Positions 1-64,000 of a stretch of DNA of 64,000 nucleotides are shown piece by piece (position 1 is the stretch's first letter; each line of letters opens with the position of its first letter). This DNA is from Melioribacteraceae bacterium (lineage in GTDB: Bacteria; Bacteroidota; Ignavibacteria; Ignavibacteriales; Melioribacteraceae): positions 1-64,000 of the forward strand of contig BQMY01000086.1 in the NCBI GenBank assembly GCA_022181065.1, written 5' to 3'. Both the position numbers and the translations under genes were made by a program. The notes beneath the pieces were generated by a model. The model ran no database searches, was not told the DNA's origin, and worked only from the letters and a program-made list of their open reading frames with translations.

Positions 1-62
1 AATATCCCATGAACAATAAACGGGTGTTTTAGCATGAAAACCACTAAGTTGACGCCATTGCT

Positions 63-195
63 TTTGAAGGGGGAAATCACTCCGCCATCGGCGGATTTTG
101 TGATGGGGGATGACCAGAAGTCACAAAAAATGGAATAATTCATCCTCCGTCTTCCAACTTTGTTGGAATCCACCTCCTTCCAAAGGAGGACTTAA
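63..195 (+). repeat. Dispersed hairpin repeat D, copy 1
   Basis: About 135 bp of consecutive small hairpins: TCCGCC-atc-GGCGGA (81-95) inside ATCAC...GTGAT arms, TTCCAAC-TTT-GTTGGAA (152-168) and CCTCCTT...AAGGAGG (172-189). The same block recurs in inverted orientation at 15424-15583. No protein is encoded. It fills most of the first 235 bases; the remainder of that stretch shows nothing recognisable. Confidence 0.85.
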
Positions 196-235
196 GATGC
201 GAACAGATTATCTTAAAAACTTAAGTTAATAAAGG

Positions 236-808
236 TTACGCATTTACTCTCTCATTCGATTTTTTAATAAGTTCTACAACCTCATCATCAAAATCTTCTT
301 TCGTTTTTAATACAACCATATGGGAGATTCTCGGCATGGGACCGGTTAACTTCGCTTTTTCTACCTTACCGGAAAATGGCATTTCACCGAGGTCGAGCCC
401 CATTCTCAATTCACCCTTTTTGATATTGACCGCCGCAAACTCTCTTTTAAGCGCAAAGGATACGTAAGTTTTTTTGACAATAATGTTTGAGTCGGGAATT
501 GTACCCCGGATCATAACAGAGATTTCATCGAAAAGCGGACGCATATTCTCATATTTCGCAAACTGATTGTCCAGCAGCGATGTTTCACTCGCGTAAACAG
601 GTTTACCGTTATTATTGTAAATTCCCATAAGCAGATTCGCGTTCATTTGTCCGAAGCCATAATCAGCTTTGAGCCACTTGATAATATCATTTCTTTTTTC
701 AATTCCACAATCTTTAATCGCCGCCATCCACTCTTTCAGGTCTTTTCCCGTTGTTGATTTTAGCGAATCAATAAATTCTTTCTCAAGTTCTTGTGAAGTT
801 TTAACCAT
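236..808 (-). CDS. DUF4287/DUF5655 domain protein
   Basis: A 190-residue soluble protein of unknown function. The first ~75 residues match the DUF4287 pattern (TGKxxxEW, then WLKxxYGxGxxxA), and residues ~85-185 look like DUF5655, which often follows it. No signal peptide or membrane segment is visible. The ATG is preceded by GGAG eight bases upstream. The stop codon of the DUF1761 gene lies one base before this start, so the two genes are almost certainly co-transcribed and translationally coupled. Family assignment is from pattern recognition; no biochemical role is claimed. Confidence 0.85.
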   Translation of the reverse strand: MVKTSQELEKEFIDSLKSTTGKDLKEWMAAIKDCGIEKRNDIIKWLKADYGFGQMNANLLMGIYNNNGKPVYASETSLLDNQFAKYENMRPLFDEISVMIRGTIPDSNIIVKKTYVSFALKREFAAVNIKKGELRMGLDLGEMPFSGKVEKAKLTGPMPRISHMVVLKTKEDFDDEVVELIKKSNERVNA

Positions 809-809
809 T

Positions 810-1217
810 TTATCTCCATGCTCCCAGTATTAGTCCAATTACAGAGAAATAGATTATTATATAAAATCCGTTAATAAAAATGTATTTCCATGATTTAAGC
901 TCAAAAAGAGCTATTACCGCAAATATAGCTGCTGCCCATCCAAATCCCGCGAGAAAACCAGCCGTCAAACCCCATGACCAGTTGGTATTCGCGTCACCAA
1001 GAAAAAATGCAAGGTTGTAAGAAATTATATAAGCAAGCAAAAATGTGATTGTGTATGTTTTAGCCGGATTAACATTTTTCAAATCATCATCAGTTAATCC
1101 GTTTTCCTCTTTCCAGGCATTAAAAAAAAGCGCGGGAGAATACCAGATTGCCCCCAGCACCAAATTAAATATCGCGCAAACCAGAACCGCCCAGTGATTT
1201 ATGATCATATTTTCCAT
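810..1217 (-). CDS. DUF1761 family membrane protein
   Basis: A 135-residue integral membrane protein with four hydrophobic segments (about residues 8-30, 52-72, 80-105, 112-133) and the early NLVLGAIWYSP motif typical of DUF1761. The start ATG has a strong Shine-Dalgarno sequence (AAGGAG, seven bases upstream). It is the first gene of a two-gene minus-strand unit with the DUF4287/DUF5655 protein. Function is unknown; family members are small inner-membrane proteins often found near small soluble DUF genes. Confidence 0.85.
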   Translation of the reverse strand: MENMIINHWAVLVCAIFNLVLGAIWYSPALFFNAWKEENGLTDDDLKNVNPAKTYTITFLLAYIISYNLAFFLGDANTNWSWGLTAGFLAGFGWAAAIFAVIALFELKSWKYIFINGFYIIIYFSVIGLILGAWR

Positions 1218-1292
1218 TGTTACTCCTTAATTTTAGTAGATTCTGACGGTAATATGATAAAGCAGAGAAATTTGTTATAGGAAAAAAGTAAC

Positions 1293-2111
1293 CTAAATTA
1301 TCGGAACATAATTTAGCTGATCACTTTTTCTTGAAAAATATTCCGAGGGAGTAAAACCTGAAAACTGCTTGAAATCAGCGATAAAATGTGACTGGTCGAA
1401 AAACCCGCAATCGAATGCCACACTGCTCCAATCCACTTTACCGCCTGCCTCAATCAGTTTTATCGCCTTTTGAAAACGTAGTATTTTCGCAAACTCCTTG
1501 GGTGAAGTTCCAACCTTTTCCTTGAATGTTTTAATAATATGCTTTTTGGAGTATCCTGTCTGCGCGATCAGCTCTTTCAGTCTGAGTCCTGTGGGATTTT
1601 TGGAAATTTCAGATACTGCAAAATCCACAAATCCGTTTGTGGCAAGTTTACTTCCATAATATTGCAGCAGTTTGCTTTCAAGGCACACAAGTTTTTCACG
1701 GGGATTTTTTATCTCCTGTAATCGACTTCTAATATCCAGGATTTGGTTTTCCCATAATAATTCAGCGTCAATAACATAATTTTTAAGGGCAAACATTGGC
1801 TCATTTAAGAATGGGTAGGCCCTACCCTTACGGAAACTGACAATAATCATCTCGCTTTCTCTGCCCGAAGGGATAGTAATCGGCTCGTTTCTCAATCCGG
1901 CGAACCATGTATTTCGGCAAGACTGGATTTCTGTTAAGGTATTGTTATCATAAATATATTTCGGTACATCAGTCAATTCAAAAATTAGCTGCACATTGCC
2001 ATCGGGGAGAAGTCTGTCAACCAGGTGAGCCGGGTTATAATCTTTGTAGTAGTAAAAACTTTCGATGAAGTAATTTAGCGGTTCAGCCGGAAAGTGAATT
2101 TGCGAGATCAT
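1293..2111 (-). CDS. AraC family transcriptional regulator, DUF6597 N-domain
   Basis: A 272-residue regulator. The N-terminal ~100 residues resemble the DUF6597 sensor domain (PAEPLNYFIESFYYY, LLPDGNVQLIFEL), and the C-terminal ~100 residues form an AraC double helix-turn-helix (LKELIAQTGYSKKHIIKTFK, then VAFDCGFFDQSHFIADFKQF). A longer reading from a GTG at 2210 is possible but unlikely, because that GTG lies inside the terminator hairpin of the upstream betaine operon. The ATG at 2111 starts directly at the conserved N-domain, and a palindrome lies 33 bases upstream of it. The ligand and targets cannot be read from sequence. Confidence 0.85.
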   Translation of the reverse strand: MISQIHFPAEPLNYFIESFYYYKDYNPAHLVDRLLPDGNVQLIFELTDVPKYIYDNNTLTEIQSCRNTWFAGLRNEPITIPSGRESEMIIVSFRKGRAYPFLNEPMFALKNYVIDAELLWENQILDIRSRLQEIKNPREKLVCLESKLLQYYGSKLATNGFVDFAVSEISKNPTGLRLKELIAQTGYSKKHIIKTFKEKVGTSPKEFAKILRFQKAIKLIEAGGKVDWSSVAFDCGFFDQSHFIADFKQFSGFTPSEYFSRKSDQLNYVPII

Positions 2112-2143
2112 ACATATACCGGAAAGATTTGAGATAATTTTTG

Positions 2144-2162
2144 CTGAATATGCATTATTCAG
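2144..2162. promoter_or_regulatory. Palindrome upstream of the AraC regulator gene
   Basis: Perfect 7-base arms CTGAATA / TATTCAG around TGCAT, 33 bases upstream of the preferred start at 2111 and just below the terminator of the preceding operon. It is placed where an autoregulatory operator would be expected. That role is inference only. Confidence 0.35.
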
Positions 2163-2183
2163 GATATAAAGTCCAGAAATTAA

Positions 2184-2214
2184 TAAAAAAAGCCGTGAGA
2201 TTTTTCTCACGGCT
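2184..2214 (-). terminator. Rho-independent terminator of the betaine importer operon
   Basis: On the minus strand a perfect 10-bp stem (AGCCGTGAGA / TCTCACGGCT, loop 2201-2204) is followed by seven U residues. It lies 24 bases after the binding-protein stop codon. Confidence 0.9.
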
Positions 2215-2237
2215 TCAATTCTAATTATGCAGTTCGA

Positions 2238-3101
2238 TTATTTTTTAGGAATCCAGCCTTCAACCACGGAACTATTTTCATTCATCCATTCTACTGCCGC
2301 GTCATAAGGATCGCCGCTGCCTTTTTCAATTTTGTCCATCAAAGAACTTAACTGATCATTATCAAGTTTGAAGTTTTTAAGGAACTGTGCAAATTCAGGT
2401 TTTTCTTCCGGCAGAGCTTTTTTAGCGATTGTGTGAATGTTTTCAATATCGCCGTAAATTCCCTTCGGGTCTTCCAAAAATTTCAGATCGAAACGCGCAA
2501 ATTTCCAGTGAGGTTTCCATCCTGTAACAACTATTGATTCGTTAGCGTCGATAGCTGTTTTGAGTGCGGCTGTCATCGCCGGACCGCTAGACGGAATAAG
2601 TTTAAGATCAAGTTCGTAACCCGGGATTGCTTTTTCGGTAGCTTTCATAATACCCGCACCCGAATCAATACCGATTATTTCACCTTTTAACTCATTCTTG
2701 ACATTGTTTAAATCTGAAATTGTTGTTGCGTCAACATATGCGGGAACAACCAGACCAATTTTCGCGCCTTCGAAATTATAACCAAGGTCGATTACTTTTT
2801 CGCCATATTCCTCGAGATAACTTTCGTGAGTTACAGGAAGCCATGATCCCATAAACGCGTCCTGATCACCACTTGCCAGAGATGCGTAAACAGGTCCTAC
2901 GTCCGCAGAAGTCATTTTTACCTTATAGCCCATTTTGTTCTGAAGTACAGCCGACGCGAGATTTGTCATAGCAATTGTGCCTGCCCAGTTAACATAAACG
3001 AGTTTGGCTTCTTTAACGTCTTCTTTTTGACCGCACGAAACTATCATCAGTGATAATGCCGCAATGGTCAGTAATGTTATTATTTTATTTTTAAGTAACA
3101 T
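2238..3101 (-). CDS. opuAC: Glycine betaine/choline-type ABC transporter, substrate-binding lipoprotein
   Basis: A 287-residue binding protein of the ProX/OpuAC type. Residues 1-23 form a lipoprotein signal with lipobox MIVSC, so Cys23 would be lipidated. The mature part has the features of the quaternary-amine-binding family: YVNWAGTIAMTNL near the start, GSWLPVTHESY, and the late GWKPHWKFARFDLKFLEDP block, with the Trp/Tyr residues that make the aromatic cage. The start has AAGGAG upstream. It is the last gene of the porin-ATPase-permease-binding-protein operon and is followed by a strong terminator. Betaine or a related osmolyte is the likely ligand; the exact ligand is inference. Confidence 0.9.
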   Translation of the reverse strand: MLLKNKIITLLTIAALSLMIVSCGQKEDVKEAKLVYVNWAGTIAMTNLASAVLQNKMGYKVKMTSADVGPVYASLASGDQDAFMGSWLPVTHESYLEEYGEKVIDLGYNFEGAKIGLVVPAYVDATTISDLNNVKNELKGEIIGIDSGAGIMKATEKAIPGYELDLKLIPSSGPAMTAALKTAIDANESIVVTGWKPHWKFARFDLKFLEDPKGIYGDIENIHTIAKKALPEEKPEFAQFLKNFKLDNDQLSSLMDKIEKGSGDPYDAAVEWMNENSSVVEGWIPKK

Positions 3102-3111
3102 TAAATTCTCC

Positions 3112-3936
3112 TTATTTTTTTGACTTTCCTAAAGACTGTGTCAATCTGTCTAAAATTATTGCCAGAATCACAATTGCGATCCCGCTTTCAAAACCAAGAC
3201 CTACTTTCAGTTGTGTAAGTCCTTTTAATACTTGTTCTCCAAGACCACCGGCGCCAATCATAGCCGCGATAACCACCATGGAAAGTGCCAGCATGATTGT
3301 CTGGTTTACGCCTGCCAGAATGGTTGGCATCGCGGTAGGGAGTTCAACCTTGAATAACATCTGTGACGAAGTTGAGCCGAAGGATATGGCCGCCTCCCTC
3401 ACGTTAACAGGAACCTGTCGAATTCCAAGATTCGTAAGCCTTACTGCCGGGGGCATGGAAAATATAAGCGTAGCTATCACTCCGGGTACCTGACCAAGCC
3501 TGAAAAAGAATACCGCCGGAATCAGGTAAACGAAAGCTGGCATTGTCTGCATAAAATCGAGCAATGGTCTGACAATTTTTTCTACTGTGTTATTTTTGGA
3601 AGAAAGTATCCCCAGGGGAACACCAATCATCAGTGCTACTATTGCTGAAGTTAACACCAGCGCGAGAGTTTCCATTGTTTTATCCCACAGATTCATTGTG
3701 TAGATAATATAGAATCCAACCAGTGTGAAAATCGCGATTCCACGTTTTGCTGTAAAAAACGCTATTACCGCAAAAATGACAATCATCAAAAACGGATGAG
3801 CGAGAAGAAACAGATCAGTCATCGCTGTAACGAAGGTGGTGATGATAACATTTATCGTATCAAAAATAAATCCGAGATTTTGGGTCATCCATTCAATTAT
3901 AAATTCAAATGTTTCACCAATTTTTAATTCAATCAT
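3112..3936 (-). CDS. opuAB: Glycine betaine-type ABC transporter permease
   Basis: A 274-residue inner-membrane permease of the ProW/OpuAB type with about six hydrophobic segments. It carries the cytoplasmic coupling loop (EAAISFGSTSSQMLFKVELP) and the PLLDFMQTMPAFVYLIP segment typical of this family. The start is preceded by GGAGGT and overlaps the 3' end of the ATPase gene by eight bases, a tight operon junction; the binding-protein gene follows 10 bases later. It would form the membrane channel with the upstream ATPase and receive substrate from the lipoprotein. Confidence 0.92.
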   Translation of the reverse strand: MIELKIGETFEFIIEWMTQNLGFIFDTINVIITTFVTAMTDLFLLAHPFLMIVIFAVIAFFTAKRGIAIFTLVGFYIIYTMNLWDKTMETLALVLTSAIVALMIGVPLGILSSKNNTVEKIVRPLLDFMQTMPAFVYLIPAVFFFRLGQVPGVIATLIFSMPPAVRLTNLGIRQVPVNVREAAISFGSTSSQMLFKVELPTAMPTILAGVNQTIMLALSMVVIAAMIGAGGLGEQVLKGLTQLKVGLGFESGIAIVILAIILDRLTQSLGKSKK

Positions 3937-5182
3937 TTACACCTCCGCTATTTTCCGGTAACACTTTTTCGGGGGTTGCGTCAGATAACAGAACATTTTC
4001 ATAATCTGAATCAACCTCGGCGAGAATCGAAGCTCTGTCAACAATACCAAGTAACCGGTGATAATCGTCCACAACAGCAACGGGATATTTGTTTTCCCAG
4101 GCCGCGTTCAATAAATCACCCACCGGAGTTTCCGGGGATGTAATAGAAACATCCGTGTCAATAATCGGTACAATATCGCTTTGTTTCTTTTTCTGCAATA
4201 GTACCGCGTCATCTATCCTTACCACTCCCTGTAATATCCTGTGTGAATCAGTCACAAAAAGTGTTGATAAACCGGCTTTTTCCAGTTTTCTTACGGCCAT
4301 ATTCGGCCCATCTTTAGGTATCGTGATCGTAAGCGGTTTTTTCATAATCGTGGAAGCTTTGATTACTTTGGTTTTGTCAACATTCTCAACAAAAGATTTC
4401 ACATAGCTATCCGCCGGATTATTAAGGATTTCCTCCGGAGTACCTATTTGTCGAACCACTCCACCCGAACCGAGTATCGCAATCCGGTCGCCGAGTTTCA
4501 ACGCTTCATCCAAATCATGAGTAATAAAGACTATCGTTTTATGCATCTTCTCCTGCAGGTCGAGCAATTCATCCTGCATCTGGGTACGAATCAATGGATC
4601 GAGCGCCGAAAAAGCCTCATCCATAAGGAGCACTTCGGGATCGTTTGCCAACGCTCGCGCAAGTCCAACTCGCTGCTGCATACCACCGCTTAGTTCATGC
4701 GGAAAACTTTGTTCGTATCCCTTCAAACCAACAAGTTCAAGCGATTCCATTGCCTTTTTTTCACGAACTTCCTTCTCTTCGCCCGCTACTTCAAGTCCGT
4801 ATTCAACATTGGTTAAAACTGTTCTGTGCGGAAACAATCCGAAATTCTGGAAAACCATACTCATTGTCTTCCTTCTAACCTCTCTTAATTTTTCAGAGGA
4901 AAGTTCGGTCACATTATTTCCGTTAATTAGTATTTCACCTTTCGTTGGTTCAATCAGGCGATTAAGGCAGCGAATAAAGGTAGATTTCCCACTGCCCGAT
5001 AGCCCCATCAGTACAAACGTCTCCCCTTTTTTTATCTCAAGGTTAACATCATTCAAGGCTACCACACAACCTGTTTCTTCCAGAATTTTTTCTTTGCTTG
5101 TATTCTGTCTTAACAGCGGATACACATCCCCGGTATCTTTACCGAAAATTTTGTACAAATTCTTTACTTCAACTATATTCAT
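3929..5182 (-). CDS. opuAA: Glycine betaine-type ABC transporter ATP-binding subunit with CBS pair
   Basis: A 417-residue ATPase of the ProV/OpuAA type. Visible motifs are Walker A GLSGSGKST, signature LSGGMQQR, Walker B VLLMDEAFSALD and the H-loop ITHD. The last ~120 residues form two CBS domains, which in OpuA-type importers sense ionic strength and gate transport. ATG 5182 is preferred over an upstream start because AGGA lies at the right distance and it avoids overlap with the porin gene, leaving a 13-base gap. Osmotic gating is established for the family and inferred here. Confidence 0.92.
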   Translation of the reverse strand: MNIVEVKNLYKIFGKDTGDVYPLLRQNTSKEKILEETGCVVALNDVNLEIKKGETFVLMGLSGSGKSTFIRCLNRLIEPTKGEILINGNNVTELSSEKLREVRRKTMSMVFQNFGLFPHRTVLTNVEYGLEVAGEEKEVREKKAMESLELVGLKGYEQSFPHELSGGMQQRVGLARALANDPEVLLMDEAFSALDPLIRTQMQDELLDLQEKMHKTIVFITHDLDEALKLGDRIAILGSGGVVRQIGTPEEILNNPADSYVKSFVENVDKTKVIKASTIMKKPLTITIPKDGPNMAVRKLEKAGLSTLFVTDSHRILQGVVRIDDAVLLQKKKQSDIVPIIDTDVSITSPETPVGDLLNAAWENKYPVAVVDDYHRLLGIVDRASILAEVDSDYENVLLSDATPEKVLPENSGGVND

Positions 5183-5195
5183 GTGTATTCCTGTT

Positions 5196-6362
5196 TTAGA
5201 AGTAGTAGCCAATGTTTATATTATAGCGCATATTCCATTCAGCGCCCGGTACACCGGCACCAAGACCTGTACCAAAATTATCAGTTAACCATGGCTGATT
5301 TTTACCCATCGCGATATCAAAATAGGTATATATATTTCCAGCGATAGCGAGAAATCCGAGTACATTGTGCTGTGTATCTTCGAAAGCGTCTTCGGCTTTC
5401 ATTACAATACTGTAATCATCATAAAATACAAGACTGGATATGGGACCCAATTCTACCGGAAGTGTGTATGAAACACCAATTACCCCCATGGATGCTTCCG
5501 CTGCTACCGGATAAGTTCCTGAGCCATAAGCGCCCATTGCCACTGTTGTAAGTTCAGCACCGGTATCATCTTTAGCGTCGAAAGAGTAAGTGATATATTC
5601 CGCTTTTACGTTAAATCTTCCGTAATTACCGTCAACATGCCCCGCGAAAGCAACACCAGGGTTGACTTCATCGAGAACACTGTTATATATACCACCATAT
5701 TGAGCGGATAGCCCAACTTTAGTGTTGGATTTTTTACCGTGCACGATATTGTATGTACCCCTTAGATTAAACTGGTTTCTTTCCTGATTTGATGCGCCTG
5801 TTGAAGGGATTACATCGTAGGAGTATCTCCCTGATCCACCAACTCCGTATGATACATCACCAGGTCCCGGACCCGCAGGTTCAGGCTGCATGAAATACGC
5901 CAGATTTAATTCAAAGTTATCTTTGGTATAGATAAATTTTACACCCATATCATAGTCGTCTTCAAGTCCCACGTAGTAAGGGATCTGAAACCACCAGCTA
6001 TGCGAGGCGTAAGTAAGGTTACCAAATGGAACCTGGGTAACACCAAGCTGCATCTGGAGATTTTTGTTAAAATCCCAACCTAACCAACCGTGATGAATGA
6101 AATGGGTACCAAAAGTAGGGTAAAATCGATATTCGAAATCGAGAAGGACGCCATTTGTTTTCGCTTTAACATTCAAGCGCCATGTGTCCCAGGTGAACTG
6201 ACCGTCATTTGTGTTCATATCCGACTCATAATCCTGTAATAGCAGATTATATCTTACAGCGCCGCCGAATTTTACAAAATCGTCATCCTGAGCTGAAATG
6301 TGTGAAAAGATAATAAAAAGAAAGAACAAGAAGAATAGGTAAATCTGTTTTGCTTTAAGCAT
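5196..6362 (-). CDS. Outer-membrane porin-like beta-barrel in the betaine importer operon
   Basis: A 388-residue secreted protein with signal peptide (residues 1-24, ending FSHISAQ). Alternating hydrophobic/aromatic strands run throughout and it ends in YNINIGYYF, the terminal-aromatic pattern of outer-membrane barrels. Segments such as WRLNVKAKTNGVLLDFEYRF and MQLGVTQVPFG recall phosphate-selective-porin-like proteins (OprP/OprO superfamily), but I cannot fix the family. AGGAAA precedes the start. It is first in the operon, 13 bases before the ATPase gene, so it may be the outer-membrane entry route for the importer's substrate. Confidence 0.8.
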   Translation of the reverse strand: MLKAKQIYLFFLFFLFIIFSHISAQDDDFVKFGGAVRYNLLLQDYESDMNTNDGQFTWDTWRLNVKAKTNGVLLDFEYRFYPTFGTHFIHHGWLGWDFNKNLQMQLGVTQVPFGNLTYASHSWWFQIPYYVGLEDDYDMGVKFIYTKDNFELNLAYFMQPEPAGPGPGDVSYGVGGSGRYSYDVIPSTGASNQERNQFNLRGTYNIVHGKKSNTKVGLSAQYGGIYNSVLDEVNPGVAFAGHVDGNYGRFNVKAEYITYSFDAKDDTGAELTTVAMGAYGSGTYPVAAEASMGVIGVSYTLPVELGPISSLVFYDDYSIVMKAEDAFEDTQHNVLGFLAIAGNIYTYFDIAMGKNQPWLTDNFGTGLGAGVPGAEWNMRYNINIGYYF

Positions 6363-6481
6363 GACTTTCCTGTTTTGTGAAACATATATTATTTATGTTG
6401 GATACATTTTTTCCTCATTGTTGAATAACAACTTAAAATAGAAAAAATACGGACATATAAAACCTTTATAGAAAAAAGTTC

Positions 6482-6510
6482 TTGACAAGCGCGATTCTTT
6501 ACAGTAAATT
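6482..6510 (+). promoter_or_regulatory. Sigma-70-type promoter of the 6.5-10.5 kb operon
   Basis: TTGACA (6482-6487), a 17-base spacer and TAAATT (6505-6510), 28 bases before the ATG at 6538. The -35 matches the E. coli consensus fully and the -10 closely. The CTTTA-A5-CAAAG element at 6513-6527 starts just downstream, where a repressor could block initiation. Confidence 0.7.
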
Positions 6511-6512
6511 CA

Positions 6513-6527
6513 CTTTAAAAAACAAAG
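6513..6527. promoter_or_regulatory. CTTTa-AAAAA-CAAAG element, copy 1
   Basis: Imperfect inverted repeat CTTTA-AAAAA-CAAAG followed by CACTTT, directly downstream of the -10 at 6505-6510 and 10 bases before the ATG. The same 22-base stretch with one mismatch recurs at 7446-7467. It is a candidate operator for the winged-helix regulator encoded in the same operon. Confidence 0.5.
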
Positions 6528-6537
6528 CACTTTGGAA

Positions 6538-7140
6538 ATGGACGAAAAGAAAGCTTTAGAAGAACTACAGTTTATAAAAAAAGTTATTGATGACAGTAAA
6601 CGAACTATTGTCGATAACGGAATGGGATATATAGTCTGGGGAATATTGATTGTAATCGGGTTAGCCTCCACCTATTACGGAGTAGTAACCCAAAGCTATT
6701 TTGATTATGGTTATAACTGGATAATAGTGATTTCACTCGGCTGGATTTATACATTTATCGATGTCCGCCGTGAGAAAAAGACTATCCCTGTATATACCTT
6801 CAGCGCGAAAATATTAGGCTCCGTTTGGCTTTCAACCGGAATCGCTCTTACCATTCTTGGTTTTGTACCAACATTTACTGGCGCCCTGCACGGTGTTTAT
6901 GTATCACCTACGATGTCTATTGTACTCGGAATTCCATTTTATCTGACCGGAGTACTTTATGATATTCCGTTGATAAAATATTCATCAGTCGGCTGGTGGA
7001 TTGGCGGGACTGTAATGTTCATTTATCCCGGATTGTATTCATTAATTCTTATGGCAGGTATGATGCTGGTTCTTCAGGTGCTTCCGGGAATATACCTCTA
7101 CAGGAAATTCAAAAAAGAAAATGTATTAAATTATGAATGA
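6538..7140 (+). CDS. Integral membrane protein of unknown function
   Basis: A 200-residue protein with a charged N-terminus (MDEKKALEELQFIKKVIDDS) and about six hydrophobic segments, beginning near residue 29 and continuing to a final helix before the basic tail YRKFKKENVLNYE. No enzyme motif is visible. The ATG at 6538 is preferred over a TTG six bases upstream. The end overlaps the winged-helix regulator gene by eight bases, an arrangement often seen for a membrane protein that controls or is controlled by its partner regulator. Function is not recognised. Confidence 0.75.
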   Translation: MDEKKALEELQFIKKVIDDSKRTIVDNGMGYIVWGILIVIGLASTYYGVVTQSYFDYGYNWIIVISLGWIYTFIDVRREKKTIPVYTFSAKILGSVWLSTGIALTILGFVPTFTGALHGVYVSPTMSIVLGIPFYLTGVLYDIPLIKYSSVGWWIGGTVMFIYPGLYSLILMAGMMLVLQVLPGIYLYRKFKKENVLNYE

Positions 7141-7429
7141 TTTCGATTATCAGCAGCTTGATGACATCATTCATTCCCGAATCAGATTGGCTGTGATGTC
7201 TGTGCTTATTTCAGTGGAAACCGCTGAATTCAATTATCTTAAAAAAAAAGTAAACGCCACCGATGGTAACCTCAGTGTTCATATGCGCAAGCTTGAGGAT
7301 GCAGAGTATATTAACGTCACTAAAGAATTTGTAGGCAAGAAGCCGCAAACAACATATGCTCTTACTTCCAAAGGTAAAAAAGCTTTCGAACTTTATGTAG
7401 CGCGACTCGAAAAACTTATTGGTAAATAA
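7133..7429 (+). CDS. Winged-helix transcriptional regulator (HTH_34 type)
   Basis: A 98-residue DNA-binding protein. The pattern RIRLAVMSVL, then FNYLKKKVNATDGNLSVHMRKLE and the wing TYALTSKGKKAFELY, is typical of the short winged-helix (PF13601-like, ArsR/MarR-related) family that commonly sits beside a small membrane protein in Bacteroidota-group genomes. There is no extra sensor domain and no metal-binding Cys cluster. It overlaps the upstream membrane-protein gene by eight bases. The palindromes at 6513 and 7447 flank the pair and are its most likely binding sites. Confidence 0.85.
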   Translation: MNDFDYQQLDDIIHSRIRLAVMSVLISVETAEFNYLKKKVNATDGNLSVHMRKLEDAEYINVTKEFVGKKPQTTYALTSKGKKAFELYVARLEKLIGK

Positions 7430-7446
7430 AATTTTTTAAACACATA

Positions 7447-7461
7447 CTTTGAAAAACAAAG
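7447..7461. promoter_or_regulatory. CTTTG-AAAAA-CAAAG palindrome, copy 2
   Basis: Perfect 5-base inverted repeat CTTTG / CAAAG around A5, followed by CACTTT as in copy 1. It lies 30 bases upstream of the preferred start of the next gene (7492) and 17 bases after the regulator stop codon. It suggests an internal regulated promoter for the 7492-10456 part of the operon. Confidence 0.5.
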
Positions 7462-7491
7462 CACTTTACAACAAATAAAATGGAGTCCATT

Positions 7492-8250
7492 ATGAAACAG
7501 GTAAACAGTATTTTATTGCTTTTATTGGCTTTTGCAACCGTAAATTTTGCCGGAGATGATCAGATAGCGGCAAAAATAGCCGAGATCAAATCTGCTCATG
7601 AAAAAGCTTATTACAATTTTTCAAAAGAGGAGTATATGAAAATCTGGGCAGATTGTGAAAGAGTAATATCTATAGCACCCGATAACGGAGAAGCAAAATA
7701 TTTCGCTTCACTCACCGCTTTCAGACTAATGAATGTCGGACTTGTAAAAGGTGATAAATCTGTAGTAGAAAAATACGCCGATGCAGGTATTAAATATGCA
7801 GACGATATTGAAAGCGATGCAACACTTGCCGCCGAGTCCGCAATTGTGAAAGCTAACATTCTGATGATGAAACTCGCTATTGTGCCTCAGGAAGCAGCCG
7901 CACTATCCGGACAGATTCACGGTCTTATCGGGAAAGCTGAAGCAATGGATCCCGGAAATCCGCGCGCGATTCTCACCAAAGGTATCATGCTCTACAATAC
8001 TCCAGAACAGTACGGGGGCTCGGTGCAGAAAGCCGCTGAACTTTTCACATCAGCAATGGAAAGTTTTGATGAAAACTCACAAAAGCTGATCGATTGGGGA
8101 CATAATGAATCTATGGCATGGTTAGGTCAGGCATACGCACGAATGGGGAAAATAGGCAAGGCTCGCGGAATTTATAATGAAGCGTTAAAATATTATCCCG
8201 ATTTTGGTTGGGTTCGTTATCAGCTGCTACCTGCTTTAGATCAAAAATAA
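7492..8250 (+). CDS. Secreted helical (TPR-like) protein encoded with a TonB receptor
   Basis: A 252-residue protein with signal peptide (MKQVNSILLLLLAFATVNFA). It is rich in alanine-containing helices (CERVISIAPDNGEAKYFASL, RMGKIGKARGIYNEALKYYP), the latter a TPR-like unit near the C-terminus. ATG 7492 is preferred to ATG 7480 because TGGAG lies six bases before it. It sits 10 bases before the TonB-dependent receptor gene and is probably co-expressed with it, perhaps as a periplasmic accessory. I do not recognise a named family. Confidence 0.75.
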   Translation: MKQVNSILLLLLAFATVNFAGDDQIAAKIAEIKSAHEKAYYNFSKEEYMKIWADCERVISIAPDNGEAKYFASLTAFRLMNVGLVKGDKSVVEKYADAGIKYADDIESDATLAAESAIVKANILMMKLAIVPQEAAALSGQIHGLIGKAEAMDPGNPRAILTKGIMLYNTPEQYGGSVQKAAELFTSAMESFDENSQKLIDWGHNESMAWLGQAYARMGKIGKARGIYNEALKYYPDFGWVRYQLLPALDQK

Positions 8251-8260
8251 GAGGTCAACA

Positions 8261-10456
8261 ATGAGATTGTTTTATAAATTTATCCTGCTTCTTTTATTTG
8301 TGACCGGGGGAAAATTATTCTCCCAGTCACACATTTCGGGCAGAGTAACAAATGAGAAGGGTAATCCTCTTCCGTATGTAAACGTATTTATCGAAGGTTC
8401 TTTTGATGGAGATATGACAGATACAGACGGGAAATTTTCTTTTGCCACAAAACTAACCGGTGAATTAAAAATAATCGCTTCAATGGTAGGTTATGACAAA
8501 TTTGTAAAACCGGCTGCTCTTCCTGCTGAATTATCTCTTAAAATTATTTTGGAACAGACATCTATTAAGCTGAAGGAAACAGTTGTAAGCGGTAGCGCGT
8601 ACAGCTCTGAAGAAGGTAAAGGTGTTGTAGTTTCCAAAATAGATGTATATACAACGCCAGGTGGAGCTGCCGATCTATTTCAGTCGATTAAAACTCTGCC
8701 CGGTGTGACAAATGTATCGGAGAGTGCCGAATTGTACGTACGTGGCGGTGACCCGATCGAAACAGTAACCCTTATCGATCAGGCACCGATCTATCATCCA
8801 TACACCTATGAATCATCATACGGCGGTCTTTTCTCGAACGTAAATACAGCCGCAATGAAATCAATGTTTTTCTCCAGCGGCGGGTTTTCGGCAAAATATG
8901 GCAACGCGCTTTCAGGTGTGCTGGAAATAAAAACTAACAATGAGCCGCAGGTGCAGCGGTATGGTGCCGGTATATCAATGGCAGGTGTTTCATTCAGCGC
9001 GGAAGTACCAATATCGGGTTCAAAATTTGGTGGAATGGTCTATGGAAGACAAAGTTATACCAAGCCGATCATGTGGCTTAACGGCAGTGATGAGGAATTT
9101 ATAAATCACCCGGAATCAAGAGATATAAATGCTATCCTCAGCTATAAATTTTCCGAAACCGGCAGAATAAAAATAACCGGGTTTTACTCCGAAGATGAAC
9201 AGGGTGTTAAGATAAACCGCGCGGAGATGGATGGAAGTTTCTTCGGAAACACAAACAATAATTTTCTTAATGTTATCATTTCCGGAATACCTTACAAAAA
9301 TCTTTTCAGCAGCACCAGTATCTCCTATGGGAGTTTTAACCGTGACTGGAAGTTGGGAGTGCTCGATTTAACGAATGAAGATTCGGCATTTCGTTTAAGA
9401 AGTGAATCGGAATATACCGTTACAGAAAACACTAAAATAAATTTCGGCGCCGAATTTGAAAACAGGATTGAATCGTTCAGAGGAAAAATCCCGGAAGACG
9501 ATTTTAACCTTCAGGAAACCGCGCCAAATATTGTACTCGACGAATCACTCCAATTCATCAGAACAGGCGGTTATGCCGAAATAGAACATAATGGTATTTT
9601 CCATGACAAATTGTTTGTTGTTGCGGGATTGAGAGCTGATTATGTTTCGAAAATTAAAGTGGGATGGATTGATCCCCGCTTCTCGTTAGGATACCGGATT
9701 AATGAAAAAAATATCATAAAACTTGGCGCGGGACTATTTGGTCAGATTCCCGATTACAGATTATACGCCGTTGAGGATGGTAATCCTGATTTACCGCCAA
9801 TGAGGGCAAAACATCTTGTGCTGAGCTACGACCGCGAACTAAATAAAAATGACGCTCTTAGAGCCGAAATATATTACAAGGATTATGATAATCTGCCCCT
9901 GGAAGATGTAGCACTTAATTATACAGGTGAAGGATATGGTTACGCGTATGGCGCGGATATTATTCTGAAAGGAATTTTGTGGGGTGACTTAAAAGGGTGG
10001 ATATCGTACGGTTTTCTAAACTCAAAACGTTACTGGATGGATTACACCAAATACGCGCCAAGCGATTATGATATCACTCACAGTTTTACTTTCGTGAGTA
10101 AATACGATATCGGCTCCCTGTTTGAACTTGGAGTAAACTATAAATATTCAACCGGGAAGCCTTTCCGACCAATTACCGGTGCTAATTACATAACGGGTTA
10201 TGATGTATATGAGCCGGTTTACGGGGCACAGAACAGCGACCGCTATCCCGATTATCACAGACTCGATATGCGATTATCAAGATACGAACAATTTTTTGAA
10301 GGCAAATTCACTGTATTTTACTGCGAAATGATGAATATACTTAATATTCAAAACATTTTCGGGTACAGTTATAACAGTGACTATACCAAACGGGAAAAGG
10401 TAAACAGCTATTTTGGTCGCAGAACTATCGTATTGGGTGTTGAAATGACTTTCTAG
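8261..10456 (+). CDS. TonB-dependent receptor with carboxypeptidase-regulatory-like N-domain
   Basis: A 731-residue outer-membrane receptor. Order: signal peptide (1-21), CarboxypepD_reg-like beta-sandwich (about 23-105, SGRVTNEKGNPLPYVNVFIE), plug domain (about 115-230, with LPGVTNVSESAELYVRGGDP), then the 22-strand-type barrel ending in VLGVEMTF. The Bacteroidota-type N-domain rather than a STN domain argues against direct sigma-factor signalling. It is last in the operon with the winged-helix regulator and the helical secreted protein. The substrate cannot be told; no cobalamin, heme or SusD partner is next to it. Confidence 0.92.
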   Translation: MRLFYKFILLLLFVTGGKLFSQSHISGRVTNEKGNPLPYVNVFIEGSFDGDMTDTDGKFSFATKLTGELKIIASMVGYDKFVKPAALPAELSLKIILEQTSIKLKETVVSGSAYSSEEGKGVVVSKIDVYTTPGGAADLFQSIKTLPGVTNVSESAELYVRGGDPIETVTLIDQAPIYHPYTYESSYGGLFSNVNTAAMKSMFFSSGGFSAKYGNALSGVLEIKTNNEPQVQRYGAGISMAGVSFSAEVPISGSKFGGMVYGRQSYTKPIMWLNGSDEEFINHPESRDINAILSYKFSETGRIKITGFYSEDEQGVKINRAEMDGSFFGNTNNNFLNVIISGIPYKNLFSSTSISYGSFNRDWKLGVLDLTNEDSAFRLRSESEYTVTENTKINFGAEFENRIESFRGKIPEDDFNLQETAPNIVLDESLQFIRTGGYAEIEHNGIFHDKLFVVAGLRADYVSKIKVGWIDPRFSLGYRINEKNIIKLGAGLFGQIPDYRLYAVEDGNPDLPPMRAKHLVLSYDRELNKNDALRAEIYYKDYDNLPLEDVALNYTGEGYGYAYGADIILKGILWGDLKGWISYGFLNSKRYWMDYTKYAPSDYDITHSFTFVSKYDIGSLFELGVNYKYSTGKPFRPITGANYITGYDVYEPVYGAQNSDRYPDYHRLDMRLSRYEQFFEGKFTVFYCEMMNILNIQNIFGYSYNSDYTKREKVNSYFGRRTIVLGVEMTF

Positions 10457-10650
10457 TCGAAAAGTGTATTTCGGTTAGAAAGCTCATTACATAATTCCTT
10501 GATAAGTTCTCTTTCCTCATTAATCTTCCACGAGAGGATATTGAGGAGCAACTCAATTTCTCTTTTGGTAAGTTTCTCTGTTTTTTTTTTGCCGTTAAGC
10601 AGTTTAAGCGCAAGTTCCTTGTACTTCTGATTTTCTTCAGAATATTCCAT
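10453..10650 (-). CDS. Small charged protein, unknown
   Basis: A 65-residue, highly charged, helix-prone product (MEYSEENQKYKELALKLLNG; later KREIELLLNILSWKINEERE). It overlaps the 3' end of the TonB receptor gene by four bases, tail to tail. No family is recognised and the ribosome-binding site is weak. A hairpin separates it from the aspartase fusion upstream. It could be a real small gene or chance; the amphipathic composition favours real. Confidence 0.5.
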   Translation of the reverse strand: MEYSEENQKYKELALKLLNGKKKTEKLTKREIELLLNILSWKINEERELIKELCNELSNRNTLFD

Positions 10651-10672
10651 ACTACCAGAATTAAAAGTGTAA

Positions 10673-10697
10673 GGCGGAGTCTGCCAATAACTCCGCC
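10673..10697 (-). terminator. Hairpin downstream of the aspartase fusion gene
   Basis: Perfect 8-base stem GGCGGAGT / ACTCCGCC with a 9-base loop, 10 bases after the stop codon at 10708. On the minus strand it is followed by TTACACTTTTAATT, a weak U-tract, so it is a probable but not ideal terminator. Confidence 0.55.
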
Positions 10698-10707
10698 AAG
10701 CTGAAAA

Positions 10708-12579
10708 TTATTTTTTAAGTTTTTGCGGCTTAATCATCTTTTCGGGTGAGAGTATATCATCCAACTCTTCTTTGGATAATAACTTCTTTTCCAGAACCAG
10801 TTCGTAAACACCTCGGTTTGTCGTAAGAGCTTCTTTTGCAAGCTGTGTTGAAGTTTCATATCCCAGATAGGGATTGAGTGCCGTAACCAGACCAATACTG
10901 TTTTCCACCAGATAGCGGCATCGGTCTTCGTTTGCCGTAATACCATCGATACAACGGTACTTCAGGGTTTCCATACCGTTTTTTAACATTTCTATTGACT
11001 CAAATAAACTTTGTACTATTACCGGTTCGAATACATTCAGCTCGAGCTGTCCACCCTCCGCAGCAAGTGTGACCGTCAGATCATTTCCGATAACCTTGAA
11101 CGCTATCTGGTTTACAACTTCAGGAATTACCGGATTCACTTTACCAGGCATGATCGAGGAGCCGGGCTGCATTGCCGGAAGATTTATTTCATTTATTCCT
11201 GTACGCGGACCGGAAGATAATAATCTCAGGTCATTGCTAATTTTTGAAAGTTTGACCGCAAGTCTTTTAACAGCGGATGAATATATCACAAATGCGCCTG
11301 TATCCTGAGTGGCTTCAACCAAATTACCCGCAAGTTCAATATTGAGTCCGGTGATTTCTCTCAAGTGTTTGATACATTTCGGACTGTAATCGGGATCAGA
11401 GTTTATTCCCGTTCCAATCGCGGTAGCTCCCATATTAACTTCAAGGAATAGATCAGCATTCTGATTAAGTCTTTCAATCTCTTCCTTTAAAGTAACAGCA
11501 TAAGCCTCGAACTCCTGCCCCAACGTCATTGGAACAGCATCCTGAAGCTGTGTTCTACCCATTTTGATAATGTGAGAGAACTCTTCTGCCTTCACCTTGA
11601 ATGACTCAATAAGTGACTGGAGTACTCCTACAAGTTTAATATTAGCCTTATGTAACGCCAGTTTTACAGCGGTAGGATAAGCGTCATTTGTTGACTGTGA
11701 AAGATTTACATGATTATTGGGATGACAATATTTGTATTCTCCCTTTTCATATCCTAAAATCTCAAGTGCGCGGTTCGCGATAACCTCGTTGGCGTTCATG
11801 TTTGTTGAAGTACCCGCTCCACCCTGAATCATATCAACAACAAAATGTGTATGGAACCTGCCGTTCATTATTTCGTTACATGCCTGAACAATAGCTTCAG
11901 TAACCGGCTGTGAAAGCATTCCCAAATCGTAATTGGCTTTTGCCGCTGCCATCTTAACTATTGCCAATCCTTCAATAAGCGTCGGGAAAAAGTTAAGCGG
12001 TACGCCACTTATATTAAAATTTTCGAGTGCGCGTAAAGTTTGAATACCATAGTAATACTCATAGGGTACTTCCCTGTCGCCAATGAGATCATGTTCATTG
12101 CGTGTTCTGCCTGATTGATACTGAGCAGCAACGTTTATAAGTCTGGTATTCGCCTGTCTCATTCTACGTGAAACAACGTGCGCGATCTGCGTTAAAATTT
12201 TACTCGCGATTGCACCCTCTTCCGCGATAAGCTTCATGAACTTGTCTTTATGCAATAACAGACAAGTGGTGTCGAGCGTAGTCCGGGAAGAAGTAGAATG
12301 AGGTGAGTCATCGAGTAATGAACCTTCAGCAAAAAAATCGTATTTGCTGAAAAATGTCAATCTTTTCTCATGACCGAAAGGAGTTGTTTTAAATAACTCA
12401 ATCTCCCCCTCATAAAGGAGGTATAAATTTTTGCGGGTTGTATCCTCGGCAAATAATATAGTGTTTTTGGAATATGATTTGATTTCAAATTTATCGGCGA
12501 GATAGGTAAGTTCATCTTCGCTCAGCTCTCTGAATAATTCAATTTTTTTCAGGAACCCGGTTATTGCGTCCTTCGTCAT
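10708..12579 (-). CDS. aspA: Aspartate ammonia-lyase fused to an N-terminal cyclic-nucleotide-binding-like domain
   Basis: A 623-residue fusion. Residues ~8-135 form a Crp-type cNMP-binding beta-roll (FRELSEDELTYLADKFEIKS, LYEGEIELFK, FFAEGSLLDDSPHS). Residues ~155-620 are a full aspartase (aspartate to fumarate plus ammonia), with the fumarase-superfamily signature GSSIMPGKVNP at 473-483. Normal aspartase is about 470 residues, so the extra domain is intact rather than a remnant. ATG 12579 is preferred over a TTG 21 bases upstream because GAAGG precedes it. Allosteric control by a nucleotide is inference; there is no DNA-binding helix-turn-helix between the domains. Confidence 0.92.
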   Translation of the reverse strand: MTKDAITGFLKKIELFRELSEDELTYLADKFEIKSYSKNTILFAEDTTRKNLYLLYEGEIELFKTTPFGHEKRLTFFSKYDFFAEGSLLDDSPHSTSSRTTLDTTCLLLHKDKFMKLIAEEGAIASKILTQIAHVVSRRMRQANTRLINVAAQYQSGRTRNEHDLIGDREVPYEYYYGIQTLRALENFNISGVPLNFFPTLIEGLAIVKMAAAKANYDLGMLSQPVTEAIVQACNEIMNGRFHTHFVVDMIQGGAGTSTNMNANEVIANRALEILGYEKGEYKYCHPNNHVNLSQSTNDAYPTAVKLALHKANIKLVGVLQSLIESFKVKAEEFSHIIKMGRTQLQDAVPMTLGQEFEAYAVTLKEEIERLNQNADLFLEVNMGATAIGTGINSDPDYSPKCIKHLREITGLNIELAGNLVEATQDTGAFVIYSSAVKRLAVKLSKISNDLRLLSSGPRTGINEINLPAMQPGSSIMPGKVNPVIPEVVNQIAFKVIGNDLTVTLAAEGGQLELNVFEPVIVQSLFESIEMLKNGMETLKYRCIDGITANEDRCRYLVENSIGLVTALNPYLGYETSTQLAKEALTTNRGVYELVLEKKLLSKEELDDILSPEKMIKPQKLKK

Positions 12580-12670
12580 AAGATAACCTTCATGTAACAA
12601 TAGTTTATGATTCTAAAAATATGGTGATTATATTTAGAAATAAAGTATAAATTTGATATTTGGGTATTAA

Positions 12671-13549
12671 ATGAGCGCTAATCTTGTTGAAGATTACGAA
12701 AAAAGGATAAATAGTGTTATAAATTTTATTGAAACGGGGATTTCAAAACCGATTCAACTTAGGGATCTCGCTAATGCGGCAAACTTCTCCCCTTACCATT
12801 TTCACAGGATATTCAAAGCGTTTACCGGTGAAACCCCCAATGATTTTATCTGGCGTCTCCGACTCGAAAAAGCGGCGAACAGTCTCAAATTCGCAACAGA
12901 TAAAACTATCACCGAGATTGCCCTTGAGTTCGGATTTGATTCATCCTCTTCATTTTCCAAAAAGTTCAAAGCACACTTTGGCATCTCACCAAAAGAATTC
13001 AAGTTGAAGAATGATGATCTCAATCTTGCTTTGCATAAATCCGAACGGTACCACATTCCCGTTCCTGTGCCGGAGATTTCGGTAAAGTATTATGAGAAGA
13101 TAGATGTTCTCTACGCCGCAAACAGACGAGGATATAATGATGAGGAAATTGGCAAGGCATGGGGTGAACTTGTTAAATATGCTCAGAAATATCATCTCTT
13201 TAGAAAAAACACCCGATTTTTCGGAATTTCCTTCGATAACCCCGAGTTTACTGACCTCGATAAATGCCGCTATTATGCTTGTATTACAAATCCGGGAGTA
13301 GTATTACCGGAAAATGAACTCGGTAAATATTCGATCGGAGCAGGTAAATACGCTTCTTTCGATTTTTTTGATACTGCCGACAAAATCGCGCTATATTACG
13401 ATTTCATCTATCGCGAATGGTTTCCCGGGAATGGCTGGTACCCGGCTAATAAACCCGCGTTCGATATTTATCTGAACGACCCTGATAATGACCCAGAAGG
13501 AAGACTAAAAATGAGAATCAATATTCCTGTAGAAAGTAAGGAATTGTAA
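12671..13549 (+). CDS. AraC family regulator with GyrI-like effector domain
   Basis: A 292-residue regulator with domain order HTH first: two helix-turn-helix units in residues ~10-115 (LRDLANAANFSPYHFHRIFK; ITEIALEFGFDSSSSFSKKF), then a GyrI-like small-molecule-binding domain (about 130-290) of the type found in Rob/SoxS-like multidrug regulators. It is transcribed divergently from the aspartase fusion (91-base gap) and in the same direction as pruA. A pair of 17-base direct repeats spaced 22 bases apart lies between it and pruA and could be its target. Confidence 0.9.
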   Translation: MSANLVEDYEKRINSVINFIETGISKPIQLRDLANAANFSPYHFHRIFKAFTGETPNDFIWRLRLEKAANSLKFATDKTITEIALEFGFDSSSSFSKKFKAHFGISPKEFKLKNDDLNLALHKSERYHIPVPVPEISVKYYEKIDVLYAANRRGYNDEEIGKAWGELVKYAQKYHLFRKNTRFFGISFDNPEFTDLDKCRYYACITNPGVVLPENELGKYSIGAGKYASFDFFDTADKIALYYDFIYREWFPGNGWYPANKPAFDIYLNDPDNDPEGRLKMRINIPVESKEL

Positions 13550-13641
13550 TTGTTAAAATTTCCGCAACAGTTTTACACTTAAATTCAGAATTATTATAAA
13601 TTTTATCGATGAGTATAATTTGCAATTTTGCTTTTGTTTGC

Positions 13642-13680
13642 TTTTACATTATGGCAAAACTATTTTTACATTATAACAAA
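13642..13680 (+). promoter_or_regulatory. Tandem 17-base direct repeats upstream of pruA
   Basis: TTTTACATTATGGCAAA (13642-13658) and TTTTACATTATAACAAA (13664-13680) agree at 15 of 17 positions and repeat every 22 bases, two helical turns. This geometry fits binding of an AraC-type protein, and an AraC-GyrI gene is directly upstream. The second copy contains TATAAC, which could double as a -10 element. Confidence 0.45.
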
Positions 13681-13724
13681 TAGTTCATTTTGCTGATGTG
13701 TCAGCTAAGATTAGGAGGAATGAT

Positions 13725-15350
13725 ATGTCAAACGGAATATTCAAAAATCCGGAAACAAAAAACGAACCCGGCTTTGAATTCAGACCCGGGAGTCCGGAGA
13801 TTGACCAATTAAGAGCCAAACTTGCCGAATTACAGTCACAGGAAATAGAGATACCGTTAATTATCGGTGGTAAAGAAGTAAGAACAGGTAACACAGCGGA
13901 AATTCGCCCTCCGCATAATACAAAAAAACTGCTTGGAGTTTATCATAAAGCAGGCGAAAAAGAAGTGAACATGGCGATTGAAGCCGCGTTAAAAGCAAGA
14001 AAAGAATGGGCTGCCCTTCCATGGGAACACAGAGTTTCAATTCTTAGAAAAGCTGGTGAACTCCTTGCCGGACCGTATAGAATGTTAATGAATGCGGCAA
14101 CTATGCTTGGTCAGTCAAAAACACCTCATCAGGCTGAAATTGAGGCTGCGTGTGAATTAATCGATTTCTACCGTTTTAATTCCCTTTATTACGAAGAATT
14201 AATGACCGAACAGCCATATTCTCCGAAAGAGATGTGGAACAGAGTTGAATATCGCGCGCTTGAAGGTTTTATATTCGCGATCACCCCATTTAACTTCACA
14301 GCAATCGCCGGTAACCTTCCAACCGCACCGGCTCTTATCGGTAACGTTGTACTTTGGAAACCTGCATCGAGCGCGGTTTATTCCGCGTATTTCCTTATGA
14401 AATTGTTCAAGGAAGCCGGATTCCCTGACGGTGTAATCAACTTCATACCCGGTTCCGGTGGTACTGTAGGTGATCCTGTTATGGCGAGCCCCGATCTTGC
14501 GGGTATTCACTTTACAGGTTCTACAGCGGTATTCCAGCACATGTGGAAAACGATCGGCGGAAACATTGAAAAATACAAGTACTATCCTCGCATAGTTGGT
14601 GAAACAGGTGGTAAAGACTTCATTTTCGCGCACAAATCAGCCAACGTTGATATGCTCGTCGCAAACGCTATCCGTGGTGCTTTCGAGTACCAGGGACAGA
14701 AATGTTCAGCAGCTTCCAGAATGTATATCCCGAAATCACTTTGGGCTGAATTCAAGGAAAAATATGTTGCACAGGTAAACGAAATTAAAGTTGGTGATAT
14801 CGAAGACTTTTCCATGTTCATGGGCGCTGTGATTGATAAATCGGCTTACCGTGATATTACAGGTTATATCGATTATGCCGCCAACAGTGACGAAGCTGAA
14901 TTCATCACAGGTGGTACCTACGACGATAGTAAAGGTTATTTTGTTCAGCCAACCACTATTGTTACTACCAACCCGAAATTCAAAACTATGGAAGAAGAAA
15001 TTTTCGGTCCCGTTTTAACCATCTATGTTTATGAAGATGACAAGTTTGATGAAACACTTGAACTCTGCGATACCACTTCTATGTATGCTCTAACAGGTGC
15101 TATCTTCGCAGAAGACAGATACGCTGTTGACTATATGATGAAATACCTTACAAACGCAGCGGGTAACTTCTACATAAACGATAAACCGACAGGCGCGGTA
15201 GTTAACCAGCAGCCATTCGGTGGTGGACGCGCGTCCGGTACAAACGACAAGGCAGGAAGTAAAATGAACTTGCTTCGCTGGATGTCAGCCCGTTCTATCA
15301 AGGAGAATTTCCTTACTCCAAAAGACTGGCGTTATCCTTATATGGGATAA
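13725..15350 (+). CDS. pruA: 1-pyrroline-5-carboxylate (L-glutamate gamma-semialdehyde) dehydrogenase
   Basis: A 541-residue NAD(P)+-dependent aldehyde dehydrogenase that oxidises glutamate semialdehyde to glutamate, the second step of proline catabolism. Seen: AITPFNFTAIAGN (substrate/cofactor region), HFTGSTAVF, GETGGKDFIFAH with the general-base Glu, and the catalytic Cys in YQGQKCSAASR. Length and N-terminus (GFEFRPGSPEI) match the stand-alone PruA family rather than PutA fusions. ATG 13725 follows a perfect AGGAGG. No proline dehydrogenase gene is adjacent; it must be elsewhere. Confidence 0.95.
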   Translation: MSNGIFKNPETKNEPGFEFRPGSPEIDQLRAKLAELQSQEIEIPLIIGGKEVRTGNTAEIRPPHNTKKLLGVYHKAGEKEVNMAIEAALKARKEWAALPWEHRVSILRKAGELLAGPYRMLMNAATMLGQSKTPHQAEIEAACELIDFYRFNSLYYEELMTEQPYSPKEMWNRVEYRALEGFIFAITPFNFTAIAGNLPTAPALIGNVVLWKPASSAVYSAYFLMKLFKEAGFPDGVINFIPGSGGTVGDPVMASPDLAGIHFTGSTAVFQHMWKTIGGNIEKYKYYPRIVGETGGKDFIFAHKSANVDMLVANAIRGAFEYQGQKCSAASRMYIPKSLWAEFKEKYVAQVNEIKVGDIEDFSMFMGAVIDKSAYRDITGYIDYAANSDEAEFITGGTYDDSKGYFVQPTTIVTTNPKFKTMEEEIFGPVLTIYVYEDDKFDETLELCDTTSMYALTGAIFAEDRYAVDYMMKYLTNAAGNFYINDKPTGAVVNQQPFGGGRASGTNDKAGSKMNLLRWMSARSIKENFLTPKDWRYPYMG

Positions 15351-15378
15351 TTTGTTAATACATAATTGTTACAAAAAA

Positions 15379-15404
15379 GGCTCCATTCGCGGAGCCTTTT
15401 TTTT
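15379..15404 (+). terminator. Rho-independent terminator of pruA
   Basis: GGCTCC-attcgc-GGAGCC followed by eight T, and preceded by six A, so it may work in both directions. It lies 28 bases after the pruA stop. Confidence 0.9.
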
Positions 15405-15423
15405 GATAAAGTCGTTTTGCTTT

Positions 15424-15583
15424 AAAGTCCTCCTTTGAAGGAGGTGGATTCCGACGAATGTCGGAAGACGGAGGATGATTTATTGCATTTTTTGTGACTT
15501 TTGATCATCCCCCATCACAAAATCCGCCGTTGGCGGAGTGATTTCCCCCTTCAAACCTGTGCGCCTCAGGCGTAAGGGGGACG
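15424..15583 (-). repeat. Dispersed hairpin repeat D, copy 2 (inverted)
   Basis: Inverted relative to the copy at 63-195 and clearly homologous over about 130 bases. The central stem reads TTCCGAC-GAAT-GTCGGAA (15449-15466) where copy 1 has TTCCAAC/GTTGGAA, a compensatory pair change. This copy also has an extra hairpin tip (15556-15570, CCTGTGCGCCTCAGG) absent from copy 1 but present in the unrelated E repeats at 53.6-54.4 kb. No coding potential. Confidence 0.85.
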
Positions 15584-15617
15584 TGAAAATCAACAATCAA
15601 ATGCTTTAACGATCTCA

Positions 15618-15642
15618 GGCACCAATAAAGGAGCCTTTTTTT
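15618..15642 (+). terminator. Second terminator-like hairpin after repeat D copy 2
   Basis: GGCACC-aataaa-GGAGCC (one A-A mismatch) followed by seven T. It shares GGAGCCTTTTTTTG with the pruA terminator on the other side of the repeat. The T-tract serves plus-strand transcription only. Confidence 0.5.
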
Positions 15643-15660
15643 GTAATTATTTAGATCAAA

Positions 15661-17181
15661 CTACCTCAGCAAAACCATTTTTTTCGTTTGGGAATTGATA
15701 CCATCGCTTAAAGTACAAAAATATATTCCGGAAGAGAGATTTTCCGCCTTAAACTCTAATTTGTGTTCACCTGCTGATCGTTTACCTTCATCGTAAGTGG
15801 AAACGACCTCACCAAGCAAGTTTCTTACAACAATTTTTACCTCTGCCGGTTCAGATAACGTATAATTTATATAACAAGAAGGATTGAAAGGATTAGGATA
15901 GTTTTGATCCAGTTTGAATTGCGGTTTCAAATTATTTTGTCCGACAGATGTTACCGGTACAAGTTCATCGAGTTGATCGAAGCAGGCATTATATACTTTT
16001 TCTTCAACGTTGTACCAGCCGCTATATGAACCATACTGCCATGAACCCCCATTGGTGATGAAGATAATTCCATAATCCTTTACGCGTGAAAAATACATAT
16101 CGCTTATCAATCCGTAGGCTTCTCCGGGATGCCCTGAAAGTACTTCTCCCGATAGTAAAACTTCCGTTTCGCTGTTTCCCAATGCATAACTATTGAAAAT
16201 GCCGTAGTAGTTATTTCCGTTATTGCCATTGTAGTTCCATACTTTTTCAAGCATTTTTGTTACCGTTGTATCTGAGAGGATTCTCACGGTATCATAAATC
16301 CCACCATTGTTAAGCGCGATCATCAATTTGGCTAAATCATCCGAGCTTATTCGTAATCCTCCTTGCGGTGCGAAGATCACTCCATTATCACCAATAGTAT
16401 ATCCGCTTAAATCTCTTTCAGGCGGGTAAACACCTTTGTAGTTATCAGCCTGAGGCTGCCATGTAGAATTAGGTTTGCGATAGAGTACAGCAACATCATT
16501 TATATCGGGAAGTGTATTGACGTTAAATGATCCTTTAAGTCCCAATGGTTCGAGAATGTTTTCCTTCACATACACATCAAATCTTTTTCCTGACAAGTAT
16601 TCAATCACTGTTCCCGCAACACCAAAGTTAATGTTAGCATACTGAAAGTAATTACTGTTAGGTGATGAACTACCGAACATATTGGAAGTATAGTATGTGC
16701 CGGATGTAGTTAAAAGAGTCTCAAGTTTTGGAGGTGGAGTCTGGTTATAGGATGAACTCAAAAAAGATGAATACCCCGAACCATCTCTCAGACTCGAAGT
16801 ATGTGACAAAATTTTTCTTACTGTAATAATTTGATCAGGATATCCCGGGTTTCGTAATTGAAATCCCAAATAATCACTAACGTCATCATCAAGAGAAAAC
16901 ATTCCTTCATCGTACAATTTCATCAATGCCATCGCGGTAATCGTTTTTGAAATTGAAGCAATCCTGTATTGAGTGTTCCCGTCAACAGGAAGACTCCTTT
17001 GAATATCCCTTAAACCGAAATTACCGGAATAGACAATATCCTCACCTTTTACTACAGTAACCGACATACCAACCAGGGAATGTTCCGATTTGATTTTCTG
17101 AAGAAGTGAATCAAGAATTTCAGATTGAGAATAAAATGTTGAAGCAAAGATCAGCAGAAACAGCAGCGCAATATTTTTCAT
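15661..17181 (-). CDS. Secreted serine hydrolase (class C beta-lactamase fold) with C-terminal sorting domain
   Basis: A 506-residue exported enzyme. Signal peptide 1-19 (MKNIALLFLLIFASTFYSQ). The serine-hydrolase domain occupies about 20-400, with nucleophile motif Ser76-I-S-Lys79, the Tyr-x-Asn motif in FQYANINFG and a late SGHPGEAYG motif in place of the KTG box. The last ~85 residues carry the YPNPFNP repeat-type sorting domain used by type IX secretion (DQNYPNPFNPSCYINYTL, ending KKMVLLR). ATG 17181 is chosen over an upstream TTG because it begins a clean signal peptide. Likely a surface peptidase/esterase; substrate unknown. Confidence 0.9.
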   Translation of the reverse strand: MKNIALLFLLIFASTFYSQSEILDSLLQKIKSEHSLVGMSVTVVKGEDIVYSGNFGLRDIQRSLPVDGNTQYRIASISKTITAMALMKLYDEGMFSLDDDVSDYLGFQLRNPGYPDQIITVRKILSHTSSLRDGSGYSSFLSSSYNQTPPPKLETLLTTSGTYYTSNMFGSSSPNSNYFQYANINFGVAGTVIEYLSGKRFDVYVKENILEPLGLKGSFNVNTLPDINDVAVLYRKPNSTWQPQADNYKGVYPPERDLSGYTIGDNGVIFAPQGGLRISSDDLAKLMIALNNGGIYDTVRILSDTTVTKMLEKVWNYNGNNGNNYYGIFNSYALGNSETEVLLSGEVLSGHPGEAYGLISDMYFSRVKDYGIIFITNGGSWQYGSYSGWYNVEEKVYNACFDQLDELVPVTSVGQNNLKPQFKLDQNYPNPFNPSCYINYTLSEPAEVKIVVRNLLGEVVSTYDEGKRSAGEHKLEFKAENLSSGIYFCTLSDGINSQTKKMVLLR

Positions 17182-17283
17182 AAAATCACCATAAGCCAAT
17201 TTAATAACTAGCTAAAGTTAATTTGTTAAGTGAATATAGTACAACTACATGATATGGTTCGGGGAAAGTTATTTCAGGATGAG

Positions 17284-17311
17284 ACAAAAAAAGCCCCTCA
17301 ATTTGAGGGGC
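17284..17311 (-). terminator. Rho-independent terminator of the MarR gene
   Basis: On the minus strand GCCCCTCA / TGAGGGGC (stem 17293-17311, 3-base loop) is followed by seven U. It lies just after the MarR stop codon at 17317. Confidence 0.9.
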
Positions 17312-17316
17312 AAATT

Positions 17317-17742
17317 TTAGCGCAATTTTTCAAGAAGATTTATGAGAACTTTTTGTTCTTCTTCTGAAAATATTTCAAACAGCTCGGAAAGATTTTTATT
17401 GTAATTCGGGAATATCTCTTCCATCTTTTCCTTCCCTTTGTCTGTTAGTTCGGCAGTAATGATACGTCGATCTGTTTTTGAGTGAACTCTCTGAACTAAT
17501 TGTTCTTTTTCGAGATTATCCACAACACAGGTAATGTTAGCTCCGGTAACCATCAATTCTTCGCTTATCTTTTTCAAAGGAAGTGGTCCTGCTTTTTTCA
17601 ACACTTCCAGTACACCAAATTGCGGTGCAGTTAAATCAAATCGTGACATTTCTTTCATATGAGCTTTTCTTACCGTGTCATAAGCCTTTGAGAGCTTACT
17701 CCACAACATCTCTGACGTCTTGAACTTATCCCTGTTTATCAT
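17317..17742 (-). CDS. MarR family transcriptional regulator
   Basis: A 141-residue regulator with the MarR winged helix: LTAPQFGVLEVLKKAGPLPL, the recognition region VTGANITCVVDNLEKEQLV and the wing HSKTDRRIITAELTDKGKEK. A longer reading frame upstream to 17844 encodes a non-conserved AT-rich stretch, so ATG 17742 is preferred. It has its own terminator and is divergent from the menaquinone cluster across a 443-base intergenic region. Ligand and targets unknown; autoregulation is usual for the family. Confidence 0.9.
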   Translation of the reverse strand: MINRDKFKTSEMLWSKLSKAYDTVRKAHMKEMSRFDLTAPQFGVLEVLKKAGPLPLKKISEELMVTGANITCVVDNLEKEQLVQRVHSKTDRRIITAELTDKGKEKMEEIFPNYNKNLSELFEIFSEEEQKVLINLLEKLR

Positions 17743-18185
17743 AACATATCTCGAGTTTAATTGTAAATAAAGACTTAAATTTTTACGTAATGGAATACAA
17801 ACCTGCCAGTGTGTATCAACCCGTAAATCTTGAAAATTATACAATCAAGAATCATACCAGTAAAACCAGAAACATTAAAGTTTTACCAAATGTTTGTAAT
17901 TATACACTCCAAACTTAAAAAAGTTCAGTTTGAATGTTTAGTATCAAAATTTTTGCACTTTTCGGTCGATCAAAAAGCAGAAATTTAAAACATTAAACAT
18001 AACACAAAAAAAGACAATAATACAATATTACTTTTTTACCTGTAATATTTACATCAATACCATTTGTATTATGTTTTTATATTATTACTCCAATATTTGT
18101 TATGGTTTCAAATAAATTGTATGAAGTTTTATCACATTTGAAACTTTTATTTTATAGCTTATATTTATAAGGTTGTATAAACATT
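17743..18185. other. Very AT-rich divergent intergenic region (marR / menF)
   Basis: 443 bases with no credible gene. It must contain the promoters of the MarR gene (minus) and the men cluster (plus). I see no stable hairpin or riboswitch-like structure; the composition is strikingly A/T even for this genome. Confidence 0.6.
18137..18167 (+). promoter_or_regulatory. Candidate promoter of the menaquinone cluster (Bacteroidota-type)
   Basis: TTTG (18137-18140), 19 bases, then TATATTTA (18160-18167) closely fits the TTTG-N19-TAnnTTTG promoter described for Bacteroidota. It would place the transcript start about 12 bases before the first possible start codon. The region is very AT-rich, so chance matches are likely. 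Confidence 0.4.
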
Positions 18186-19586
18186 TTGCGGATTTTTGTG
18201 TTGAGTAGAGAAATTCAAAGTTTAATTGATCTTGCCCGGAACCAGAATAACAACGGTCACGCTAAAATTATTAGTTTGTTATCGGAAGTTGAAAGTTTAG
18301 ACTTCAAAGGACTTTTTAACCACTTATATAATAATAGCCAGACTTATTCATGGTCGAAACCAAATGAAAACACTTCTTTCATAACTAATGGCGTACTTTT
18401 TTCGATTGAAGAAAATGGCCCGAACAGGTTATTGAGTTCACAATCAATTCTGGATAAAGCGTCATTTACACATATCAATAATTTCGAAGATTTCAAATTC
18501 GTTGATATTCCCCTCTTTTTCGGTGGAATAAAATTTTCTCCCGAATCAGGAAAGGAACCATGGGAAAACTTTGCTGATTCCGACTGGTTTATACCCGAGA
18601 CTCTTTTTATCAAGAAGGATGAAAAGTACTACATTTGTGAAAATTTTCTTTTTTCCGGTTTTTCTCAGGAAATTTTTGAAATAAGAGCCCAAAATTCTGC
18701 TGATGTTACTAATAAATTTTCTCAATTTTACGATAATGAAGGTGTATCATTCTCTAATATTTCCGATGATGACACGGCAGAATGGAATTTACTGGTTGCC
18801 AATGCTCTGAAAGAGATTGAAAATGGTGAGTTCAGTAAAATTGTTCTTTCTCGTAAGGTTATGTTAAAATCCAGCAGCGATATAAATATTTCTGCCTGGC
18901 TTTTCGCGCTAGGACTGCGTTATCCGCGCTGTTATGTCTTTGCCTACAAAAAAGGAAACTCTATTTTTTTTGGTGCGACTCCCGAAAAATTAGCAGTAAT
19001 TCATAACCGTATTATAGAAGCAGATGCTCTTGCGGGGTCAATTCCACGCGGTAATTCTGAGCAGGAAGATGTAAAACTTGCTGATGAGCTGCTTCTAAAC
19101 AAAAAGAATTGCGCCGAACACAGAGCTGTCGTTGATTTTATAGTGGAATCGTTTGATTCATTTGCCGATGAGATTGAATATCCGGTAAAACCGGTAATAA
19201 AAAAATTGAAAAATATTCAGCATCTTTGGACTCCTATAAAAGGTTCTTTCAAAAGTGAATCTGATATATTCCTCATGCTGAAATCCATACATCCTACTCC
19301 TGCTATTTGCGGTACTCCATGGAGAAAAGCGCTTGAGGGAATTATAAAAAAAGAATCTTTCAACCGAGGATTTTTCACCGGTGTAATTGGATGGTTTAAC
19401 CTCGAAAAGGAAGGTGAATTTGCTGTTGGAATAAGGTCCGCTCTTTTGAAAGATCGTATTTTATACGGCTATGCGGGCTGTGGTATTGTGGAAGGGTCTG
19501 ACCCTGAAGAAGAATACCATGAGACTATGCTAAAATTAAAACCGATATTAAGCTTAACCGAATATGAAAAAGTCAGTCAATCATAA
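18186..19586 (+). CDS. menF: Isochorismate synthase (menaquinone)
   Basis: A 466-residue chorismate-binding enzyme that converts chorismate to isochorismate, the first committed step of menaquinone synthesis. The C-terminal half carries the family blocks: FSKIVLSRKVML, FFGATPEKL, ADALAGSIPRG, CAEHRAVVDFI, HPTPAICGTP and the Mg/active-site block GYAGCGIVEGSDPEEEY. The start is uncertain: no ATG is available, TTG 18186 is the longest, and GTG 18198 has a GGA five bases upstream. The 3' end overlaps menD by 23 bases. First gene of menF-D-H-B-A-C-E. Confidence 0.93.
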   Translation: MRIFVLSREIQSLIDLARNQNNNGHAKIISLLSEVESLDFKGLFNHLYNNSQTYSWSKPNENTSFITNGVLFSIEENGPNRLLSSQSILDKASFTHINNFEDFKFVDIPLFFGGIKFSPESGKEPWENFADSDWFIPETLFIKKDEKYYICENFLFSGFSQEIFEIRAQNSADVTNKFSQFYDNEGVSFSNISDDDTAEWNLLVANALKEIENGEFSKIVLSRKVMLKSSSDINISAWLFALGLRYPRCYVFAYKKGNSIFFGATPEKLAVIHNRIIEADALAGSIPRGNSEQEDVKLADELLLNKKNCAEHRAVVDFIVESFDSFADEIEYPVKPVIKKLKNIQHLWTPIKGSFKSESDIFLMLKSIHPTPAICGTPWRKALEGIIKKESFNRGFFTGVIGWFNLEKEGEFAVGIRSALLKDRILYGYAGCGIVEGSDPEEEYHETMLKLKPILSLTEYEKVSQS

Positions 19587-21318
19587 TTACTTATGGGCGG
19601 ATATTTTTGTCAAGTCGCTCGTAAAACTCGGTGTGGAGAATGTTTGCATCTCACCCGGGTCAAGATCGACTCCGCTCACTATGGCTTTTTCGCAAGAAGA
19701 AAAACTTAAAAAATATGTTATTGTTGACGAAAGGTCATCCGGCTTTTTCGCCCTGGGTATAGCAAAAAGTACCGGGAAACCGGCGGTGATAATTACTTCA
19801 TCCGGCACTGCCGTTTCTGAACTTTATCCCGCGATAATTGAAGCATATAAAGACAGGATCCCGCTTATAATTTGTACAGCCGATCGCCCGATTGAACTGC
19901 TCGAATCGGGTGCAAATCAAACTATAAATCAGCATGACATATTTTCCAATCATATCAGAAAAAGTTTTCATGCCGGTATTCCTGAACTTATCCCGCAAAG
20001 GGTAAAACATCTGATTTCAATTGCACTCAGAAGTGTGCAGATTGCATCTGCCTCTGATCCGGGTCCCGTTCATATAAACTTCCCGTTCCGCAAACCGTTT
20101 GAACCTCAAACCTACACGATGGAGATAAATGAGGTTCTGCTGAACAATTACTACAACCTGATCGACAAACTTGAAGCTCCCGGTAAAATCTACAGAAAAA
20201 TCGGGGATTTTACTGAACGACTATACTCGAAGCTTTCGGGTAAAAGAAATCTTCTTTTTATCGGGGGTCAATGCGGTGAAGGCGGTATAGTCCACAAATT
20301 AAAACGTTTCAGCGAGAAGTTTAATGTGCCCGTGCTGCTTGATGGAACTTCACCATTGAGATATATGTCGGGTCTTTCACAGAATTTTGTAACTAATTCC
20401 CAGATATTTCTCCGTTCTGAAATTCTCAAGGAAAGATTGTATCCCGATAATGTTATCCTTGTGGGAAACTCCCCTACTTCCAATAACATTATCGAATTTT
20501 TTGAAGAGAGTAATTGTGAAGTTATTCAGGTTAGCAATCACTCCGACTGGAATGATCCAACACTCCAGACGACAATGCAGCTGGAAATGACTGCCGAAGA
20601 TTGTTGCGACTTGATCCTGGAAAACGCGGAATTTACTCTGCCGGGGGATGACTGGTTGAACAACTGGATAAAATTTGATCGTATCTCGGAAGAGCAAAAA
20701 CTTTTTTTCCTCGAAAACGCTGATTATAATATTGAACCCGCGATTATTGATTCTGTACTAAAACATATTCCTGACGGTTCGTCAATATTTGTTTCCAATA
20801 GTCTGCCTGTAAGAGACTTTGATAATTTCGCGCGAAAAGCTTCAAGATTCCTGAAAATTTATACAAATCGTGGTGCCAGCGGCATTGATGGGATCATCTC
20901 GTGCGCAGGCGGTGTTTCTGCAGGCACGAACGAGATAACTTATCTTGTAATCGGTGATTTGAGTTTCTTTTATGATATGAATGCAATGGCTACCTTAAGG
21001 AGTTACGGAATCCCTCTTAAAATTGTGCTTATAAATAATAACGGTGGTTCCATCTTCGATATGCTTCCTATCTCCAAATATACCGATGTGTACACCGAAT
21101 ACTTCAGAACACCGCTAAACCTTTGTTTCGAGCCATTTGTAAAAGCGTTCGAAGGTAATTACACGTTAGCTCAGAACAGCGAAAGCATTATAAATTTCAT
21201 GAATGAACCTTCCGGAAGGTTCAGTGTTATTGAATTTGATACCTCACACAGTAAATCAAATGATGCTCGTAAAAACTTTTACCAGGGAGTAATAGATTTA
21301 GTTGAAGCTTCAATCTAA
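19564..21318 (+). CDS. menD: 2-succinyl-5-enolpyruvyl-6-hydroxy-3-cyclohexene-1-carboxylate synthase
   Basis: A 584-residue thiamine-diphosphate enzyme that joins isochorismate and 2-oxoglutarate to give SEPHCHC. Seen: the N-terminal VCISPGSRSTPLTMAF substrate/ThDP block, VDERSSGFFALGIAKSTGKP with the ThDP-activating Glu, SSGTAVSELYPA, and the cofactor-binding GDLSFFYDMNAM...INNNGGSIFDML block. Length is normal for the family. It overlaps menF (23 bases) and menH (17 bases), so the first three genes are translationally linked. Confidence 0.95.
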   Translation: MKKSVNHNYLWADIFVKSLVKLGVENVCISPGSRSTPLTMAFSQEEKLKKYVIVDERSSGFFALGIAKSTGKPAVIITSSGTAVSELYPAIIEAYKDRIPLIICTADRPIELLESGANQTINQHDIFSNHIRKSFHAGIPELIPQRVKHLISIALRSVQIASASDPGPVHINFPFRKPFEPQTYTMEINEVLLNNYYNLIDKLEAPGKIYRKIGDFTERLYSKLSGKRNLLFIGGQCGEGGIVHKLKRFSEKFNVPVLLDGTSPLRYMSGLSQNFVTNSQIFLRSEILKERLYPDNVILVGNSPTSNNIIEFFEESNCEVIQVSNHSDWNDPTLQTTMQLEMTAEDCCDLILENAEFTLPGDDWLNNWIKFDRISEEQKLFFLENADYNIEPAIIDSVLKHIPDGSSIFVSNSLPVRDFDNFARKASRFLKIYTNRGASGIDGIISCAGGVSAGTNEITYLVIGDLSFFYDMNAMATLRSYGIPLKIVLINNNGGSIFDMLPISKYTDVYTEYFRTPLNLCFEPFVKAFEGNYTLAQNSESIINFMNEPSGRFSVIEFDTSHSKSNDARKNFYQGVIDLVEASI

Positions 21319-22144
21319 AAATCTGCATATCACAAATTCCGATAAATTAAACTATCTCATCCCCCGGGAAATTCCTGAAAACAGCTCTCCCGCAATTTTT
21401 CTTCATGGTTTTACAGGTTCTGCATCGGATTGGCTTCCTATATCTAAAAATCTGGATGAAAGATTTTATCCTGTAATCCCTGACCTGCCCGGACATGGTC
21501 AAACTAATGTCAACTCAGAATATTATTCCACTTCGGAACAATTAAAGCTCGTGACCAAATTGTTGAATAGTCTAAAGATTGAGAAAGCCTGTTTTGTTGG
21601 ATACTCTATGGGAGGACGACTCGCATTACAATTTGCCGTAAATAATCCGCAAATGATTAAATGCCTTGTGCTTGAAAGCAGTTCCCCCGGAATAGCAGAT
21701 GATTTTGAAAGATCAAAACGAATTGAATCTGACAATAAAATTATAGAACGAATCGATAAATCAACACGGGAAGAATTTTTAAAGTTCTGGCTGAGTCTTC
21801 CAATATTTCAATCTTTGGTCTCAAACAGTAAGATAAATCTTGAAGAAATTATAAAATCCCGATCCCAAACACTTAATAAAAACGGACTTATAGAATCCCT
21901 TACCTACTTTGGTACGGGAGTCATGCCTCACTACCATGATCAACTATCAAGTTTGGATGATATTCCCCTGCTTCTCATTGCTGGTGAACATGATTTAAAG
22001 TATCGTGAAATTCTCAAAAAATTACATTCTGAAATAAAATCCTCCAGTTTTTTTACAATTAACGATGCCGGGCATAACACTCATTTAGAGAATCCTGCGG
22101 AATTTATTAAATTATTGAACCGATTTTTGGTTGATAATTGTTAA
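21302..22144 (+). CDS. menH: SHCHC synthase-like alpha/beta hydrolase
   Basis: A 280-residue alpha/beta-hydrolase with the oxyanion segment FLHGFTGSASDW, nucleophile elbow GYSMGG (Ser102), acid in LLIAGEHDLKY and late His in DAGHNTHLENP. Position between menD and menB, size and motifs fit MenH, which removes pyruvate from SEPHCHC to give SHCHC. The start is a TTG inside the menD 3' end, 17-base overlap; no better start exists before the conserved N-terminal strand. Confidence in the exact step comes from gene order. Confidence 0.88.
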   Translation: MKLQSKNLHITNSDKLNYLIPREIPENSSPAIFLHGFTGSASDWLPISKNLDERFYPVIPDLPGHGQTNVNSEYYSTSEQLKLVTKLLNSLKIEKACFVGYSMGGRLALQFAVNNPQMIKCLVLESSSPGIADDFERSKRIESDNKIIERIDKSTREEFLKFWLSLPIFQSLVSNSKINLEEIIKSRSQTLNKNGLIESLTYFGTGVMPHYHDQLSSLDDIPLLLIAGEHDLKYREILKKLHSEIKSSSFFTINDAGHNTHLENPAEFIKLLNRFLVDNC

Positions 22145-22164
22145 AATTCTAAAAAGGAATAACA

Positions 22165-22998
22165 ATGAGTTTTAATTGGGTTAAAGTAAAAGATTACAGC
22201 GATATCCTTTATGAAAAAATGGATGGTATCGCAAAAATTACGATAAACCGTCCGGAGAAACGCAACGCTTTCCGACCGGAAACTGTTTTGCAGATGTTTG
22301 AAGCATTGACTGATGCCCGCGAGGATAGTGGTGTTGGAGTGGTGCTTCTCACAGGCGCCGGTCCTGCGAAAGATGGTAAATACGCGTTTTGCTCGGGTGG
22401 CGATCAGAAAATAAGAGGCGATCAGGGTTATGTTGGTGTTGATGGTGTGCCCCGCCTGAATATCCTCGATGTTCAAAAGCTTATCCGAAGTATGCCCAAA
22501 CCGGTAATTGCCCTTGTTGCAGGTTATGCGATTGGTGGCGGACATGTGCTTCATGTTGTCTGTGACCTCACGATTGCTGCTGACAATGCAATATTTGGTC
22601 AGACCGGACCTAAAGTTGGCAGTTTTGACGGCGGATTTGGTTCAAGCTATCTCGCCCGTAATGTTGGTCAGAAGCGCGCTCGCGAAATCTGGTACCTCTG
22701 CCGCCAGTATGACGCTCGTGAGGCTTACGATATGGGTCTTGTGAACACAGTAGTACCTGTGGAAGATCTGGAAGCGGAAGGTGTGAGATGGGCAATGGAA
22801 ATTCTCGAAAAAAGTCCACTTGCGATACGTCTTTTGAAATCTGCGTTCAATGCAGAGTTAGATGGTCAATCAGGTATTCAGGAACTTGCCGGGAACGCCA
22901 CACTTCTTTACTATATGAGTGAAGAAGCACAGGAAGGCAAGAACGCATACGTAGAAAAAAGGAAACCTGATTTTTCAAAATTCCCGAGAGTACCGTAA
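22165..22998 (+). CDS. menB: 1,4-dihydroxy-2-naphthoyl-CoA synthase
   Basis: A 277-residue crotonase-fold enzyme that closes the second ring of the naphthoquinone from OSB-CoA. Seen: [17 protein letters not shown], the [15 protein letters not shown] loop typical of Men[20 protein letters not shown], and [17 protein letters not shown]. The SGGDQ form with Gly in place of the general-base Asp marks bicarbonate-independence or -dependence classes; the exact class is not decided here. Starts after AAAGGAA, 20 bases after menH. Confidence 0.95.
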
Positions 22999-23082
22999 TC
23001 TGATATTTTATCTTAAATTTAGAAGAATTAAATTTGATTCTTTATATTTAATAGTTTGATTCTTTCATATTATTCAATAACT

Positions 23083-23982
23083 ATGCTCAATTCAGAAGTA
23101 AAAAATATATCAAAATTTGAAAGCTGGATACTGGCAAGCAGACCTAAAACTCTGCTTGCCGCAGCAGTACCTGTCGTCATTGGAACCTCAATCGCGGTCA
23201 GAGAAGACCAACATAATCTGCTCGCTGCAGTAGTAGCTTTATTATGTTCGGTTCTGATTCAGATAGGTACAAACTTTGTGAATGATCTCTATGATCATCT
23301 TGCGGGAAGTGATACAGAAGAGAGAGTAGGTCCATTGAGAGCGCTTGCTTCGGGATTGATTTCGGTTCCCGAGATGAAATACGGCATCCTGTTCACATTT
23401 GGTATCGCGTTCCTGTCAGGTTTATATCTCGTTTATATGACAAGCTGGATAACTCTTGTTATAGGTATTGTATCCATTCTTGCCGGTTATGCATACACGG
23501 CAGGTCCCTACCCTCTCGCTTACAACGGATTAGGTGACATATTTGTGTTTGTATTTTTTGGATTTGTCGGAACGGTGGGTACATATTATGTGCAGGCGGG
23601 TGATGTTTCCGCTCTATCATTCTGGGCTTCAGTACCGGTAGGAGCTTTAGTTACCAATATTCTGGTGGTAAATAATTACAGAGATATCGAACAGGATCAG
23701 GTAGCCGGTAAACGTACGCTGGCAGTTAAGTTTGGCAAGGGATTTACCAGAATTCAATACCTGCTATTTATGATTGTATCTTATTTAGTTCCATTTGTTG
23801 TGTACTTTACCTATTACAGCAGTATTATCGTTTTTCTTCCGCTGCTCTCACTACCCCTCGCTATTCGATTGATCAGAATGATCTACACTTTGAAAGGTAC
23901 AGAATTAAATAAAACTCTCGAACTTACGGCTAAACTCTCTCTCATTTACGGAATACTATTCTCCTTTGGTGTTCTTATATGA
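23083..23982 (+). CDS. menA: 1,4-dihydroxy-2-naphthoate polyprenyltransferase
   Basis: A 299-residue UbiA-superfamily membrane enzyme with about eight or nine helices that attaches the isoprenoid tail to DHNA. Seen: ASRPKTLLAAAVPVVIGTS and the first Asp-rich motif NFVNDLYDHLAGSDTEERVG, then the second motif NNYRDIEQDQVAGKRTLAVKFG. ATG 23083 is preferred to a TTG 27 bases upstream, since the conserved part begins soon after it; no clear Shine-Dalgarno sequence is present for either. The end overlaps menC by four bases (ATGA). Confidence 0.94.
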   Translation: MLNSEVKNISKFESWILASRPKTLLAAAVPVVIGTSIAVREDQHNLLAAVVALLCSVLIQIGTNFVNDLYDHLAGSDTEERVGPLRALASGLISVPEMKYGILFTFGIAFLSGLYLVYMTSWITLVIGIVSILAGYAYTAGPYPLAYNGLGDIFVFVFFGFVGTVGTYYVQAGDVSALSFWASVPVGALVTNILVVNNYRDIEQDQVAGKRTLAVKFGKGFTRIQYLLFMIVSYLVPFVVYFTYYSSIIVFLPLLSLPLAIRLIRMIYTLKGTELNKTLELTAKLSLIYGILFSFGVLI

Positions 23983-25001
23983 AAATCACTGATTTTCACT
24001 GGGAGAAATACTCTTTCCCTTTCAGGACTCCATTTAAGAATTCAGGATATATCTACAGAGAACGACAGGGGTTTTATCTCTTTGTTGAATTTGATTACGG
24101 CAATACACAAATAGGCGAATGCGCGCCATTACCGGGAGTGAACAGAGAGTCTATTGGTGATATCGCGCTCGAACTGGAACAAATTGAAGCAAAACTGCCC
24201 GATTACTTTTTCTCTGACAAAGATGAATTCAGTTCGTTTATTAGTTCATTAACAGCATTACCTTCATTACGATTCGCGTTTGCGCAAATTATCGATTCCT
24301 GCACGAATTATGAAGAAGCTGGAGAGATAAAACTTGAGCAGAACTCGGTAATATCCGCGTCAGGGACAGATGAAATGATGCGTATCGCGAAAACTCACAT
24401 TGATAAAGGTTTTTCCACATTAAAACTAAAAATTGGAGTCAACTCTCCAGATGATGAGATTGAATTAATCAAAAAAATTTCAAGTCAATTTCCTCATGTT
24501 AAACTAAGACTCGATTCTAATTCAATCTTTGAGCTGAATGAGGCGATTGGGTATTTAAGGCGTTTATCAGGATTTAATATTGAATACATAGAAGACCCCG
24601 TAGCTACCGTGGAAGAGATGTATCAGCTTTCGGAAATAACCCCGATACCTTTAGCCGCTGATATTTTTATAAGTTCATTGGCAGACATAGATGAATTTCT
24701 TCAAAACTCCAAAATCAATCATTTTGTTATAAAACCAATGGCATTCGCTGATATTCTCCTATTGAGCAATTATAAGTTTGGTAGAGAGATTTCCATTACA
24801 CTTTCCTCCTCATTTGAGTCTTTCGTTGGCAGGATTTATAACTATTTCCTGGCATCCCGATTTGAAGGGATTCATGGACTGGCGACTTCAACCCAACTTG
24901 CGGAAAACATTTCCGAACTCCCTTTTGATGAAGATCGCGCTAACATTGTTTTTATACCTGATGAAGTAATAAACTGGTTAAATAAAAAAGTACTTTTCTA
25001 A
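23979..25001 (+). CDS. menC: o-Succinylbenzoate synthase
   Basis: A 340-residue enolase-superfamily dehydratase that turns SHCHC into o-succinylbenzoate. Seen: the N-terminal capping domain (FRTPFKNSGYIYRERQGFYL), catalytic Lys in STLKLKIGV, metal ligands in LRLDSN, YIEDPVA and LAADIF, and the second Lys in FVIKPMAF. Sequence is in the divergent Bacteroidota-type MenC range, so context supports the call. ATGA overlap with menA and TAATG junction with menE. Confidence 0.93.
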   Translation: MKITDFHWEKYSFPFRTPFKNSGYIYRERQGFYLFVEFDYGNTQIGECAPLPGVNRESIGDIALELEQIEAKLPDYFFSDKDEFSSFISSLTALPSLRFAFAQIIDSCTNYEEAGEIKLEQNSVISASGTDEMMRIAKTHIDKGFSTLKLKIGVNSPDDEIELIKKISSQFPHVKLRLDSNSIFELNEAIGYLRRLSGFNIEYIEDPVATVEEMYQLSEITPIPLAADIFISSLADIDEFLQNSKINHFVIKPMAFADILLLSNYKFGREISITLSSSFESFVGRIYNYFLASRFEGIHGLATSTQLAENISELPFDEDRANIVFIPDEVINWLNKKVLF

Positions 25002-26407
25002 TGGAATTGATCCCTCCAATATCAGATAAGAACGATTTTACATTTTTACTTTCCGAATCGGAAACAACCAAATTTTCTGAAGTTTCTCGTCAGGCATACG
25101 GCATTTCGAAATTGCTAAAACAATATCCTCCTGAAAGCAGAATAGGTTTATTCACATCCCATAGTGAAAATTTCATTCAAGGTTTACTTGCCATCTGGTA
25201 TGCCGGTTATATTCCCGTACCGCTCGGCAATATTGTATCTGCCGATAAACTTGAAGAAATTGCAGATAAAACCGGAATTTCAACCATAATATACGATGAC
25301 AAAACCGCTGGATTCATTTCTCGACCGGATGGTATAAACCTGGATGCTTGTCAGTCGAACAGTTTAACCGATACACACAATGTAAAATTTCAACAGAGCA
25401 AAACCGCTATAATATTGCTCACTTCAGGAAGTACAGGCTCACAGAAACAAATTCCACTAACTTTCAAAAACCTATTCTCCGGCGCAGAAATGATTGGAGA
25501 GATACTCACTGATATAAAAAGCTCGGTTTTGGGGGCAACCTTACCATTTTTTCATGTCGGTGGTTTTTCACAAATAACGAGAGCGATATTTTACCGTACA
25601 GGCCTATACATCCCAAACGAAATCTCATCCAAAAGTATTGCTGAGCTGATCCGAACAGGTAAAGCATCAACGATATCAATAGTACCCGCGACACTGAATC
25701 ACCTTCTCGAAAAAAATATTAAACCGCACAAAAATGTAAAACATATCTTTGTTGGTGGTTCCGCGACAAAGAGCGAGGATGTTGTGCAGGCAATTAAAGC
25801 CGGATATCCGATTTACAAAGTTTATGGCTCGACCGAAACCGGTGCAATGATAACCCTATCAAACCCGGCTGAATTGAAAAAACTTCCTCATGCTTCAGGT
25901 AAAGTTTTGCCGGGTGTAAAAATTAAAATTATTGATGATAATGGGAAAATGTTGTCAGCAAACAACGAAGGGAAAATAGTAGTTAGTTCCCCGACCCTCT
26001 CCCCGGGTGTAACCAACACCGGGAATGAATATCCAACAGGTGATTTAGGTTATCTTGATACGGAGGGGAATTTAGTTGTAACCGGACGAACATCACGTAT
26101 CATCATATCGGGTGGGTATAATGTAAATCCATTAGAGATTGAGGAGACAATCCTGCTCCATCCGGAAATAAAAAGTGTTTATGTTTCATCAGTTCCAGAC
26201 GACAAATGGGGCGAGAAGGTAGTCGCTCTGATTGTAGTAAATCCCGGATTTGATGAAACCAGATTACGGGATTTCCTCACTGCAAGATTACCTGGTTATA
26301 AAATACCAAAAGAGTTCATCCCCGTTCAATCTATCCCACTTACACCTCTCGGTAAACCGGATAAAAATCTGATAGATTCGATCTTACTTGAGCACAGTAA
26401 GAAGTAA
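25001..26407 (+). CDS. menE: o-Succinylbenzoate-CoA ligase
   Basis: A 468-residue ANL-superfamily adenylating enzyme that activates OSB to OSB-CoA. Seen: P-loop-like AIILLTSGSTGSQKQIPLT, KVYGSTETGAMI, PTGDLGYLD, GRTSRIIISGGYNVNPLEIE and the C-terminal lysine in LTPLGKPDKN. Starts at TAATG with menC. Its last 24 bases overlap, tail to tail, the thioesterase gene on the other strand. It completes the OSB branch in the cluster. Confidence 0.94.
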   Translation: MELIPPISDKNDFTFLLSESETTKFSEVSRQAYGISKLLKQYPPESRIGLFTSHSENFIQGLLAIWYAGYIPVPLGNIVSADKLEEIADKTGISTIIYDDKTAGFISRPDGINLDACQSNSLTDTHNVKFQQSKTAIILLTSGSTGSQKQIPLTFKNLFSGAEMIGEILTDIKSSVLGATLPFFHVGGFSQITRAIFYRTGLYIPNEISSKSIAELIRTGKASTISIVPATLNHLLEKNIKPHKNVKHIFVGGSATKSEDVVQAIKAGYPIYKVYGSTETGAMITLSNPAELKKLPHASGKVLPGVKIKIIDDNGKMLSANNEGKIVVSSPTLSPGVTNTGNEYPTGDLGYLDTEGNLVVTGRTSRIIISGGYNVNPLEIEETILLHPEIKSVYVSSVPDDKWGEKVVALIVVNPGFDETRLRDFLTARLPGYKIPKEFIPVQSIPLTPLGKPDKNLIDSILLEHSKK

Positions 26408-26782
26408 ACCTTTAACTTCCTGAGGTAATTTGGCTTTTTTGAATGATTCCCTCTCTACGCATACATGTGTGGTTGTGACAACAGCAGCAAGTTTATCAAT
26501 ATCGTAAAAATTATATTCCAACTTGAAAGAACTTCCAGAAATTGAAACAGCGTACAATTCCACTCTAATTTTTCTGCCCTGTCTGACCGGAGAGAGATAT
26601 TCAGCTTCACTTTTTATAAGGGGAAACGCGTACTCTTTGTTGCTGAATAGCTGGAAGTTTGGAATTCTCGAGTTGATCATCTTTTCATAAGCATCGTGTG
26701 CTATAAAATAAACATTCCCGTAAAAGAGTATTCCGGCCGGATCGCATTCATGAAATTTCACTACATGATCATAAGCAAACAT
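26384..26782 (-). CDS. menI: 4HBT-type acyl-CoA thioesterase, probable DHNA-CoA hydrolase
   Basis: A 132-residue hotdog-fold thioesterase with the 4HBT signature VKFHECDPAGILFYGNVYF, where the Asp is catalytic, followed by HDAYEKMI. DHNA-CoA hydrolase is the one step between menB and menA not covered by the plus-strand cluster, and enzymes of this fold do it in other bacteria. The gene is convergent with menE and overlaps it by 24 bases. The role is inferred from location and family; a generic acyl-CoA thioesterase is the alternative. Confidence 0.75.
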   Translation of the reverse strand: MFAYDHVVKFHECDPAGILFYGNVYFIAHDAYEKMINSRIPNFQLFSNKEYAFPLIKSEAEYLSPVRQGRKIRVELYAVSISGSSFKLEYNFYDIDKLAAVVTTTHVCVERESFKKAKLPQEVKGLLLTVLK

Positions 26783-26852
26783 AAAAAATCCATTTTTTAA
26801 TTAACTTTAATTACATAGCTTTGAGGCTTATGTAAAACCAAATTTAGTAAAA

Positions 26853-28160
26853 ATGCACAAAATTATTACCCTTTTGATATTATTATTTGTTATAACTTCC
26901 GGATTATCTGCGCAGGAAATAAAAAAGACCTATCACCGAAATGGAAACATCGCTACTGAAGGCTATTATGAGGATGGTGTAAAAAACGGCATCTACAAGG
27001 AATACTATGATGACGGCAGCATCTGGAAAGAATGGAGCTTTATTAACGGTAAGGAGCAAGGGCTTTCAACATGGTATTTCCCCGATGGTACAATTAGTAT
27101 GGAGTGGTGGTATGAAAATGGAGAACTTGAGGGAATTTCAAAATGGTATTATGAAACCGGCGCGCTCTGGGCAGAAATAAATTACCGGAATAATAAACGT
27201 GAAGGATTCACTAAAACTTATTACATAACAGGTGAACTCCAGGGCATATGGAATTATTCCGATGATAAACTCAACGATATCTCCAAGACATTTTATGTCA
27301 ACGGCGATCTGGAAGTTGAAAGACATTACATCGATAACAAGCTCGAAGGTATCAGCAGGGTATATAACGAATATGGAATTGTTTCACTCGAAGCTAATTA
27401 TGTGAACGATCAGTTAGACGGGATATCATATCTCTATTTTCCTGATGGATCAATAAAAGTTGTCGATACATATCAGGAAGGTCAGATTGTCAAGCGAGAG
27501 AGATACGATATTCAGGGTAACTTCGAGAAAGTTGAGGAATCATTCAATGAATATTATCCCGAAGGCACAAGAAAAGCTGAGCTTACTTTCAAAGAAGGAG
27601 TGCGGGATGGTTTCAACGCATTTTACTACCCCAACGGGTTTATTAAATCCAAATTGTTTTTTAACAGTTCCCGTCTTGATGGACCTGCATATTACTATCA
27701 CGACAACGGTTTAATGAAAGAATACACCGAGTATTCTTTTGGTCTTAAACATGGCGTTTCAAAAAAATACAACTATGACGGTAAACTGATCGAAGAACAA
27801 AATTATATCAATGGAGTTCTTTACGGCACTGCAAAAACATTTTACGATACAGGCGAACTTGAATCTGTTCTGAACTACGACAATGACCAACTCGACGGTG
27901 ACATTCTATATTACTATAAAAGTGGTGTGAAGAAGGCGGAAGAGTTTTATATCCTCGGTAAAAAAGAAGCCTCATATACCTGGTATTTTGAAAATGGGCA
28001 AAAGGCAGAGATCGGTTTTTATAAAAACGGGCTTAATGATGGGAAATTATATACTTTTTACGAAAATGGAGTGATGAAGCGGGAAGCCGAGTACAAAAAA
28101 GGTGAACTAATCAGAGAAGTGTTTTATGATACCCTCGGGTTTGAATTACAAAATAAATAG
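26853..28160 (+). CDS. Secreted MORN/YwqK-type repeat protein
   Basis: A 435-residue protein with signal peptide (1-20, ending GLSAQ) and about 16 consecutive ~23-residue repeats of the form YYxDGxxxxxxxYxNGxxxG (for example YYEDGVKNGIYKEYYDDGSI). This pattern is shared by MORN and 'toxin-antitoxin YwqK family antitoxin' annotations. Here it is exported and stands alone, so a toxin-antitoxin role is unlikely; the repeats form a beta-hairpin scaffold. One repeat near the middle (VKRERYDIQGNFEKVEESFN) is longer and may split two blocks. Function unknown. Confidence 0.85.
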   Translation: MHKIITLLILLFVITSGLSAQEIKKTYHRNGNIATEGYYEDGVKNGIYKEYYDDGSIWKEWSFINGKEQGLSTWYFPDGTISMEWWYENGELEGISKWYYETGALWAEINYRNNKREGFTKTYYITGELQGIWNYSDDKLNDISKTFYVNGDLEVERHYIDNKLEGISRVYNEYGIVSLEANYVNDQLDGISYLYFPDGSIKVVDTYQEGQIVKRERYDIQGNFEKVEESFNEYYPEGTRKAELTFKEGVRDGFNAFYYPNGFIKSKLFFNSSRLDGPAYYYHDNGLMKEYTEYSFGLKHGVSKKYNYDGKLIEEQNYINGVLYGTAKTFYDTGELESVLNYDNDQLDGDILYYYKSGVKKAEEFYILGKKEASYTWYFENGQKAEIGFYKNGLNDGKLYTFYENGVMKREAEYKKGELIREVFYDTLGFELQNK

Positions 28161-28192
28161 AAATCAGGGCAGCAATATGCCGCCCGAATCCT

Positions 28193-29134
28193 CTACATAA
28201 CAATCTTTATTTTCTTACCTTTTTTATCTATAACTACCGGGTTTAACGCCACCAACTCAAGACGATCAAACGCTAATTCCTTTTCGATAGTAAAACTGCC
28301 GCTTTTTTCTTCACCACTAAACATAATTATCTCAAGAGCAGAAGAAAGATACTCCCCGTTTTTATAAACCGGGATACCCGAACTTACCACGTAAACATCA
28401 TCTTCGTTTGCCAAAAGATCGAGATATACTTTGTTTCCGCTGTTCTTTTCAAGGAAGAGAGTCTGACCATTTGGCTCAACCAGTCTTACTTCCTTCTTAT
28501 CCATAGCCCAGAATCCCGCATCTGTAAAAACACCCTTGGAGAAAGCACCTTCAGAAATATTGGTGATTTTTCCTTCTTTATTAAGGAATACAATTTCTTT
28601 TAAAGGTTTTACACCCTGCCATGAGATTTTAGAGATTGCAGCCAGTTTCTGGTTTGATGAGTATGCGATTCCGTTTATCTGCTGAAACGGAGTATCAAAT
28701 CTCGAAACAATCTTACCATTCGAGCTAACAATAATATTTAGGTTTTGCTTTGATTGATGATCCGGCAGCACAAAATATGCTTCATTCTTATCGACCGCGT
28801 AAAAAAGCGGAATCTCATAATCGGCAGAAAATTCACCCAAATCAAAAAGTTTTAACAGTTCACCATTTGACGAATAAACCTCGATATCTTTTTCTAAAGC
28901 GTTTGTTAAAATAAGTCCGCCATTTGCAAAAATCTCAAAGCCGTAATGAGGAAGATCAAAATCAATTTGTTTGACCACCTCATACCTGGCGTCACCATTT
29001 TCAAAAACGGTATATACGAGAGTTCCCTGTTTTTGCTTCGAAGGTCGCTCGGAAAGCACTTTTTCAACAGAATAGTGAGCCTGTCCGAAAAGTGAAACTG
29101 AAAATAAAACTAATACAAAAATATATCGCATCAT
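28193..29134 (-). CDS. Secreted beta-propeller-like protein, unknown
   Basis: A 313-residue protein with signal peptide (MMRYIFVLVLFSVSLFGQA). Repeated short strands with turns such as NGGLILTNALEKDIEVYSSN and SNGKIVSRFDTPFQQINGIA suggest an NHL/6-bladed-propeller-like fold, but no family signature is certain. It ends 33 bases from the convergent MORN-type gene; a weak hairpin (GGGCaGC...GCcGCCC) lies between them without a U-tract. It starts five bases after the M23-like protein gene, so the two form an operon and may act together at the cell surface. Confidence 0.7.
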   Translation of the reverse strand: MMRYIFVLVLFSVSLFGQAHYSVEKVLSERPSKQKQGTLVYTVFENGDARYEVVKQIDFDLPHYGFEIFANGGLILTNALEKDIEVYSSNGELLKLFDLGEFSADYEIPLFYAVDKNEAYFVLPDHQSKQNLNIIVSSNGKIVSRFDTPFQQINGIAYSSNQKLAAISKISWQGVKPLKEIVFLNKEGKITNISEGAFSKGVFTDAGFWAMDKKEVRLVEPNGQTLFLEKNSGNKVYLDLLANEDDVYVVSSGIPVYKNGEYLSSALEIIMFSGEEKSGSFTIEKELAFDRLELVALNPVVIDKKGKKIKIVM

Positions 29135-29139
29135 AAAAC

Positions 29140-31482
29140 CTACTTTAATAAAATCATTTTGATTGATTTTGAAAATTTAGACGAATTTAATCTGAAAATA
29201 TAAACGCCAGCTGATAGTCTCGAAGCGTTCCAGTTAATACTGTAGTGCCCGGCTGTTTGTTCCTGACTTACGAGTGTTTCAACTTTTCTTCCCAGAACGT
29301 CATAAACTACACCTGTTACCGGACCACTTTCAGGTATTGTATAATTGATCTTTGTTGTTGGATTAAAAGGATTCGGATAGTTGTTTGACAAACTAAATTC
29401 CAGTGGAATTTGATTTAACTCTTCAAGATCGGTCGCCGGATTTCCAAAAAACTCCAGTACTTTCTGCATGAGGATTCGTCTCTGACTAAAAACGCCAATC
29501 GTTTCAAACGGAAAGGAGATATAAATCATGTTGGAAATCTCGGAACTGTTACCGAATGTTCCGGAATAAGCCACACCCGCTTTGCGGGTCACACCCGGTT
29601 CCCTCACCTGATTATACTCCATTATCGCTACCGCGCCATTTATCGGTTCTATATCATCCGGGTAATCTTCAGGATATATTGTACCGATGGCTGCTGATAC
29701 ACCTTCAAAACCGGTTCCAGCCATACCCGAAGCTAACGACATATTGCTGCTGCCGTCATTAATATAATCTGATTTGAGATAGTGGCGATAAAATAGTGTA
29801 TCGCTCGGTTCTGTACCCGAGTGAGCATTATCAAGATCCCAGCCTATCTCGGAACCACTTACAAACAGGTTTCCGCCATTTTCGAGATACTGCGAGGCTT
29901 CCAGCCTCTCGTTCGCTGAGAATGTCTGAAGCTCGGTAGATTCATCCCCGACAAACCAGACAACATAATCATACTCTTTCAAGTCAACTGAGTCCATCTC
30001 AACAGCCTCATTCGCGCAGGAAGAAATTACTATACTGTCATTTACAGTTACAGCGACAAAATAGTCGGTATTAAAATCATGTACCGGAAGTTTAAAGCTT
30101 GCAGAACCAAGATACCTGTCAAACCCGTCAACGATAAGCATTTTTGGATAAGTATTTTCACCACTATACGAGGAACGTGAATATACATCTGTTGGTTCGC
30201 TCTCATTACCGGCTGAATCGATAGCAGTTAAATAAAAGAAATATACATCATCATTTGCGGGAGTTTCTTCAAATTCCTCATTACCTTCAAGGCGATAAAA
30301 GTTCAAATCCGCTGTCAGAGTTGATTCATCCGCGGCAATAGCCCAATTATTCATTTGCGCGTCTTTGGCGTAATAAAGTCTGTACCCGAATAAATCTGTA
30401 TCAGAAGGAGGCATCCATGAAAACTCGACTCCCTTTGCTCCATTATAATTTTCGAGAGTAAGTAACGTTGGTCTTTCAGGTGGAAGAATATCGTTACGAG
30501 TAATAGTTACCGGAATATATCTGTTCACATAATTATTTCTTGTATCCTCTGCGAAGACTTCGAGGATATAATCTCCTTCATCAACAAGATCTGTATCAAA
30601 ATAGTTGTTATTAACAGTACCGGTCTGATTAATAAATCCCGCGCCATTTCCATTCGTGATATAATATACCGGGTCACTCAAGGTTGCGATACCCTGAACA
30701 AAAACATTATGTACATCGGAATTATCCGGTTTGATATCAAATTTATAGGTTATCCCCTGAGGGAATTGTTCGTACACGACCTGAGTTGTATCCGCGGAGT
30801 GGAGTCTCCAACCTACTATATAACTACCGTTATTTTCGTAAATTCCTCCGGAACCGTTGATCTCTTCCATTTTAATAATTATATCAATTCTCGAAGTAAG
30901 ATTGTGTGCCGGCAGTGTTCGGGTACTACCATCTATCCTGAATTCAAGCGTATTCAGATGTATTACCGGATTATAATTGTCATAAAACGGATAGACACCA
31001 CCTCCACCCGGACGAACGTTGTTAATTTCCACACCGTAATTATTTGGTCCGGGGATAAGTTCTCTTTCAATCAGGTGCACGTGCCCCATGCCGGGGTATA
31101 TTGTGCCTAAAACAGTAGAACCGGTTGATACGGGCATACCGACAAATAAAGATGGATTAGGCTGAATATGCAGATAAGTAATCCTTTTATATGCGCCGCC
31201 ATGCTGCGATAAAACACTCACATAATTGTTCGAACCGGATGTAGTGACAATGGAATAAACGGTTCCGTCAATGGAAGGATATACCGGATTATTGTCCGGT
31301 TCAGGCAGATCAATAGCATTATGAAAATGGTCAGAACTACCGGTATTCCTGAATTCGCTGAACGCTCCGCTTAAAGGTTGACTAACGTTAAAAGGAGGAA
31401 CAGGATAAGGATAACTGACAGTATCTGTTTGAGAGTATAAAAGGATATTTAGACTTAATAAAGCCAACAATAGTTTATTCAT
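29140..31482 (-). CDS. M23-like (LytM) peptidase domain protein with FN3 segment and C-terminal sorting domain
   Basis: A 780-residue exported multidomain protein. Signal peptide 1-18. Residues ~40-150 are a LytM/M23 domain with the metal-site motifs His54-x3-Asp58 and His134-x-His136 plus the TYLHIQPNPSLFVGMPVSTG strand. A fibronectin-III-like segment follows (about 345-430, PPERPTLLTLENYNGAKGVE). Then comes a ~200-residue region resembling class-I glutamine-amidotransferase-like folds (MLIVDGFDR; YVVWFVGDES; GGNLFVSGSEIGWDLDN). The end is a YPNPFNP sorting domain, finishing SIKMILLK. Cell-wall hydrolase activity is possible but unproven. Confidence 0.85.
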   Translation of the reverse strand: MNKLLLALLSLNILLYSQTDTVSYPYPVPPFNVSQPLSGAFSEFRNTGSSDHFHNAIDLPEPDNNPVYPSIDGTVYSIVTTSGSNNYVSVLSQHGGAYKRITYLHIQPNPSLFVGMPVSTGSTVLGTIYPGMGHVHLIERELIPGPNNYGVEINNVRPGGGGVYPFYDNYNPVIHLNTLEFRIDGSTRTLPAHNLTSRIDIIIKMEEINGSGGIYENNGSYIVGWRLHSADTTQVVYEQFPQGITYKFDIKPDNSDVHNVFVQGIATLSDPVYYITNGNGAGFINQTGTVNNNYFDTDLVDEGDYILEVFAEDTRNNYVNRYIPVTITRNDILPPERPTLLTLENYNGAKGVEFSWMPPSDTDLFGYRLYYAKDAQMNNWAIAADESTLTADLNFYRLEGNEEFEETPANDDVYFFYLTAIDSAGNESEPTDVYSRSSYSGENTYPKMLIVDGFDRYLGSASFKLPVHDFNTDYFVAVTVNDSIVISSCANEAVEMDSVDLKEYDYVVWFVGDESTELQTFSANERLEASQYLENGGNLFVSGSEIGWDLDNAHSGTEPSDTLFYRHYLKSDYINDGSSNMSLASGMAGTGFEGVSAAIGTIYPEDYPDDIEPINGAVAIMEYNQVREPGVTRKAGVAYSGTFGNSSEISNMIYISFPFETIGVFSQRRILMQKVLEFFGNPATDLEELNQIPLEFSLSNNYPNPFNPTTKINYTIPESGPVTGVVYDVLGRKVETLVSQEQTAGHYSINWNASRLSAGVYIFRLNSSKFSKSIKMILLK

Positions 31483-31530
31483 TATAACGGTCTGATTCTG
31501 AGGGAATACGCAAATTTAAATCTGAAAAGG

Positions 31531-34500
31531 TTAAATAGCAAATTTTACCGTAATTTTGGTACCTTTTCCTTTTTCGCTAACAATATCGAGCTCGGCATTG
31601 TTCAATTTGGCGTATTCTTTAACAAGAGCCATTCCCAATCCGTTACCCTCATATTTCCTTGTATATCCTGTTTCTTCCTGACTGAAGGGACGGAAAATAT
31701 CCTTAATAAACTCTTTTGACATACCAATTCCTGTGTCTTCAACATCTACACACAGAAGTGTTCCCGATTCATAAATTCTAATTGTAACGCTTCCGTCATC
31801 AGTATATTTAATCGCGTTATCAACCAGATTATTAAAAATTTGATAAATGGTGTACTTATCACCAAGTACATCATCACGATCACTCTTGATCTCAAAATTC
31901 AGTTCAACATCCTTTGTGGAGGCAATATAGCGCATCTCTTTGATCAAATTTTCAAATATATCGGCGACAAGATTAAATCTATCAATTCGAGGCGTGTAAG
32001 TTTGTGTTTGGATCTGCGACATATTCAGTATAAGATCGATTGTGCGGATTAATCTCAATCCACCTTTTTCTATTACCTGGAAACCATATTGAATGTCGTT
32101 TGTGATGTGGTCACCTACTTCTTCCTTTATCAGGGAAGCAAAACTCAATATCGAATTTATCGGGGTTCTTATCTCGTGAGATACCTGCGCGAGAAATTCT
32201 GATTTCAGCCTGTCAGATTTTTCAGCTTCTTCCTTAGCGTCAATTAACGCGGTACGTGTTTCTTCCCTTTCAGTTACATCGTAGCTTACACCAATAATAC
32301 CAACCGCTTTACCGGAAGCATCAGTAAGAGTTGAATAGTGAGTTTCGTAAGTTTTATCATCCATCTTTCTAACCGCTGTGAACCATTCACCACGGTATGC
32401 TCTGTTAATATCGTTAATGATATCTTTATACTCACTATAAACATCAAAAACTGATTTACCCATAAGATTAGATGTTCCGGCCATCTCACCAACAAGCGCG
32501 CCACCCCTGTGAATAGTAATAACACCCTTTACATCCGCCACAAATAAAACTACAGGGAGATTATCGAGAACCGAATTCAATAATTTCTCATTTTTCTTAA
32601 TCTCTTCAAGGGCAAATTTTTCGAACGAAATATCAGACTCGAGTGAAACATACGATTTCACACTACCCTGCTTATCATGAATAGGGGATAAAATAACGGA
32701 AGCCCAGTAGGTGGCTCCATTTTTCCTGCGATTTTTTATCTCACCCATCCAGGGTTCACCGAGCTGCAGAAAATGCTTGATTTTTTCCTTCTCCCCGGTA
32801 TTGTAAATTCTCAGTATATCAATAGATTTACCCCTTATTTCAGAGAAAGTATATCCTGTAGAAGAAGAAAATATCGGGTTTACATACGTAATATTAAAAT
32901 CATTGTCGGTAAGTATAATACACACCGGACTTTGATCAACAACAGTTGACATCACTCTGAGTTGTTCTTCACTTTTTTTCTTTTCCGTTACGTTTTTGAC
33001 CGTTCCCATAACAGCAAGACGCTCTTCAAACTTGAAAAGCCCAACATGAATATTTACATAAACAACTTCGCCCGTTTTGGAAACAAGCGAAATTTCGTAA
33101 TGATCCTGTGTGGTTTTTCCGGCAATTCTGTTAAAATAATTTTCAGCGACAAACTTTTTATCATCATCTTGCACAAAATCAACAAACTTCCGATTGATAA
33201 GCTCTTTTTTAGGGTATCCAACCATATCAGCAAGTGACTGATTAACAAAAGTTAACCTGCCATCCTGAATAAGAAAAATACCATCCTGAATATTCCCCAA
33301 CAAGGAGCGGTATTTTTCTTCCGAATCCCTAATGGCGTTTTCTGCTCTTTTACGTTCGGTGATATTATTGACTATCAGAAAATACAATTGTCCTTTACCA
33401 TAAGGCAAAGTGCTGTATATAACCTCTACGTCCCGTTTTTCTCCCCCGGCTTTATAATGCACCGACTCATAGTTTCCTGAATTAGCGGGAAATCGAACCC
33501 CGGGATCATAGCTTTCGCTCTCATTTTGTAATTCGAGATCTTTTAACGTAAGAGATTGAAGTTTTTTTTCAGGGTAGTCATAAAATAAACTCGCTGCCAG
33601 GTTCACTTCCACAATACGTAATGAGTATGGCTCAATGATCATCATTACATTTTTATTGTTTTTGAAGATTACCTGCTCACGAATCTCGGAGTATTCAATA
33701 ACCGCTTTCCCACGGTCAACTTCTTCTTCCAGTTTCCCTGTATAGAGGTTTTTTCGATGATATAAAACGATAAGGGCAATTCCGCAAAATACCGCAAAGA
33801 GGAGAAGCAGTTTAAATTCAACAGTATCCCAGAGCGGATTTTCTATCACAATTGTGGAAGAACTGGTTGACGCGACAAGATCATTATAACCAATATACAT
33901 CCTTATATTTATCTTATATTCGCCGGCGGAAAGATCAAAAAACGGGGCATAAGGTACTGTTTCCTCTTGATAAACACTATACCATTTATCATCAAAACCT
34001 TCCATATTTACAGCGTATGATATTTCATCTTCATGCACATACGATATATTTTTAAGATGTACGAAAAAGCCGTCTTCTTCCGCCTGAAGAATTATCCCGG
34101 GTTCATATGGGATAGTTCTAAGGTTTGTTTCTATTCTGTCAATTACAAGACGTGGAATCGCGGAATTTATTGAATCAAGCTTCTGATCCATAATAGATAA
34201 TCCTTGCGATGTGCCTATCCAGATACTTCCATCCAAGCCGCTGTAGAATGCGTCCCGATTTGTTTCCATTCCAGGGATACCGTCATCAACACAATAATTT
34301 ACAACTCTTACATTATCCCACTTGTATGCGCCCTTGTCAGTTCCGAACCAGAAATTGTAGTTATTATCCTTGCCAATAAAATATATTGGTCTGTCGAAAC
34401 TGAAATCACCAAGCCATTTTCTTTTTAGAGTGTCCCCGGAAACAGTATATAAGTCGGATGATGATCCAACCAGCATTTCATCCGAACTTTCATAAAATGA

Positions 34501-36024
34501 ATATATATTCTTTGTTGAAATATCTGATGGAGAAAAATAGTTTTTATATTTTTTCTCTTTTGTATCATAAATTAGAACTCCATGATACATCGACGCAATA
34601 ACAGGAAAACCTGATGTGGATTTAAAGAGTTTTCTAAAATAGAGTGTTTCAGAAGTGTCATTTATAGTTTCGATCTCTTTATATTCATCTTTCGTCTTCA
34701 ACCAAAGCTTTTCTTTCTGAAGAAAAAACAATGAGTCTTTTCCACCCGACAGAACAGAATAGGCGGCATCTTCATTTCCCGGGAGTTTAATCTGCTGAAT
34801 TCGGTTTTTTCTATCTATATAACCAAATCCCATTTTTTCCGCGGCAAACCAGACATTATCATTAGAATCAGTCTCGAGATCTAAAATCCTGTAGTACACA
34901 TTGTCAGGATTGGGTAATGAACCAATAGTTTTTTGAACTGAATTATTTTTGATAACGTGAAAAGTCGTGGGATTAGAGATTATAACACTACCATCTGATC
35001 TTGAAGAAATGGCTGTTACTTCTTCCGCAACAAACGAATTGCTCGTTCGGAGATTAAGAATGGAAAAAGCGTTAAAGCGGGAAACACCTCTTAAATTTGA
35101 TATCCAAATATTATTTTCATTGTCAGGAAATACAGAAGTAGCACCATCAGCTATTGCTCCGAACTCGGGTGTAATTTCCTTGCGGATATTTCTGCGAGTA
35201 TCATGAAAATAAACTTTGTTGGAGTATCCATATATATATATACCGTAGAAATCAGGCAGAAATACACTCCTCGATCTCGATTCAAAGTAGTTTTGAGACT
35301 CAACATCAAGAATCTTGATAAATTCGTTGTTTTCTTTTTTGAAAATACCAGTTTCAGCTAGTACAAAAAGCTCAGCATTCTGATTTTTTCTTACAGAGTA
35401 AATCTCGGTACCCGAAAACTGCATTATTTCTTTAATTTCACCACTGACACTTAAAGAAAACAGTCCGGATTGTGTCGCTACAAAAAACCCTTCATTAGCG
35501 GCTTCCAGCGCTAGAACACGAATGTTATGCACCCGTGACGGTATATTAATAGTACTCCAGGATTCACCGTTAAAAAATAAAAGACCTGCATTTGACCCGG
35601 CAACCGCAAGGTAATCAATACTATCTTTAGTGATGATATCAAAATCGAAGAAAAATGGATCTTTACCAAAATATTCAGGATAGGAATGTTTCATACAAAC
35701 TGTATCAGAATCAAGTTTGAATATTTTCAGATATTCGGTATCAAGTAACCCCCATATGTTTCCATAGCTGTCCTTACGCAGACGAATGGTCGAATTTGCT
35801 GAACCCGGGTTATCTGAAATTTCGCTCCACTCGTAAGAATCGTAAATACCAAGCCCGTTACGTGTAGCGAATACCATTTTAGCATCGTTTCTCTGCTGGA
35901 TATCGAACACCCTGGAGGAGGGTAATCCTTCACGTTCAGTGAACTTTCTGGAATGAAAATATTGTGCGGTAGAATTGGTAAATAAAACTGCCACGATGCA
36001 AAATATAGAGGCTAATCTATACAA
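31531..36024 (-). CDS. Giant propeller-type sensor histidine kinase with multiple PAS domains
   Basis: A 1497-residue membrane sensor. Signal (1-20), a periplasmic two-domain 'reg_prop' propeller built from repeats like NIWISNLRGVSRFN and SIWIGTSQGLSIMD, a Y_Y_Y domain (about 625-720), one transmembrane helix (about 735-757), four PAS/PAC units, then HisKA with phospho-acceptor His1283 (QVSHEIRTPINS) and HATPase_c (N box NLVDNAIKYTDDG, G box DTGIGMS, GNGLGMALV). Unlike many hybrid kinases of this class it has no receiver or AraC output, so a separate response regulator is needed and none is in the window. The start is a TTG. Confidence 0.93.
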   Translation of the reverse strand: MYRLASIFCIVAVLFTNSTAQYFHSRKFTEREGLPSSRVFDIQQRNDAKMVFATRNGLGIYDSYEWSEISDNPGSANSTIRLRKDSYGNIWGLLDTEYLKIFKLDSDTVCMKHSYPEYFGKDPFFFDFDIITKDSIDYLAVAGSNAGLLFFNGESWSTINIPSRVHNIRVLALEAANEGFFVATQSGLFSLSVSGEIKEIMQFSGTEIYSVRKNQNAELFVLAETGIFKKENNEFIKILDVESQNYFESRSRSVFLPDFYGIYIYGYSNKVYFHDTRRNIRKEITPEFGAIADGATSVFPDNENNIWISNLRGVSRFNAFSILNLRTSNSFVAEEVTAISSRSDGSVIISNPTTFHVIKNNSVQKTIGSLPNPDNVYYRILDLETDSNDNVWFAAEKMGFGYIDRKNRIQQIKLPGNEDAAYSVLSGGKDSLFFLQKEKLWLKTKDEYKEIETINDTSETLYFRKLFKSTSGFPVIASMYHGVLIYDTKEKKYKNYFSPSDISTKNIYSFYESSDEMLVGSSSDLYTVSGDTLKRKWLGDFSFDRPIYFIGKDNNYNFWFGTDKGAYKWDNVRVVNYCVDDGIPGMETNRDAFYSGLDGSIWIGTSQGLSIMDQKLDSINSAIPRLVIDRIETNLRTIPYEPGIILQAEEDGFFVHLKNISYVHEDEISYAVNMEGFDDKWYSVYQEETVPYAPFFDLSAGEYKINIRMYIGYNDLVASTSSSTIVIENPLWDTVEFKLLLLFAVFCGIALIVLYHRKNLYTGKLEEEVDRGKAVIEYSEIREQVIFKNNKNVMMIIEPYSLRIVEVNLAASLFYDYPEKKLQSLTLKDLELQNESESYDPGVRFPANSGNYESVHYKAGGEKRDVEVIYSTLPYGKGQLYFLIVNNITERKRAENAIRDSEEKYRSLLGNIQDGIFLIQDGRLTFVNQSLADMVGYPKKELINRKFVDFVQDDDKKFVAENYFNRIAGKTTQDHYEISLVSKTGEVVYVNIHVGLFKFEERLAVMGTVKNVTEKKKSEEQLRVMSTVVDQSPVCIILTDNDFNITYVNPIFSSSTGYTFSEIRGKSIDILRIYNTGEKEKIKHFLQLGEPWMGEIKNRRKNGATYWASVILSPIHDKQGSVKSYVSLESDISFEKFALEEIKKNEKLLNSVLDNLPVVLFVADVKGVITIHRGGALVGEMAGTSNLMGKSVFDVYSEYKDIINDINRAYRGEWFTAVRKMDDKTYETHYSTLTDASGKAVGIIGVSYDVTEREETRTALIDAKEEAEKSDRLKSEFLAQVSHEIRTPINSILSFASLIKEEVGDHITNDIQYGFQVIEKGGLRLIRTIDLILNMSQIQTQTYTPRIDRFNLVADIFENLIKEMRYIASTKDVELNFEIKSDRDDVLGDKYTIYQIFNNLVDNAIKYTDDGSVTIRIYESGTLLCVDVEDTGIGMSKEFIKDIFRPFSQEETGYTRKYEGNGLGMALVKEYAKLNNAELDIVSEKGKGTKITVKFAI

Positions 36025-36072
36025 TCTGTACGATTCCGAATGATTATTGATACGTTTCTTGAAAAATCTGAC

Positions 36073-36510
36073 TTACTTTTTACTCACAAAAGTTATTCGT
36101 GGTATTATATTATCGTTAATATTGTTCCTTAGTGTAATATACGCAACAAAAAAATAAATTGCGGTCAATATCAGTCCGAAAATGAAGGAGAAAAGTTCTG
36201 GAGAAGCAGAATTGGCGAAGAGATAATATCCAAATAAAATCCCGCCCACAAGTAAAAAGAGTGGAATTCCATAAACAATGAGAGAATATTTTAAAATCGA
36301 ACCACCGCCGACCGATATCCGCACCTGGTCACCGGGTTGAACACCAATAGGATCTGATACACGAAGAATTTTGGTATTATCTGCTTTTGGTTTGCAGAAT
36401 ATTTTCGCTGAACACTCTTCGCAATTATCTGTACGAAGGAGCGCAACATCCGCTTTACCGTCAACCGATTCTATTACTATACCATCTTCATTAAATTCTT
36501 CGTGTATCAT
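36073..36510 (-). CDS. rseC: RseC-family protein of the Rnf cluster
   Basis: A 145-residue membrane protein with the RseC/SoxR-reducing-system pattern: N-terminal small domain with Cys cluster CEECSAKIFCKP, GDQVRISV, then two transmembrane segments (about 73-95 and 105-127). RseC-like genes are found with rnf genes in many bacteria, where they help in SoxR reduction or complex function. It begins 15 bases after rnfB ends and is the last gene of the rnf operon before the kinase. There is no terminator between it and the kinase gene 48 bases further on. Confidence 0.88.
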   Translation of the reverse strand: MIHEEFNEDGIVIESVDGKADVALLRTDNCEECSAKIFCKPKADNTKILRVSDPIGVQPGDQVRISVGGGSILKYSLIVYGIPLFLLVGGILFGYYLFANSASPELFSFIFGLILTAIYFFVAYITLRNNINDNIIPRITFVSKK

Positions 36511-36525
36511 TTTGCTACCTGAATC

Positions 36526-37353
36526 CTAGTTTAAGTTTATATCCTGATCAGGTTTACTGTCAGTTCGTTGAATAGCGCCTGTACGGCATTTATCGAAAGG
36601 TATCTTGTCGGGATCAATAACATCATATTGTATGATTCCAAGATTGTTATCCATCACAACTCCGCCATCCGATTTTCTCGCGCATATACCACAGCCAATA
36701 CAAGCTACCTTACAAACATCCTTGGAAGTTTTAGGGTCATCGTGGTTTTTGCAGTAAACAAATACATTATGGCTTTCAGGATGCATTTCGATGATATCTT
36801 TCGGGCAAGCCTGGGCACACATACCGCAACCGGTACAAAGTTCTTCTATTACTTCCGGAAGACCGTCTTCATTCATGAACATGGCGTTAAACGGGCATGC
36901 TTCAACACAATCGCCACCGCCAAGGCATCCGTAATAACACATTTTCTCGCCACCGGATACCAGATCCATGGCAGAACAGCTTAACGGACCGTAATAGTCG
37001 GCCATTTTCTTAACGGCTTCAGCGTTGCCCCCACGACATAATACTATTGGAAGTAATTTTTCGCTAGCACCGGCGTCAACACCCATGATAGTTGCTACTG
37101 CCTGAGCAGTTTCTTCTCCACCAACCGGGCAGCCGTTAACTTTGGCTTTTCCTTCTACCACGTTCACAGCAAAATCGTAACAGCCCGCTTTACCGCAAGC
37201 GCCGCAGTTTGCGCCGGGAAGAGCTTCATTTACTTTACCGATAAGCGGATTTTCTTCCACTCTCAATTTTCTATCTGCGAGGGCAAGTCCGCCGGCAAAA
37301 AGAAAACCAAGTCCGCCCATAGTTGATATCGCTATTATAAATCCTAAGTCCAT
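36526..37353 (-). CDS. rnfB: Rnf electron transport complex subunit B (iron-sulfur protein)
   Basis: A 275-residue membrane-anchored ferredoxin-like subunit. Order: N-terminal transmembrane helix (1-26); the NCGACGKAGCYDF...NGCP 4Fe-4S site (Cys50/53/58/75) that defines RnfB; a further Cys-rich region with CYYGCLGGGDCVEACP (139-153); the 4Fe-4S motif CTGCGMCAQACP (173-183); and CKVACIGCGICARK (214-224). It passes electrons from ferredoxin into the complex. GGAGG precedes the start. The gene lies 36 bases after rnfA. Confidence 0.95.
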   Translation of the reverse strand: MDLGFIIAISTMGGLGFLFAGGLALADRKLRVEENPLIGKVNEALPGANCGACGKAGCYDFAVNVVEGKAKVNGCPVGGEETAQAVATIMGVDAGASEKLLPIVLCRGGNAEAVKKMADYYGPLSCSAMDLVSGGEKMCYYGCLGGGDCVEACPFNAMFMNEDGLPEVIEELCTGCGMCAQACPKDIIEMHPESHNVFVYCKNHDDPKTSKDVCKVACIGCGICARKSDGGVVMDNNLGIIQYDVIDPDKIPFDKCRTGAIQRTDSKPDQDINLN

Positions 37354-37389
37354 GTTTAATCCTCCATCTATATTTAATTTACCGGCTTA

Positions 37390-37962
37390 TTAAATCAAAC
37401 CGGCAAAACCCATAAACGCCATTGCTAAAATTCCGGCAACTACCAATGTGATTGGAGCGCCCTGAAATGGTTTTGGAACATCTGCCAGATCAAGCTCTTC
37501 ACGAATACCGGCCATTAGTGTGATAGCGAGTGTAAAACCGGCTCCGGCGCCAAGACCAAAAACAATTCCTTCAATAAAAGTATATTCTTTCAGAACAATA
37601 AACAAAGCCAATCCAAGTATCGCACAATTGGTAGTGATCAGAGGTAAGAAAATACCAAGTGCGCGGTATAGCGGCTGACTTACTTTTTTGATAAACATTT
37701 CTACAAATTGTACAAGTGAAGCAATTACAAGAATAAATGATACATACTGTAAAAACTCGAGATTATTTGGTACTAGTATCAGGTGGTAGATCAACCATGT
37801 AACAATAGATGTGATCGACATAACAAACGTTGCCGCCAAACCCATTGAAAACGCGGACGATATCTTGTTTGATACCCCGATAAAGGGACAAATACCAAGG
37901 AAATAACTTAATACAAAGTTATTAACGATTGCTGCGGAGAGAAATATCAATAACAGTTCCAT
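37390..37962 (-). CDS. rnfA: Rnf complex integral membrane subunit A
   Basis: A 190-residue, six-helix subunit. Family blocks ILSAAIVNNFVL-like start, LGICPFIGVSNK with a conserved Cys in the first helix region, TTNCAILGLALF with the second membrane Cys, and GLGAGAGFTLAI are present. These Cys residues hold a membrane iron-sulfur centre shared with RnfE. It begins at the last base of rnfE, with a GGAGG upstream. Essential for ion-coupled electron transfer between ferredoxin and NAD+. Confidence 0.95.
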   Translation of the reverse strand: MELLLIFLSAAIVNNFVLSYFLGICPFIGVSNKISSAFSMGLAATFVMSITSIVTWLIYHLILVPNNLEFLQYVSFILVIASLVQFVEMFIKKVSQPLYRALGIFLPLITTNCAILGLALFIVLKEYTFIEGIVFGLGAGAGFTLAITLMAGIREELDLADVPKPFQGAPITLVVAGILAMAFMGFAGLI

Positions 37963-38645
37963 TAGTTAGCCTCCAAAGGTTTTGTTTCCGCCTGACGTTT
38001 AGCTTGCCGATATTTTTCCACAATTGTGTTTCTTTCTTCCGCTTTTTTCTTTTCTGAATAAGAATTAAAAAAGCCCATCATCAATCCAAGTGTTAAAAAC
38101 GCGCCTGCGGGAAGTATCATTATCAACCATGGTTCGTAAACTTCGGGCATAATCTGGAAACCAAGGATCATTCCTGTACCAAAAAGTTCACGTGTCGCGC
38201 CAAGTAAAAATAACGCGATAAGAAATCCTGTACCCATCCCAAGAGCGTCAAGAACCGCTCTGCCAACACTGTTCTTTGAAGCAAAAGCTTCCTGACGACC
38301 AAGAATAAGACAGTTGACAATAATTAGGGGGATAAATGGCCCCAACGCTTTACTTAGTGCCGGAAATTGCGCTTTCATTACCAGATCAACTATAGTTACG
38401 AATGTTGCTATGATGAGAATATATGCGGCAATCCTCACCTGTGAAGGGATCCAGTTTTTGATTATCGAAACAACAAAACTTGAAAATACAAGTACGAATG
38501 TTGTAGCGAGCGCCATCGCGATACCGTTTTCCGCGGAAACTGTTACCGCAAGCACGGGACACATACCAAGCACCTGTTTGAATACAGGATTCTGATCCCA
38601 CAATCCTTTTATAAATTCTTTTGCCGCTGTTACTTTATTAGCCAT
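37962..38645 (-). CDS. rnfE: Rnf complex integral membrane subunit E
   Basis: A 227-residue six-helix subunit paralogous to RnfA. Seen: FIKGLWDQNPVFKQVLGMCP, VNCLILGRQEAFASKN and GMGTGFLIALFLLGATREL, with a Cys in each half as in RnfA. It ends in a basic cytoplasmic tail. It starts one base before the end of rnfG, and its own last base overlaps the rnfA start, so the genes are tightly coupled. Confidence 0.95.
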   Translation of the reverse strand: MANKVTAAKEFIKGLWDQNPVFKQVLGMCPVLAVTVSAENGIAMALATTFVLVFSSFVVSIIKNWIPSQVRIAAYILIIATFVTIVDLVMKAQFPALSKALGPFIPLIIVNCLILGRQEAFASKNSVGRAVLDALGMGTGFLIALFLLGATRELFGTGMILGFQIMPEVYEPWLIMILPAGAFLTLGLMMGFFNSYSEKKKAEERNTIVEKYRQAKRQAETKPLEAN

Positions 38646-38646
38646 A

Positions 38647-39231
38647 TCAGTTAGCCTCCCCTTTTAATGAGCGGAGTTCTTTAATTCCGGAATTGATTAT
38701 ATCTACTACAGCTTTTGAAGAAATTGTCGCGCCGGTAATAGCCATAATCTCACTATCTTTTGAAGGTTTCGCGTTTTTAACGACAGTTATCAGAGGTGAA
38801 GTTATTACCCCATTAAACTGTCCCGGGAACCATTCGGGGTTAGCTTTATCTGAAGGGTCGGTGACTATTTTAGTACCAAGACCCGGTGTTTCAACCTGTT
38901 CAAGAACTCTTAATCCAACAACTTTGCCAAGGTCATTTGTTACACCAACCATCAATCTGATTTTCCCCTGAAATCCGTTACCTTCGTAAGGAAGGGCATA
39001 ACCTAATTCATTTCCCTCTTCGTCGGTCACTTTATAAAGGTCAAATGCCAGATCTTCTACTTTTTCATATTTTTTTGCTTCAGGCTGAACTTCAAATATG
39101 GCTGCTTCAGTTTCACGCTGCCTGTGTTCAGCTATAAGAGGGTCTGCCCATCCGCTTAACTGAGAGAGCACACCACCCGAAATAACGCCAATAACAGATA
39201 ATGTTACAAGCATATGTATTATCGTTTTCAT
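38647..39231 (-). CDS. rnfG: Rnf complex flavoprotein subunit G
   Basis: A 194-residue subunit with one N-terminal membrane anchor and an FMN-binding periplasmic domain. The flavinylation motif TGAT (166-169) marks Thr169 as the residue expected to carry covalent FMN. Such flavinylation needs an ApbE-type flavin transferase, which is not in this window. Other family blocks: GLRVLEQVETPGLGTKI and DAITGATISSKAVV-like end. It overlaps rnfD by four bases. Confidence 0.94.
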   Translation of the reverse strand: MKTIIHMLVTLSVIGVISGGVLSQLSGWADPLIAEHRQRETEAAIFEVQPEAKKYEKVEDLAFDLYKVTDEEGNELGYALPYEGNGFQGKIRLMVGVTNDLGKVVGLRVLEQVETPGLGTKIVTDPSDKANPEWFPGQFNGVITSPLITVVKNAKPSKDSEIMAITGATISSKAVVDIINSGIKELRSLKGEAN

Positions 39232-40193
39232 TTAGCCTCCCCGAAAATAGTTGGACGCGTATATCTGTTGATGAGGGGTACAAATCCGTTCATGAAAAGA
39301 ATGGCATACATTACACCTTCCGGTAATCCACCGAAAAGTCTTATCATAACCAGAACAAGTGAAATACCTAATCCGAAAATCCACATTCCTTTTGGTGTTA
39401 CCGGTGAGCTAACCCAGTCGGTTGCCATAAAAAATGTTCCAAATAAAAATCCGCCTGCGGTGAGCTGGAATATTGGATCAGGAAAAGTTGTACCGTCGAT
39501 CAACCAGAACAGACCGCCGAAGATGACCATACCAAGAATCATCGCAAGTGGTACGCGATAGTTTATCACACCCGCAAATACAAGAAATAATCCACCAATC
39601 AGTACGGCAATCGCTGAAGTTTCCCCTAAAGAACCGCCAATGTTTCCAAAAAACATATTTGAGACTTCCGTACCAACTTTATCAAACTTGAACGCCGCGA
39701 GAGGAGTAGCAGATGTTACACCTTCTACCGCGTAATTCGGCACGGTCCAGGTAGTGATCTGAACCGGAAAAGCCGCCTGAAGGAATGCCCTTCCAACGAG
39801 CGCAGGATTAAAAATATTAAAACCAAGACCACCGAAAATTTCTTTTCCAAGCCCTATTGCAACAACAGCTCCCAACGCCGTGAAAACAAGTGAAAAGTTG
39901 GGAGGCACGATTAACGCTAGCAACAATCCGGTAATAACCGCCGAACCGTCACCGATAGTAATTTCTCTTTTTCTAAAATATTTAACGGCTGCTTCTGTTA
40001 AAACGGCAAATAAAACGCTCACTGCCATTATAAGAAGCTGATAAAAACCGTAAAATAAAACTGCCGAAATCATACAAGGCACAAGCGCGATAACAACCAT
40101 CCACATAGCCCGTTTTGTTGACCAGCGGGAGTGAACATGAGGCGAACTCGCGAACTCAAGCTTGTATGAAGGATTTGCCGTAATTGTTGTCAT
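39228..40193 (-). CDS. rnfD: Rnf complex integral membrane subunit D
   Basis: A 321-residue membrane subunit with about nine helices, related to NqrB. Seen: N-terminal SSPHVHSRWSTKRAMW, GDGSAVITGLLLALIVPP, GGLGFNIFNPALVGRAFL, and the covalent-flavin motif SATPLA with Thr163. It overlaps rnfG by four bases and lies 29 bases after rnfC. Together with RnfA, RnfE and RnfG it forms the ion-conducting core. Confidence 0.95.
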   Translation of the reverse strand: MTTITANPSYKLEFASSPHVHSRWSTKRAMWMVVIALVPCMISAVLFYGFYQLLIMAVSVLFAVLTEAAVKYFRKREITIGDGSAVITGLLLALIVPPNFSLVFTALGAVVAIGLGKEIFGGLGFNIFNPALVGRAFLQAAFPVQITTWTVPNYAVEGVTSATPLAAFKFDKVGTEVSNMFFGNIGGSLGETSAIAVLIGGLFLVFAGVINYRVPLAMILGMVIFGGLFWLIDGTTFPDPIFQLTAGGFLFGTFFMATDWVSSPVTPKGMWIFGLGISLVLVMIRLFGGLPEGVMYAILFMNGFVPLINRYTRPTIFGEAK

Positions 40194-40222
40194 TTTTTAC
40201 CGTATTTTATCCTTATTAGTTG

Positions 40223-41560
40223 TTATGCAGACTGTCTTTCGCGTTGCAGCCTGATCACATTTTGTTTTCCCAATCTTATCCACTGTACCAACGGAATGTT
40301 AGCCGGACAAGTATAGGCGCAAGTACCACATTCCATACATACTGTTATACCCAGTTGTTCAGCTTCTTCAAGCCTACCCAACTGTGAAAAACGAGCCAAT
40401 TTTGTTGGAACGAGATTTAACGGGCACGCGTCAACACACATTCCACAACGGAGGCATGGTGTTTCTTCGGGATTATTTATTTCTTCTTCTGTAAGCACGA
40501 GTAAACCGGAAGTAGCTTTCATTACGGGCGCGTCAAAATCGAATTGCGCAACACCCATCATAGGTCCGCCAACAACCACTTTTTTTGCGGTATCTTTTAC
40601 ACCACCGCAATACTCAAGAATATCCACAAGTGGGGTACCGACACGAACGATAACGTTTTTAGGTTCGTTAATTCCGAGTCCTGAAACTGTCATAGCGGCA
40701 GTCAAAACTGGCTCGCCCTTGACAACGGCGTCATTAATCGCGATAGCGGTACCGATATTCTGGATAACACATCCCACATCCATCGGAAGTTTTCCTGGAG
40801 GTACTTCTCTTCCGTTGACCGCTTTTATCAACATTTTTTCCGCACCCTGAGGGTATTTGGTTTGAACCACATCAACTGTAACGTCATTCATACCGGCAAC
40901 AGCCTTGCGCATTACATCAATCGCTTCGGGTTTGTTGTTTTCAATACCAATTGAGCCTTTTTTAACTCCGAGTGCTTTCATGATTATTTTCAACCCGGTT
41001 ATCACTTCATCGGGTCTTTCAATCATATAGCGGTCATCGCGTGTAAGATAAGGTTCGCATTCACATCCATTGAGGATTACAGTATCGACTACTTTATCTT
41101 TCGGAGGAGTAAGTTTAACGAATGTCGGGAACGCAGCTCCACCCTGACCAACTAATCCGGCGAGGCGCACCCTTTCTCTGATCTCTTCAGGTGTAACTGT
41201 TTCCGGATCAAGAGAAGGCATAAACTCAATTTCATTTTCTTCATCAGATTTGATTATAATAGCTTCGGCAGGGAACCCCGAAACGTTTTTCTCTTTAGTG
41301 ATTTTCATTACTTTTCCGGAAACCGGGCTATGTACGGGAGCTGAAATAAACCCGTCGGGTTCAGCAACAACCTGACCCGCTTTAACCGTATCACCTTTTT
41401 TCACGAGGGTTTTGGCGTCTTTACCGATGTGCTGTTTGAGAGGAAGAATAACCATATTTGGATTTGGCATTACTTCAAACGCACTTTTTTCAGTCAATTC
41501 TTTGAACTCTGAAGGATGAACTCCCCCTTTGAACGATTTGGCTTTACTGAAAATACTCAT
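40223..41560 (-). CDS. rnfC: Rnf complex NADH-binding subunit C
   Basis: A 445-residue peripheral subunit, first gene of rnfCDGEAB-rseC. Seen: N-terminal biotinyl-like fold (GFISAPVHSPVSGKVMKI), NADH/FMN region GLVGQGGAAFPTFVKL and ILNGCECEPYLTRDDR, and two 4Fe-4S clusters CLRCGMCVDACP (369-379) and CMECGTCAYTCP (408-418). It transfers electrons to NAD+ on the cytoplasmic side. The upstream region is long and AT-rich and should contain the operon promoter. Confidence 0.95.
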   Translation of the reverse strand: MSIFSKAKSFKGGVHPSEFKELTEKSAFEVMPNPNMVILPLKQHIGKDAKTLVKKGDTVKAGQVVAEPDGFISAPVHSPVSGKVMKITKEKNVSGFPAEAIIIKSDEENEIEFMPSLDPETVTPEEIRERVRLAGLVGQGGAAFPTFVKLTPPKDKVVDTVILNGCECEPYLTRDDRYMIERPDEVITGLKIIMKALGVKKGSIGIENNKPEAIDVMRKAVAGMNDVTVDVVQTKYPQGAEKMLIKAVNGREVPPGKLPMDVGCVIQNIGTAIAINDAVVKGEPVLTAAMTVSGLGINEPKNVIVRVGTPLVDILEYCGGVKDTAKKVVVGGPMMGVAQFDFDAPVMKATSGLLVLTEEEINNPEETPCLRCGMCVDACPLNLVPTKLARFSQLGRLEEAEQLGITVCMECGTCAYTCPANIPLVQWIRLGKQNVIRLQRERQSA

Positions 41561-42084
41561 CTTTTTGCCGTATTATTTCACAATGTTTGGATTCTTTTAT
41601 ATTATTTAAATATTTAGAACATTAATTGTGCCACAGCCGGTAAACCACTAATATCAATTTCCTTATAAAGAAATCATTGAAAACAGGACAAAAGGTATAT
41701 TCGAGAATTTTTTCCTGATTTAGGGTTCGGATCGGTTTTCCATTTTTGAAAATGTAATTTTTCAATTGAGAATAAAAACACCGTTGGTATTTTTTGATTT
41801 TTTTCACTCTCAATCACCGGCACAATTAAAAATCAGAACGAAACCTTTTAACAGATATCGGCATCGTAATGTTTGCTTTATAATTATGAAATTTATGGAG
41901 ATTTTCCATATGGATGCAATTTATTTCAAAGAATTATTTCTCGAATGCAATTATTATTATTTCATTTTTCTATTTTCACCTGATAAATAATTTTCACATC
42001 AAGTATTATTTACCCTCATGGGCTTTGTGCAACTCTATTCGCCATTACGAACAGTATAATCCTGATTTTCCCATACTAATATAT

Positions 42085-42113
42085 TCTGGATTCCTGCCTG
42101 CGCAGGAATGACA
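42085..42113 (+). repeat. P palindrome, single copy
   Basis: Stem ATTCCTGC / GCAGGAAT with constant flanks ctgg and gac, the same sequence found beside every GIY-YIG gene further on. Here it occurs alone. Confidence 0.85.
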
Positions 42114-42213
42114 CCATTTTTTATTTGGTTGATAATAACAAAGCTCGCGGTTATTTATCATTCAGTTTCATTTTTTTGCTGTGGGGGGTTCCGGATAGTA
42201 AGAACACTAAAAG

Positions 42214-42270
42214 GAAATCATTCCCCTTCTCATATTGATAGGAGAAGGGGTTAGGGGTTGAGGTCAGTTT
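42214..42270 (+). repeat. F hairpin repeat, copy 1
   Basis: CCCCTTCTC...GAGAAGGGG hairpin followed by TTAGGGGTTGAGGTCAG. A related inverted copy with a different tip lies at about 53313-53366. Confidence 0.7.
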
Positions 42271-42289
42271 ATGTATTTTTAACGATTTG

Positions 42290-42318
42290 GGTTCCTGCCT
42301 CAGGCTTATATACCAGGA
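42290..42318 (+). repeat. Degenerate P palindrome
   Basis: Outer arms GGTTCCTG...CAGGATGACA are recognisable, but the tip (CCTCAGGCTTATATAC) is unlike the standard one and no longer pairs well. Probably a decayed member of the P family. Confidence 0.5.
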
Positions 42319-42400
42319 TGACAATATCAAATAATTGTGAATTTAGTTAATTATTCTGTAATTTTATTTCCGGTTTCGGTCACTCTTTTTGTATTCCGTT

Positions 42401-43414
42401 ATGAAAAAATTTCTCTTAAAAATTTCGGTACTACTTTTTGGCTCTTTTCTGGCGCTTCTTCTTATACCGGAATTGTATGAGTACGCCCAAAGTGACTTGG
42501 CAAGATTCAAAACTTTGCGGGATGACATAGAAAAAAGGGAAATGATTTCCGGCGGATTGTTATTTTTTGGAAACTCTGTGGTTATGTGCGGAGTAAACGG
42601 AAACCTTATTGATGATTCATTAAATACCGCAAAATCAAAATATTCCTACGCTCTGAATTATTCCTCTCCAGGACAGAATATTCTCGAAAGTATAATTTTT
42701 GCAGATGAAGTTGAATCACAAAATTCGATTTATCTTTTCGGATTTACGGTGAATGATCTCTTTGATGATTCACTTGTGATAGCTTCCAGTAAAAAACTGG
42801 CTTTATACAACTACGGATTTGAACCCGATAGCGTTTCTCTTTCAACAATTTCCGAATTGTATGACCCCGAGCTTTCCGAAGTATATTCATCATCGTTTCT
42901 TCTAAACAGCTATAAATCGCGTTCAATTGTACTGGAAACTTTAAATTCATTTTTGCGAAATACTATTCGTGGCGGTGGACTCAATATCAACAAGGCATAC
43001 ACAGATATTAAGCACCCGCAGCCTTATACAGAGCGAGTTCCGAATAAAAAATTAGTACTTCTACTTGATAAAAAGTACGGTAATATCAATCGGAATGAAC
43101 CCGAATTACCCTCCAAAACTGTTAACATCATGCGATTTATTTCAGAGAAATATTCCATTGAGGGTAATATTGTTATTTTTATTGTTTTACCAGACCATCC
43201 GTACCTGCAGGAAATTTCTCCACAGGGATTTTATAAAAATCTCGGTGCTCAGTTAAGCGAGATATCTGAATTGACCGGCTCCATAATTTTAAATTACAGC
43301 AGATTTTTTGATAGCGAACTGATGTTTGTAGATCATACACACTCCACCCCCGAAGCGGCTGACAGTTTAAGTAAACAGATCTTTTCCGACCTTTTGCGGG
43401 GGGTGAAAAACTAA
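42401..43414 (+). CDS. SGNH-hydrolase-like protein paired with an MBOAT acyltransferase
   Basis: A 337-residue protein with an N-terminal membrane anchor/signal (MKKFLLKISVLLFGSFLALL). The block GGLLFFGNSVVMCGVNGNLI resembles the nucleophile-Ser block of SGNH/AlgJ/DltD-like proteins, and FVDHTHSTPEAADSLSKQIF near the end fits the D-x-x-H catalytic block. It shares one base with the MBOAT gene (TAATG). By family knowledge such pairs move acyl groups (often acetyl) to exopolysaccharide or cell-wall polymers. ATG 42401 is preferred over a TTG 12 bases upstream. Divergent, so the fold call is moderate. Confidence 0.7.
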   Translation: MKKFLLKISVLLFGSFLALLLIPELYEYAQSDLARFKTLRDDIEKREMISGGLLFFGNSVVMCGVNGNLIDDSLNTAKSKYSYALNYSSPGQNILESIIFADEVESQNSIYLFGFTVNDLFDDSLVIASSKKLALYNYGFEPDSVSLSTISELYDPELSEVYSSSFLLNSYKSRSIVLETLNSFLRNTIRGGGLNINKAYTDIKHPQPYTERVPNKKLVLLLDKKYGNINRNEPELPSKTVNIMRFISEKYSIEGNIVIFIVLPDHPYLQEISPQGFYKNLGAQLSEISELTGSIILNYSRFFDSELMFVDHTHSTPEAADSLSKQIFSDLLRGVKN

Positions 43415-44853
43415 TGCTCTTCTATACCCTGCCATTTTTCGTTTTTCTCGTTGTGTTAATTTCACTCCTCCTCGTAACCAGGGGGGAGAACAAAAAAAAG
43501 CTGATTCTGCTCACCGGCAGCTATATTTTTTATATGTGGTGGAATCCCGCGTTTATAACCCTCATAATACTCTCAACACTGATTGATTATAACCTCGCGA
43601 AACGAATAGAAATTACCGAAACCCAACACAAACGCAAGATATTACTCGTATTAAGTCTGGCGGCAAATCTGGGAATACTTGGATTTTTCAAATACGCCAA
43701 TTTCTTCCAAGATAACCTTTTTATACTAATGCGGCTGTTCGGATATGAACCTGGCTGGAGTGCGTTCAACATTATCCTCCCAGTGGGGATCTCATTCTAC
43801 ACTTTCCAGACAATGAGCTACACAATCGACGTATACAACCGAAAGCTGAAAGCAACCCATTCACCTCTTGATTTTGCCGTTTTCGTGAGTTTTTTTCCTC
43901 AGCTTGTCGCAGGCCCAATTGTAAGAGCCGCGGATTTTCTACCTCAACTTGCAAAACCGGTCAAGTTAAACCGGGATAGTTCTGCTCTCTTTTTATTTTT
44001 GCGGGGACTTGCGAAAAAAGTAATAATCGCGGATAATATTTCTATCTTCGCCGATGCTGTTTTTAACGATCCCGCCGGCTGGAACAGCATTGTTATCTGG
44101 GTAGCCACTTTCGCGTTTTATATTCAAATTTACTGCGATTTCAGCGGGTATTCCGATATGGCTATTGCAGTCGCGCGTTTACTAGGGTTTGATCTTATGC
44201 TCAATTTCGACAGGCCCTATTTCGCTAACAATCCCTCGGTCTTTTGGAAAAAGTGGCACATCTCTCTTTCGAGCTGGCTAAGAGACTATTTATACATCCC
44301 GCTTGGTGGCAACAGGGGATCAGTATTTTTCACATACCGTAATCTAACATTAACAATGCTACTCGGAGGTCTTTGGCATGGCGCAAGCTGGAATTTCGTA
44401 CTTTGGGGGGCACTACATGGATTCCTTCTAATTGCGCACAGACTCATAGTCTATCTGCTATCGCTAATTCCCGAAAATTATAAAATTAAACCGAATCTGA
44501 TAACAAAAATAATCTCAATTGTTACACTCCAATATTTTGTGCTTCTTACATGGATTCCATTCCGGCTCGTTGATTCCGACAAAATGCTTTACGCTCTGAA
44601 AAAGTTTATCTTTTTCGATTTTAATTTCTCGTTGACCAATCTCGGACTCGAGGCAATGGCAGCATTCTCTACAGTAGCACTGATGGGATTTTTCTTCCTG
44701 CTGCATTTTTATTCGGAAATATTCGGCGGTATTGATGAAAAGCTTGCAAAATCTAACCGAATAGTACAATACACTGCCCTTCTGATTATCGGATTTCTAC
44801 TTGTATTATTGTTCCCAACGAACGAAGCTCCGTTTATTTACTTCCAGTTTTAA
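43414..44853 (+). CDS. MBOAT family O-acyltransferase (AlgI-like)
   Basis: A 479-residue membrane enzyme with about eleven hydrophobic segments. Family hallmarks: LPVGISFYTFQTMSYTIDVY, FFPQLVAGPIVRA, CDFSGYSDMAIAVARLLGF, NFDRPYFANNPSVFWKKWHI, and the catalytic region GGLWHGASWNFVLWG with His322 and a second His at 335. The start follows GGGGGGTGA. It would transfer an acyl group across the inner membrane to a polysaccharide, with the upstream SGNH-like protein as probable partner. No other polysaccharide gene is adjacent. Confidence 0.93.
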   Translation: MLFYTLPFFVFLVVLISLLLVTRGENKKKLILLTGSYIFYMWWNPAFITLIILSTLIDYNLAKRIEITETQHKRKILLVLSLAANLGILGFFKYANFFQDNLFILMRLFGYEPGWSAFNIILPVGISFYTFQTMSYTIDVYNRKLKATHSPLDFAVFVSFFPQLVAGPIVRAADFLPQLAKPVKLNRDSSALFLFLRGLAKKVIIADNISIFADAVFNDPAGWNSIVIWVATFAFYIQIYCDFSGYSDMAIAVARLLGFDLMLNFDRPYFANNPSVFWKKWHISLSSWLRDYLYIPLGGNRGSVFFTYRNLTLTMLLGGLWHGASWNFVLWGALHGFLLIAHRLIVYLLSLIPENYKIKPNLITKIISIVTLQYFVLLTWIPFRLVDSDKMLYALKKFIFFDFNFSLTNLGLEAMAAFSTVALMGFFFLLHFYSEIFGGIDEKLAKSNRIVQYTALLIIGFLLVLLFPTNEAPFIYFQF

Positions 44854-44899
44854 TAAAGAGAAATATCGCACACCCGGAAACTTCTTTTTGAAAAAACAT

Positions 44900-44995
44900 T
44901 GGATTCCTGCCCCACCCAGGTCGGCTAAACAGGAATGACAGTAAGATTGTACAATCCTAATACGGTTGTCATGCCTGCGCAGGGAGGCATCCAGT
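44900..44995 (+). repeat. P1-P2 inverted palindrome pair, upstream of GIY-YIG gene 1
   Basis: P1 (44900-44940) keeps the outer arms GGATTCCTG / CAGGAATGAC, but its tip is replaced by CCCACCCAGGTCGGCT. P2 (44968-44995) is the inverted partner GTCATGCCTG...GGCATCCAG. Between them is the perfect 12-base palindrome GATTGTACAATC (44945-44956). Confidence 0.85.
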
Positions 44996-45029
44996 TTCAG
45001 GATCATACACAGATTATTATTTTTATAGT

Positions 45030-45317
45030 ATGCAATACTTCGTTTATATAATTACAAATAAAAGAAACGGAACTCTTTATATCGGGATGACAAACAATCT
45101 TGCACGAAGAGTCTGGGAACACAAAGAAGGTCTGGTAGAAGGATTTTCCAAAAAATATGATACAAAATTGTTGGTCTATTATGAAAAGAGCAATAATGTT
45201 TCAGACGCCATCGCACGGGAGAAACAATTAAAAAAGTGGAAACGGGAATGGAAGTTGAGGATAATTGAAAAAGTTAATCCCGATTGGGGTGACTTGTCCT
45301 TGAATTTACTCCTTTAA
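45030..45317 (+). CDS. GIY-YIG nuclease-superfamily protein, tandem copy 1
   Basis: A 95-residue single-domain protein of the GIY-YIG (UvrC N-terminal/URI-like) family. Seen: YFVYIITNKRNGTLYIGMTN, the YVY...YIG core, RRVWEHKEG with the conserved Arg and Glu/His, and the family motif AIAREKQLKKWKREWK. These small proteins have no extra DNA-binding domain. Palindrome pairs lie on both sides, and two near-identical genes follow at 418-420-base intervals. Nuclease activity is inferred from family; the biological role is unknown. Confidence 0.9.
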   Translation: MQYFVYIITNKRNGTLYIGMTNNLARRVWEHKEGLVEGFSKKYDTKLLVYYEKSNNVSDAIAREKQLKKWKREWKLRIIEKVNPDWGDLSLNLLL

Positions 45318-45322
45318 TTAAT

Positions 45323-45417
45323 TCTGGATTCCTGCCTCCGCAGGAATGACAGTAAGATTGTACAATCCTAAAACGGTTGTCATGCCTGCGTATCCGCCGG
45401 TGGCGGAAGGCATCCAG
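45323..45417 (+). repeat. P1-P2 inverted palindrome pair after GIY-YIG gene 1
   Basis: P1 ATTCCTGC-ctcc-GCAGGAAT (45323-45351), palindrome GATTGTACAATC, then P2 (45379-45417), whose tip carries an added small palindrome TCCGCCGGTGGCGGA. It starts six bases after the stop codon. Confidence 0.88.
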
Positions 45418-45449
45418 TTTTTTACACACCAGATTACTATTTTTATAGT

Positions 45450-45722
45450 ATGCAATACTTCGTTTATATAATTACAAATAAAAGAAACGGAACTCTTTAT
45501 ATCGGGATGACAAACAATCTTGCACGAAGAGTCGGGGAACACAAAGAAGGTCTGGTAGAAGGATTTTCCAAAAAATATGGTACAAAATTGTTGGTCTATT
45601 ATGAAAAGAGCAATAATGTTTCAGACGCCATCGCACAGGAGAAACAATTAAAAAAGTGGAAACGGGAATGGAAATTAAGGATAATTGAAAAAGTTAATCC
45701 CGATTGGGATGCTTGTCCTTGA
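45450..45722 (+). CDS. GIY-YIG nuclease-superfamily protein, tandem copy 2 (C-terminal frameshift)
   Basis: A 90-residue near-duplicate of copy 1 with the full GIY-YIG core. Compared with copies 1 and 3 one base is missing around 45709 (GGGATGCTTG instead of GGGGTGACTTG), so the ending NPDWGDLSLNL becomes NPDWDACP and stops early. The catalytic region is intact, so it may still be functional. The leader before the ATG (ATTACTATTTTTATAGT) is shared with the other copies, so the repeating unit includes upstream sequence. Confidence 0.88.
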   Translation: MQYFVYIITNKRNGTLYIGMTNNLARRVGEHKEGLVEGFSKKYGTKLLVYYEKSNNVSDAIAQEKQLKKWKREWKLRIIEKVNPDWDACP

Positions 45723-45741
45723 ATTTACCCCTTTAATTAAT

Positions 45742-45836
45742 TCTGGATTCCTGCCTCCGCAGGAATGACAGTAAGATTGTACAATCCTAAAACGGTTGTC
45801 ATGCCTGCGTATCCGCCGGTGGCGGAAGGCATCCAG
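45742..45836 (+). repeat. P1-P2 inverted palindrome pair after GIY-YIG gene 2
   Basis: Same organisation as the previous pair (P1 45742-45770, P2 45798-45836), including the TCCGCCGGTGGCGGA tip. The nearly identical sequence shows recent duplication of the whole unit. Confidence 0.88.
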
Positions 45837-45867
45837 TTTTTACACAACAGATTATTATTTTTATAGT

Positions 45868-46155
45868 ATGCAATACTTCGTTTATATAATTACAAATAAA
45901 AGAAACGGAACTCTTTATATCGGGATGACAAATAATCTCGTTCGAAGGGTCTGGGAGCACAAAGAAGGTCTGGTAGAAGGATTTTCCAAAAAATATGGTA
46001 CAAAATTGTTGGTGTATTATGAAGAGAGCAATAATGTTTCAGACGCCATAGCACGGGAGAAACAATTAAAAAAGTGGAAACAGGAATGGAAATTAAGGAT
46101 AATTGAAAAAGTTAATCCCGATTGGGGTGACCTGTCCTTGAATTTACCCCTCTAA
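45868..46155 (+). CDS. GIY-YIG nuclease-superfamily protein, tandem copy 3
   Basis: A 95-residue copy with the full core (YFVYIITNKRNGTLYIGMTN, RRVWEHKEG) and a few substitutions (LVRRV for LARRV, EESNN, KKWKQEWK). ATG 45868 is used because it matches the other copies and follows the shared leader; an upstream extension would read through the palindromes. More diverged than copies 1 and 2 are from each other, so it is probably the older member of the array. Confidence 0.9.
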   Translation: MQYFVYIITNKRNGTLYIGMTNNLVRRVWEHKEGLVEGFSKKYGTKLLVYYEESNNVSDAIAREKQLKKWKQEWKLRIIEKVNPDWGDLSLNLPL

Positions 46156-46160
46156 TTTAT

Positions 46161-46243
46161 TCTGGATTCCTGCCTCCGCAGGAATGACAGTACGATTGTA
46201 CAATCCTAAAACGTTTGTCATGCCTGCGTAGGCAGGCATCCAG
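46161..46243 (+). repeat. P1-P2 inverted palindrome pair after GIY-YIG gene 3
   Basis: P1 at 46161-46188 and P2 at 46217-46243 (ATGCCTGC-gtag-GCAGGCAT) with the short standard tip rather than the TCCGCC tip seen in the two previous pairs. The spacer palindrome reads GATTGTACAATC. Confidence 0.88.
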
Positions 46244-46415
46244 TTTTTAGAAATATAATTTAAACCCATCCTATCCGCCTTGGGCGGACTTCCCTTTGTT
46301 AAAGGGAAGGACTTTTAAAGCAAATTGACGAATATGATTTTCTCCCCTCCATTTGCCAAAGTTTATCCCGTGAAGCGGGAGGAGGGTCCGCCGCGGCGGA
46401 GGGGGTGGGTTCTGT
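46244..46415 (-). repeat. E mosaic repeat, copy 4 (inverted)
   Basis: About 170 bases homologous, on the opposite strand, to the E repeats at 53.5-54.4 kb, and like them directly joined to a P2 palindrome. Its tips differ: TCCGCCCAAGGCGGA and TCCGCCGCGGCGGA replace CCTGAGGCGCACAGG and TCCGACGCGTCGGA. It fills the gap between GIY-YIG copy 3 and the large lipoprotein gene and may act as terminator for the latter. Confidence 0.8.
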
Positions 46416-46471
46416 TTTCAGTTTTAAAGACCTGATGCCCACTCCACCTAAAGCTAAAGGGTACTCAAATA

Positions 46472-49400
46472 CTACCGTAGTTTTACCTTCACCTCATCGG
46501 ATGTCAACTCACCCGATTTCAACCGCACAAGATAACTCTCCCCGGAAACAAATGGTGGACGCATTTCCAGTTCATTCACACCACCGTTATTGGAGAGCAT
46601 CACACTCATGCTTCTCCATGTGTTACCATCATCAAACGAATATTGAGGAATTACCGATTTCACCTCTTTATCCGCCGTCCACTTGATCAGACAACTTCCG
46701 TCGCCACCTCCGGCAATATAGCCACTTTGTGGTATCTCAACATTGATTGCAGGCATGATGTGAAGGTAAAAATGAGAATCACTCATATCGGTTGTATCAT
46801 GGTTGCTTGAGTCAAAAATACGTATGCGGGCCAGAGTTGATGGCTGCCCGAGCGGTATTGTCCACAAATATGCACCCGTGGAATGATAATTATTCACAAT
46901 TGGCAGCCATGTCTGACCATTGTCACTGGTGTATTCAATATCGACAAAATCAATTCCTGCAGAGATCCATGTAATCAAAGTATCGTTTCGGTTCGGTTCA
47001 CGATAAACGTACTCTCCACCATTCGGGAAAGTCCACCTCAAAAGTTTATCCTCAGGATGAATTGTAAAAAAGTTATCCGATTGATCGCTTGGTGAACCAT
47101 CTGAAGCGTCAAGCACCCTTATAAGACACAAATCTGATCGAAAGTCTATACTTGCCGGGATAGTCCAGTTATGGAGACCGTTACTCGGGACATTATCCGC
47201 GACAGGTTTCCACTCAGCTCCGCCATCGATGGTGTATTCTATATCCACATTTTCAATATTTGTCGCGTTCCAGCGAATCTCAACAGTTGTTCCGGTAAGC
47301 CAATCCTCACCCCCGTTAGGACTTTCGACGGTAATTCCCGGCTGCGGGGATATAGTAAATGTACCATTACTTTCATCCCGTGGTGAACCCGATACCGCTT
47401 CGGTGATCCTTATCCTGTATTTTTCCGACGGGATCGAAAAACCTGTCTCATAAAGTCCGTCACTTGGCGTGTTAGCCACAAGAATAAACCAATCTTCCGG
47501 CGAAATCCCGTTATTGATCGTGTATTCTATCTTCACATTCTCCACACCGGTGGAGTTCCAGATTATATTTACCGGTTGACCCGCCACATAAAGTTCACCC
47601 CCGTTGGGTGATGTTATTTCAAGAGATGGGACGGGTTTTATTGTGAACAACCCGTCACTTTCGTCTACAGGGGTATTGTCAGTAGCATCAAAAATTTTGA
47701 TTTTGCACTGTGTTGAATTCACATCCGGTATCGGGTGCCACGCATACGAACCTGTATTAATGACATCCTCCGCGAGAGTCTCCCAATTTATTCCGTTATT
47801 GGTACTGTACTCAATTGACACGGTTGAAATAGCCGAAGCATCCCATGTAATGTTGTGGTTGGTTCCAGCCTGCCACTCTTCACCTCCATTCGGTGAGTTT
47901 AGCGTAATAGATTGCTCCACCTGGTTCCTTACCTGAAAATTTTCGTTGGAGATATCATACGGAAGACCATCCACAGCATCACTTATCCTCACACGGCATT
48001 GCGATGAATTTATTGATGGAACAGTGGTCCAGTTGTAAACTCCGGTACTGGGAACACTCTGTTCAACGACTGTCCAGACAGCTCCTGAATTGGATGTAAA
48101 CTCTATCTTCACATTCTCAACGCTTGTACTTGTCCAGCGAATATCATAAGGTACACCGGATTGTAGGACCTCTTTTCCATCGGGAAAGGTGACCATGATC
48201 TCTGTTTCGGGCACAATGGAAAACTGACTGTCGCTTTCATCTGCGGGAAGTGTATCATCCACATTTTCAATTCTGATTTTACAGTTAGTTGAGGCGGTTA
48301 CAGGAACCTGTTCCCAACTGTAAAAACCGTCACTTTCGGTATTTTCTGTAATGACATTCCAGTTTATACCATTATTGGTTGTATAGAGAATCCTGACGTT
48401 TGAAACTCCACCCGAAAGCCACGTGATTGTTTCTGTAGTACCCGATTCCCAGTTTTCACCACCGTTGGGTGTTGTTACAGTGATAAATTGCGGTATATTG
48501 GAGCTGATTGTAAATACTTTATCGGAAATATCCATTGGCAGACTGTCTTCAGCATCCGAGATTTTTATCAGACATAGATTAGAGTTAATATCGGGGATAT
48601 TATTCCATATATATTCACCGTCATTTGTTGTACCTGAAACAATTCTCACCCAATCTGCCCCGCCATTTTCTGAATAATCGATATTCATACTTTCAATACC
48701 ATCAAAATTTGAAGGCATATTTATGGCATGAACTTTTCGCCCACCTTTTCTTTTTGAGAATTTTGAGCTGACACCGTTCTGCGGAACATCCCAGGTAATT
48801 GTGAATGAAGTTCCTGCGCTTATCACTTCACCACCATTTGGCGCGGTAACCGAGAATGATTCTTCCGGAATTATTGTAAACACCTCATCACTCAAATCTG
48901 AAGGGAACCCATCATCAGCGTCAGAGATTCTGATCCTTGCCATAGTTGTTGGAGTTGAGGGAAGTCCGGTCCACATGAAATAACCATCACTCGGAGTATT
49001 ACTTGTTAATAACAGCCAGGTTAGACCGTTGTTTATTGTGTATTCAATTTTAACATTTTCAACTTCGCTACTGAGCCATGTAATCTCCTGAGAAGTACCA
49101 CTTTGCCAGTACTCACCTCCGTTCGGGGAAGTAATTTTCACAAATTGTGGAATAAGAATTGAAAACTTGGAATTGGAAATATCAAATAATCCGTTAGGGG
49201 AGACATCAGAAACTTTAACCAGACAATTATCAGAAACAAAATCCTCGTCCGGCTTCCATACATATCTGCCCGCGAAAGCCGGAGCAGCGGTTTCGATCAG
49301 GAGCCAATTGCTTCCGTTATCTTTCGATATTTCTATACGAAGCATTTCAATACCGCTGAAACTCCACTCTACTTCAAGCGAATCGGAGACGATAAATACC

Positions 49401-49840
49401 TCGCCTCCGTTCGGTTTTTTAAGCTCGAGGGAAAGTGTAGAGGATTTTACTATACTGAATACTCCCCCGTTAAGTACAGTCAGGGTGCTGTCGGCAGTTA
49501 CAATTTTCACCCGGCATTGATTTGATGTTACATTGGGTATCGGGTTCCATACATAACTACCGCTATTTTCTATATTGGAGACTATTTGAGTCCAGCTGCT
49601 TCCATTATTTGTTGAATATTCAATATTGACCCGCTGCTTAACATTTTCGCTACCCCATTTTATCTCGAACGAAGAAGCTACAACAATTGAGTCACCGTTC
49701 GCTGGAGAATTGATAGTTATACTTCCTGTGGTACCTCCGGGTGATACCGGATCGCCACCTGTATTGAGTTCATCATCTTCTTTAAGTTTACATGACACCG
49801 CTACAAACACTATCAGCAAAAATAAAATAATCCGTTTCAT
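46472..49840 (-). CDS. Giant lipoprotein of tandem Ig-like (Ser-Thr-rich/Kre9-type) repeats
   Basis: A 1122-residue exported protein. Residues 1-17 form a lipoprotein signal (MKRIILFLLIVFVAVSC). Then come ten full and one divergent terminal repeat of ~95 residues, each with SPNGGExWxxGTxxxIxW, VENVKIEYTxNNGxxW, SDGxYxW and CRIRIxDAxDGxPxDxSDxxFxI. These match the 'Ser-Thr-rich GPI-anchored/Kre9-KNH' type beta-sandwich found in FCB surface proteins. Repeat 4 has a basic insert (about residues 370-395). ATG 49840 is preferred because it starts the signal. Probable surface adhesin or scaffold. Confidence 0.88.
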   Translation of the reverse strand: MKRIILFLLIVFVAVSCKLKEDDELNTGGDPVSPGGTTGSITINSPANGDSIVVASSFEIKWGSENVKQRVNIEYSTNNGSSWTQIVSNIENSGSYVWNPIPNVTSNQCRVKIVTADSTLTVLNGGVFSIVKSSTLSLELKKPNGGEVFIVSDSLEVEWSFSGIEMLRIEISKDNGSNWLLIETAAPAFAGRYVWKPDEDFVSDNCLVKVSDVSPNGLFDISNSKFSILIPQFVKITSPNGGEYWQSGTSQEITWLSSEVENVKIEYTINNGLTWLLLTSNTPSDGYFMWTGLPSTPTTMARIRISDADDGFPSDLSDEVFTIIPEESFSVTAPNGGEVISAGTSFTITWDVPQNGVSSKFSKRKGGRKVHAINMPSNFDGIESMNIDYSENGGADWVRIVSGTTNDGEYIWNNIPDINSNLCLIKISDAEDSLPMDISDKVFTISSNIPQFITVTTPNGGENWESGTTETITWLSGGVSNVRILYTTNNGINWNVITENTESDGFYSWEQVPVTASTNCKIRIENVDDTLPADESDSQFSIVPETEIMVTFPDGKEVLQSGVPYDIRWTSTSVENVKIEFTSNSGAVWTVVEQSVPSTGVYNWTTVPSINSSQCRVRISDAVDGLPYDISNENFQVRNQVEQSITLNSPNGGEEWQAGTNHNITWDASAISTVSIEYSTNNGINWETLAEDVINTGSYAWHPIPDVNSTQCKIKIFDATDNTPVDESDGLFTIKPVPSLEITSPNGGELYVAGQPVNIIWNSTGVENVKIEYTINNGISPEDWFILVANTPSDGLYETGFSIPSEKYRIRITEAVSGSPRDESNGTFTISPQPGITVESPNGGEDWLTGTTVEIRWNATNIENVDIEYTIDGGAEWKPVADNVPSNGLHNWTIPASIDFRSDLCLIRVLDASDGSPSDQSDNFFTIHPEDKLLRWTFPNGGEYVYREPNRNDTLITWISAGIDFVDIEYTSDNGQTWLPIVNNYHSTGAYLWTIPLGQPSTLARIRIFDSSNHDTTDMSDSHFYLHIMPAINVEIPQSGYIAGGGDGSCLIKWTADKEVKSVIPQYSFDDGNTWRSMSVMLSNNGGVNELEMRPPFVSGESYLVRLKSGELTSDEVKVKLR

Positions 49841-49886
49841 CTTCTCACTTCGATTTATTTCTGAGTGATAGTTCGAAAACCGTTCC

Positions 49887-49915
49887 AAAAGTTGTAAAAA
49901 TTACTTACAACTTTT
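49887..49915. terminator. Likely bidirectional terminator hairpin
   Basis: Perfect 11-base stem AAAAGTTGTAA / TTACAACTTTT with a 7-base loop, 46 bases upstream of the lipoprotein start and downstream of the RmlD-like gene. The stem itself supplies short A and T tracts for both strands. The surrounding 244 bases (49841-50084) contain nothing else recognisable. Confidence 0.5.
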
Positions 49916-50084
49916 ATCGATTAGAAATTCAAAACCGATTTGAACCGCTAAGCTGTTGTATTTATTTAGTTTGCGTATATTTTAAGGTTAGCTCACCGGA
50001 CTTTGCGTCTCATTTTGTAAGCACAGAGTTAAGAAAACGGATAGATAATTTTTACTTGTAAAGTAGAGAAGTGTAAAAATATTT

Positions 50085-50975
50085 TCAGGTATTTTGATAT
50101 GAATTTATCATCGTTCGCACTGAATCTCTGAACATACGGGGCGATAAGCCGAGAGATTCCATCAACGATATATCCAGCGATACATCCTGCACATCCGGCA
50201 TTCCGGGTAGATCATGCATCGAAACAGAGTCTATACTTGATTTTGATAGATTCGCCTCTTCGCATAAAATTTCAGCCATCTCAACTCTGGATAATCTTTC
50301 CACTCCCCCAAAATTCATGGTGATTCCGGCAACATCAGTTCTAATCAGTTCGGAAATAATCCGGGCAGCATCACTTAATTCAAGGGGTGTTCTGTACTGA
50401 TCGTAAAATAGTTTAACAGATTCGATTTGTAAAAATTTCTGATATGTATTAAAGAAAAAATTAGTTCGTCCGTTTTTACCAAAACCAAAAAGAAGAGCGG
50501 TTCTGAGAATGATGTAGTTATTGAAAACCGACTTAATTTTTTCCTCTCCAATAAGTTTGGTTTCAGCGTATAATGAACGGGGATCTTTTTTTGATTCTTC
50601 CTTCAAGAATTTTCCACGGTAGCCCGCGTAAACCAGATCGGTGGAAGTATATATCATCTTCGCCCGATATCTCTCGCACAATCGCGCTATATTTTCAGTC
50701 GTGTTTACATTTATGTTGTAGATTAAGTTTTTGTTCCCCCCGTGTGCCTCTTTTACAGACGCGACTGCAGCGAGATGTATTACAACATCCGGATTAAATT
50801 GCTCAAATAGTATTTCCAGCTTCGCAAAATTTGTTATATCTACAGATGCAGAGTTAAATAATCGGGTATTAGCCGGTACAGAATTATAAAGAGTGAGCAG
50901 ATCATGCTCCTTTGCAATCTGCTCATTAACATATTGCCCGAGTAACCCGGATCCGCCTGTGATCAATATCCTCAT
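50085..50975 (-). CDS. RmlD-like NAD(P)-dependent sugar-nucleotide reductase/epimerase
   Basis: A 296-residue extended short-chain dehydrogenase. Seen: Rossmann motif ITGGSGLLGQYV, PDVVIHLAAVASVKEA, catalytic Tyr/Lys in YAETK, TSTDLVYAG, and a C-terminal substrate-binding region of the RmlD type (YRTPLELSDAARII). It could be a dTDP-4-dehydrorhamnose reductase, but no other rhamnose genes are near, so the specific reaction is not assigned. It overlaps anmK by four bases and is the second gene of that operon. Confidence 0.85.
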   Translation of the reverse strand: MRILITGGSGLLGQYVNEQIAKEHDLLTLYNSVPANTRLFNSASVDITNFAKLEILFEQFNPDVVIHLAAVASVKEAHGGNKNLIYNINVNTTENIARLCERYRAKMIYTSTDLVYAGYRGKFLKEESKKDPRSLYAETKLIGEEKIKSVFNNYIILRTALLFGFGKNGRTNFFFNTYQKFLQIESVKLFYDQYRTPLELSDAARIISELIRTDVAGITMNFGGVERLSRVEMAEILCEEANLSKSSIDSVSMHDLPGMPDVQDVSLDISLMESLGLSPRMFRDSVRTMINSYQNT

Positions 50976-52186
50976 GGTAACGCCAGTTCTCCCAGACTCG
51001 TCAATTTCTTGGCACCCGTCACTGATGGAACATTGGCAGAGTTTCCGGAGATAAATTCGTTGGCGAGCACTGCAAAACAGACTGCTTCTTTCTGGTCGGC
51101 GTCCACACCAAGCTTATCAGTAGTCGCAATCTTCACATCATTACCAAAATGGTTTTGAAGTTGCTCCATGATAAAGGGGTTCTTTGCGCCACCACCACTT
51201 ACAAAAAGTTCATTAAGGGGCAATGTTGGAGTGTATAAATCTCCCTCATCCATCAGCGCGAAATTATAATAAACCGCATGCGCCGTGTATTTCGAGATTG
51301 TGTGGATAATATCTTCCTTCGGAATTTCAGCGAAACGTAAAATGTGCTCGTTAATAAACTTTTCGCCATAATATTCACGTCCGGTTGATTTCGGAGGTTT
51401 TTGTTTTACATAAGTGTCGATCTCAAATAAATATTCCGACAATTGAGCGTTAAATTTACCCGAATATGCAACTTTACCCCCTTCATCATACTCTTTGCCA
51501 TAAAAACGTTTCATCAGAGAGTCGATTAGCATATTTCCTGGTCCGCAATCAAATGCCATAACCTCATCAGCAGTGCACCCTGCTTTAAGATATGTAAGAT
51601 TACTGATACCTCCAATATTCAACAATGCCCGACTGGTATCAGTATGTTTGAACATGATATAATCAAAATAAGGTACAAGTGGCGCACCCTGACCACCCAA
51701 TGCCATATCGCCGTCACGAAATTTAGAGACAACAGGAATTCCTGTAAGTTTCGCCAAAACCGATCCCGACCCGATTTGCAAGGTGCTCACTACATCTTTA
51801 CCAAACAGTTTTTGGTTGTTCGGAAGGTGATGAATTGTTTGACCATGCGAACCGATTAAGTCTATTTCACTTAGCTGAAGTCCTGCTTTACTTGCCGTTT
51901 GAGCTATTGCGTCCGCATAAAATTGCGGAATGAGGAAATTCAGTGAGCTGATCTCCTCGATATCAGCAGATTCAACACGGGAATTTTTTAATACAAAATC
52001 TTTAAATCCTTCGGGATAGGAAATCTCTTCAAACGCGAGTACATCGAGCGAGGTATTTTCACCATTTCCTGTGATTTTCACAATTACTACATCTATACCG
52101 TCAACTGAAGTTCCACTCATCAATCCGACGACAATTCTGGTATCTTTTTTTGATAAATCGATTAACTTTTGCATATTTGGCACCAT
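50972..52186 (-). CDS. anmK: Anhydro-N-acetylmuramic acid kinase
   Basis: A 404-residue ASKHA-fold kinase that phosphorylates and opens 1,6-anhydro-MurNAc for peptidoglycan recycling. Seen: VVGLMSGTSVDGIDVVIV, DLIGSHGQTIHHLP, GDMALGGQGAPLVPYFD, LLNIGGISNLTYL, FDCGPGNMLID and ELFVSGGGAKNPF. ATG 52186 gives the longest frame; ATG 52174 is an alternative. It is divergent from endonuclease IV with only 28 bases between the starts, so each promoter must extend into the other gene's 5' region. Confidence 0.94.
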   Translation of the reverse strand: MVPNMQKLIDLSKKDTRIVVGLMSGTSVDGIDVVIVKITGNGENTSLDVLAFEEISYPEGFKDFVLKNSRVESADIEEISSLNFLIPQFYADAIAQTASKAGLQLSEIDLIGSHGQTIHHLPNNQKLFGKDVVSTLQIGSGSVLAKLTGIPVVSKFRDGDMALGGQGAPLVPYFDYIMFKHTDTSRALLNIGGISNLTYLKAGCTADEVMAFDCGPGNMLIDSLMKRFYGKEYDEGGKVAYSGKFNAQLSEYLFEIDTYVKQKPPKSTGREYYGEKFINEHILRFAEIPKEDIIHTISKYTAHAVYYNFALMDEGDLYTPTLPLNELFVSGGGAKNPFIMEQLQNHFGNDVKIATTDKLGVDADQKEAVCFAVLANEFISGNSANVPSVTGAKKLTSLGELALP

Positions 52187-52214
52187 ATTAAATGAACAAA
52201 ATATCCGGAATTAT

Positions 52215-53069
52215 ATGGAACATTTATTAGGAGCGCACACATCAATATCCGGGGGCGTTGAAACCTCTGTTGACCGCGCTCAAAAACTCAATTTTACCGC
52301 CATGCAGATATTCACAAAAAACAATAACAGATGGCAGGCAAAACCACTTTCTGAAGAAAGTATTACTTCTTTCAAAGACAAACTTAGTAAATCGGGGATT
52401 AAATTTGTAGTATCTCACGATTCTTATTTGATAAATCTTTGCGCGAAAGATGAAGCACTCTTGAAAAAATCGAGGGACGCGTTTGTCGATGAACTTGAAC
52501 GTTGCGAACTTCTGGGTATTCCCCATCTGAATTTTCATCCCGGCGCACATGGCGGCAAAGGTGAAGATTACGGTATAAAAATGATAGCGGAATCTATCAA
52601 TCTTGCACACCAGAAAACAAAGGGATTCAAAGTTTCCTCCATGCTGGAAGCTACAGCCGGACAAGGAACAAACCTCGGATACAAGTTTGAACATCTTGCG
52701 GGTATTATTGAACTTGTGGAAGAAAAAGAGAGAATGACCGTCTGTATCGATACGGCTCACGTTTTTGCCGCGGGATACAACCTCAAAGACAAAAGTGATT
52801 ACAATAAGGTTATTACCGACTTTGATGAAATTATCGGACTGGACAGGCTACAATGCTTCCACATAAACGACAGCAAAAAGGAACTTGGCAGCAGAGTTGA
52901 CCGACATGAACATATCGGTGACGGGTTTATCGGATATGAAGGTTTTCGAAACATTATGAATGATGAAAGACTGGTCAGAGTACCAAAAATACTTGAAACG
53001 CCAAAGGGTAAAGAACAGCTCGAAGATCTTGATAACCTCGAAAAACTCAAAAACCTTATTGAAGATTAA
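52215..53069 (+). CDS. nfo: Endonuclease IV (AP endonuclease)
   Basis: A 284-residue Zn-dependent AP endonuclease of base-excision repair. Seen: LLGAHTSISGGVETSVDRA, QIFTKNNNRW, LNFHPGAHGG (metal His), MLEATAGQGTNLG, VCIDTAHVFAAGY, CFHINDSKKELGSRVDRHEHIGDG and ILETPKG. ATG 52215 starts at the conserved N-terminus; the longer frame upstream lies inside anmK and is not coding. Monocistronic, followed by the second repeat island. Confidence 0.95.
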   Translation: MEHLLGAHTSISGGVETSVDRAQKLNFTAMQIFTKNNNRWQAKPLSEESITSFKDKLSKSGIKFVVSHDSYLINLCAKDEALLKKSRDAFVDELERCELLGIPHLNFHPGAHGGKGEDYGIKMIAESINLAHQKTKGFKVSSMLEATAGQGTNLGYKFEHLAGIIELVEEKERMTVCIDTAHVFAAGYNLKDKSDYNKVITDFDEIIGLDRLQCFHINDSKKELGSRVDRHEHIGDGFIGYEGFRNIMNDERLVRVPKILETPKGKEQLEDLDNLEKLKNLIED

Positions 53070-53131
53070 AAGATAAAGATCATGTTTACCCGGTTTGCCC
53101 GTCTTGGGGGAACTTGATTAGGAATCTATTC

Positions 53132-53246
53132 ATGCCCTCTGCATCTGGTGGATTCAAGGGGTGATACAGAACATGGACTGTCATTTCCGCCCCCGAGCGG
53201 AAATCTAATCACTGAATGCTGCGAAAATAGGTTTTGAATTGTCATT
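53132..53246 (+). repeat. 115-base direct repeat, copy 1 (660-base period)
   Basis: Contains a hairpin CATTTCCGC-ccccga-GCGGAAAT and is nearly identical to 53792-53906. Both copies end in a P-type palindrome (GTCAT...), each with a different tip. Confidence 0.85.
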
Positions 53247-53298
53247 CCAGTTTACCCACCTTGGGTGGGCGAATTCGCCTGTGGCGAAAGGAATCCAG
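53241..53298 (-). repeat. P palindrome with extended tip module
   Basis: Outer arms GTCATTCC and GGAATCCAG are standard, but the tip is about 40 bases long and contains CCCACC-tt-GGGTGGG and GGCGAATTCGCC. The final 35 bases recur identically at 54818-54852. Confidence 0.8.
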
Positions 53299-53312
53299 GA
53301 CATTAAATTTGA

Positions 53313-53366
53313 AAAAACTGACCTCAACCCCTGCCCCCTTCTCCTCCAGGCAGGGGAAGGGGAACT
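53313..53366 (-). repeat. F hairpin repeat, copy 2 (inverted)
   Basis: Inverted relative to 42214-42270; shares CTGACCTCAACCCCT and CCCCTTCTCC, with a modified tip (TCCAGGCAGGGGA). Confidence 0.65.
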
Positions 53367-53473
53367 ACTAGCTTTCAATGTTCTTGCCACCCGAAGCTCC
53401 ATTCTTCAATAAATTTGAAATTGAACGATGAATAACTTGTGACTCCGTTATTATCCGCCCAATAAAAAACGGT

Positions 53474-53500
53474 GTCATTCCTGCGGAGGCAGGAATCCAG
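53474..53500 (-). repeat. P palindrome before E copy 1
   Basis: GTCATTCCTGC-ggag-GCAGGAATCCAG, standard stem. The following AGATATTATATTGTCGCAAT leader is repeated before E copy 3. Confidence 0.85.
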
Positions 53501-53526
53501 AGATATTATATTGTCGCAATACCGCA

Positions 53527-53719
53527 ACCAGAACCCACCCCCTCCGACGCGTCGGACCCTCCCTTTATCAAATGGAGGGGAGAAAAAAATTATCATCGTT
53601 AACTTGCTTTGAGAGTCCTTCCCTTTAACAAAAGGAAAGATGCTCCTGAGGCGCACAGGTTTAGGATTGGTTCAAATTATATTTCTAAAAGCTGGATGCC
53701 TGCCTTCGCAGGCATGACA
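53527..53719 (+). repeat. E mosaic repeat copy 1 with P2 palindrome
   Basis: A chain of small hairpins: TCCGACGCGTCGGA, a CCCTTTATCAAATGGAGGG hairpin, CCTTTCCTTTT-type hairpin around 53618-53640, tip module CCTGAGGCGCACAGG (53645-53659), then P2 (53692-53719, ATGCCTGC / GCAGGCAT). Copies at 53969, 54229 and, inverted, 46244. Confidence 0.85.
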
Positions 53720-53791
53720 GCAAGAATTCTACGGTCATTCTTGTTTACCCGCTATTGGTGGTTGAGATTGGAAACTATTCTCCGAAATGAG

Positions 53792-53906
53792 ATGCCCTCT
53801 GCATTTGTCGGATGCAAGGGGTGATACAGAACATGGACTGTCATTTCCGCCCCCGAGCGGAAATCTAATCGCTAAATGCTGTAAAAATAGGTTTTGAACT
53901 GTCATG
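53792..53906 (+). repeat. 115-base direct repeat, copy 2
   Basis: 660 bases after copy 1, with only a few substitutions. It is followed by a decayed P2 palindrome (GTCATGCCTGTTTCGCCGCC..., about 53901-53935). Confidence 0.85.
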
Positions 53907-53968
53907 CCTGTTTCGCCGCCTTAGAATGGGCATGAATTCAAAGATGCATTATTATCGAGATATAACAA

Positions 53969-54201
53969 CCAGAACCCACCCCCTCCGACGCGTCGGACCC
54001 TCACTTTATCAAATGGAGGGGAGAGAAAAATTATCATCGTTAACTTGCTTTGAGAGTCCTTCCCTTTAACAAAAGGAAGGATGCTCCTGAGGCGCACAGG
54101 TTTTGGATTGGTTCAAATTATATTTCTAAAAGCTGGATGCCTGCCTGCGCAGGCATGACAATACTAATTTTACTGTCATTCCTGTGTAGACAGGAATCCA
54201 G
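53969..54201 (+). repeat. E mosaic repeat copy 2 with P2-P1 pair
   Basis: E module 53969-54132, then the inverted pair CTGGATGCCTGC...GCATGAC and GTCATTCCTGT...ACAGGAATCCAG (54133-54201). The P1 stem reads ATTCCTGT / ACAGGAAT, a compensatory change from ATTCCTGC / GCAGGAAT. Forms a tandem direct repeat of 260-base period with copy 3. Confidence 0.87.
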
Positions 54202-54228
54202 AGATATTATATTGTCGCAATACCGCAA

Positions 54229-54461
54229 CCAGAACCCACCCTCTCCGACGCTTCGGACCCTCACTTTATCAAATGGAGGGGAGAAAAAAATTATCATCGT
54301 TAACTTGCTTTGAGAGTCCTTCCCTTTAACAAAAGGAAGGATGCTCCTGAGGCGCACAGGTTTTGGATTGGTTCAAATTATATTTCTAAAAGCTGGATGC
54401 CTGCCTGCGCAGGCATGACAATACTAATTTTACTGTCATTCCTGTGTAGACAGGAATCCAG
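54229..54461 (+). repeat. E mosaic repeat copy 3 with P2-P1 pair
   Basis: Almost identical to copy 2 (period 260 bases). Its P pair (54393-54461) sits directly downstream of the inverted GIY-YIG gene 4, reproducing the gene-plus-palindromes arrangement of the 45-46 kb array. Confidence 0.87.
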
Positions 54462-54467
54462 AAAAAA

Positions 54468-54755
54468 TTAAAACTGTAAATTAAAGGACAAGTCCTCCCA
54501 ATCCGGGTTAACTTCTTCAATTATCCTCAACTTCCACTCTCTTTTCCACTTTTTTAATTGTTTTTCTCGTGCTATGGCATCTGAAACATTATTGCTTTTT
54601 TCATAATACACCAACAATTTTGTGCCATATTTTTTGGAAAACCCTTCTACCAGACCTTCTTTGTGTTCCCAAACTCTTCGTGCAAGATTATTTGTTATCC
54701 CGATATAAAGAGTTCCGTTTCTTTTATTTGTCATTATATATACGTAGTACTGCAT
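54468..54755 (-). CDS. GIY-YIG nuclease-superfamily protein, copy 4 (distant, inverted)
   Basis: A 95-residue homologue of the three tandem copies, with the same core (YYVYIMTNKRNGTLYIGITN, RRVWEHKEGLVEGFSKKYGT, AIAREKQLKKWKREWK) and small differences at the C-terminus (EEVNPDWEDLSFNLQF). The leader before the ATG (ATCCAGTTTTT...ATTATTTTATGGT) resembles that of the other copies, and its stop codon is followed within seven bases by a P1-P2 pair. It lies 8.3 kb from the array on the opposite strand. Function unknown; association with the repeats is the main clue. Confidence 0.9.
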   Translation of the reverse strand: MQYYVYIMTNKRNGTLYIGITNNLARRVWEHKEGLVEGFSKKYGTKLLVYYEKSNNVSDAIAREKQLKKWKREWKLRIIEEVNPDWEDLSFNLQF

Positions 54756-54817
54756 ACCATAAAATAATGATTCGTATTAAAAACTGGATTTACGGTTATT
54801 TCTTTTTAGCCGCCTTA

Positions 54818-54852
54818 GGTGGGCGAATTCGCCTGTGGCGAAAGGAATCCAG
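54818..54852 (-). repeat. P-type arm with GGCGAATTCGCC tip
   Basis: Thirty-five bases identical to 53264-53298, ending in GGAATCCAG. It lies upstream of GIY-YIG gene 4. The rest of 54756-54952 shows nothing recognisable. Confidence 0.75.
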
Positions 54853-54952
54853 CCATGTTGAATCGTCGCAATGCTGAAGAACCAATCCTTCATCAAGAGT
54901 TCCCAAGACTCTTCCGGAGCCAGGCAATATAGCTAGGTTATACTAGTCAAGC

Positions 54953-55795
54953 TTATTTCTGGAATACCACTGAAATCCATTCATTCATGTGTTCAATTTC
55001 AACGAGGTTAAACCCGAGTGATGTGAACGCATCAAGGATATCTTCCTCGTCAATATCCAGTAAACCTGAAAGGATTGTGAGCTTTCCGTCTCCTGTTTTA
55101 TCGTAAAATTCTTCCTTGATATCGAGCAGAATATGTTTGTTTATATTGGCGAGTACCACATCAAAATTGCTTTCGGGGATATCCTTAATTTCTCCCAGCA
55201 CAAACTTAACACTTCTCTTGCAATCATTTTTTTCAATGTTCTCTTCACCGTTGATGAGGCACCATTCATCATTATCTACCGCAATTGCTTCCTTTGCGCC
55301 GAGTTTATGTGCAGCTATGGCAAGCACACCCGTCCCGGAGCCGACATCCAGTACCACATCGCCTTTCTTGATGTGCCGTTCAACCATCTGCACCATAAGT
55401 TTTGTGGTTTCATGTTCGCCGGTACCGAATGACATTTTCGGCTCAAGGTTAATAACAATTTCACCTTCGGCTGGATTGTATTCCTTGTAAACCGGACGAA
55501 TAACGATCTTCTCACCCGGTTTTATAATGTTAAGATTCTGCTCCCACTCTTCATTCCAGTTTTTATTTTCAACGACTTCTGAAGACAGGTTAAAAGAATT
55601 TATAACCGCCATTTCTTTCAATTCATCGAGATAGTCCTTAACATCAGTTTCACTCAGTTTTTCTTTGTCGCCATAAATTTCCACATAATCATCATATTCG
55701 TACAAGCCGTCAATATCAAGTTCCCACAACAAGCCTGAAATAGTATCGATTTCAAATGGATCTGTACTGATATTATATTTTAGATATTCTTTCAT
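54953..55795 (-). CDS. prmA: Ribosomal protein L11 methyltransferase
   Basis: A 280-residue SAM-dependent methyltransferase. The N-terminal ~100 residues form the L11-recognition domain, and the C-terminal part has the SAM-binding motif VVLDVGSGTGVLAIAAHKLG, AIAVDND, the FDVVLANINKHILLD motif IV (NxxxxxL type) and LSGLLDIDEEDI. KMSFGTGEHETTKLM is the diagnostic PrmA segment. It begins 13 bases after dacB and ends the TatD/rSAM-dacB-prmA operon. Confidence 0.94.
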   Translation of the reverse strand: MKEYLKYNISTDPFEIDTISGLLWELDIDGLYEYDDYVEIYGDKEKLSETDVKDYLDELKEMAVINSFNLSSEVVENKNWNEEWEQNLNIIKPGEKIVIRPVYKEYNPAEGEIVINLEPKMSFGTGEHETTKLMVQMVERHIKKGDVVLDVGSGTGVLAIAAHKLGAKEAIAVDNDEWCLINGEENIEKNDCKRSVKFVLGEIKDIPESNFDVVLANINKHILLDIKEEFYDKTGDGKLTILSGLLDIDEEDILDAFTSLGFNLVEIEHMNEWISVVFQK

Positions 55796-55808
55796 TTTTC
55801 GTCCGGTT

Positions 55809-57227
55809 TTATAAGTATTTAACGATCAGTTCGCAAATCCTGTCCTGATAATAACGAGCCCGTGATGTTTTTCCAACAAAATTCTGCACAAATATTGAGA
55901 AGGAAATTTTCCCGCCTGAATTTGTATTCGCGTAACCCGAGAGAGTGCTTACTCCGCTAAGAGTCCCGGTTTTGGCAAAGATTTTATTATACGCCTCACC
56001 TCTGGTCATTCTATTTTCGAGTGTACCATCAATTCCGGCTATCGGCAATGATTTTTCGAAACGTGTATATTTATCTGGATATTTATAATAAATATGATTC
56101 AGTAACGCGATCATTAACTCGGGAGTTACCAGATTATAATGCGATACACCCGAACCATCCACGATGCGGTAATTTTCGGGATCCAGACTAATAATTGTGA
56201 TCAGACTATCGATCATTTTAATACCATTTTCCGCTGAGGCAGGCTTGCCAAATCCTTCCAGACCCAAAGCGCGCAGCGTCATTTCCGCGCTAAGATTATC
56301 ACTCTCCTTGTTGAGATTATCTAAAATCTGATCAAAGAAACGCGAAAACTTGTACATTATTTTGTTTTCAACAGGAACCCTGCCGGTGTCTGATTTACCA
56401 TAAAAAAGGATACCGGATTCTTGAAGTTGTTCCTCAAAGAGTCGAAGAAAATATAATTCCGGTCGATAGAGATTGATTGTTATACTATCCGGAGTCTCCG
56501 ATACTGACTGGAATCCTTTAATCTGAATTTCATTGTTTCGTTCCTTCCAGCCCCTTGTAATGGTAAGGTCGGAAGTATCCTCAGCAACGGTGACGGAATA
56601 GTTTGACACGGTATAATAATCGGAATATGGCTCCACCCGATAATTCACCGGTTCACCAATTTTTCCGGATTCGTAAAATATCTTTACTCCCGCGTCATTG
56701 ATATTCAGAGCTGTCATGTATGGGAAATCAGAACCGGGATCATCATCCCACATCCAACCAACGCCCCAGTAAAGAGAATCAACGAGGGAAATATCAACAT
56801 AAAGATTTCCCCTTATCTCTTTAACTCCCGATTTTACTAAATGATCAGTAAATTTTTGCAGATCGTGAGATGTAAAATCAGGATCCATTCCCCCAATAAA
56901 ATAGAGATCACCTGTGTAAATTCCGTTTTCAAGTTTTCCGGTACCTGCAAGTTTTGTGGTAAATTTATAATCGATACCAAGAAATTCCATCGCAGTGATC
57001 GTTGTGATCACCTTCATATTGGAAGCGGGATGAAGCAATTTTTGATGATCGTAAGAATATATTTCTTTTTTGTCATCGAGATCAAAAATGTCAACTGAAA
57101 TCCCGGCTGAATTAAAATATGGATCAGCCAATATTTTTTTCAGTTCTTCCAGAAATTTTTCCTTGTCAGCACCCGAAATCGGGGAAGCAGCAATTATCAG
57201 CAATAAAAAGAGGAATAGTTTTTTCAA
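55809..57227 (-). CDS. dacB: D-alanyl-D-alanine carboxypeptidase/endopeptidase (PBP4, S13)
   Basis: A 472-residue periplasmic penicillin-binding protein with signal peptide (MKKLFLFLLLIIAASPISGA). The three active-site motifs are present: Ser69-N-M-Lys72 (HPASNMKVITT), SGVSHYN (SxN) and AKTGTLSGVS (KTG). The large insert between the first two motifs fits family S13. It trims or cleaves peptidoglycan peptides. Starts with an ATGA overlap on the TatD/rSAM gene. Confidence 0.94.
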   Translation of the reverse strand: MKKLFLFLLLIIAASPISGADKEKFLEELKKILADPYFNSAGISVDIFDLDDKKEIYSYDHQKLLHPASNMKVITTITAMEFLGIDYKFTTKLAGTGKLENGIYTGDLYFIGGMDPDFTSHDLQKFTDHLVKSGVKEIRGNLYVDISLVDSLYWGVGWMWDDDPGSDFPYMTALNINDAGVKIFYESGKIGEPVNYRVEPYSDYYTVSNYSVTVAEDTSDLTITRGWKERNNEIQIKGFQSVSETPDSITINLYRPELYFLRLFEEQLQESGILFYGKSDTGRVPVENKIMYKFSRFFDQILDNLNKESDNLSAEMTLRALGLEGFGKPASAENGIKMIDSLITIISLDPENYRIVDGSGVSHYNLVTPELMIALLNHIYYKYPDKYTRFEKSLPIAGIDGTLENRMTRGEAYNKIFAKTGTLSGVSTLSGYANTNSGGKISFSIFVQNFVGKTSRARYYQDRICELIVKYL

Positions 57228-58582
57228 AAGTAAACACGCTCCCTGAACTCAAGTCCCAATTCTTTAGTTACAAATTTTTTGGCTTCTTCGGTATCTACAT
57301 CGCTCATACCCACAATTGTCATCACCACGCGGGTATAATTTTTCGCTTTTTTTACAAAATCGAGCATTTCTGCATGCATCTCGGGAGTTACGCGCATCAG
57401 ACTAGCATATTGCTGCGGGTCAACAGAGTTTAGCGACACAGAAATCGAATCAATAATGCCTTCAAATTCCGGAGTGATATCACGATGATTGATCACATTA
57501 CCATGTCCGTTTGTATTGATCCTCGTTGTTCCACCATTCTGTTTAACGTATGAAGCTACTTCCCTAATCACATCCCACCTGATTGTTGGCTCACCATAAC
57601 CGCAGAAAACAATCTCTTTGTATTTGGTCGGGTCTCCAATTTCGGAGATATATTGCTCAACAGTGGGCTCTTCACTTTTTTTCATTTTAAGGTTATAACC
57701 TTTAATGACCGCATCGCCATCCTTATCACAAAAGACACAGTGCGCGTTGCATCTGTTTGTGGTATTGATATAAAGCGATTCACCAATTCGGTATGTATAG
57801 GAAATTTCCGGTTTATTACCGATTCCAAACAGTTTGAATACATTATATGATGTTGTTCTCGCAACATCTTCAACTGTTAAATTTTGAACTTCCGCAATTT
57901 TTTCAGCAACCAGTTTTACATATGCTGGCTCATTTCTTTTTCCTCGATGCGGTACCGGTGTCATAAATGGCGAATCGGTTTCAAGCAGCAGGTCTTCAAC
58001 ATCAATATGTCTGAGGATTTCTCTTAACTCTTCACGACTTTTAAAGGTGATATTCCCCGGAAAAGAGATCATATGGTTATATGTGATAAGCTCTTTTGCG
58101 TCCTCGAGAGACCCGGCGAAACAATGAAACTGAGCGCGGAGATCCTTATCACGATATGAGCGGATTATCTCCATCATATCTTCATTCGAATCCCGATTGT
58201 GAATAATAACCGGCAATCCAAGTTCCACCGCAAGATCGAGCTGCTCCCTGAAAGCTTTGATCTGAACATCTTTTGGAGAAAAATCGTAATAATAATCCAG
58301 ACCAATTTCACCTATCGCCACAACTTTGTCATGGGCGGCAAGTTCTTTTATTTTATCAATCCACGAGCTATCCCAATCTTTTGTATCATGGGGGTGAACT
58401 CCGGCAGCGGCAAAAATAAAATCATATTTGTCAGCGAGTTTTATGGCTTCGATCGATGTTTTAATATCGGTACCGGGAATGATTATATAATCAACTCCGG
58501 TGGTTCTTGCGCGAGTTAAAACATCATCGAGATCATCCTGAAAATTATCAAAAAACATGTGTGCGTGAGTATCTGTGAACAT
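57224..58582 (-). CDS. TatD family hydrolase fused to a radical SAM domain
   Basis: A 452-residue two-domain protein. Residues 1-258 are a complete TatD-type metal-dependent DNase/hydrolase: His6/His8 (DTHAHMF), GEIGLDYYYD with Glu92, His128 (VIIHNRD), His153 (FHCFAG) and Asp203 (LLLETDSPFM). Residues ~268-452 are a radical SAM domain with Cys278-x3-Cys282-x2-Cys285 (NRCNAHCVFCDKDG) and the GYGEPTIRWD SAM-binding block. The radical SAM part corresponds to the TatD-associated radical SAM family, usually a separate neighbouring gene. Its reaction is unknown. Confidence 0.92.
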   Translation of the reverse strand: MFTDTHAHMFFDNFQDDLDDVLTRARTTGVDYIIIPGTDIKTSIEAIKLADKYDFIFAAAGVHPHDTKDWDSSWIDKIKELAAHDKVVAIGEIGLDYYYDFSPKDVQIKAFREQLDLAVELGLPVIIHNRDSNEDMMEIIRSYRDKDLRAQFHCFAGSLEDAKELITYNHMISFPGNITFKSREELREILRHIDVEDLLLETDSPFMTPVPHRGKRNEPAYVKLVAEKIAEVQNLTVEDVARTTSYNVFKLFGIGNKPEISYTYRIGESLYINTTNRCNAHCVFCDKDGDAVIKGYNLKMKKSEEPTVEQYISEIGDPTKYKEIVFCGYGEPTIRWDVIREVASYVKQNGGTTRINTNGHGNVINHRDITPEFEGIIDSISVSLNSVDPQQYASLMRVTPEMHAEMLDFVKKAKNYTRVVMTIVGMSDVDTEEAKKFVTKELGLEFRERVYF

Positions 58583-58603
58583 TTCAAAACCTTATATTAA
58601 AAA

Positions 58604-60763
58604 TCACATCACTATGTCCAAATTTAATGAAATATTTCGTATTGGTGAAATATTCGCGATCATTTCAACATAGTTGTAGTTAAACAGGTTGTAAACATTT
58701 ACCCCGATTCTACCCGGAATATTATACCTGAACAACGCCGCGGAAAATCTCAGATCAAATGTTCGTATCTCTACACGGTTTTCACCATCAGCGACAAAAC
58801 CAAAATCTATAAGTTCATCATCAATTTCATCAACCCTTGAGGAATACCTGAAATCAAATCCCGCTTCGAATATATCATAACGGTAGGTTGCCGAAAGATA
58901 TAGCAGATGTTTGGGACGATATTTCAGGAATGAGCCCTCATCAAGGTCTTCGGTATCCAGAAAGGTATATCCTGTTTTAAAGTAAAAATCGCCCAGATTT
59001 AATCCTGATGAAAAATCAAATCCAGCGATTCTCGCGTTTGTCACGTTATCAAAATAAACGTATGGTTCGGTTAGATTTGTGGTATCCAGACTCGTTTCTA
59101 TCAGGTCGAAGTAACGATTGTAGAAAATGGCGGCATCGAGTTCAAGAAAATCTGTCGGAGAATAATTTACACCTGTTTCGATGGAATAATTACTTTCCGA
59201 TTTTAGATTTGTATTTGGTCTGACGGTTAATCCGCTTGTGATCGTTGAAGTAAATGTCTCTGCCACCGACGGCGCCCTGAAGCCGGTACCGAAAAAGAGT
59301 CGGGCTGAAAGATTCTCAGCGAATTTATAATTGACCCCTATTTTAGGCGAAACAGCCGATTCCTGGTTAAGATTTTTCCTTTTGTTAAAATCGTATCTTA
59401 AACCTGCGGTTAGAGTTACCGGGGCATCGAGCTTATAATCGCCATGGATATAAACTCCAAAGCCATAAGCATCATTCTGCCCGAATATATTCGCGTTAAC
59501 GGTAGCGTAATTTAGTTCAACTCCTGATACAAACAGCAAATTGTCGGACGCTTCGTAGTCAAACTGAAATTCGTTACGCATCTGTTTCGAATTTGAAGCA
59601 TTAAGGCTTTCCGATCCATCCTTCCAGTAGCTGTGATAAAAACTCAACCTGTTAGTAAATTTCAGTTTATTAGTTAGCTCCGAATTATATATCAGTCCGG
59701 TTAAAATTCTCTCGGAAGGTATCCGCTGACCCTGATCCGCATCGGGCGGGACGAGCGCGTTATTAAGATTTTTCCAGAAATTAAATGTTCCTTTATCCTG
59801 CACATACCCGTTCGCGAGAAAAGTCAGATTATCAGATTCACCAATAGGGTAACTCAGCTTAACATATCCGGCATATCTTTTTTTCCAGTCACCCTGACGA
59901 TATCCCATATCTTCGGTACGGGTCAGTGAAAGCGCATATCCGAGATTTCCGGAATTATTTGAGTGACCGACTGTTAATCCGTTAAAAAACCTGTTACTTT
60001 CGGACCAATCCCATTGTTCGTTAGCCGGTTTATCATAAAACCCGCCGTATGTTCGCACAAAAGTAATTGGTGTACTGCCCGGTTTTTTAGTCAAAACATT
60101 CACAACACCGCCAATCGCGGAAGAACCGTATAGTGAAGAAGCGGCTCCCTTTATCACTTCAACTCGTTCTATTTCGGGCATTGGGAAAACTTCCCAGATA
60201 ATTTCACCCGAGTCACCGGTGTACATTGGGATTCCATCCAGCGCGACAAGAACGCGCGTCCCCGCTCCCCTGCTATATCCGCTGGAACCTCTGATGCTAA
60301 CCTGATCGAGGGTCATGGAAACTCCCGGAACATACCTCAGCGCATTATCAAGAGTAATAAAGTTTTTACGCTCTATCTCTCTGCTCTGCATCACAGCGGC
60401 GCTGACCGGTAATTCTTTAAGATTTTGTTCATGTTTTCCGGCTGTAACTACTACCGCATCAAAAAGAATAGTTTTCTCGTTCAGTATAATATTTAGTTTT
60501 GTATCTGAAGATAGGTTAACACTCTCCAATATTTTGCTCTCAAAACCTACAGCGGAAAACCTTATTGCATAGGTTCCTGCCTGAATACCATTTATTTCAT
60601 AAAATCCATCACTATCAGTAGAAGCGCCATAATCACTAAAAATTATATTCACACCCGGAACAGGGTAGCCGGAATCGTCCGTAACTCTTCCGGTCAATTC
60701 AACTTTGTTTTGCCCGAAAGCAGTAAACACCGATAAAATCAGAAGCGCAATAATTCTATTCAT
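58604..60763 (-). CDS. TonB-dependent receptor with carboxypeptidase-regulatory-like domain
   Basis: A 719-residue outer-membrane receptor: signal peptide (1-17), CarboxypepD_reg-like domain (about 20-105, LTGRVTDDSGYPVPGVNIIF), plug with LKELPVSAAVMQSREIERKN and ERVEVIKGAASSLYGSSAIG (about 115-235), then the barrel, ending INLDIVM-like. Plug style is like BtuB/CirA receptors. It overlaps a lipoprotein gene by eight bases, suggesting a receptor-lipoprotein unit. The ligand is unknown; no riboswitch or metal-related gene is adjacent. Confidence 0.92.
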   Translation of the reverse strand: MNRIIALLILSVFTAFGQNKVELTGRVTDDSGYPVPGVNIIFSDYGASTDSDGFYEINGIQAGTYAIRFSAVGFESKILESVNLSSDTKLNIILNEKTILFDAVVVTAGKHEQNLKELPVSAAVMQSREIERKNFITLDNALRYVPGVSMTLDQVSIRGSSGYSRGAGTRVLVALDGIPMYTGDSGEIIWEVFPMPEIERVEVIKGAASSLYGSSAIGGVVNVLTKKPGSTPITFVRTYGGFYDKPANEQWDWSESNRFFNGLTVGHSNNSGNLGYALSLTRTEDMGYRQGDWKKRYAGYVKLSYPIGESDNLTFLANGYVQDKGTFNFWKNLNNALVPPDADQGQRIPSERILTGLIYNSELTNKLKFTNRLSFYHSYWKDGSESLNASNSKQMRNEFQFDYEASDNLLFVSGVELNYATVNANIFGQNDAYGFGVYIHGDYKLDAPVTLTAGLRYDFNKRKNLNQESAVSPKIGVNYKFAENLSARLFFGTGFRAPSVAETFTSTITSGLTVRPNTNLKSESNYSIETGVNYSPTDFLELDAAIFYNRYFDLIETSLDTTNLTEPYVYFDNVTNARIAGFDFSSGLNLGDFYFKTGYTFLDTEDLDEGSFLKYRPKHLLYLSATYRYDIFEAGFDFRYSSRVDEIDDELIDFGFVADGENRVEIRTFDLRFSAALFRYNIPGRIGVNVYNLFNYNYVEMIANISPIRNISLNLDIVM

Positions 60764-61259
60764 TTATACCTCCCGGTGGTTGAACGGGCGGGTTATTAAA
60801 ATCACAAACTATATCAATATCCCTCAAAAAAGTGCCTGGTGGAACAACAATTTTCTCCGGTTCTCCCACAGGATTGCTCCATAATCCAACTACCTTCCAG
60901 TCAGCGCGATTGAGGGAGAGTGCGGGAGTATTGCTTTGGGCAACAGCGAAATAAGAGTATTCTTCGGCCTGGATATTTTCTAGTGTAGCTTCATCAAGGG
61001 TGCTATATTCGTATTCAGAAACACCGAATGGAATTTCGAGACTCACATAACGTAAGTTCAATGCGTTAAAATCGGACTGTGATTTTAGCGAATCCTTGAA
61101 AATTACTATATGGGTGCGGGTTACGTCGGGAGACCAACTGCCTGTAAACGTTATGGTTCCCGATATTCCGGGGTCTTCAATATTGTCTCCTTCAGGAGCC
61201 AGACCTGTATCACACGAAACCAATACTACAATGAAGGTGAAAAGTAGTAATTTTTTCAT
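60756..61259 (-). CDS. Small lipoprotein paired with a TonB receptor
   Basis: A 167-residue lipoprotein: signal MKKLLLFTFIVVLVSC with Cys16 in the lipobox. The mature domain (ISGTITFTGSWSPDVTRTHI... VVPPGTFLRDIDIVCDF) looks like a small beta-sandwich. No family is recognised. ATG 61259 is preferred over a GTG six bases upstream, with GGTGA in front. Its end overlaps the TonB receptor start by eight bases, so it may sit on the outer membrane as a receptor accessory. Confidence 0.8.
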   Translation of the reverse strand: MKKLLLFTFIVVLVSCDTGLAPEGDNIEDPGISGTITFTGSWSPDVTRTHIVIFKDSLKSQSDFNALNLRYVSLEIPFGVSEYEYSTLDEATLENIQAEEYSYFAVAQSNTPALSLNRADWKVVGLWSNPVGEPEKIVVPPGTFLRDIDIVCDFNNPPVQPPGGINE

Positions 61260-61296
61260 AATCACCGATTTTTATGAACAATATAATAAAAACAGA

Positions 61297-61340
61297 AAGG
61301 AGATAAAATGGCTGAAATTAGTGATCAATTCCTGTATTAA
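61297..61340 (+). other. Strong ribosome-binding site with ten-codon frame
   Basis: AAAGGAG (61297-61303) with ideal spacing to an ATG at 61308 that reads MAEISDQFLY and stops at 61340. It lies on the plus strand between two minus-strand genes. It may be the severed 5' end of a lost gene or a chance match. Confidence 0.3.
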
Positions 61341-62305
61341 AGCCACGGAAGTTTGTCGAGATCAACGTTGCCTCCGGAAATGATAACCGCAACTTTTTTC
61401 CCCCGGAAATTTTCCCGCTCTTTATATAGTGCAGCCAAAGGAACCGCCGATGAAGGTTCGATAATTATTTTCATTCTCTCCCACACGAGGCGCATTGCGG
61501 AGATGATCTCATTTTCCTCTACCAATACAATTCTCTCCAGCAATTCACCAAGAATTGAAAATGTTTTTGGAGACAGACTCGTAAGCAATCCATCGGAAAT
61601 AGTTTTGGGATTTACTGATGGATGAATTTTCCCGTCACGCAGGGAGCGATATGCGTCATCCGCTCCGGCGGGTTCGCAACCAATAACTCTTGTTTTAGAT
61701 GAAAAATAATTGGCGCTTAGGCACGATCCCGAAGCCAATCCGCCACCACCAACCGGTACAAAAATAAAGTCGGTTCCCGGTTTTTCTTCCAGAATTTCCT
61801 TGGCTGCTGTTGCTTGTCCTGCAATTATTGAATAGTTATCATACGGATGAATGAAAAGGGCATTTTCTTTTTCCACTACTTCTGCAAGAGTATCTTCACG
61901 CGCTTTCTGATTTGGTTCACAAAAAATAACTTCCGCTCCATAACTCTTAACTGCTTTAACTTTTATCTTCGGTGCAGTATTAGGCATTACAATAAATGCT
62001 TTAGCACCTCTTAATTTTGCCGCTAAAGCGAGTGCCCCGGCATGATTACCCGATGAGTGAGTTGCGACCCCATGTTCAAGATACGATTCATCAAGTCCCA
62101 TTACCACGTTTGACGCACCCCTGAATTTAAAAGCACCTGCTTTCTGGAAGTTCTCGGCTTTAAAATATATTTCACATCCAACCATTTCGTTAATAGCTGT
62201 AGAGCTGAGTAGTGGTGTTTTTTTACCGTGAAAAAGCACTCTTTCATGAGCCGAAATAATATTATCTCTTGAAGGTCGTACTGATAAGAAGGGGGAATTA
62301 TTCAT
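61337..62305 (-). CDS. Threonine/serine dehydratase-like PLP enzyme
   Basis: A 322-residue fold-type II PLP enzyme of the threonine dehydratase (catabolic, short-form)/serine racemase group. Seen: KAENFQKAGAFKFRGASN with the PLP lysine, SSGNHAGALALAAKLRG, PVGGGGLASG phosphate loop and VIISGGNVDL near the end. It lacks the C-terminal ACT-like regulatory domain, so feedback inhibition by isoleucine is not expected. ATG 62305 is preferred; the long N-terminal extension overlaps the TetR gene. It overlaps the TetR gene by eight bases. Confidence 0.9.
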   Translation of the reverse strand: MNNSPFLSVRPSRDNIISAHERVLFHGKKTPLLSSTAINEMVGCEIYFKAENFQKAGAFKFRGASNVVMGLDESYLEHGVATHSSGNHAGALALAAKLRGAKAFIVMPNTAPKIKVKAVKSYGAEVIFCEPNQKAREDTLAEVVEKENALFIHPYDNYSIIAGQATAAKEILEEKPGTDFIFVPVGGGGLASGSCLSANYFSSKTRVIGCEPAGADDAYRSLRDGKIHPSVNPKTISDGLLTSLSPKTFSILGELLERIVLVEENEIISAMRLVWERMKIIIEPSSAVPLAALYKERENFRGKKVAVIISGGNVDLDKLPWL

Positions 62306-62933
62306 AAAACATATCCGGATTTTTAACATTATCCCAGAAAAATCCCAGATGCGAAAGAGCCATATCCTGAACATATGTAAAATCTGAATTCGATACCGGC
62401 AAGAGGTTTTCAATTCTGTTCATAAATAATGGTGTAATAAATTCATTCGCCAAAATAACAGGATCTATCGGCTCAATAAATTGATGATTGATCATCTCTT
62501 CAAAAATCATCCACCAGAGTGAACGCGCATCATTCATATAATATGAAAGCGTTAGAATATTCTGCTCAAATACAATCGGCTGGTTGTTAAGCAAAAGTTT
62601 AAGGTAAAAACGATCTCCTTTGCTATCCCACTTTTTAACAAGTTTTAATACAAAAGACCTTAAAAAGTTGTAGGGACTGGTTAAATCATCCATCAAATCG
62701 TTTGTAATCAGGTTTGAGCCTGAAGTATTCGGACCGTAATAATCACAGACTTCTTCAAGCAATGTTGTTTTATCACGAAATATCTTACGGAATTCCTCTT
62801 CGGTGATTTGTAATTTTTCAACCAACATCGATGTAGTGGTTTTGTTCAGACCATTTACAGCAAATACTTCTACTGCCGAAAGCAGCATTAAACGTTGCTC
62901 TAAAATTTTTTCAGTCTCTTTTTGAGGAATCAT
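62298..62933 (-). CDS. TetR-like transcriptional regulator
   Basis: A 211-residue protein with an N-terminal TetR helix-turn-helix (about 8-60: RLMLLSAVEVFAVNGLNKTT, MLVEKLQITEEEFRKIFRDK) and a helical C-terminal ligand domain without recognisable subfamily. ATG 62933 is preferred; the alternative start at 62978 would extend into the preceding gene. It overlaps the YdjM-like gene upstream by 23 bases and the dehydratase-like gene downstream by eight bases, so all three are likely co-transcribed. Confidence 0.8.
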   Translation of the reverse strand: MIPQKETEKILEQRLMLLSAVEVFAVNGLNKTTTSMLVEKLQITEEEFRKIFRDKTTLLEEVCDYYGPNTSGSNLITNDLMDDLTSPYNFLRSFVLKLVKKWDSKGDRFYLKLLLNNQPIVFEQNILTLSYYMNDARSLWWMIFEEMINHQFIEPIDPVILANEFITPLFMNRIENLLPVSNSDFTYVQDMALSHLGFFWDNVKNPDMFYE

Positions 62934-63975
62934 GCCTTTCTTCTGTGATTTCACCGTAACTATTAACTTTTTGACCAATTATACGATATAAAAAGTCATG
63001 TATTAATTTACTGTTTAATTTCATTCCGTCAAATGATCTCGCGATACTTAAATTTTCACCCCGTATCAATTTGAATGAAAACACGTAGTTAGCATTACTA
63101 TTATTCCACCCCCCTATTGTACCAAAACGAATATCATTGAAATATAAATTCTCTTCGTCAGAGGTTATCGAATAGTAACCGTTAGAAAACCATTTTAACT
63201 TTTTAACTGGTTCGGTATCTTCGAGACCTGCTAACTTGTGCCGATTAGTGGGAATATAAGTAAATTCAAGATTAGCCGTATCATCAAACCATGAATAGTA
63301 GGTTTCGTAGTACCCGTCTTCTGCCTCAAACAATCCCCTCCATAAAAAATTGTTAAACGGAGTAGGCGCGCTCATATATCTTGAATATTCAATATTATTC
63401 GATTTGGCGGCAGATTCAAATACTGAATTAATATATTGCTTATTCACCACTGTGAACATGAGATAGAACGAACTTATTCCCAAGGCGAAATAGTTCAGCC
63501 TCAGCCTCCGTGTGCTCCCCTTTTTGAAGAACATCAATGCCACAACCAAACCAAGAAATGGCAAGGTATAGAATGGATCAATAACGAAAATCGTATTCCA
63601 TGAAACTCTGAAATCGCTAAATGGATTAAATATCTGCGTACCGTAATTTGTGAACGAATCGAGCATAAAATGTGTGATAATTCCCCAGAAAAATAGTGAG
63701 GTCCAGTCCCAAAAATTAGCTTCAGATTTTTTATAAATTTTCCAAAGCAGATATCCGAAAAGTGGGGCGAATAAAAAAGCGAACGCGAATGAATGTGAAA
63801 ATCCTCGGTGGATTGACAATCTTGCGGTCTCGGAAACAAGCGGGTTAAACATTACATCCAGATCGGGTATTGTTCCTGCGACTGCGCCCCAGAATACTGC
63901 TTTGTTACCCAATTTTTTACCGGCGACAAGTTCACCGACCGACGCGCCAAGTACAATTTGTGTTAGAGAGTCCAT
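62911..63975 (-). CDS. YdjM/DUF457-type membrane-bound metal-dependent hydrolase
   Basis: A 354-residue membrane protein. The N-terminal ~190 residues carry the family motifs: MDSLTQIVLGASVGE, GTIPDLDVMF, IHRGFSHSFAFA and HFMLDSFTNYGTQIFNPF, whose His/Asp residues suggest a metal site, with about five hydrophobic segments. The C-terminal ~160 residues are soluble. By family knowledge it belongs to the LexA-regulated YdjM-like hydrolases; the substrate is not known. It is the last gene in the window; its start ATG is 25 bases from the edge. Confidence 0.85.
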   Translation of the reverse strand: MDSLTQIVLGASVGELVAGKKLGNKAVFWGAVAGTIPDLDVMFNPLVSETARLSIHRGFSHSFAFAFLFAPLFGYLLWKIYKKSEANFWDWTSLFFWGIITHFMLDSFTNYGTQIFNPFSDFRVSWNTIFVIDPFYTLPFLGLVVALMFFKKGSTRRLRLNYFALGISSFYLMFTVVNKQYINSVFESAAKSNNIEYSRYMSAPTPFNNFLWRGLFEAEDGYYETYYSWFDDTANLEFTYIPTNRHKLAGLEDTEPVKKLKWFSNGYYSITSDEENLYFNDIRFGTIGGWNNSNANYVFSFKLIRGENLSIARSFDGMKLNSKLIHDFLYRIIGQKVNSYGEITEERHDSSKRD

Positions 63976-64000
63976 ATCCTTTTATATTTTGTCTTAAAAA

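Follow-up and report, generated by a model that had tools for sequence, protein, structure and literature searches.

By sequence comparison, a palindromic operator, a winged-helix regulator of the HTH_34 family and a membrane protein gene travel together as a module across several bacterial phyla. What is new is the distinction, drawn from the same comparison, between promoter-overlapping operators before the operon and operators inside operons, which lack a sigma-70 promoter and carry a T-tract. The explanation that best accounts for the locus as a whole (probability of about 0.7) is that of a local HTH_34 repressor with two operators, autorepression at the promoter P1, a roadblock at the second operator and a membrane sensor. 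The 98-aa regulator would bind TACTTTG-N5-CAAAGTACTTT at two sites within the operon that encodes it; occupancy of the first operator (O1) would block initiation at P1 and thereby limit synthesis of the regulator and the membrane protein, and occupancy of the second (O2) would control the TPR and receptor cargo.

Organization of the operon

The window, i.e. the whole 64-kb stretch of DNA that was analyzed, contains the following features.

6482-6510, + strand: promoter P1, with -35 box TTGACA (6482-6487), a 17-bp spacer and -10 box TAAATT (6505-6510)
6511-6533, + strand: operator O1, CACTTTAAAAAACAAAGCACTTT, adjoining the -10 box of P1 on its downstream side and kept in relatives
6538-7140, + strand: membrane protein gene, 200 aa, six helices in the predicted model; proposed partner or sensor of the regulator
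7133-7429, + strand: HTH_34 winged-helix regulator gene, 98 aa
7432-7437, + strand: sense-strand T6 tract, 3 nt past the regulator stop and 8-13 bp upstream of O2
7445-7467, + strand: operator O2, TACTTTGAAAAACAAAGCACTTT, between the regulator and TPR genes; the second, post-regulator site, kept in relatives
7480-8250, + strand: gene for a secreted TPR protein with a signal peptide
8261-10456, + strand: gene for a TonB-dependent-receptor-like outer-membrane protein, 731 aa, with a CarbopepD_reg_2 domain

The first-pass annotation placed a near-consensus promoter beside the first copy of the repeat, and TTGACA-17-TAAATT is indeed found directly upstream of that copy. It also described a membrane protein overlapping a compact winged-helix regulator, which is borne out by an 8-nt overlap between the two genes and by the match of the regulator to PF13601. 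For the TPR gene, translation more likely begins at the ATG at 7492, since this codon is preceded by GGAG.

The operator and its distribution

The 22-mer ACTTTRAAAAACAAAGCACTTT is present at 6512-6533 (R=A) and at 7446-7467 (R=G), coordinates that agree with the original description of a 22-base sequence occurring twice with one mismatch, before the first gene and again before the secreted-protein/receptor part. The palindrome recognized within it, CTTTG-A5-CAAAG, is perfect in the second copy; the first copy reads CTTTA, and conservation does not extend to the A5 spacer. What is conserved is a 23-bp unit, TACTTTG-N5-CAAAGTACTTT, in which a 19-bp palindrome and a second one, AAAGTACTTT, overlap to give three half-sites. 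The repeat is far above chance. A genome-wide search for the motif had been proposed, and when the whole 4.9-Mb host genome was searched with CTTTRAAAAACAAAG exactly two matches were returned, both of them in this operon, with none for the reversed control; allowing up to three mismatches to the 22-mer revealed no further copies in the genome. Although loose palindrome counts inside the 64-kb window alone are at chance level, a chance motif is ruled out by the whole-genome and cross-genome tests. A large regulon in the host genome is ruled out as well, relaxed patterns giving 15 matches, fewer than the 32 of the reversed control.

Across 294 genomes of the class, the operator pattern is found at 85 sites, compared to about 7 for the reversed control. 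Among 75 loci from several phyla that were retrieved through the regulator protein alone, 63 have the core no more than 130 bp ahead of the membrane gene (expected 0.22). When loci were retrieved with nothing but the DNA pattern, 22 of 29 had the regulator within about 1.5 kb. The relatives in these counts are not independent samples, and many are metagenome bins. The first-pass annotation had named, as one finding that would refute its reading, occurrences of the motif unconnected with regulators of this family; such co-occurrence contradicts this, and on these comparative grounds the operator is almost certainly a real cis element. In 76 of 80 cross-phylum loci, the gene immediately upstream of the regulator is a membrane-gene homologue; in Bacteroidia the membrane gene also precedes the regulator, in a diverged form. 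The order membrane gene, regulator, TPR gene and receptor gene is seen again in relatives, with TPR homologues in 21 of the 80 loci and receptor homologues downstream of the module in 26; the cargo genes differ between loci, and site 2 or the receptor is absent from some.

The regulator and its probable recognition of the operator

The regulator clearly belongs with PH1061 (1ub9) and PF13601 by both sequence and fold. It scores 111.8 bits against PF13601 (HTH_34; gathering cut-off 27) over positions 1-80 of 80, and 1ub9/PH1061 is its nearest solved structure by either measure. The fold also matches MarR, PadR and HxlR proteins, and the winged helix is common to HxlR/YodB (DUF24), MarR/PadR and the present protein; these differ from the regulator described here, which is coupled to a membrane gene, and a Pfam search at E 0.001 reported HTH_34 alone, with no HxlR, MarR or PadR match. 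Regulators of the HxlR/YodB and MarR/PadR families have palindromic operators. Against the model for ArsR/SmtB metalloregulators (NF033788) the protein reaches 22 bits, below the cut-off of 55. HTH_34 proteins are widespread; no paper describing a function or operator for HTH_34, PF13601 or PH1061 was found among those listed from the open literature, and a literature search with the operator core gave nothing relevant among the matches listed. Haloferax CsmR was considered as a candidate and found to be unrelated; its site is TATCA(N4)TGATA, a motif compared with Lrp/AsnC motifs in the CsmR paper.

The recognition helix, TDGNLSVHMRKLED, spans residues 43-56, and the regulator is the likely binder because operator bases change along with residues of this helix. 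Regulators with D44 have C3 in 74/76 operators, those without D44 lack C3 in 14/16, K/Q/R44 regulators are found with G3, and C5 accompanies G48A49 in 5/5 versus 1/87. In a tree built without the helix D44 is lost at least twice independently, and G3 arises in both lines. Two non-D44 regulators (L185 and L211) retain C3; therefore, residue 44 alone is not sufficient to set specificity. Covariation of this strength makes it very probable that the regulator binds the operator, and, taken with the position of the operator at the regulator's own promoter and its uniqueness in the genome, points to an autoregulated operon. Operator-pair linkage, helix covariation and gene order, as seen by comparison, are in accord with the proposal of an uncharacterized system that regulates itself and controls an outer-membrane receptor. 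The operator, the partner gene and the residue-to-base code together give testable predictions in many genomes, including those of Caulobacter, Hyphomonas and Bacteroidia.

The membrane protein

The regulator and the polytopic membrane protein form an encoded unit, as seen in the 8-nt overlap, the 76/80 pairing and the predicted six-helix model. No Pfam family was matched by the membrane protein at cut-off and no credible family by 13 of its homologues; a fold search likewise gave no match. In B. subtilis, a signal leads SdpI to sequester the autorepressor SdpR at the membrane (PMC1626106). The likeness to SdpR/SdpI lies in a small autorepressor and a polytopic membrane protein in a two-gene unit; however, the gene order is reversed, the regulator family is HTH_34 here, and the function there is toxin immunity whereas the cargo here belongs to the envelope (receptor, TPR, CreD). 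Homology to SdpI is not seen, the membrane protein having no Pfam match to any known family. By analogy, the overlapping membrane protein would sense the state of the envelope and hold the regulator at the membrane or let it go, in the manner of SdpI and SdpR, a role as anti-repressor or sensor for which the odds are about even.

Alternatively, the membrane protein could be a co-regulated target only, such as an immunity or envelope protein, with the regulator sensing a ligand itself. One family, from genomes of 2-3 Mb, has a PAS-fused regulator for which no membrane partner was found, indicating that other inputs are possible; however, the membrane gene precedes the regulator in the large majority of loci and, in diverged form, in Bacteroidia, whereas cargo varies, leaving the target-only role with roughly one chance in three.

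Operators at the promoter and inside the operon

All seven of the aligned D44-type loci (7/7) have the -35 box at -29 and the -10 box at -6 with respect to the operator, and in K44 paralogues the operator is displaced by exactly 11 bp (one helical turn) so as to cover the -10 box, lying mostly upstream of the transcript start. Sigma-70 promoters matching at 10/12 or better are present at 19 of 32 external sites (expected 0.8). Operators that follow the -10 box and precede the start codon, or that cover the -10 box, are in positions typical of repression, and repression is the likely outcome at P1 judging by position.

Internal sites are built differently, which suggests that one repressor may block transcription in two ways. 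A run of five or more T at an offset of 8-14 bp upstream is present at 38/39 internal operators versus 9/78 external ones; the internal tract is T6-8 on the sense strand and one-sided, the A mirror being found downstream in only 6/39. The combined pattern of T-tract and operator occurs in the genomes at 25 sites versus 0 in controls, with 7432-7437/O2 of the host among the matches, and in 23 of the 25 cases the site follows the regulator gene in the same orientation. A -35/-10 pair at 10/12 or better is found at 0/39 internal sites (expected 0.9), and no conserved -10-like hexamer occurs between the T-tract and the internal operator. The DNA at site 2, near 7450, where the first-pass annotation had proposed to look for an internal start, thus does not resemble a second sigma-70 promoter.

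Since O2 lacks a sigma-70 promoter and is preceded at a fixed distance by a T-tract, it may act on arriving polymerase: regulator bound at O2 would form a roadblock to RNA polymerase from P1, with a weak rU:dA hybrid helping it to pause or terminate. This roadblock is a tentative assignment, and termination at O2 is suggested purely by analogy with Pol I terminators, in which polymerase pauses in T-rich sequence while still approximately 15 bp short of the roadblock site and an RNA hairpin is required as well (PMC12366685). Repressor roadblocks occur in bacteria, although many transcription factors block polymerase poorly (PMC10310618). What is shared with the Reb1/TTF-I Pol I systems and the LacI, CodY and CcpA roadblocks is a protein bound to the DNA past a T-rich stretch of the sense strand; the internal sites have such a T-tract at a fixed distance and without a promoter, and differ from Pol I terminators in its rigid placement (T6-8, 8-14 bp before a regulated operator) and in that no RNA hairpin was found, the O2 region in the window folding no better than shuffles (z 0.33). 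A more general and somewhat more doubtful proposal is repressor-gated termination in several lineages, in which the small regulator, bound to an operator inside its operon, stops polymerase over a T7 tract 8-14 bp upstream. If true, one protein would control both initiation at P1 and read-through into the envelope cargo genes without a second promoter or an RNA hairpin, and bacteria would have their own, signal-controlled version of the Pol I roadblock terminator. The site-2 reading, if true, would also mean that elongation gating offers compact control of all the genes of an operon from a single promoter, and would tie sensing at the inner membrane to receptors of the outer membrane and to CreD-type envelope proteins.

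With the same regulator and operators, O2 could instead repress an independent internal promoter for the TPR and receptor genes, the T-tract replacing a -35 box. T-stretches upstream of -10 boxes serve promoters of some bacteria (Campylobacter), and site-2 operators are conserved as well as site-1 operators, which would be in keeping with such a promoter; the lack of a -35/-10 pair or -10-like hexamer at the internal sites speaks against it, as does a sister target (L055) whose own promoter, 2.2 kb upstream, has TTGACA and no T-tract. An internal promoter is rather unlikely, at about one chance in three. An activating or dual role for the HTH_34 protein, in place of repression, is improbable: related winged-helix families include regulators able to activate, and O2 has no promoter to repress, but O1 lies between the -10 box and the start codon and the paralogue operators lie over the -10 box. 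An RNA hairpin, CUUUG-N5-CAAAG, acting in 5' leaders on translation or decay can be set aside almost entirely, for although the inverted repeat could pair and lies near start codons, its half-sites covary with regulator residues, folding energy in the window region is ordinary, and the operator of the K44 paralogues spans the -10 box, with most of its length left untranscribed, a placement that makes it a DNA element.

Classification of the receptor-like protein

The receptor-like protein scores 41 bits against the SusC/RagA TonB-linked family (TIGR04056), for which the cut-off is 368. Its CarbopepD_reg_2 domain is recognized at 58.6 bits (cut-off 32.2); the Plug domain, at 23.7 bits, falls just under the cut-off of 23.9, and relatives of the protein reach both Plug and barrel families.

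Operon layout and its operators

The operon lies in a 4.9-Mb draft genome and is arranged as follows.

6482-6510, promoter TTGACA-17-TAAATT
6511-6533, operator O1
6538-7140, membrane protein gene
7133-7429, HTH_34 regulator gene
7432-7437, T6 tract
7445-7467, operator O2
start 7480 or 7492, secreted TPR protein gene
8261-10456, receptor gene

The 22-base palindrome-containing sequence flagged by the first-pass annotation held up as a local pair: it matches the genome only twice, and allowing up to 3 mismatches adds none. A relaxed consensus allowing 2 mismatches returned 15 matches vs 32 in the reversed control, which is background, so the regulator appears to act locally in this genome. In a class-wide set of 294 genomes, ACTTTR-N5-YAAAGYACTTT as consensus is matched at 85 sites, spread over 57 genomes, compared to ~7 in the reversed control. 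Beyond the operon, a single open frame (10708-12600, minus strand) has, by eye, an N-terminal cyclic-nucleotide-binding-like domain apparently joined to an aspartase/fumarase-like enzyme.

Conservation across relatives

The evidence on operator and regulator is all comparative, and many of the loci are metagenome bins. Relatives of the membrane protein occur in 13/58 related genomes, including this one, and most of their 14 loci repeat the gene order membrane-regulator-TPR-receptor, with an operator 33-38 bp 5' of the membrane gene and a second copy ~20 bp past the regulator stop. A further 80 loci, sampled by regulator protein similarity alone, span Bacteroidota/Ignavibacteria, Alphaproteobacteria (including Caulobacter, Phenylobacterium, Hyphomonas and Marinicauda), Gemmatimonadota, Neomarinimicrobiota, Cloacimonadota, Delongbacteria and others; Acidobacteriota is left out because the loci labelled Candidatus Sulfopaludibacter (L106, L108) cluster with Hyphomonas in the regulator tree and are probably misassigned through binning contamination. 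A membrane-protein homologue adjoins the regulator in 76/80, and 63 of the 75 testable loci have the operator core no more than 130 bp upstream of this homologue, vs 0.22 predicted from background density. Conversely, among loci retrieved by DNA pattern, 22/29 hold the regulator; in two of those lacking it the operator precedes, by eye, a TPR-like protein or an amidohydrolase-like gene. The lack of papers in the open-access literature is weak evidence that the system is new.

Some genomes carry operator targets outside the module. L147 has a perfect operator ahead of a TPR-like protein, and no regulator occurs within 1.5 kb; in L055 such an operator stands 2.2 kb upstream of the module, before a TPR-like protein that has a TTGACA promoter of its own. 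In alphaproteobacterial loci (L085, L087, L117 and others) the extra half-site is often on the upstream side, as in AAAGTACTTTG-N5-CAAAGT of L117, so either flank can carry the third half-site.

Recognition helix and half-site

Across the regulator family, half-site sequence covaries with the recognition helix (residues 43-56).

Recognition helices and their half-sites.
TDGN: TACTTT
TKGN: TGGTTT
TQGN: AAGTTT
TAGNLSVQ: TGGTTT/TAGTTT
TDGNLGAH: TACTCT

With Asp44 (D44), 74/76 operators have cytosine at half-site position 3 (C3), and with other residues 14/16 lack it; the exceptions, L185 and L211, have A/S44 yet C3, indicating that residues besides 44 contribute. The table behind these counts includes hand-entered sites for L033, L036, L089, L093, L109 and L112, and one of its L036 rows is a spurious site (ATATAAA) next to the real one. 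A tree computed with the helix excluded shows at least two losses of D44, in a Bacteroidota clade and a Caulobacterales/Sphingomonad clade, and G3 is present alongside both. A switch from Asp-cytosine to Lys-guanine makes chemical sense. G48A49 together with C5 is found in Gemmatimonadota and in a Melioribacter-like regulator just 52% identical. The operator of L089, L093 and L112 stands ~1.3 kb before the membrane gene, a position interpreted as the start of a longer operon.

External and internal operators

External operators, which stand before an operon, overlap or adjoin a sigma-70 promoter in 19/32 cases at 10/12 or better (0.8 expected), with the -35 at -29 in 17, whereas none of the 39 internal operators does (0.9 expected). 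A sense-strand run of at least 5 T lies ~8-14 bp upstream of 38/39 internal vs 9/78 external operators, counts that include overlapping relatives and so are not independent trials; shuffled context gives such a run in 3%, and a mirror A run follows 6/39 internal operators. The run also occurs at internal sites deeper in the operon, ahead of a TPR or receptor-like gene (L040, L042, L051, L138, L139). The combined pattern of T6, spacing and operator has 25 sites and no control matches in the 294 genomes, with the regulator upstream on the same strand in 23/25. As the operator is palindromic and the T-tract one-sided and sense-oriented, the tract points to transcriptional direction.

The favoured reading is that regulator bound at O2 would gate elongation, given the sense-oriented T-tract, the lack of a sigma-70 promoter, and precedents from Pol I, which pauses in T-rich sequence 15 bp ahead of its roadblock protein (PMC12366685), and from bacterial repressors capable of roadblocking (PMC10310618). 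Alternatively, O2 may mark an unusual internal promoter. An RNA element is very unlikely, as the O2 region folds like shuffles (z 0.33) and as the promoter shifts phase between regulator types. Relative to the operator, 7 D44-type loci have the -35 starting at -29 and the -10 at -6, vs -18 and +5 in 4 K44-type loci (Lys44). This 11-bp offset, or one helical turn, places the -10 inside the operator, and an operator so placed is largely untranscribed.

Proteins and cargo

The regulator matches PF13601 (111.8 bits), was modelled at pLDDT 89.7 and is closest to PH1061/1ub9. The membrane protein is modelled with six helices (pLDDT 83.6) and has no relative in the PDB or Pfam; in Bacteroidia its place is taken by a diverged protein carrying MERSSKFLSLSG near the start. 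The analogy of SdpRI (PMC1626106) suggests that the regulator may be sequestered by the membrane protein. In family f37 (L188, L189, L190, L192), from genomes of 2-3 Mb, HTH_34 forms the C-terminal end of a ~330-aa protein that also has a PAS domain (Pfam, L188); no membrane partner was detected at these four loci. The shared DNA-binding domain here goes with a different sensor.

The variable cargo (TPR and receptor proteins, DUF2141, pterin-dehydratase, CAAX-protease, CreD) mostly represents envelope functions. In the Bacteroidia-type modules L131, L215 and L226 the gene right after the regulator encodes the inner-membrane protein CreD (PF06123), and L228, the same place as L131, has a T-tract operator ahead of CreD. 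L059, L066 and L074 have a ~95-aa protein between regulator and receptor; these are most likely the three pterin-4a-carbinolamine dehydratases in the tally of first downstream genes.
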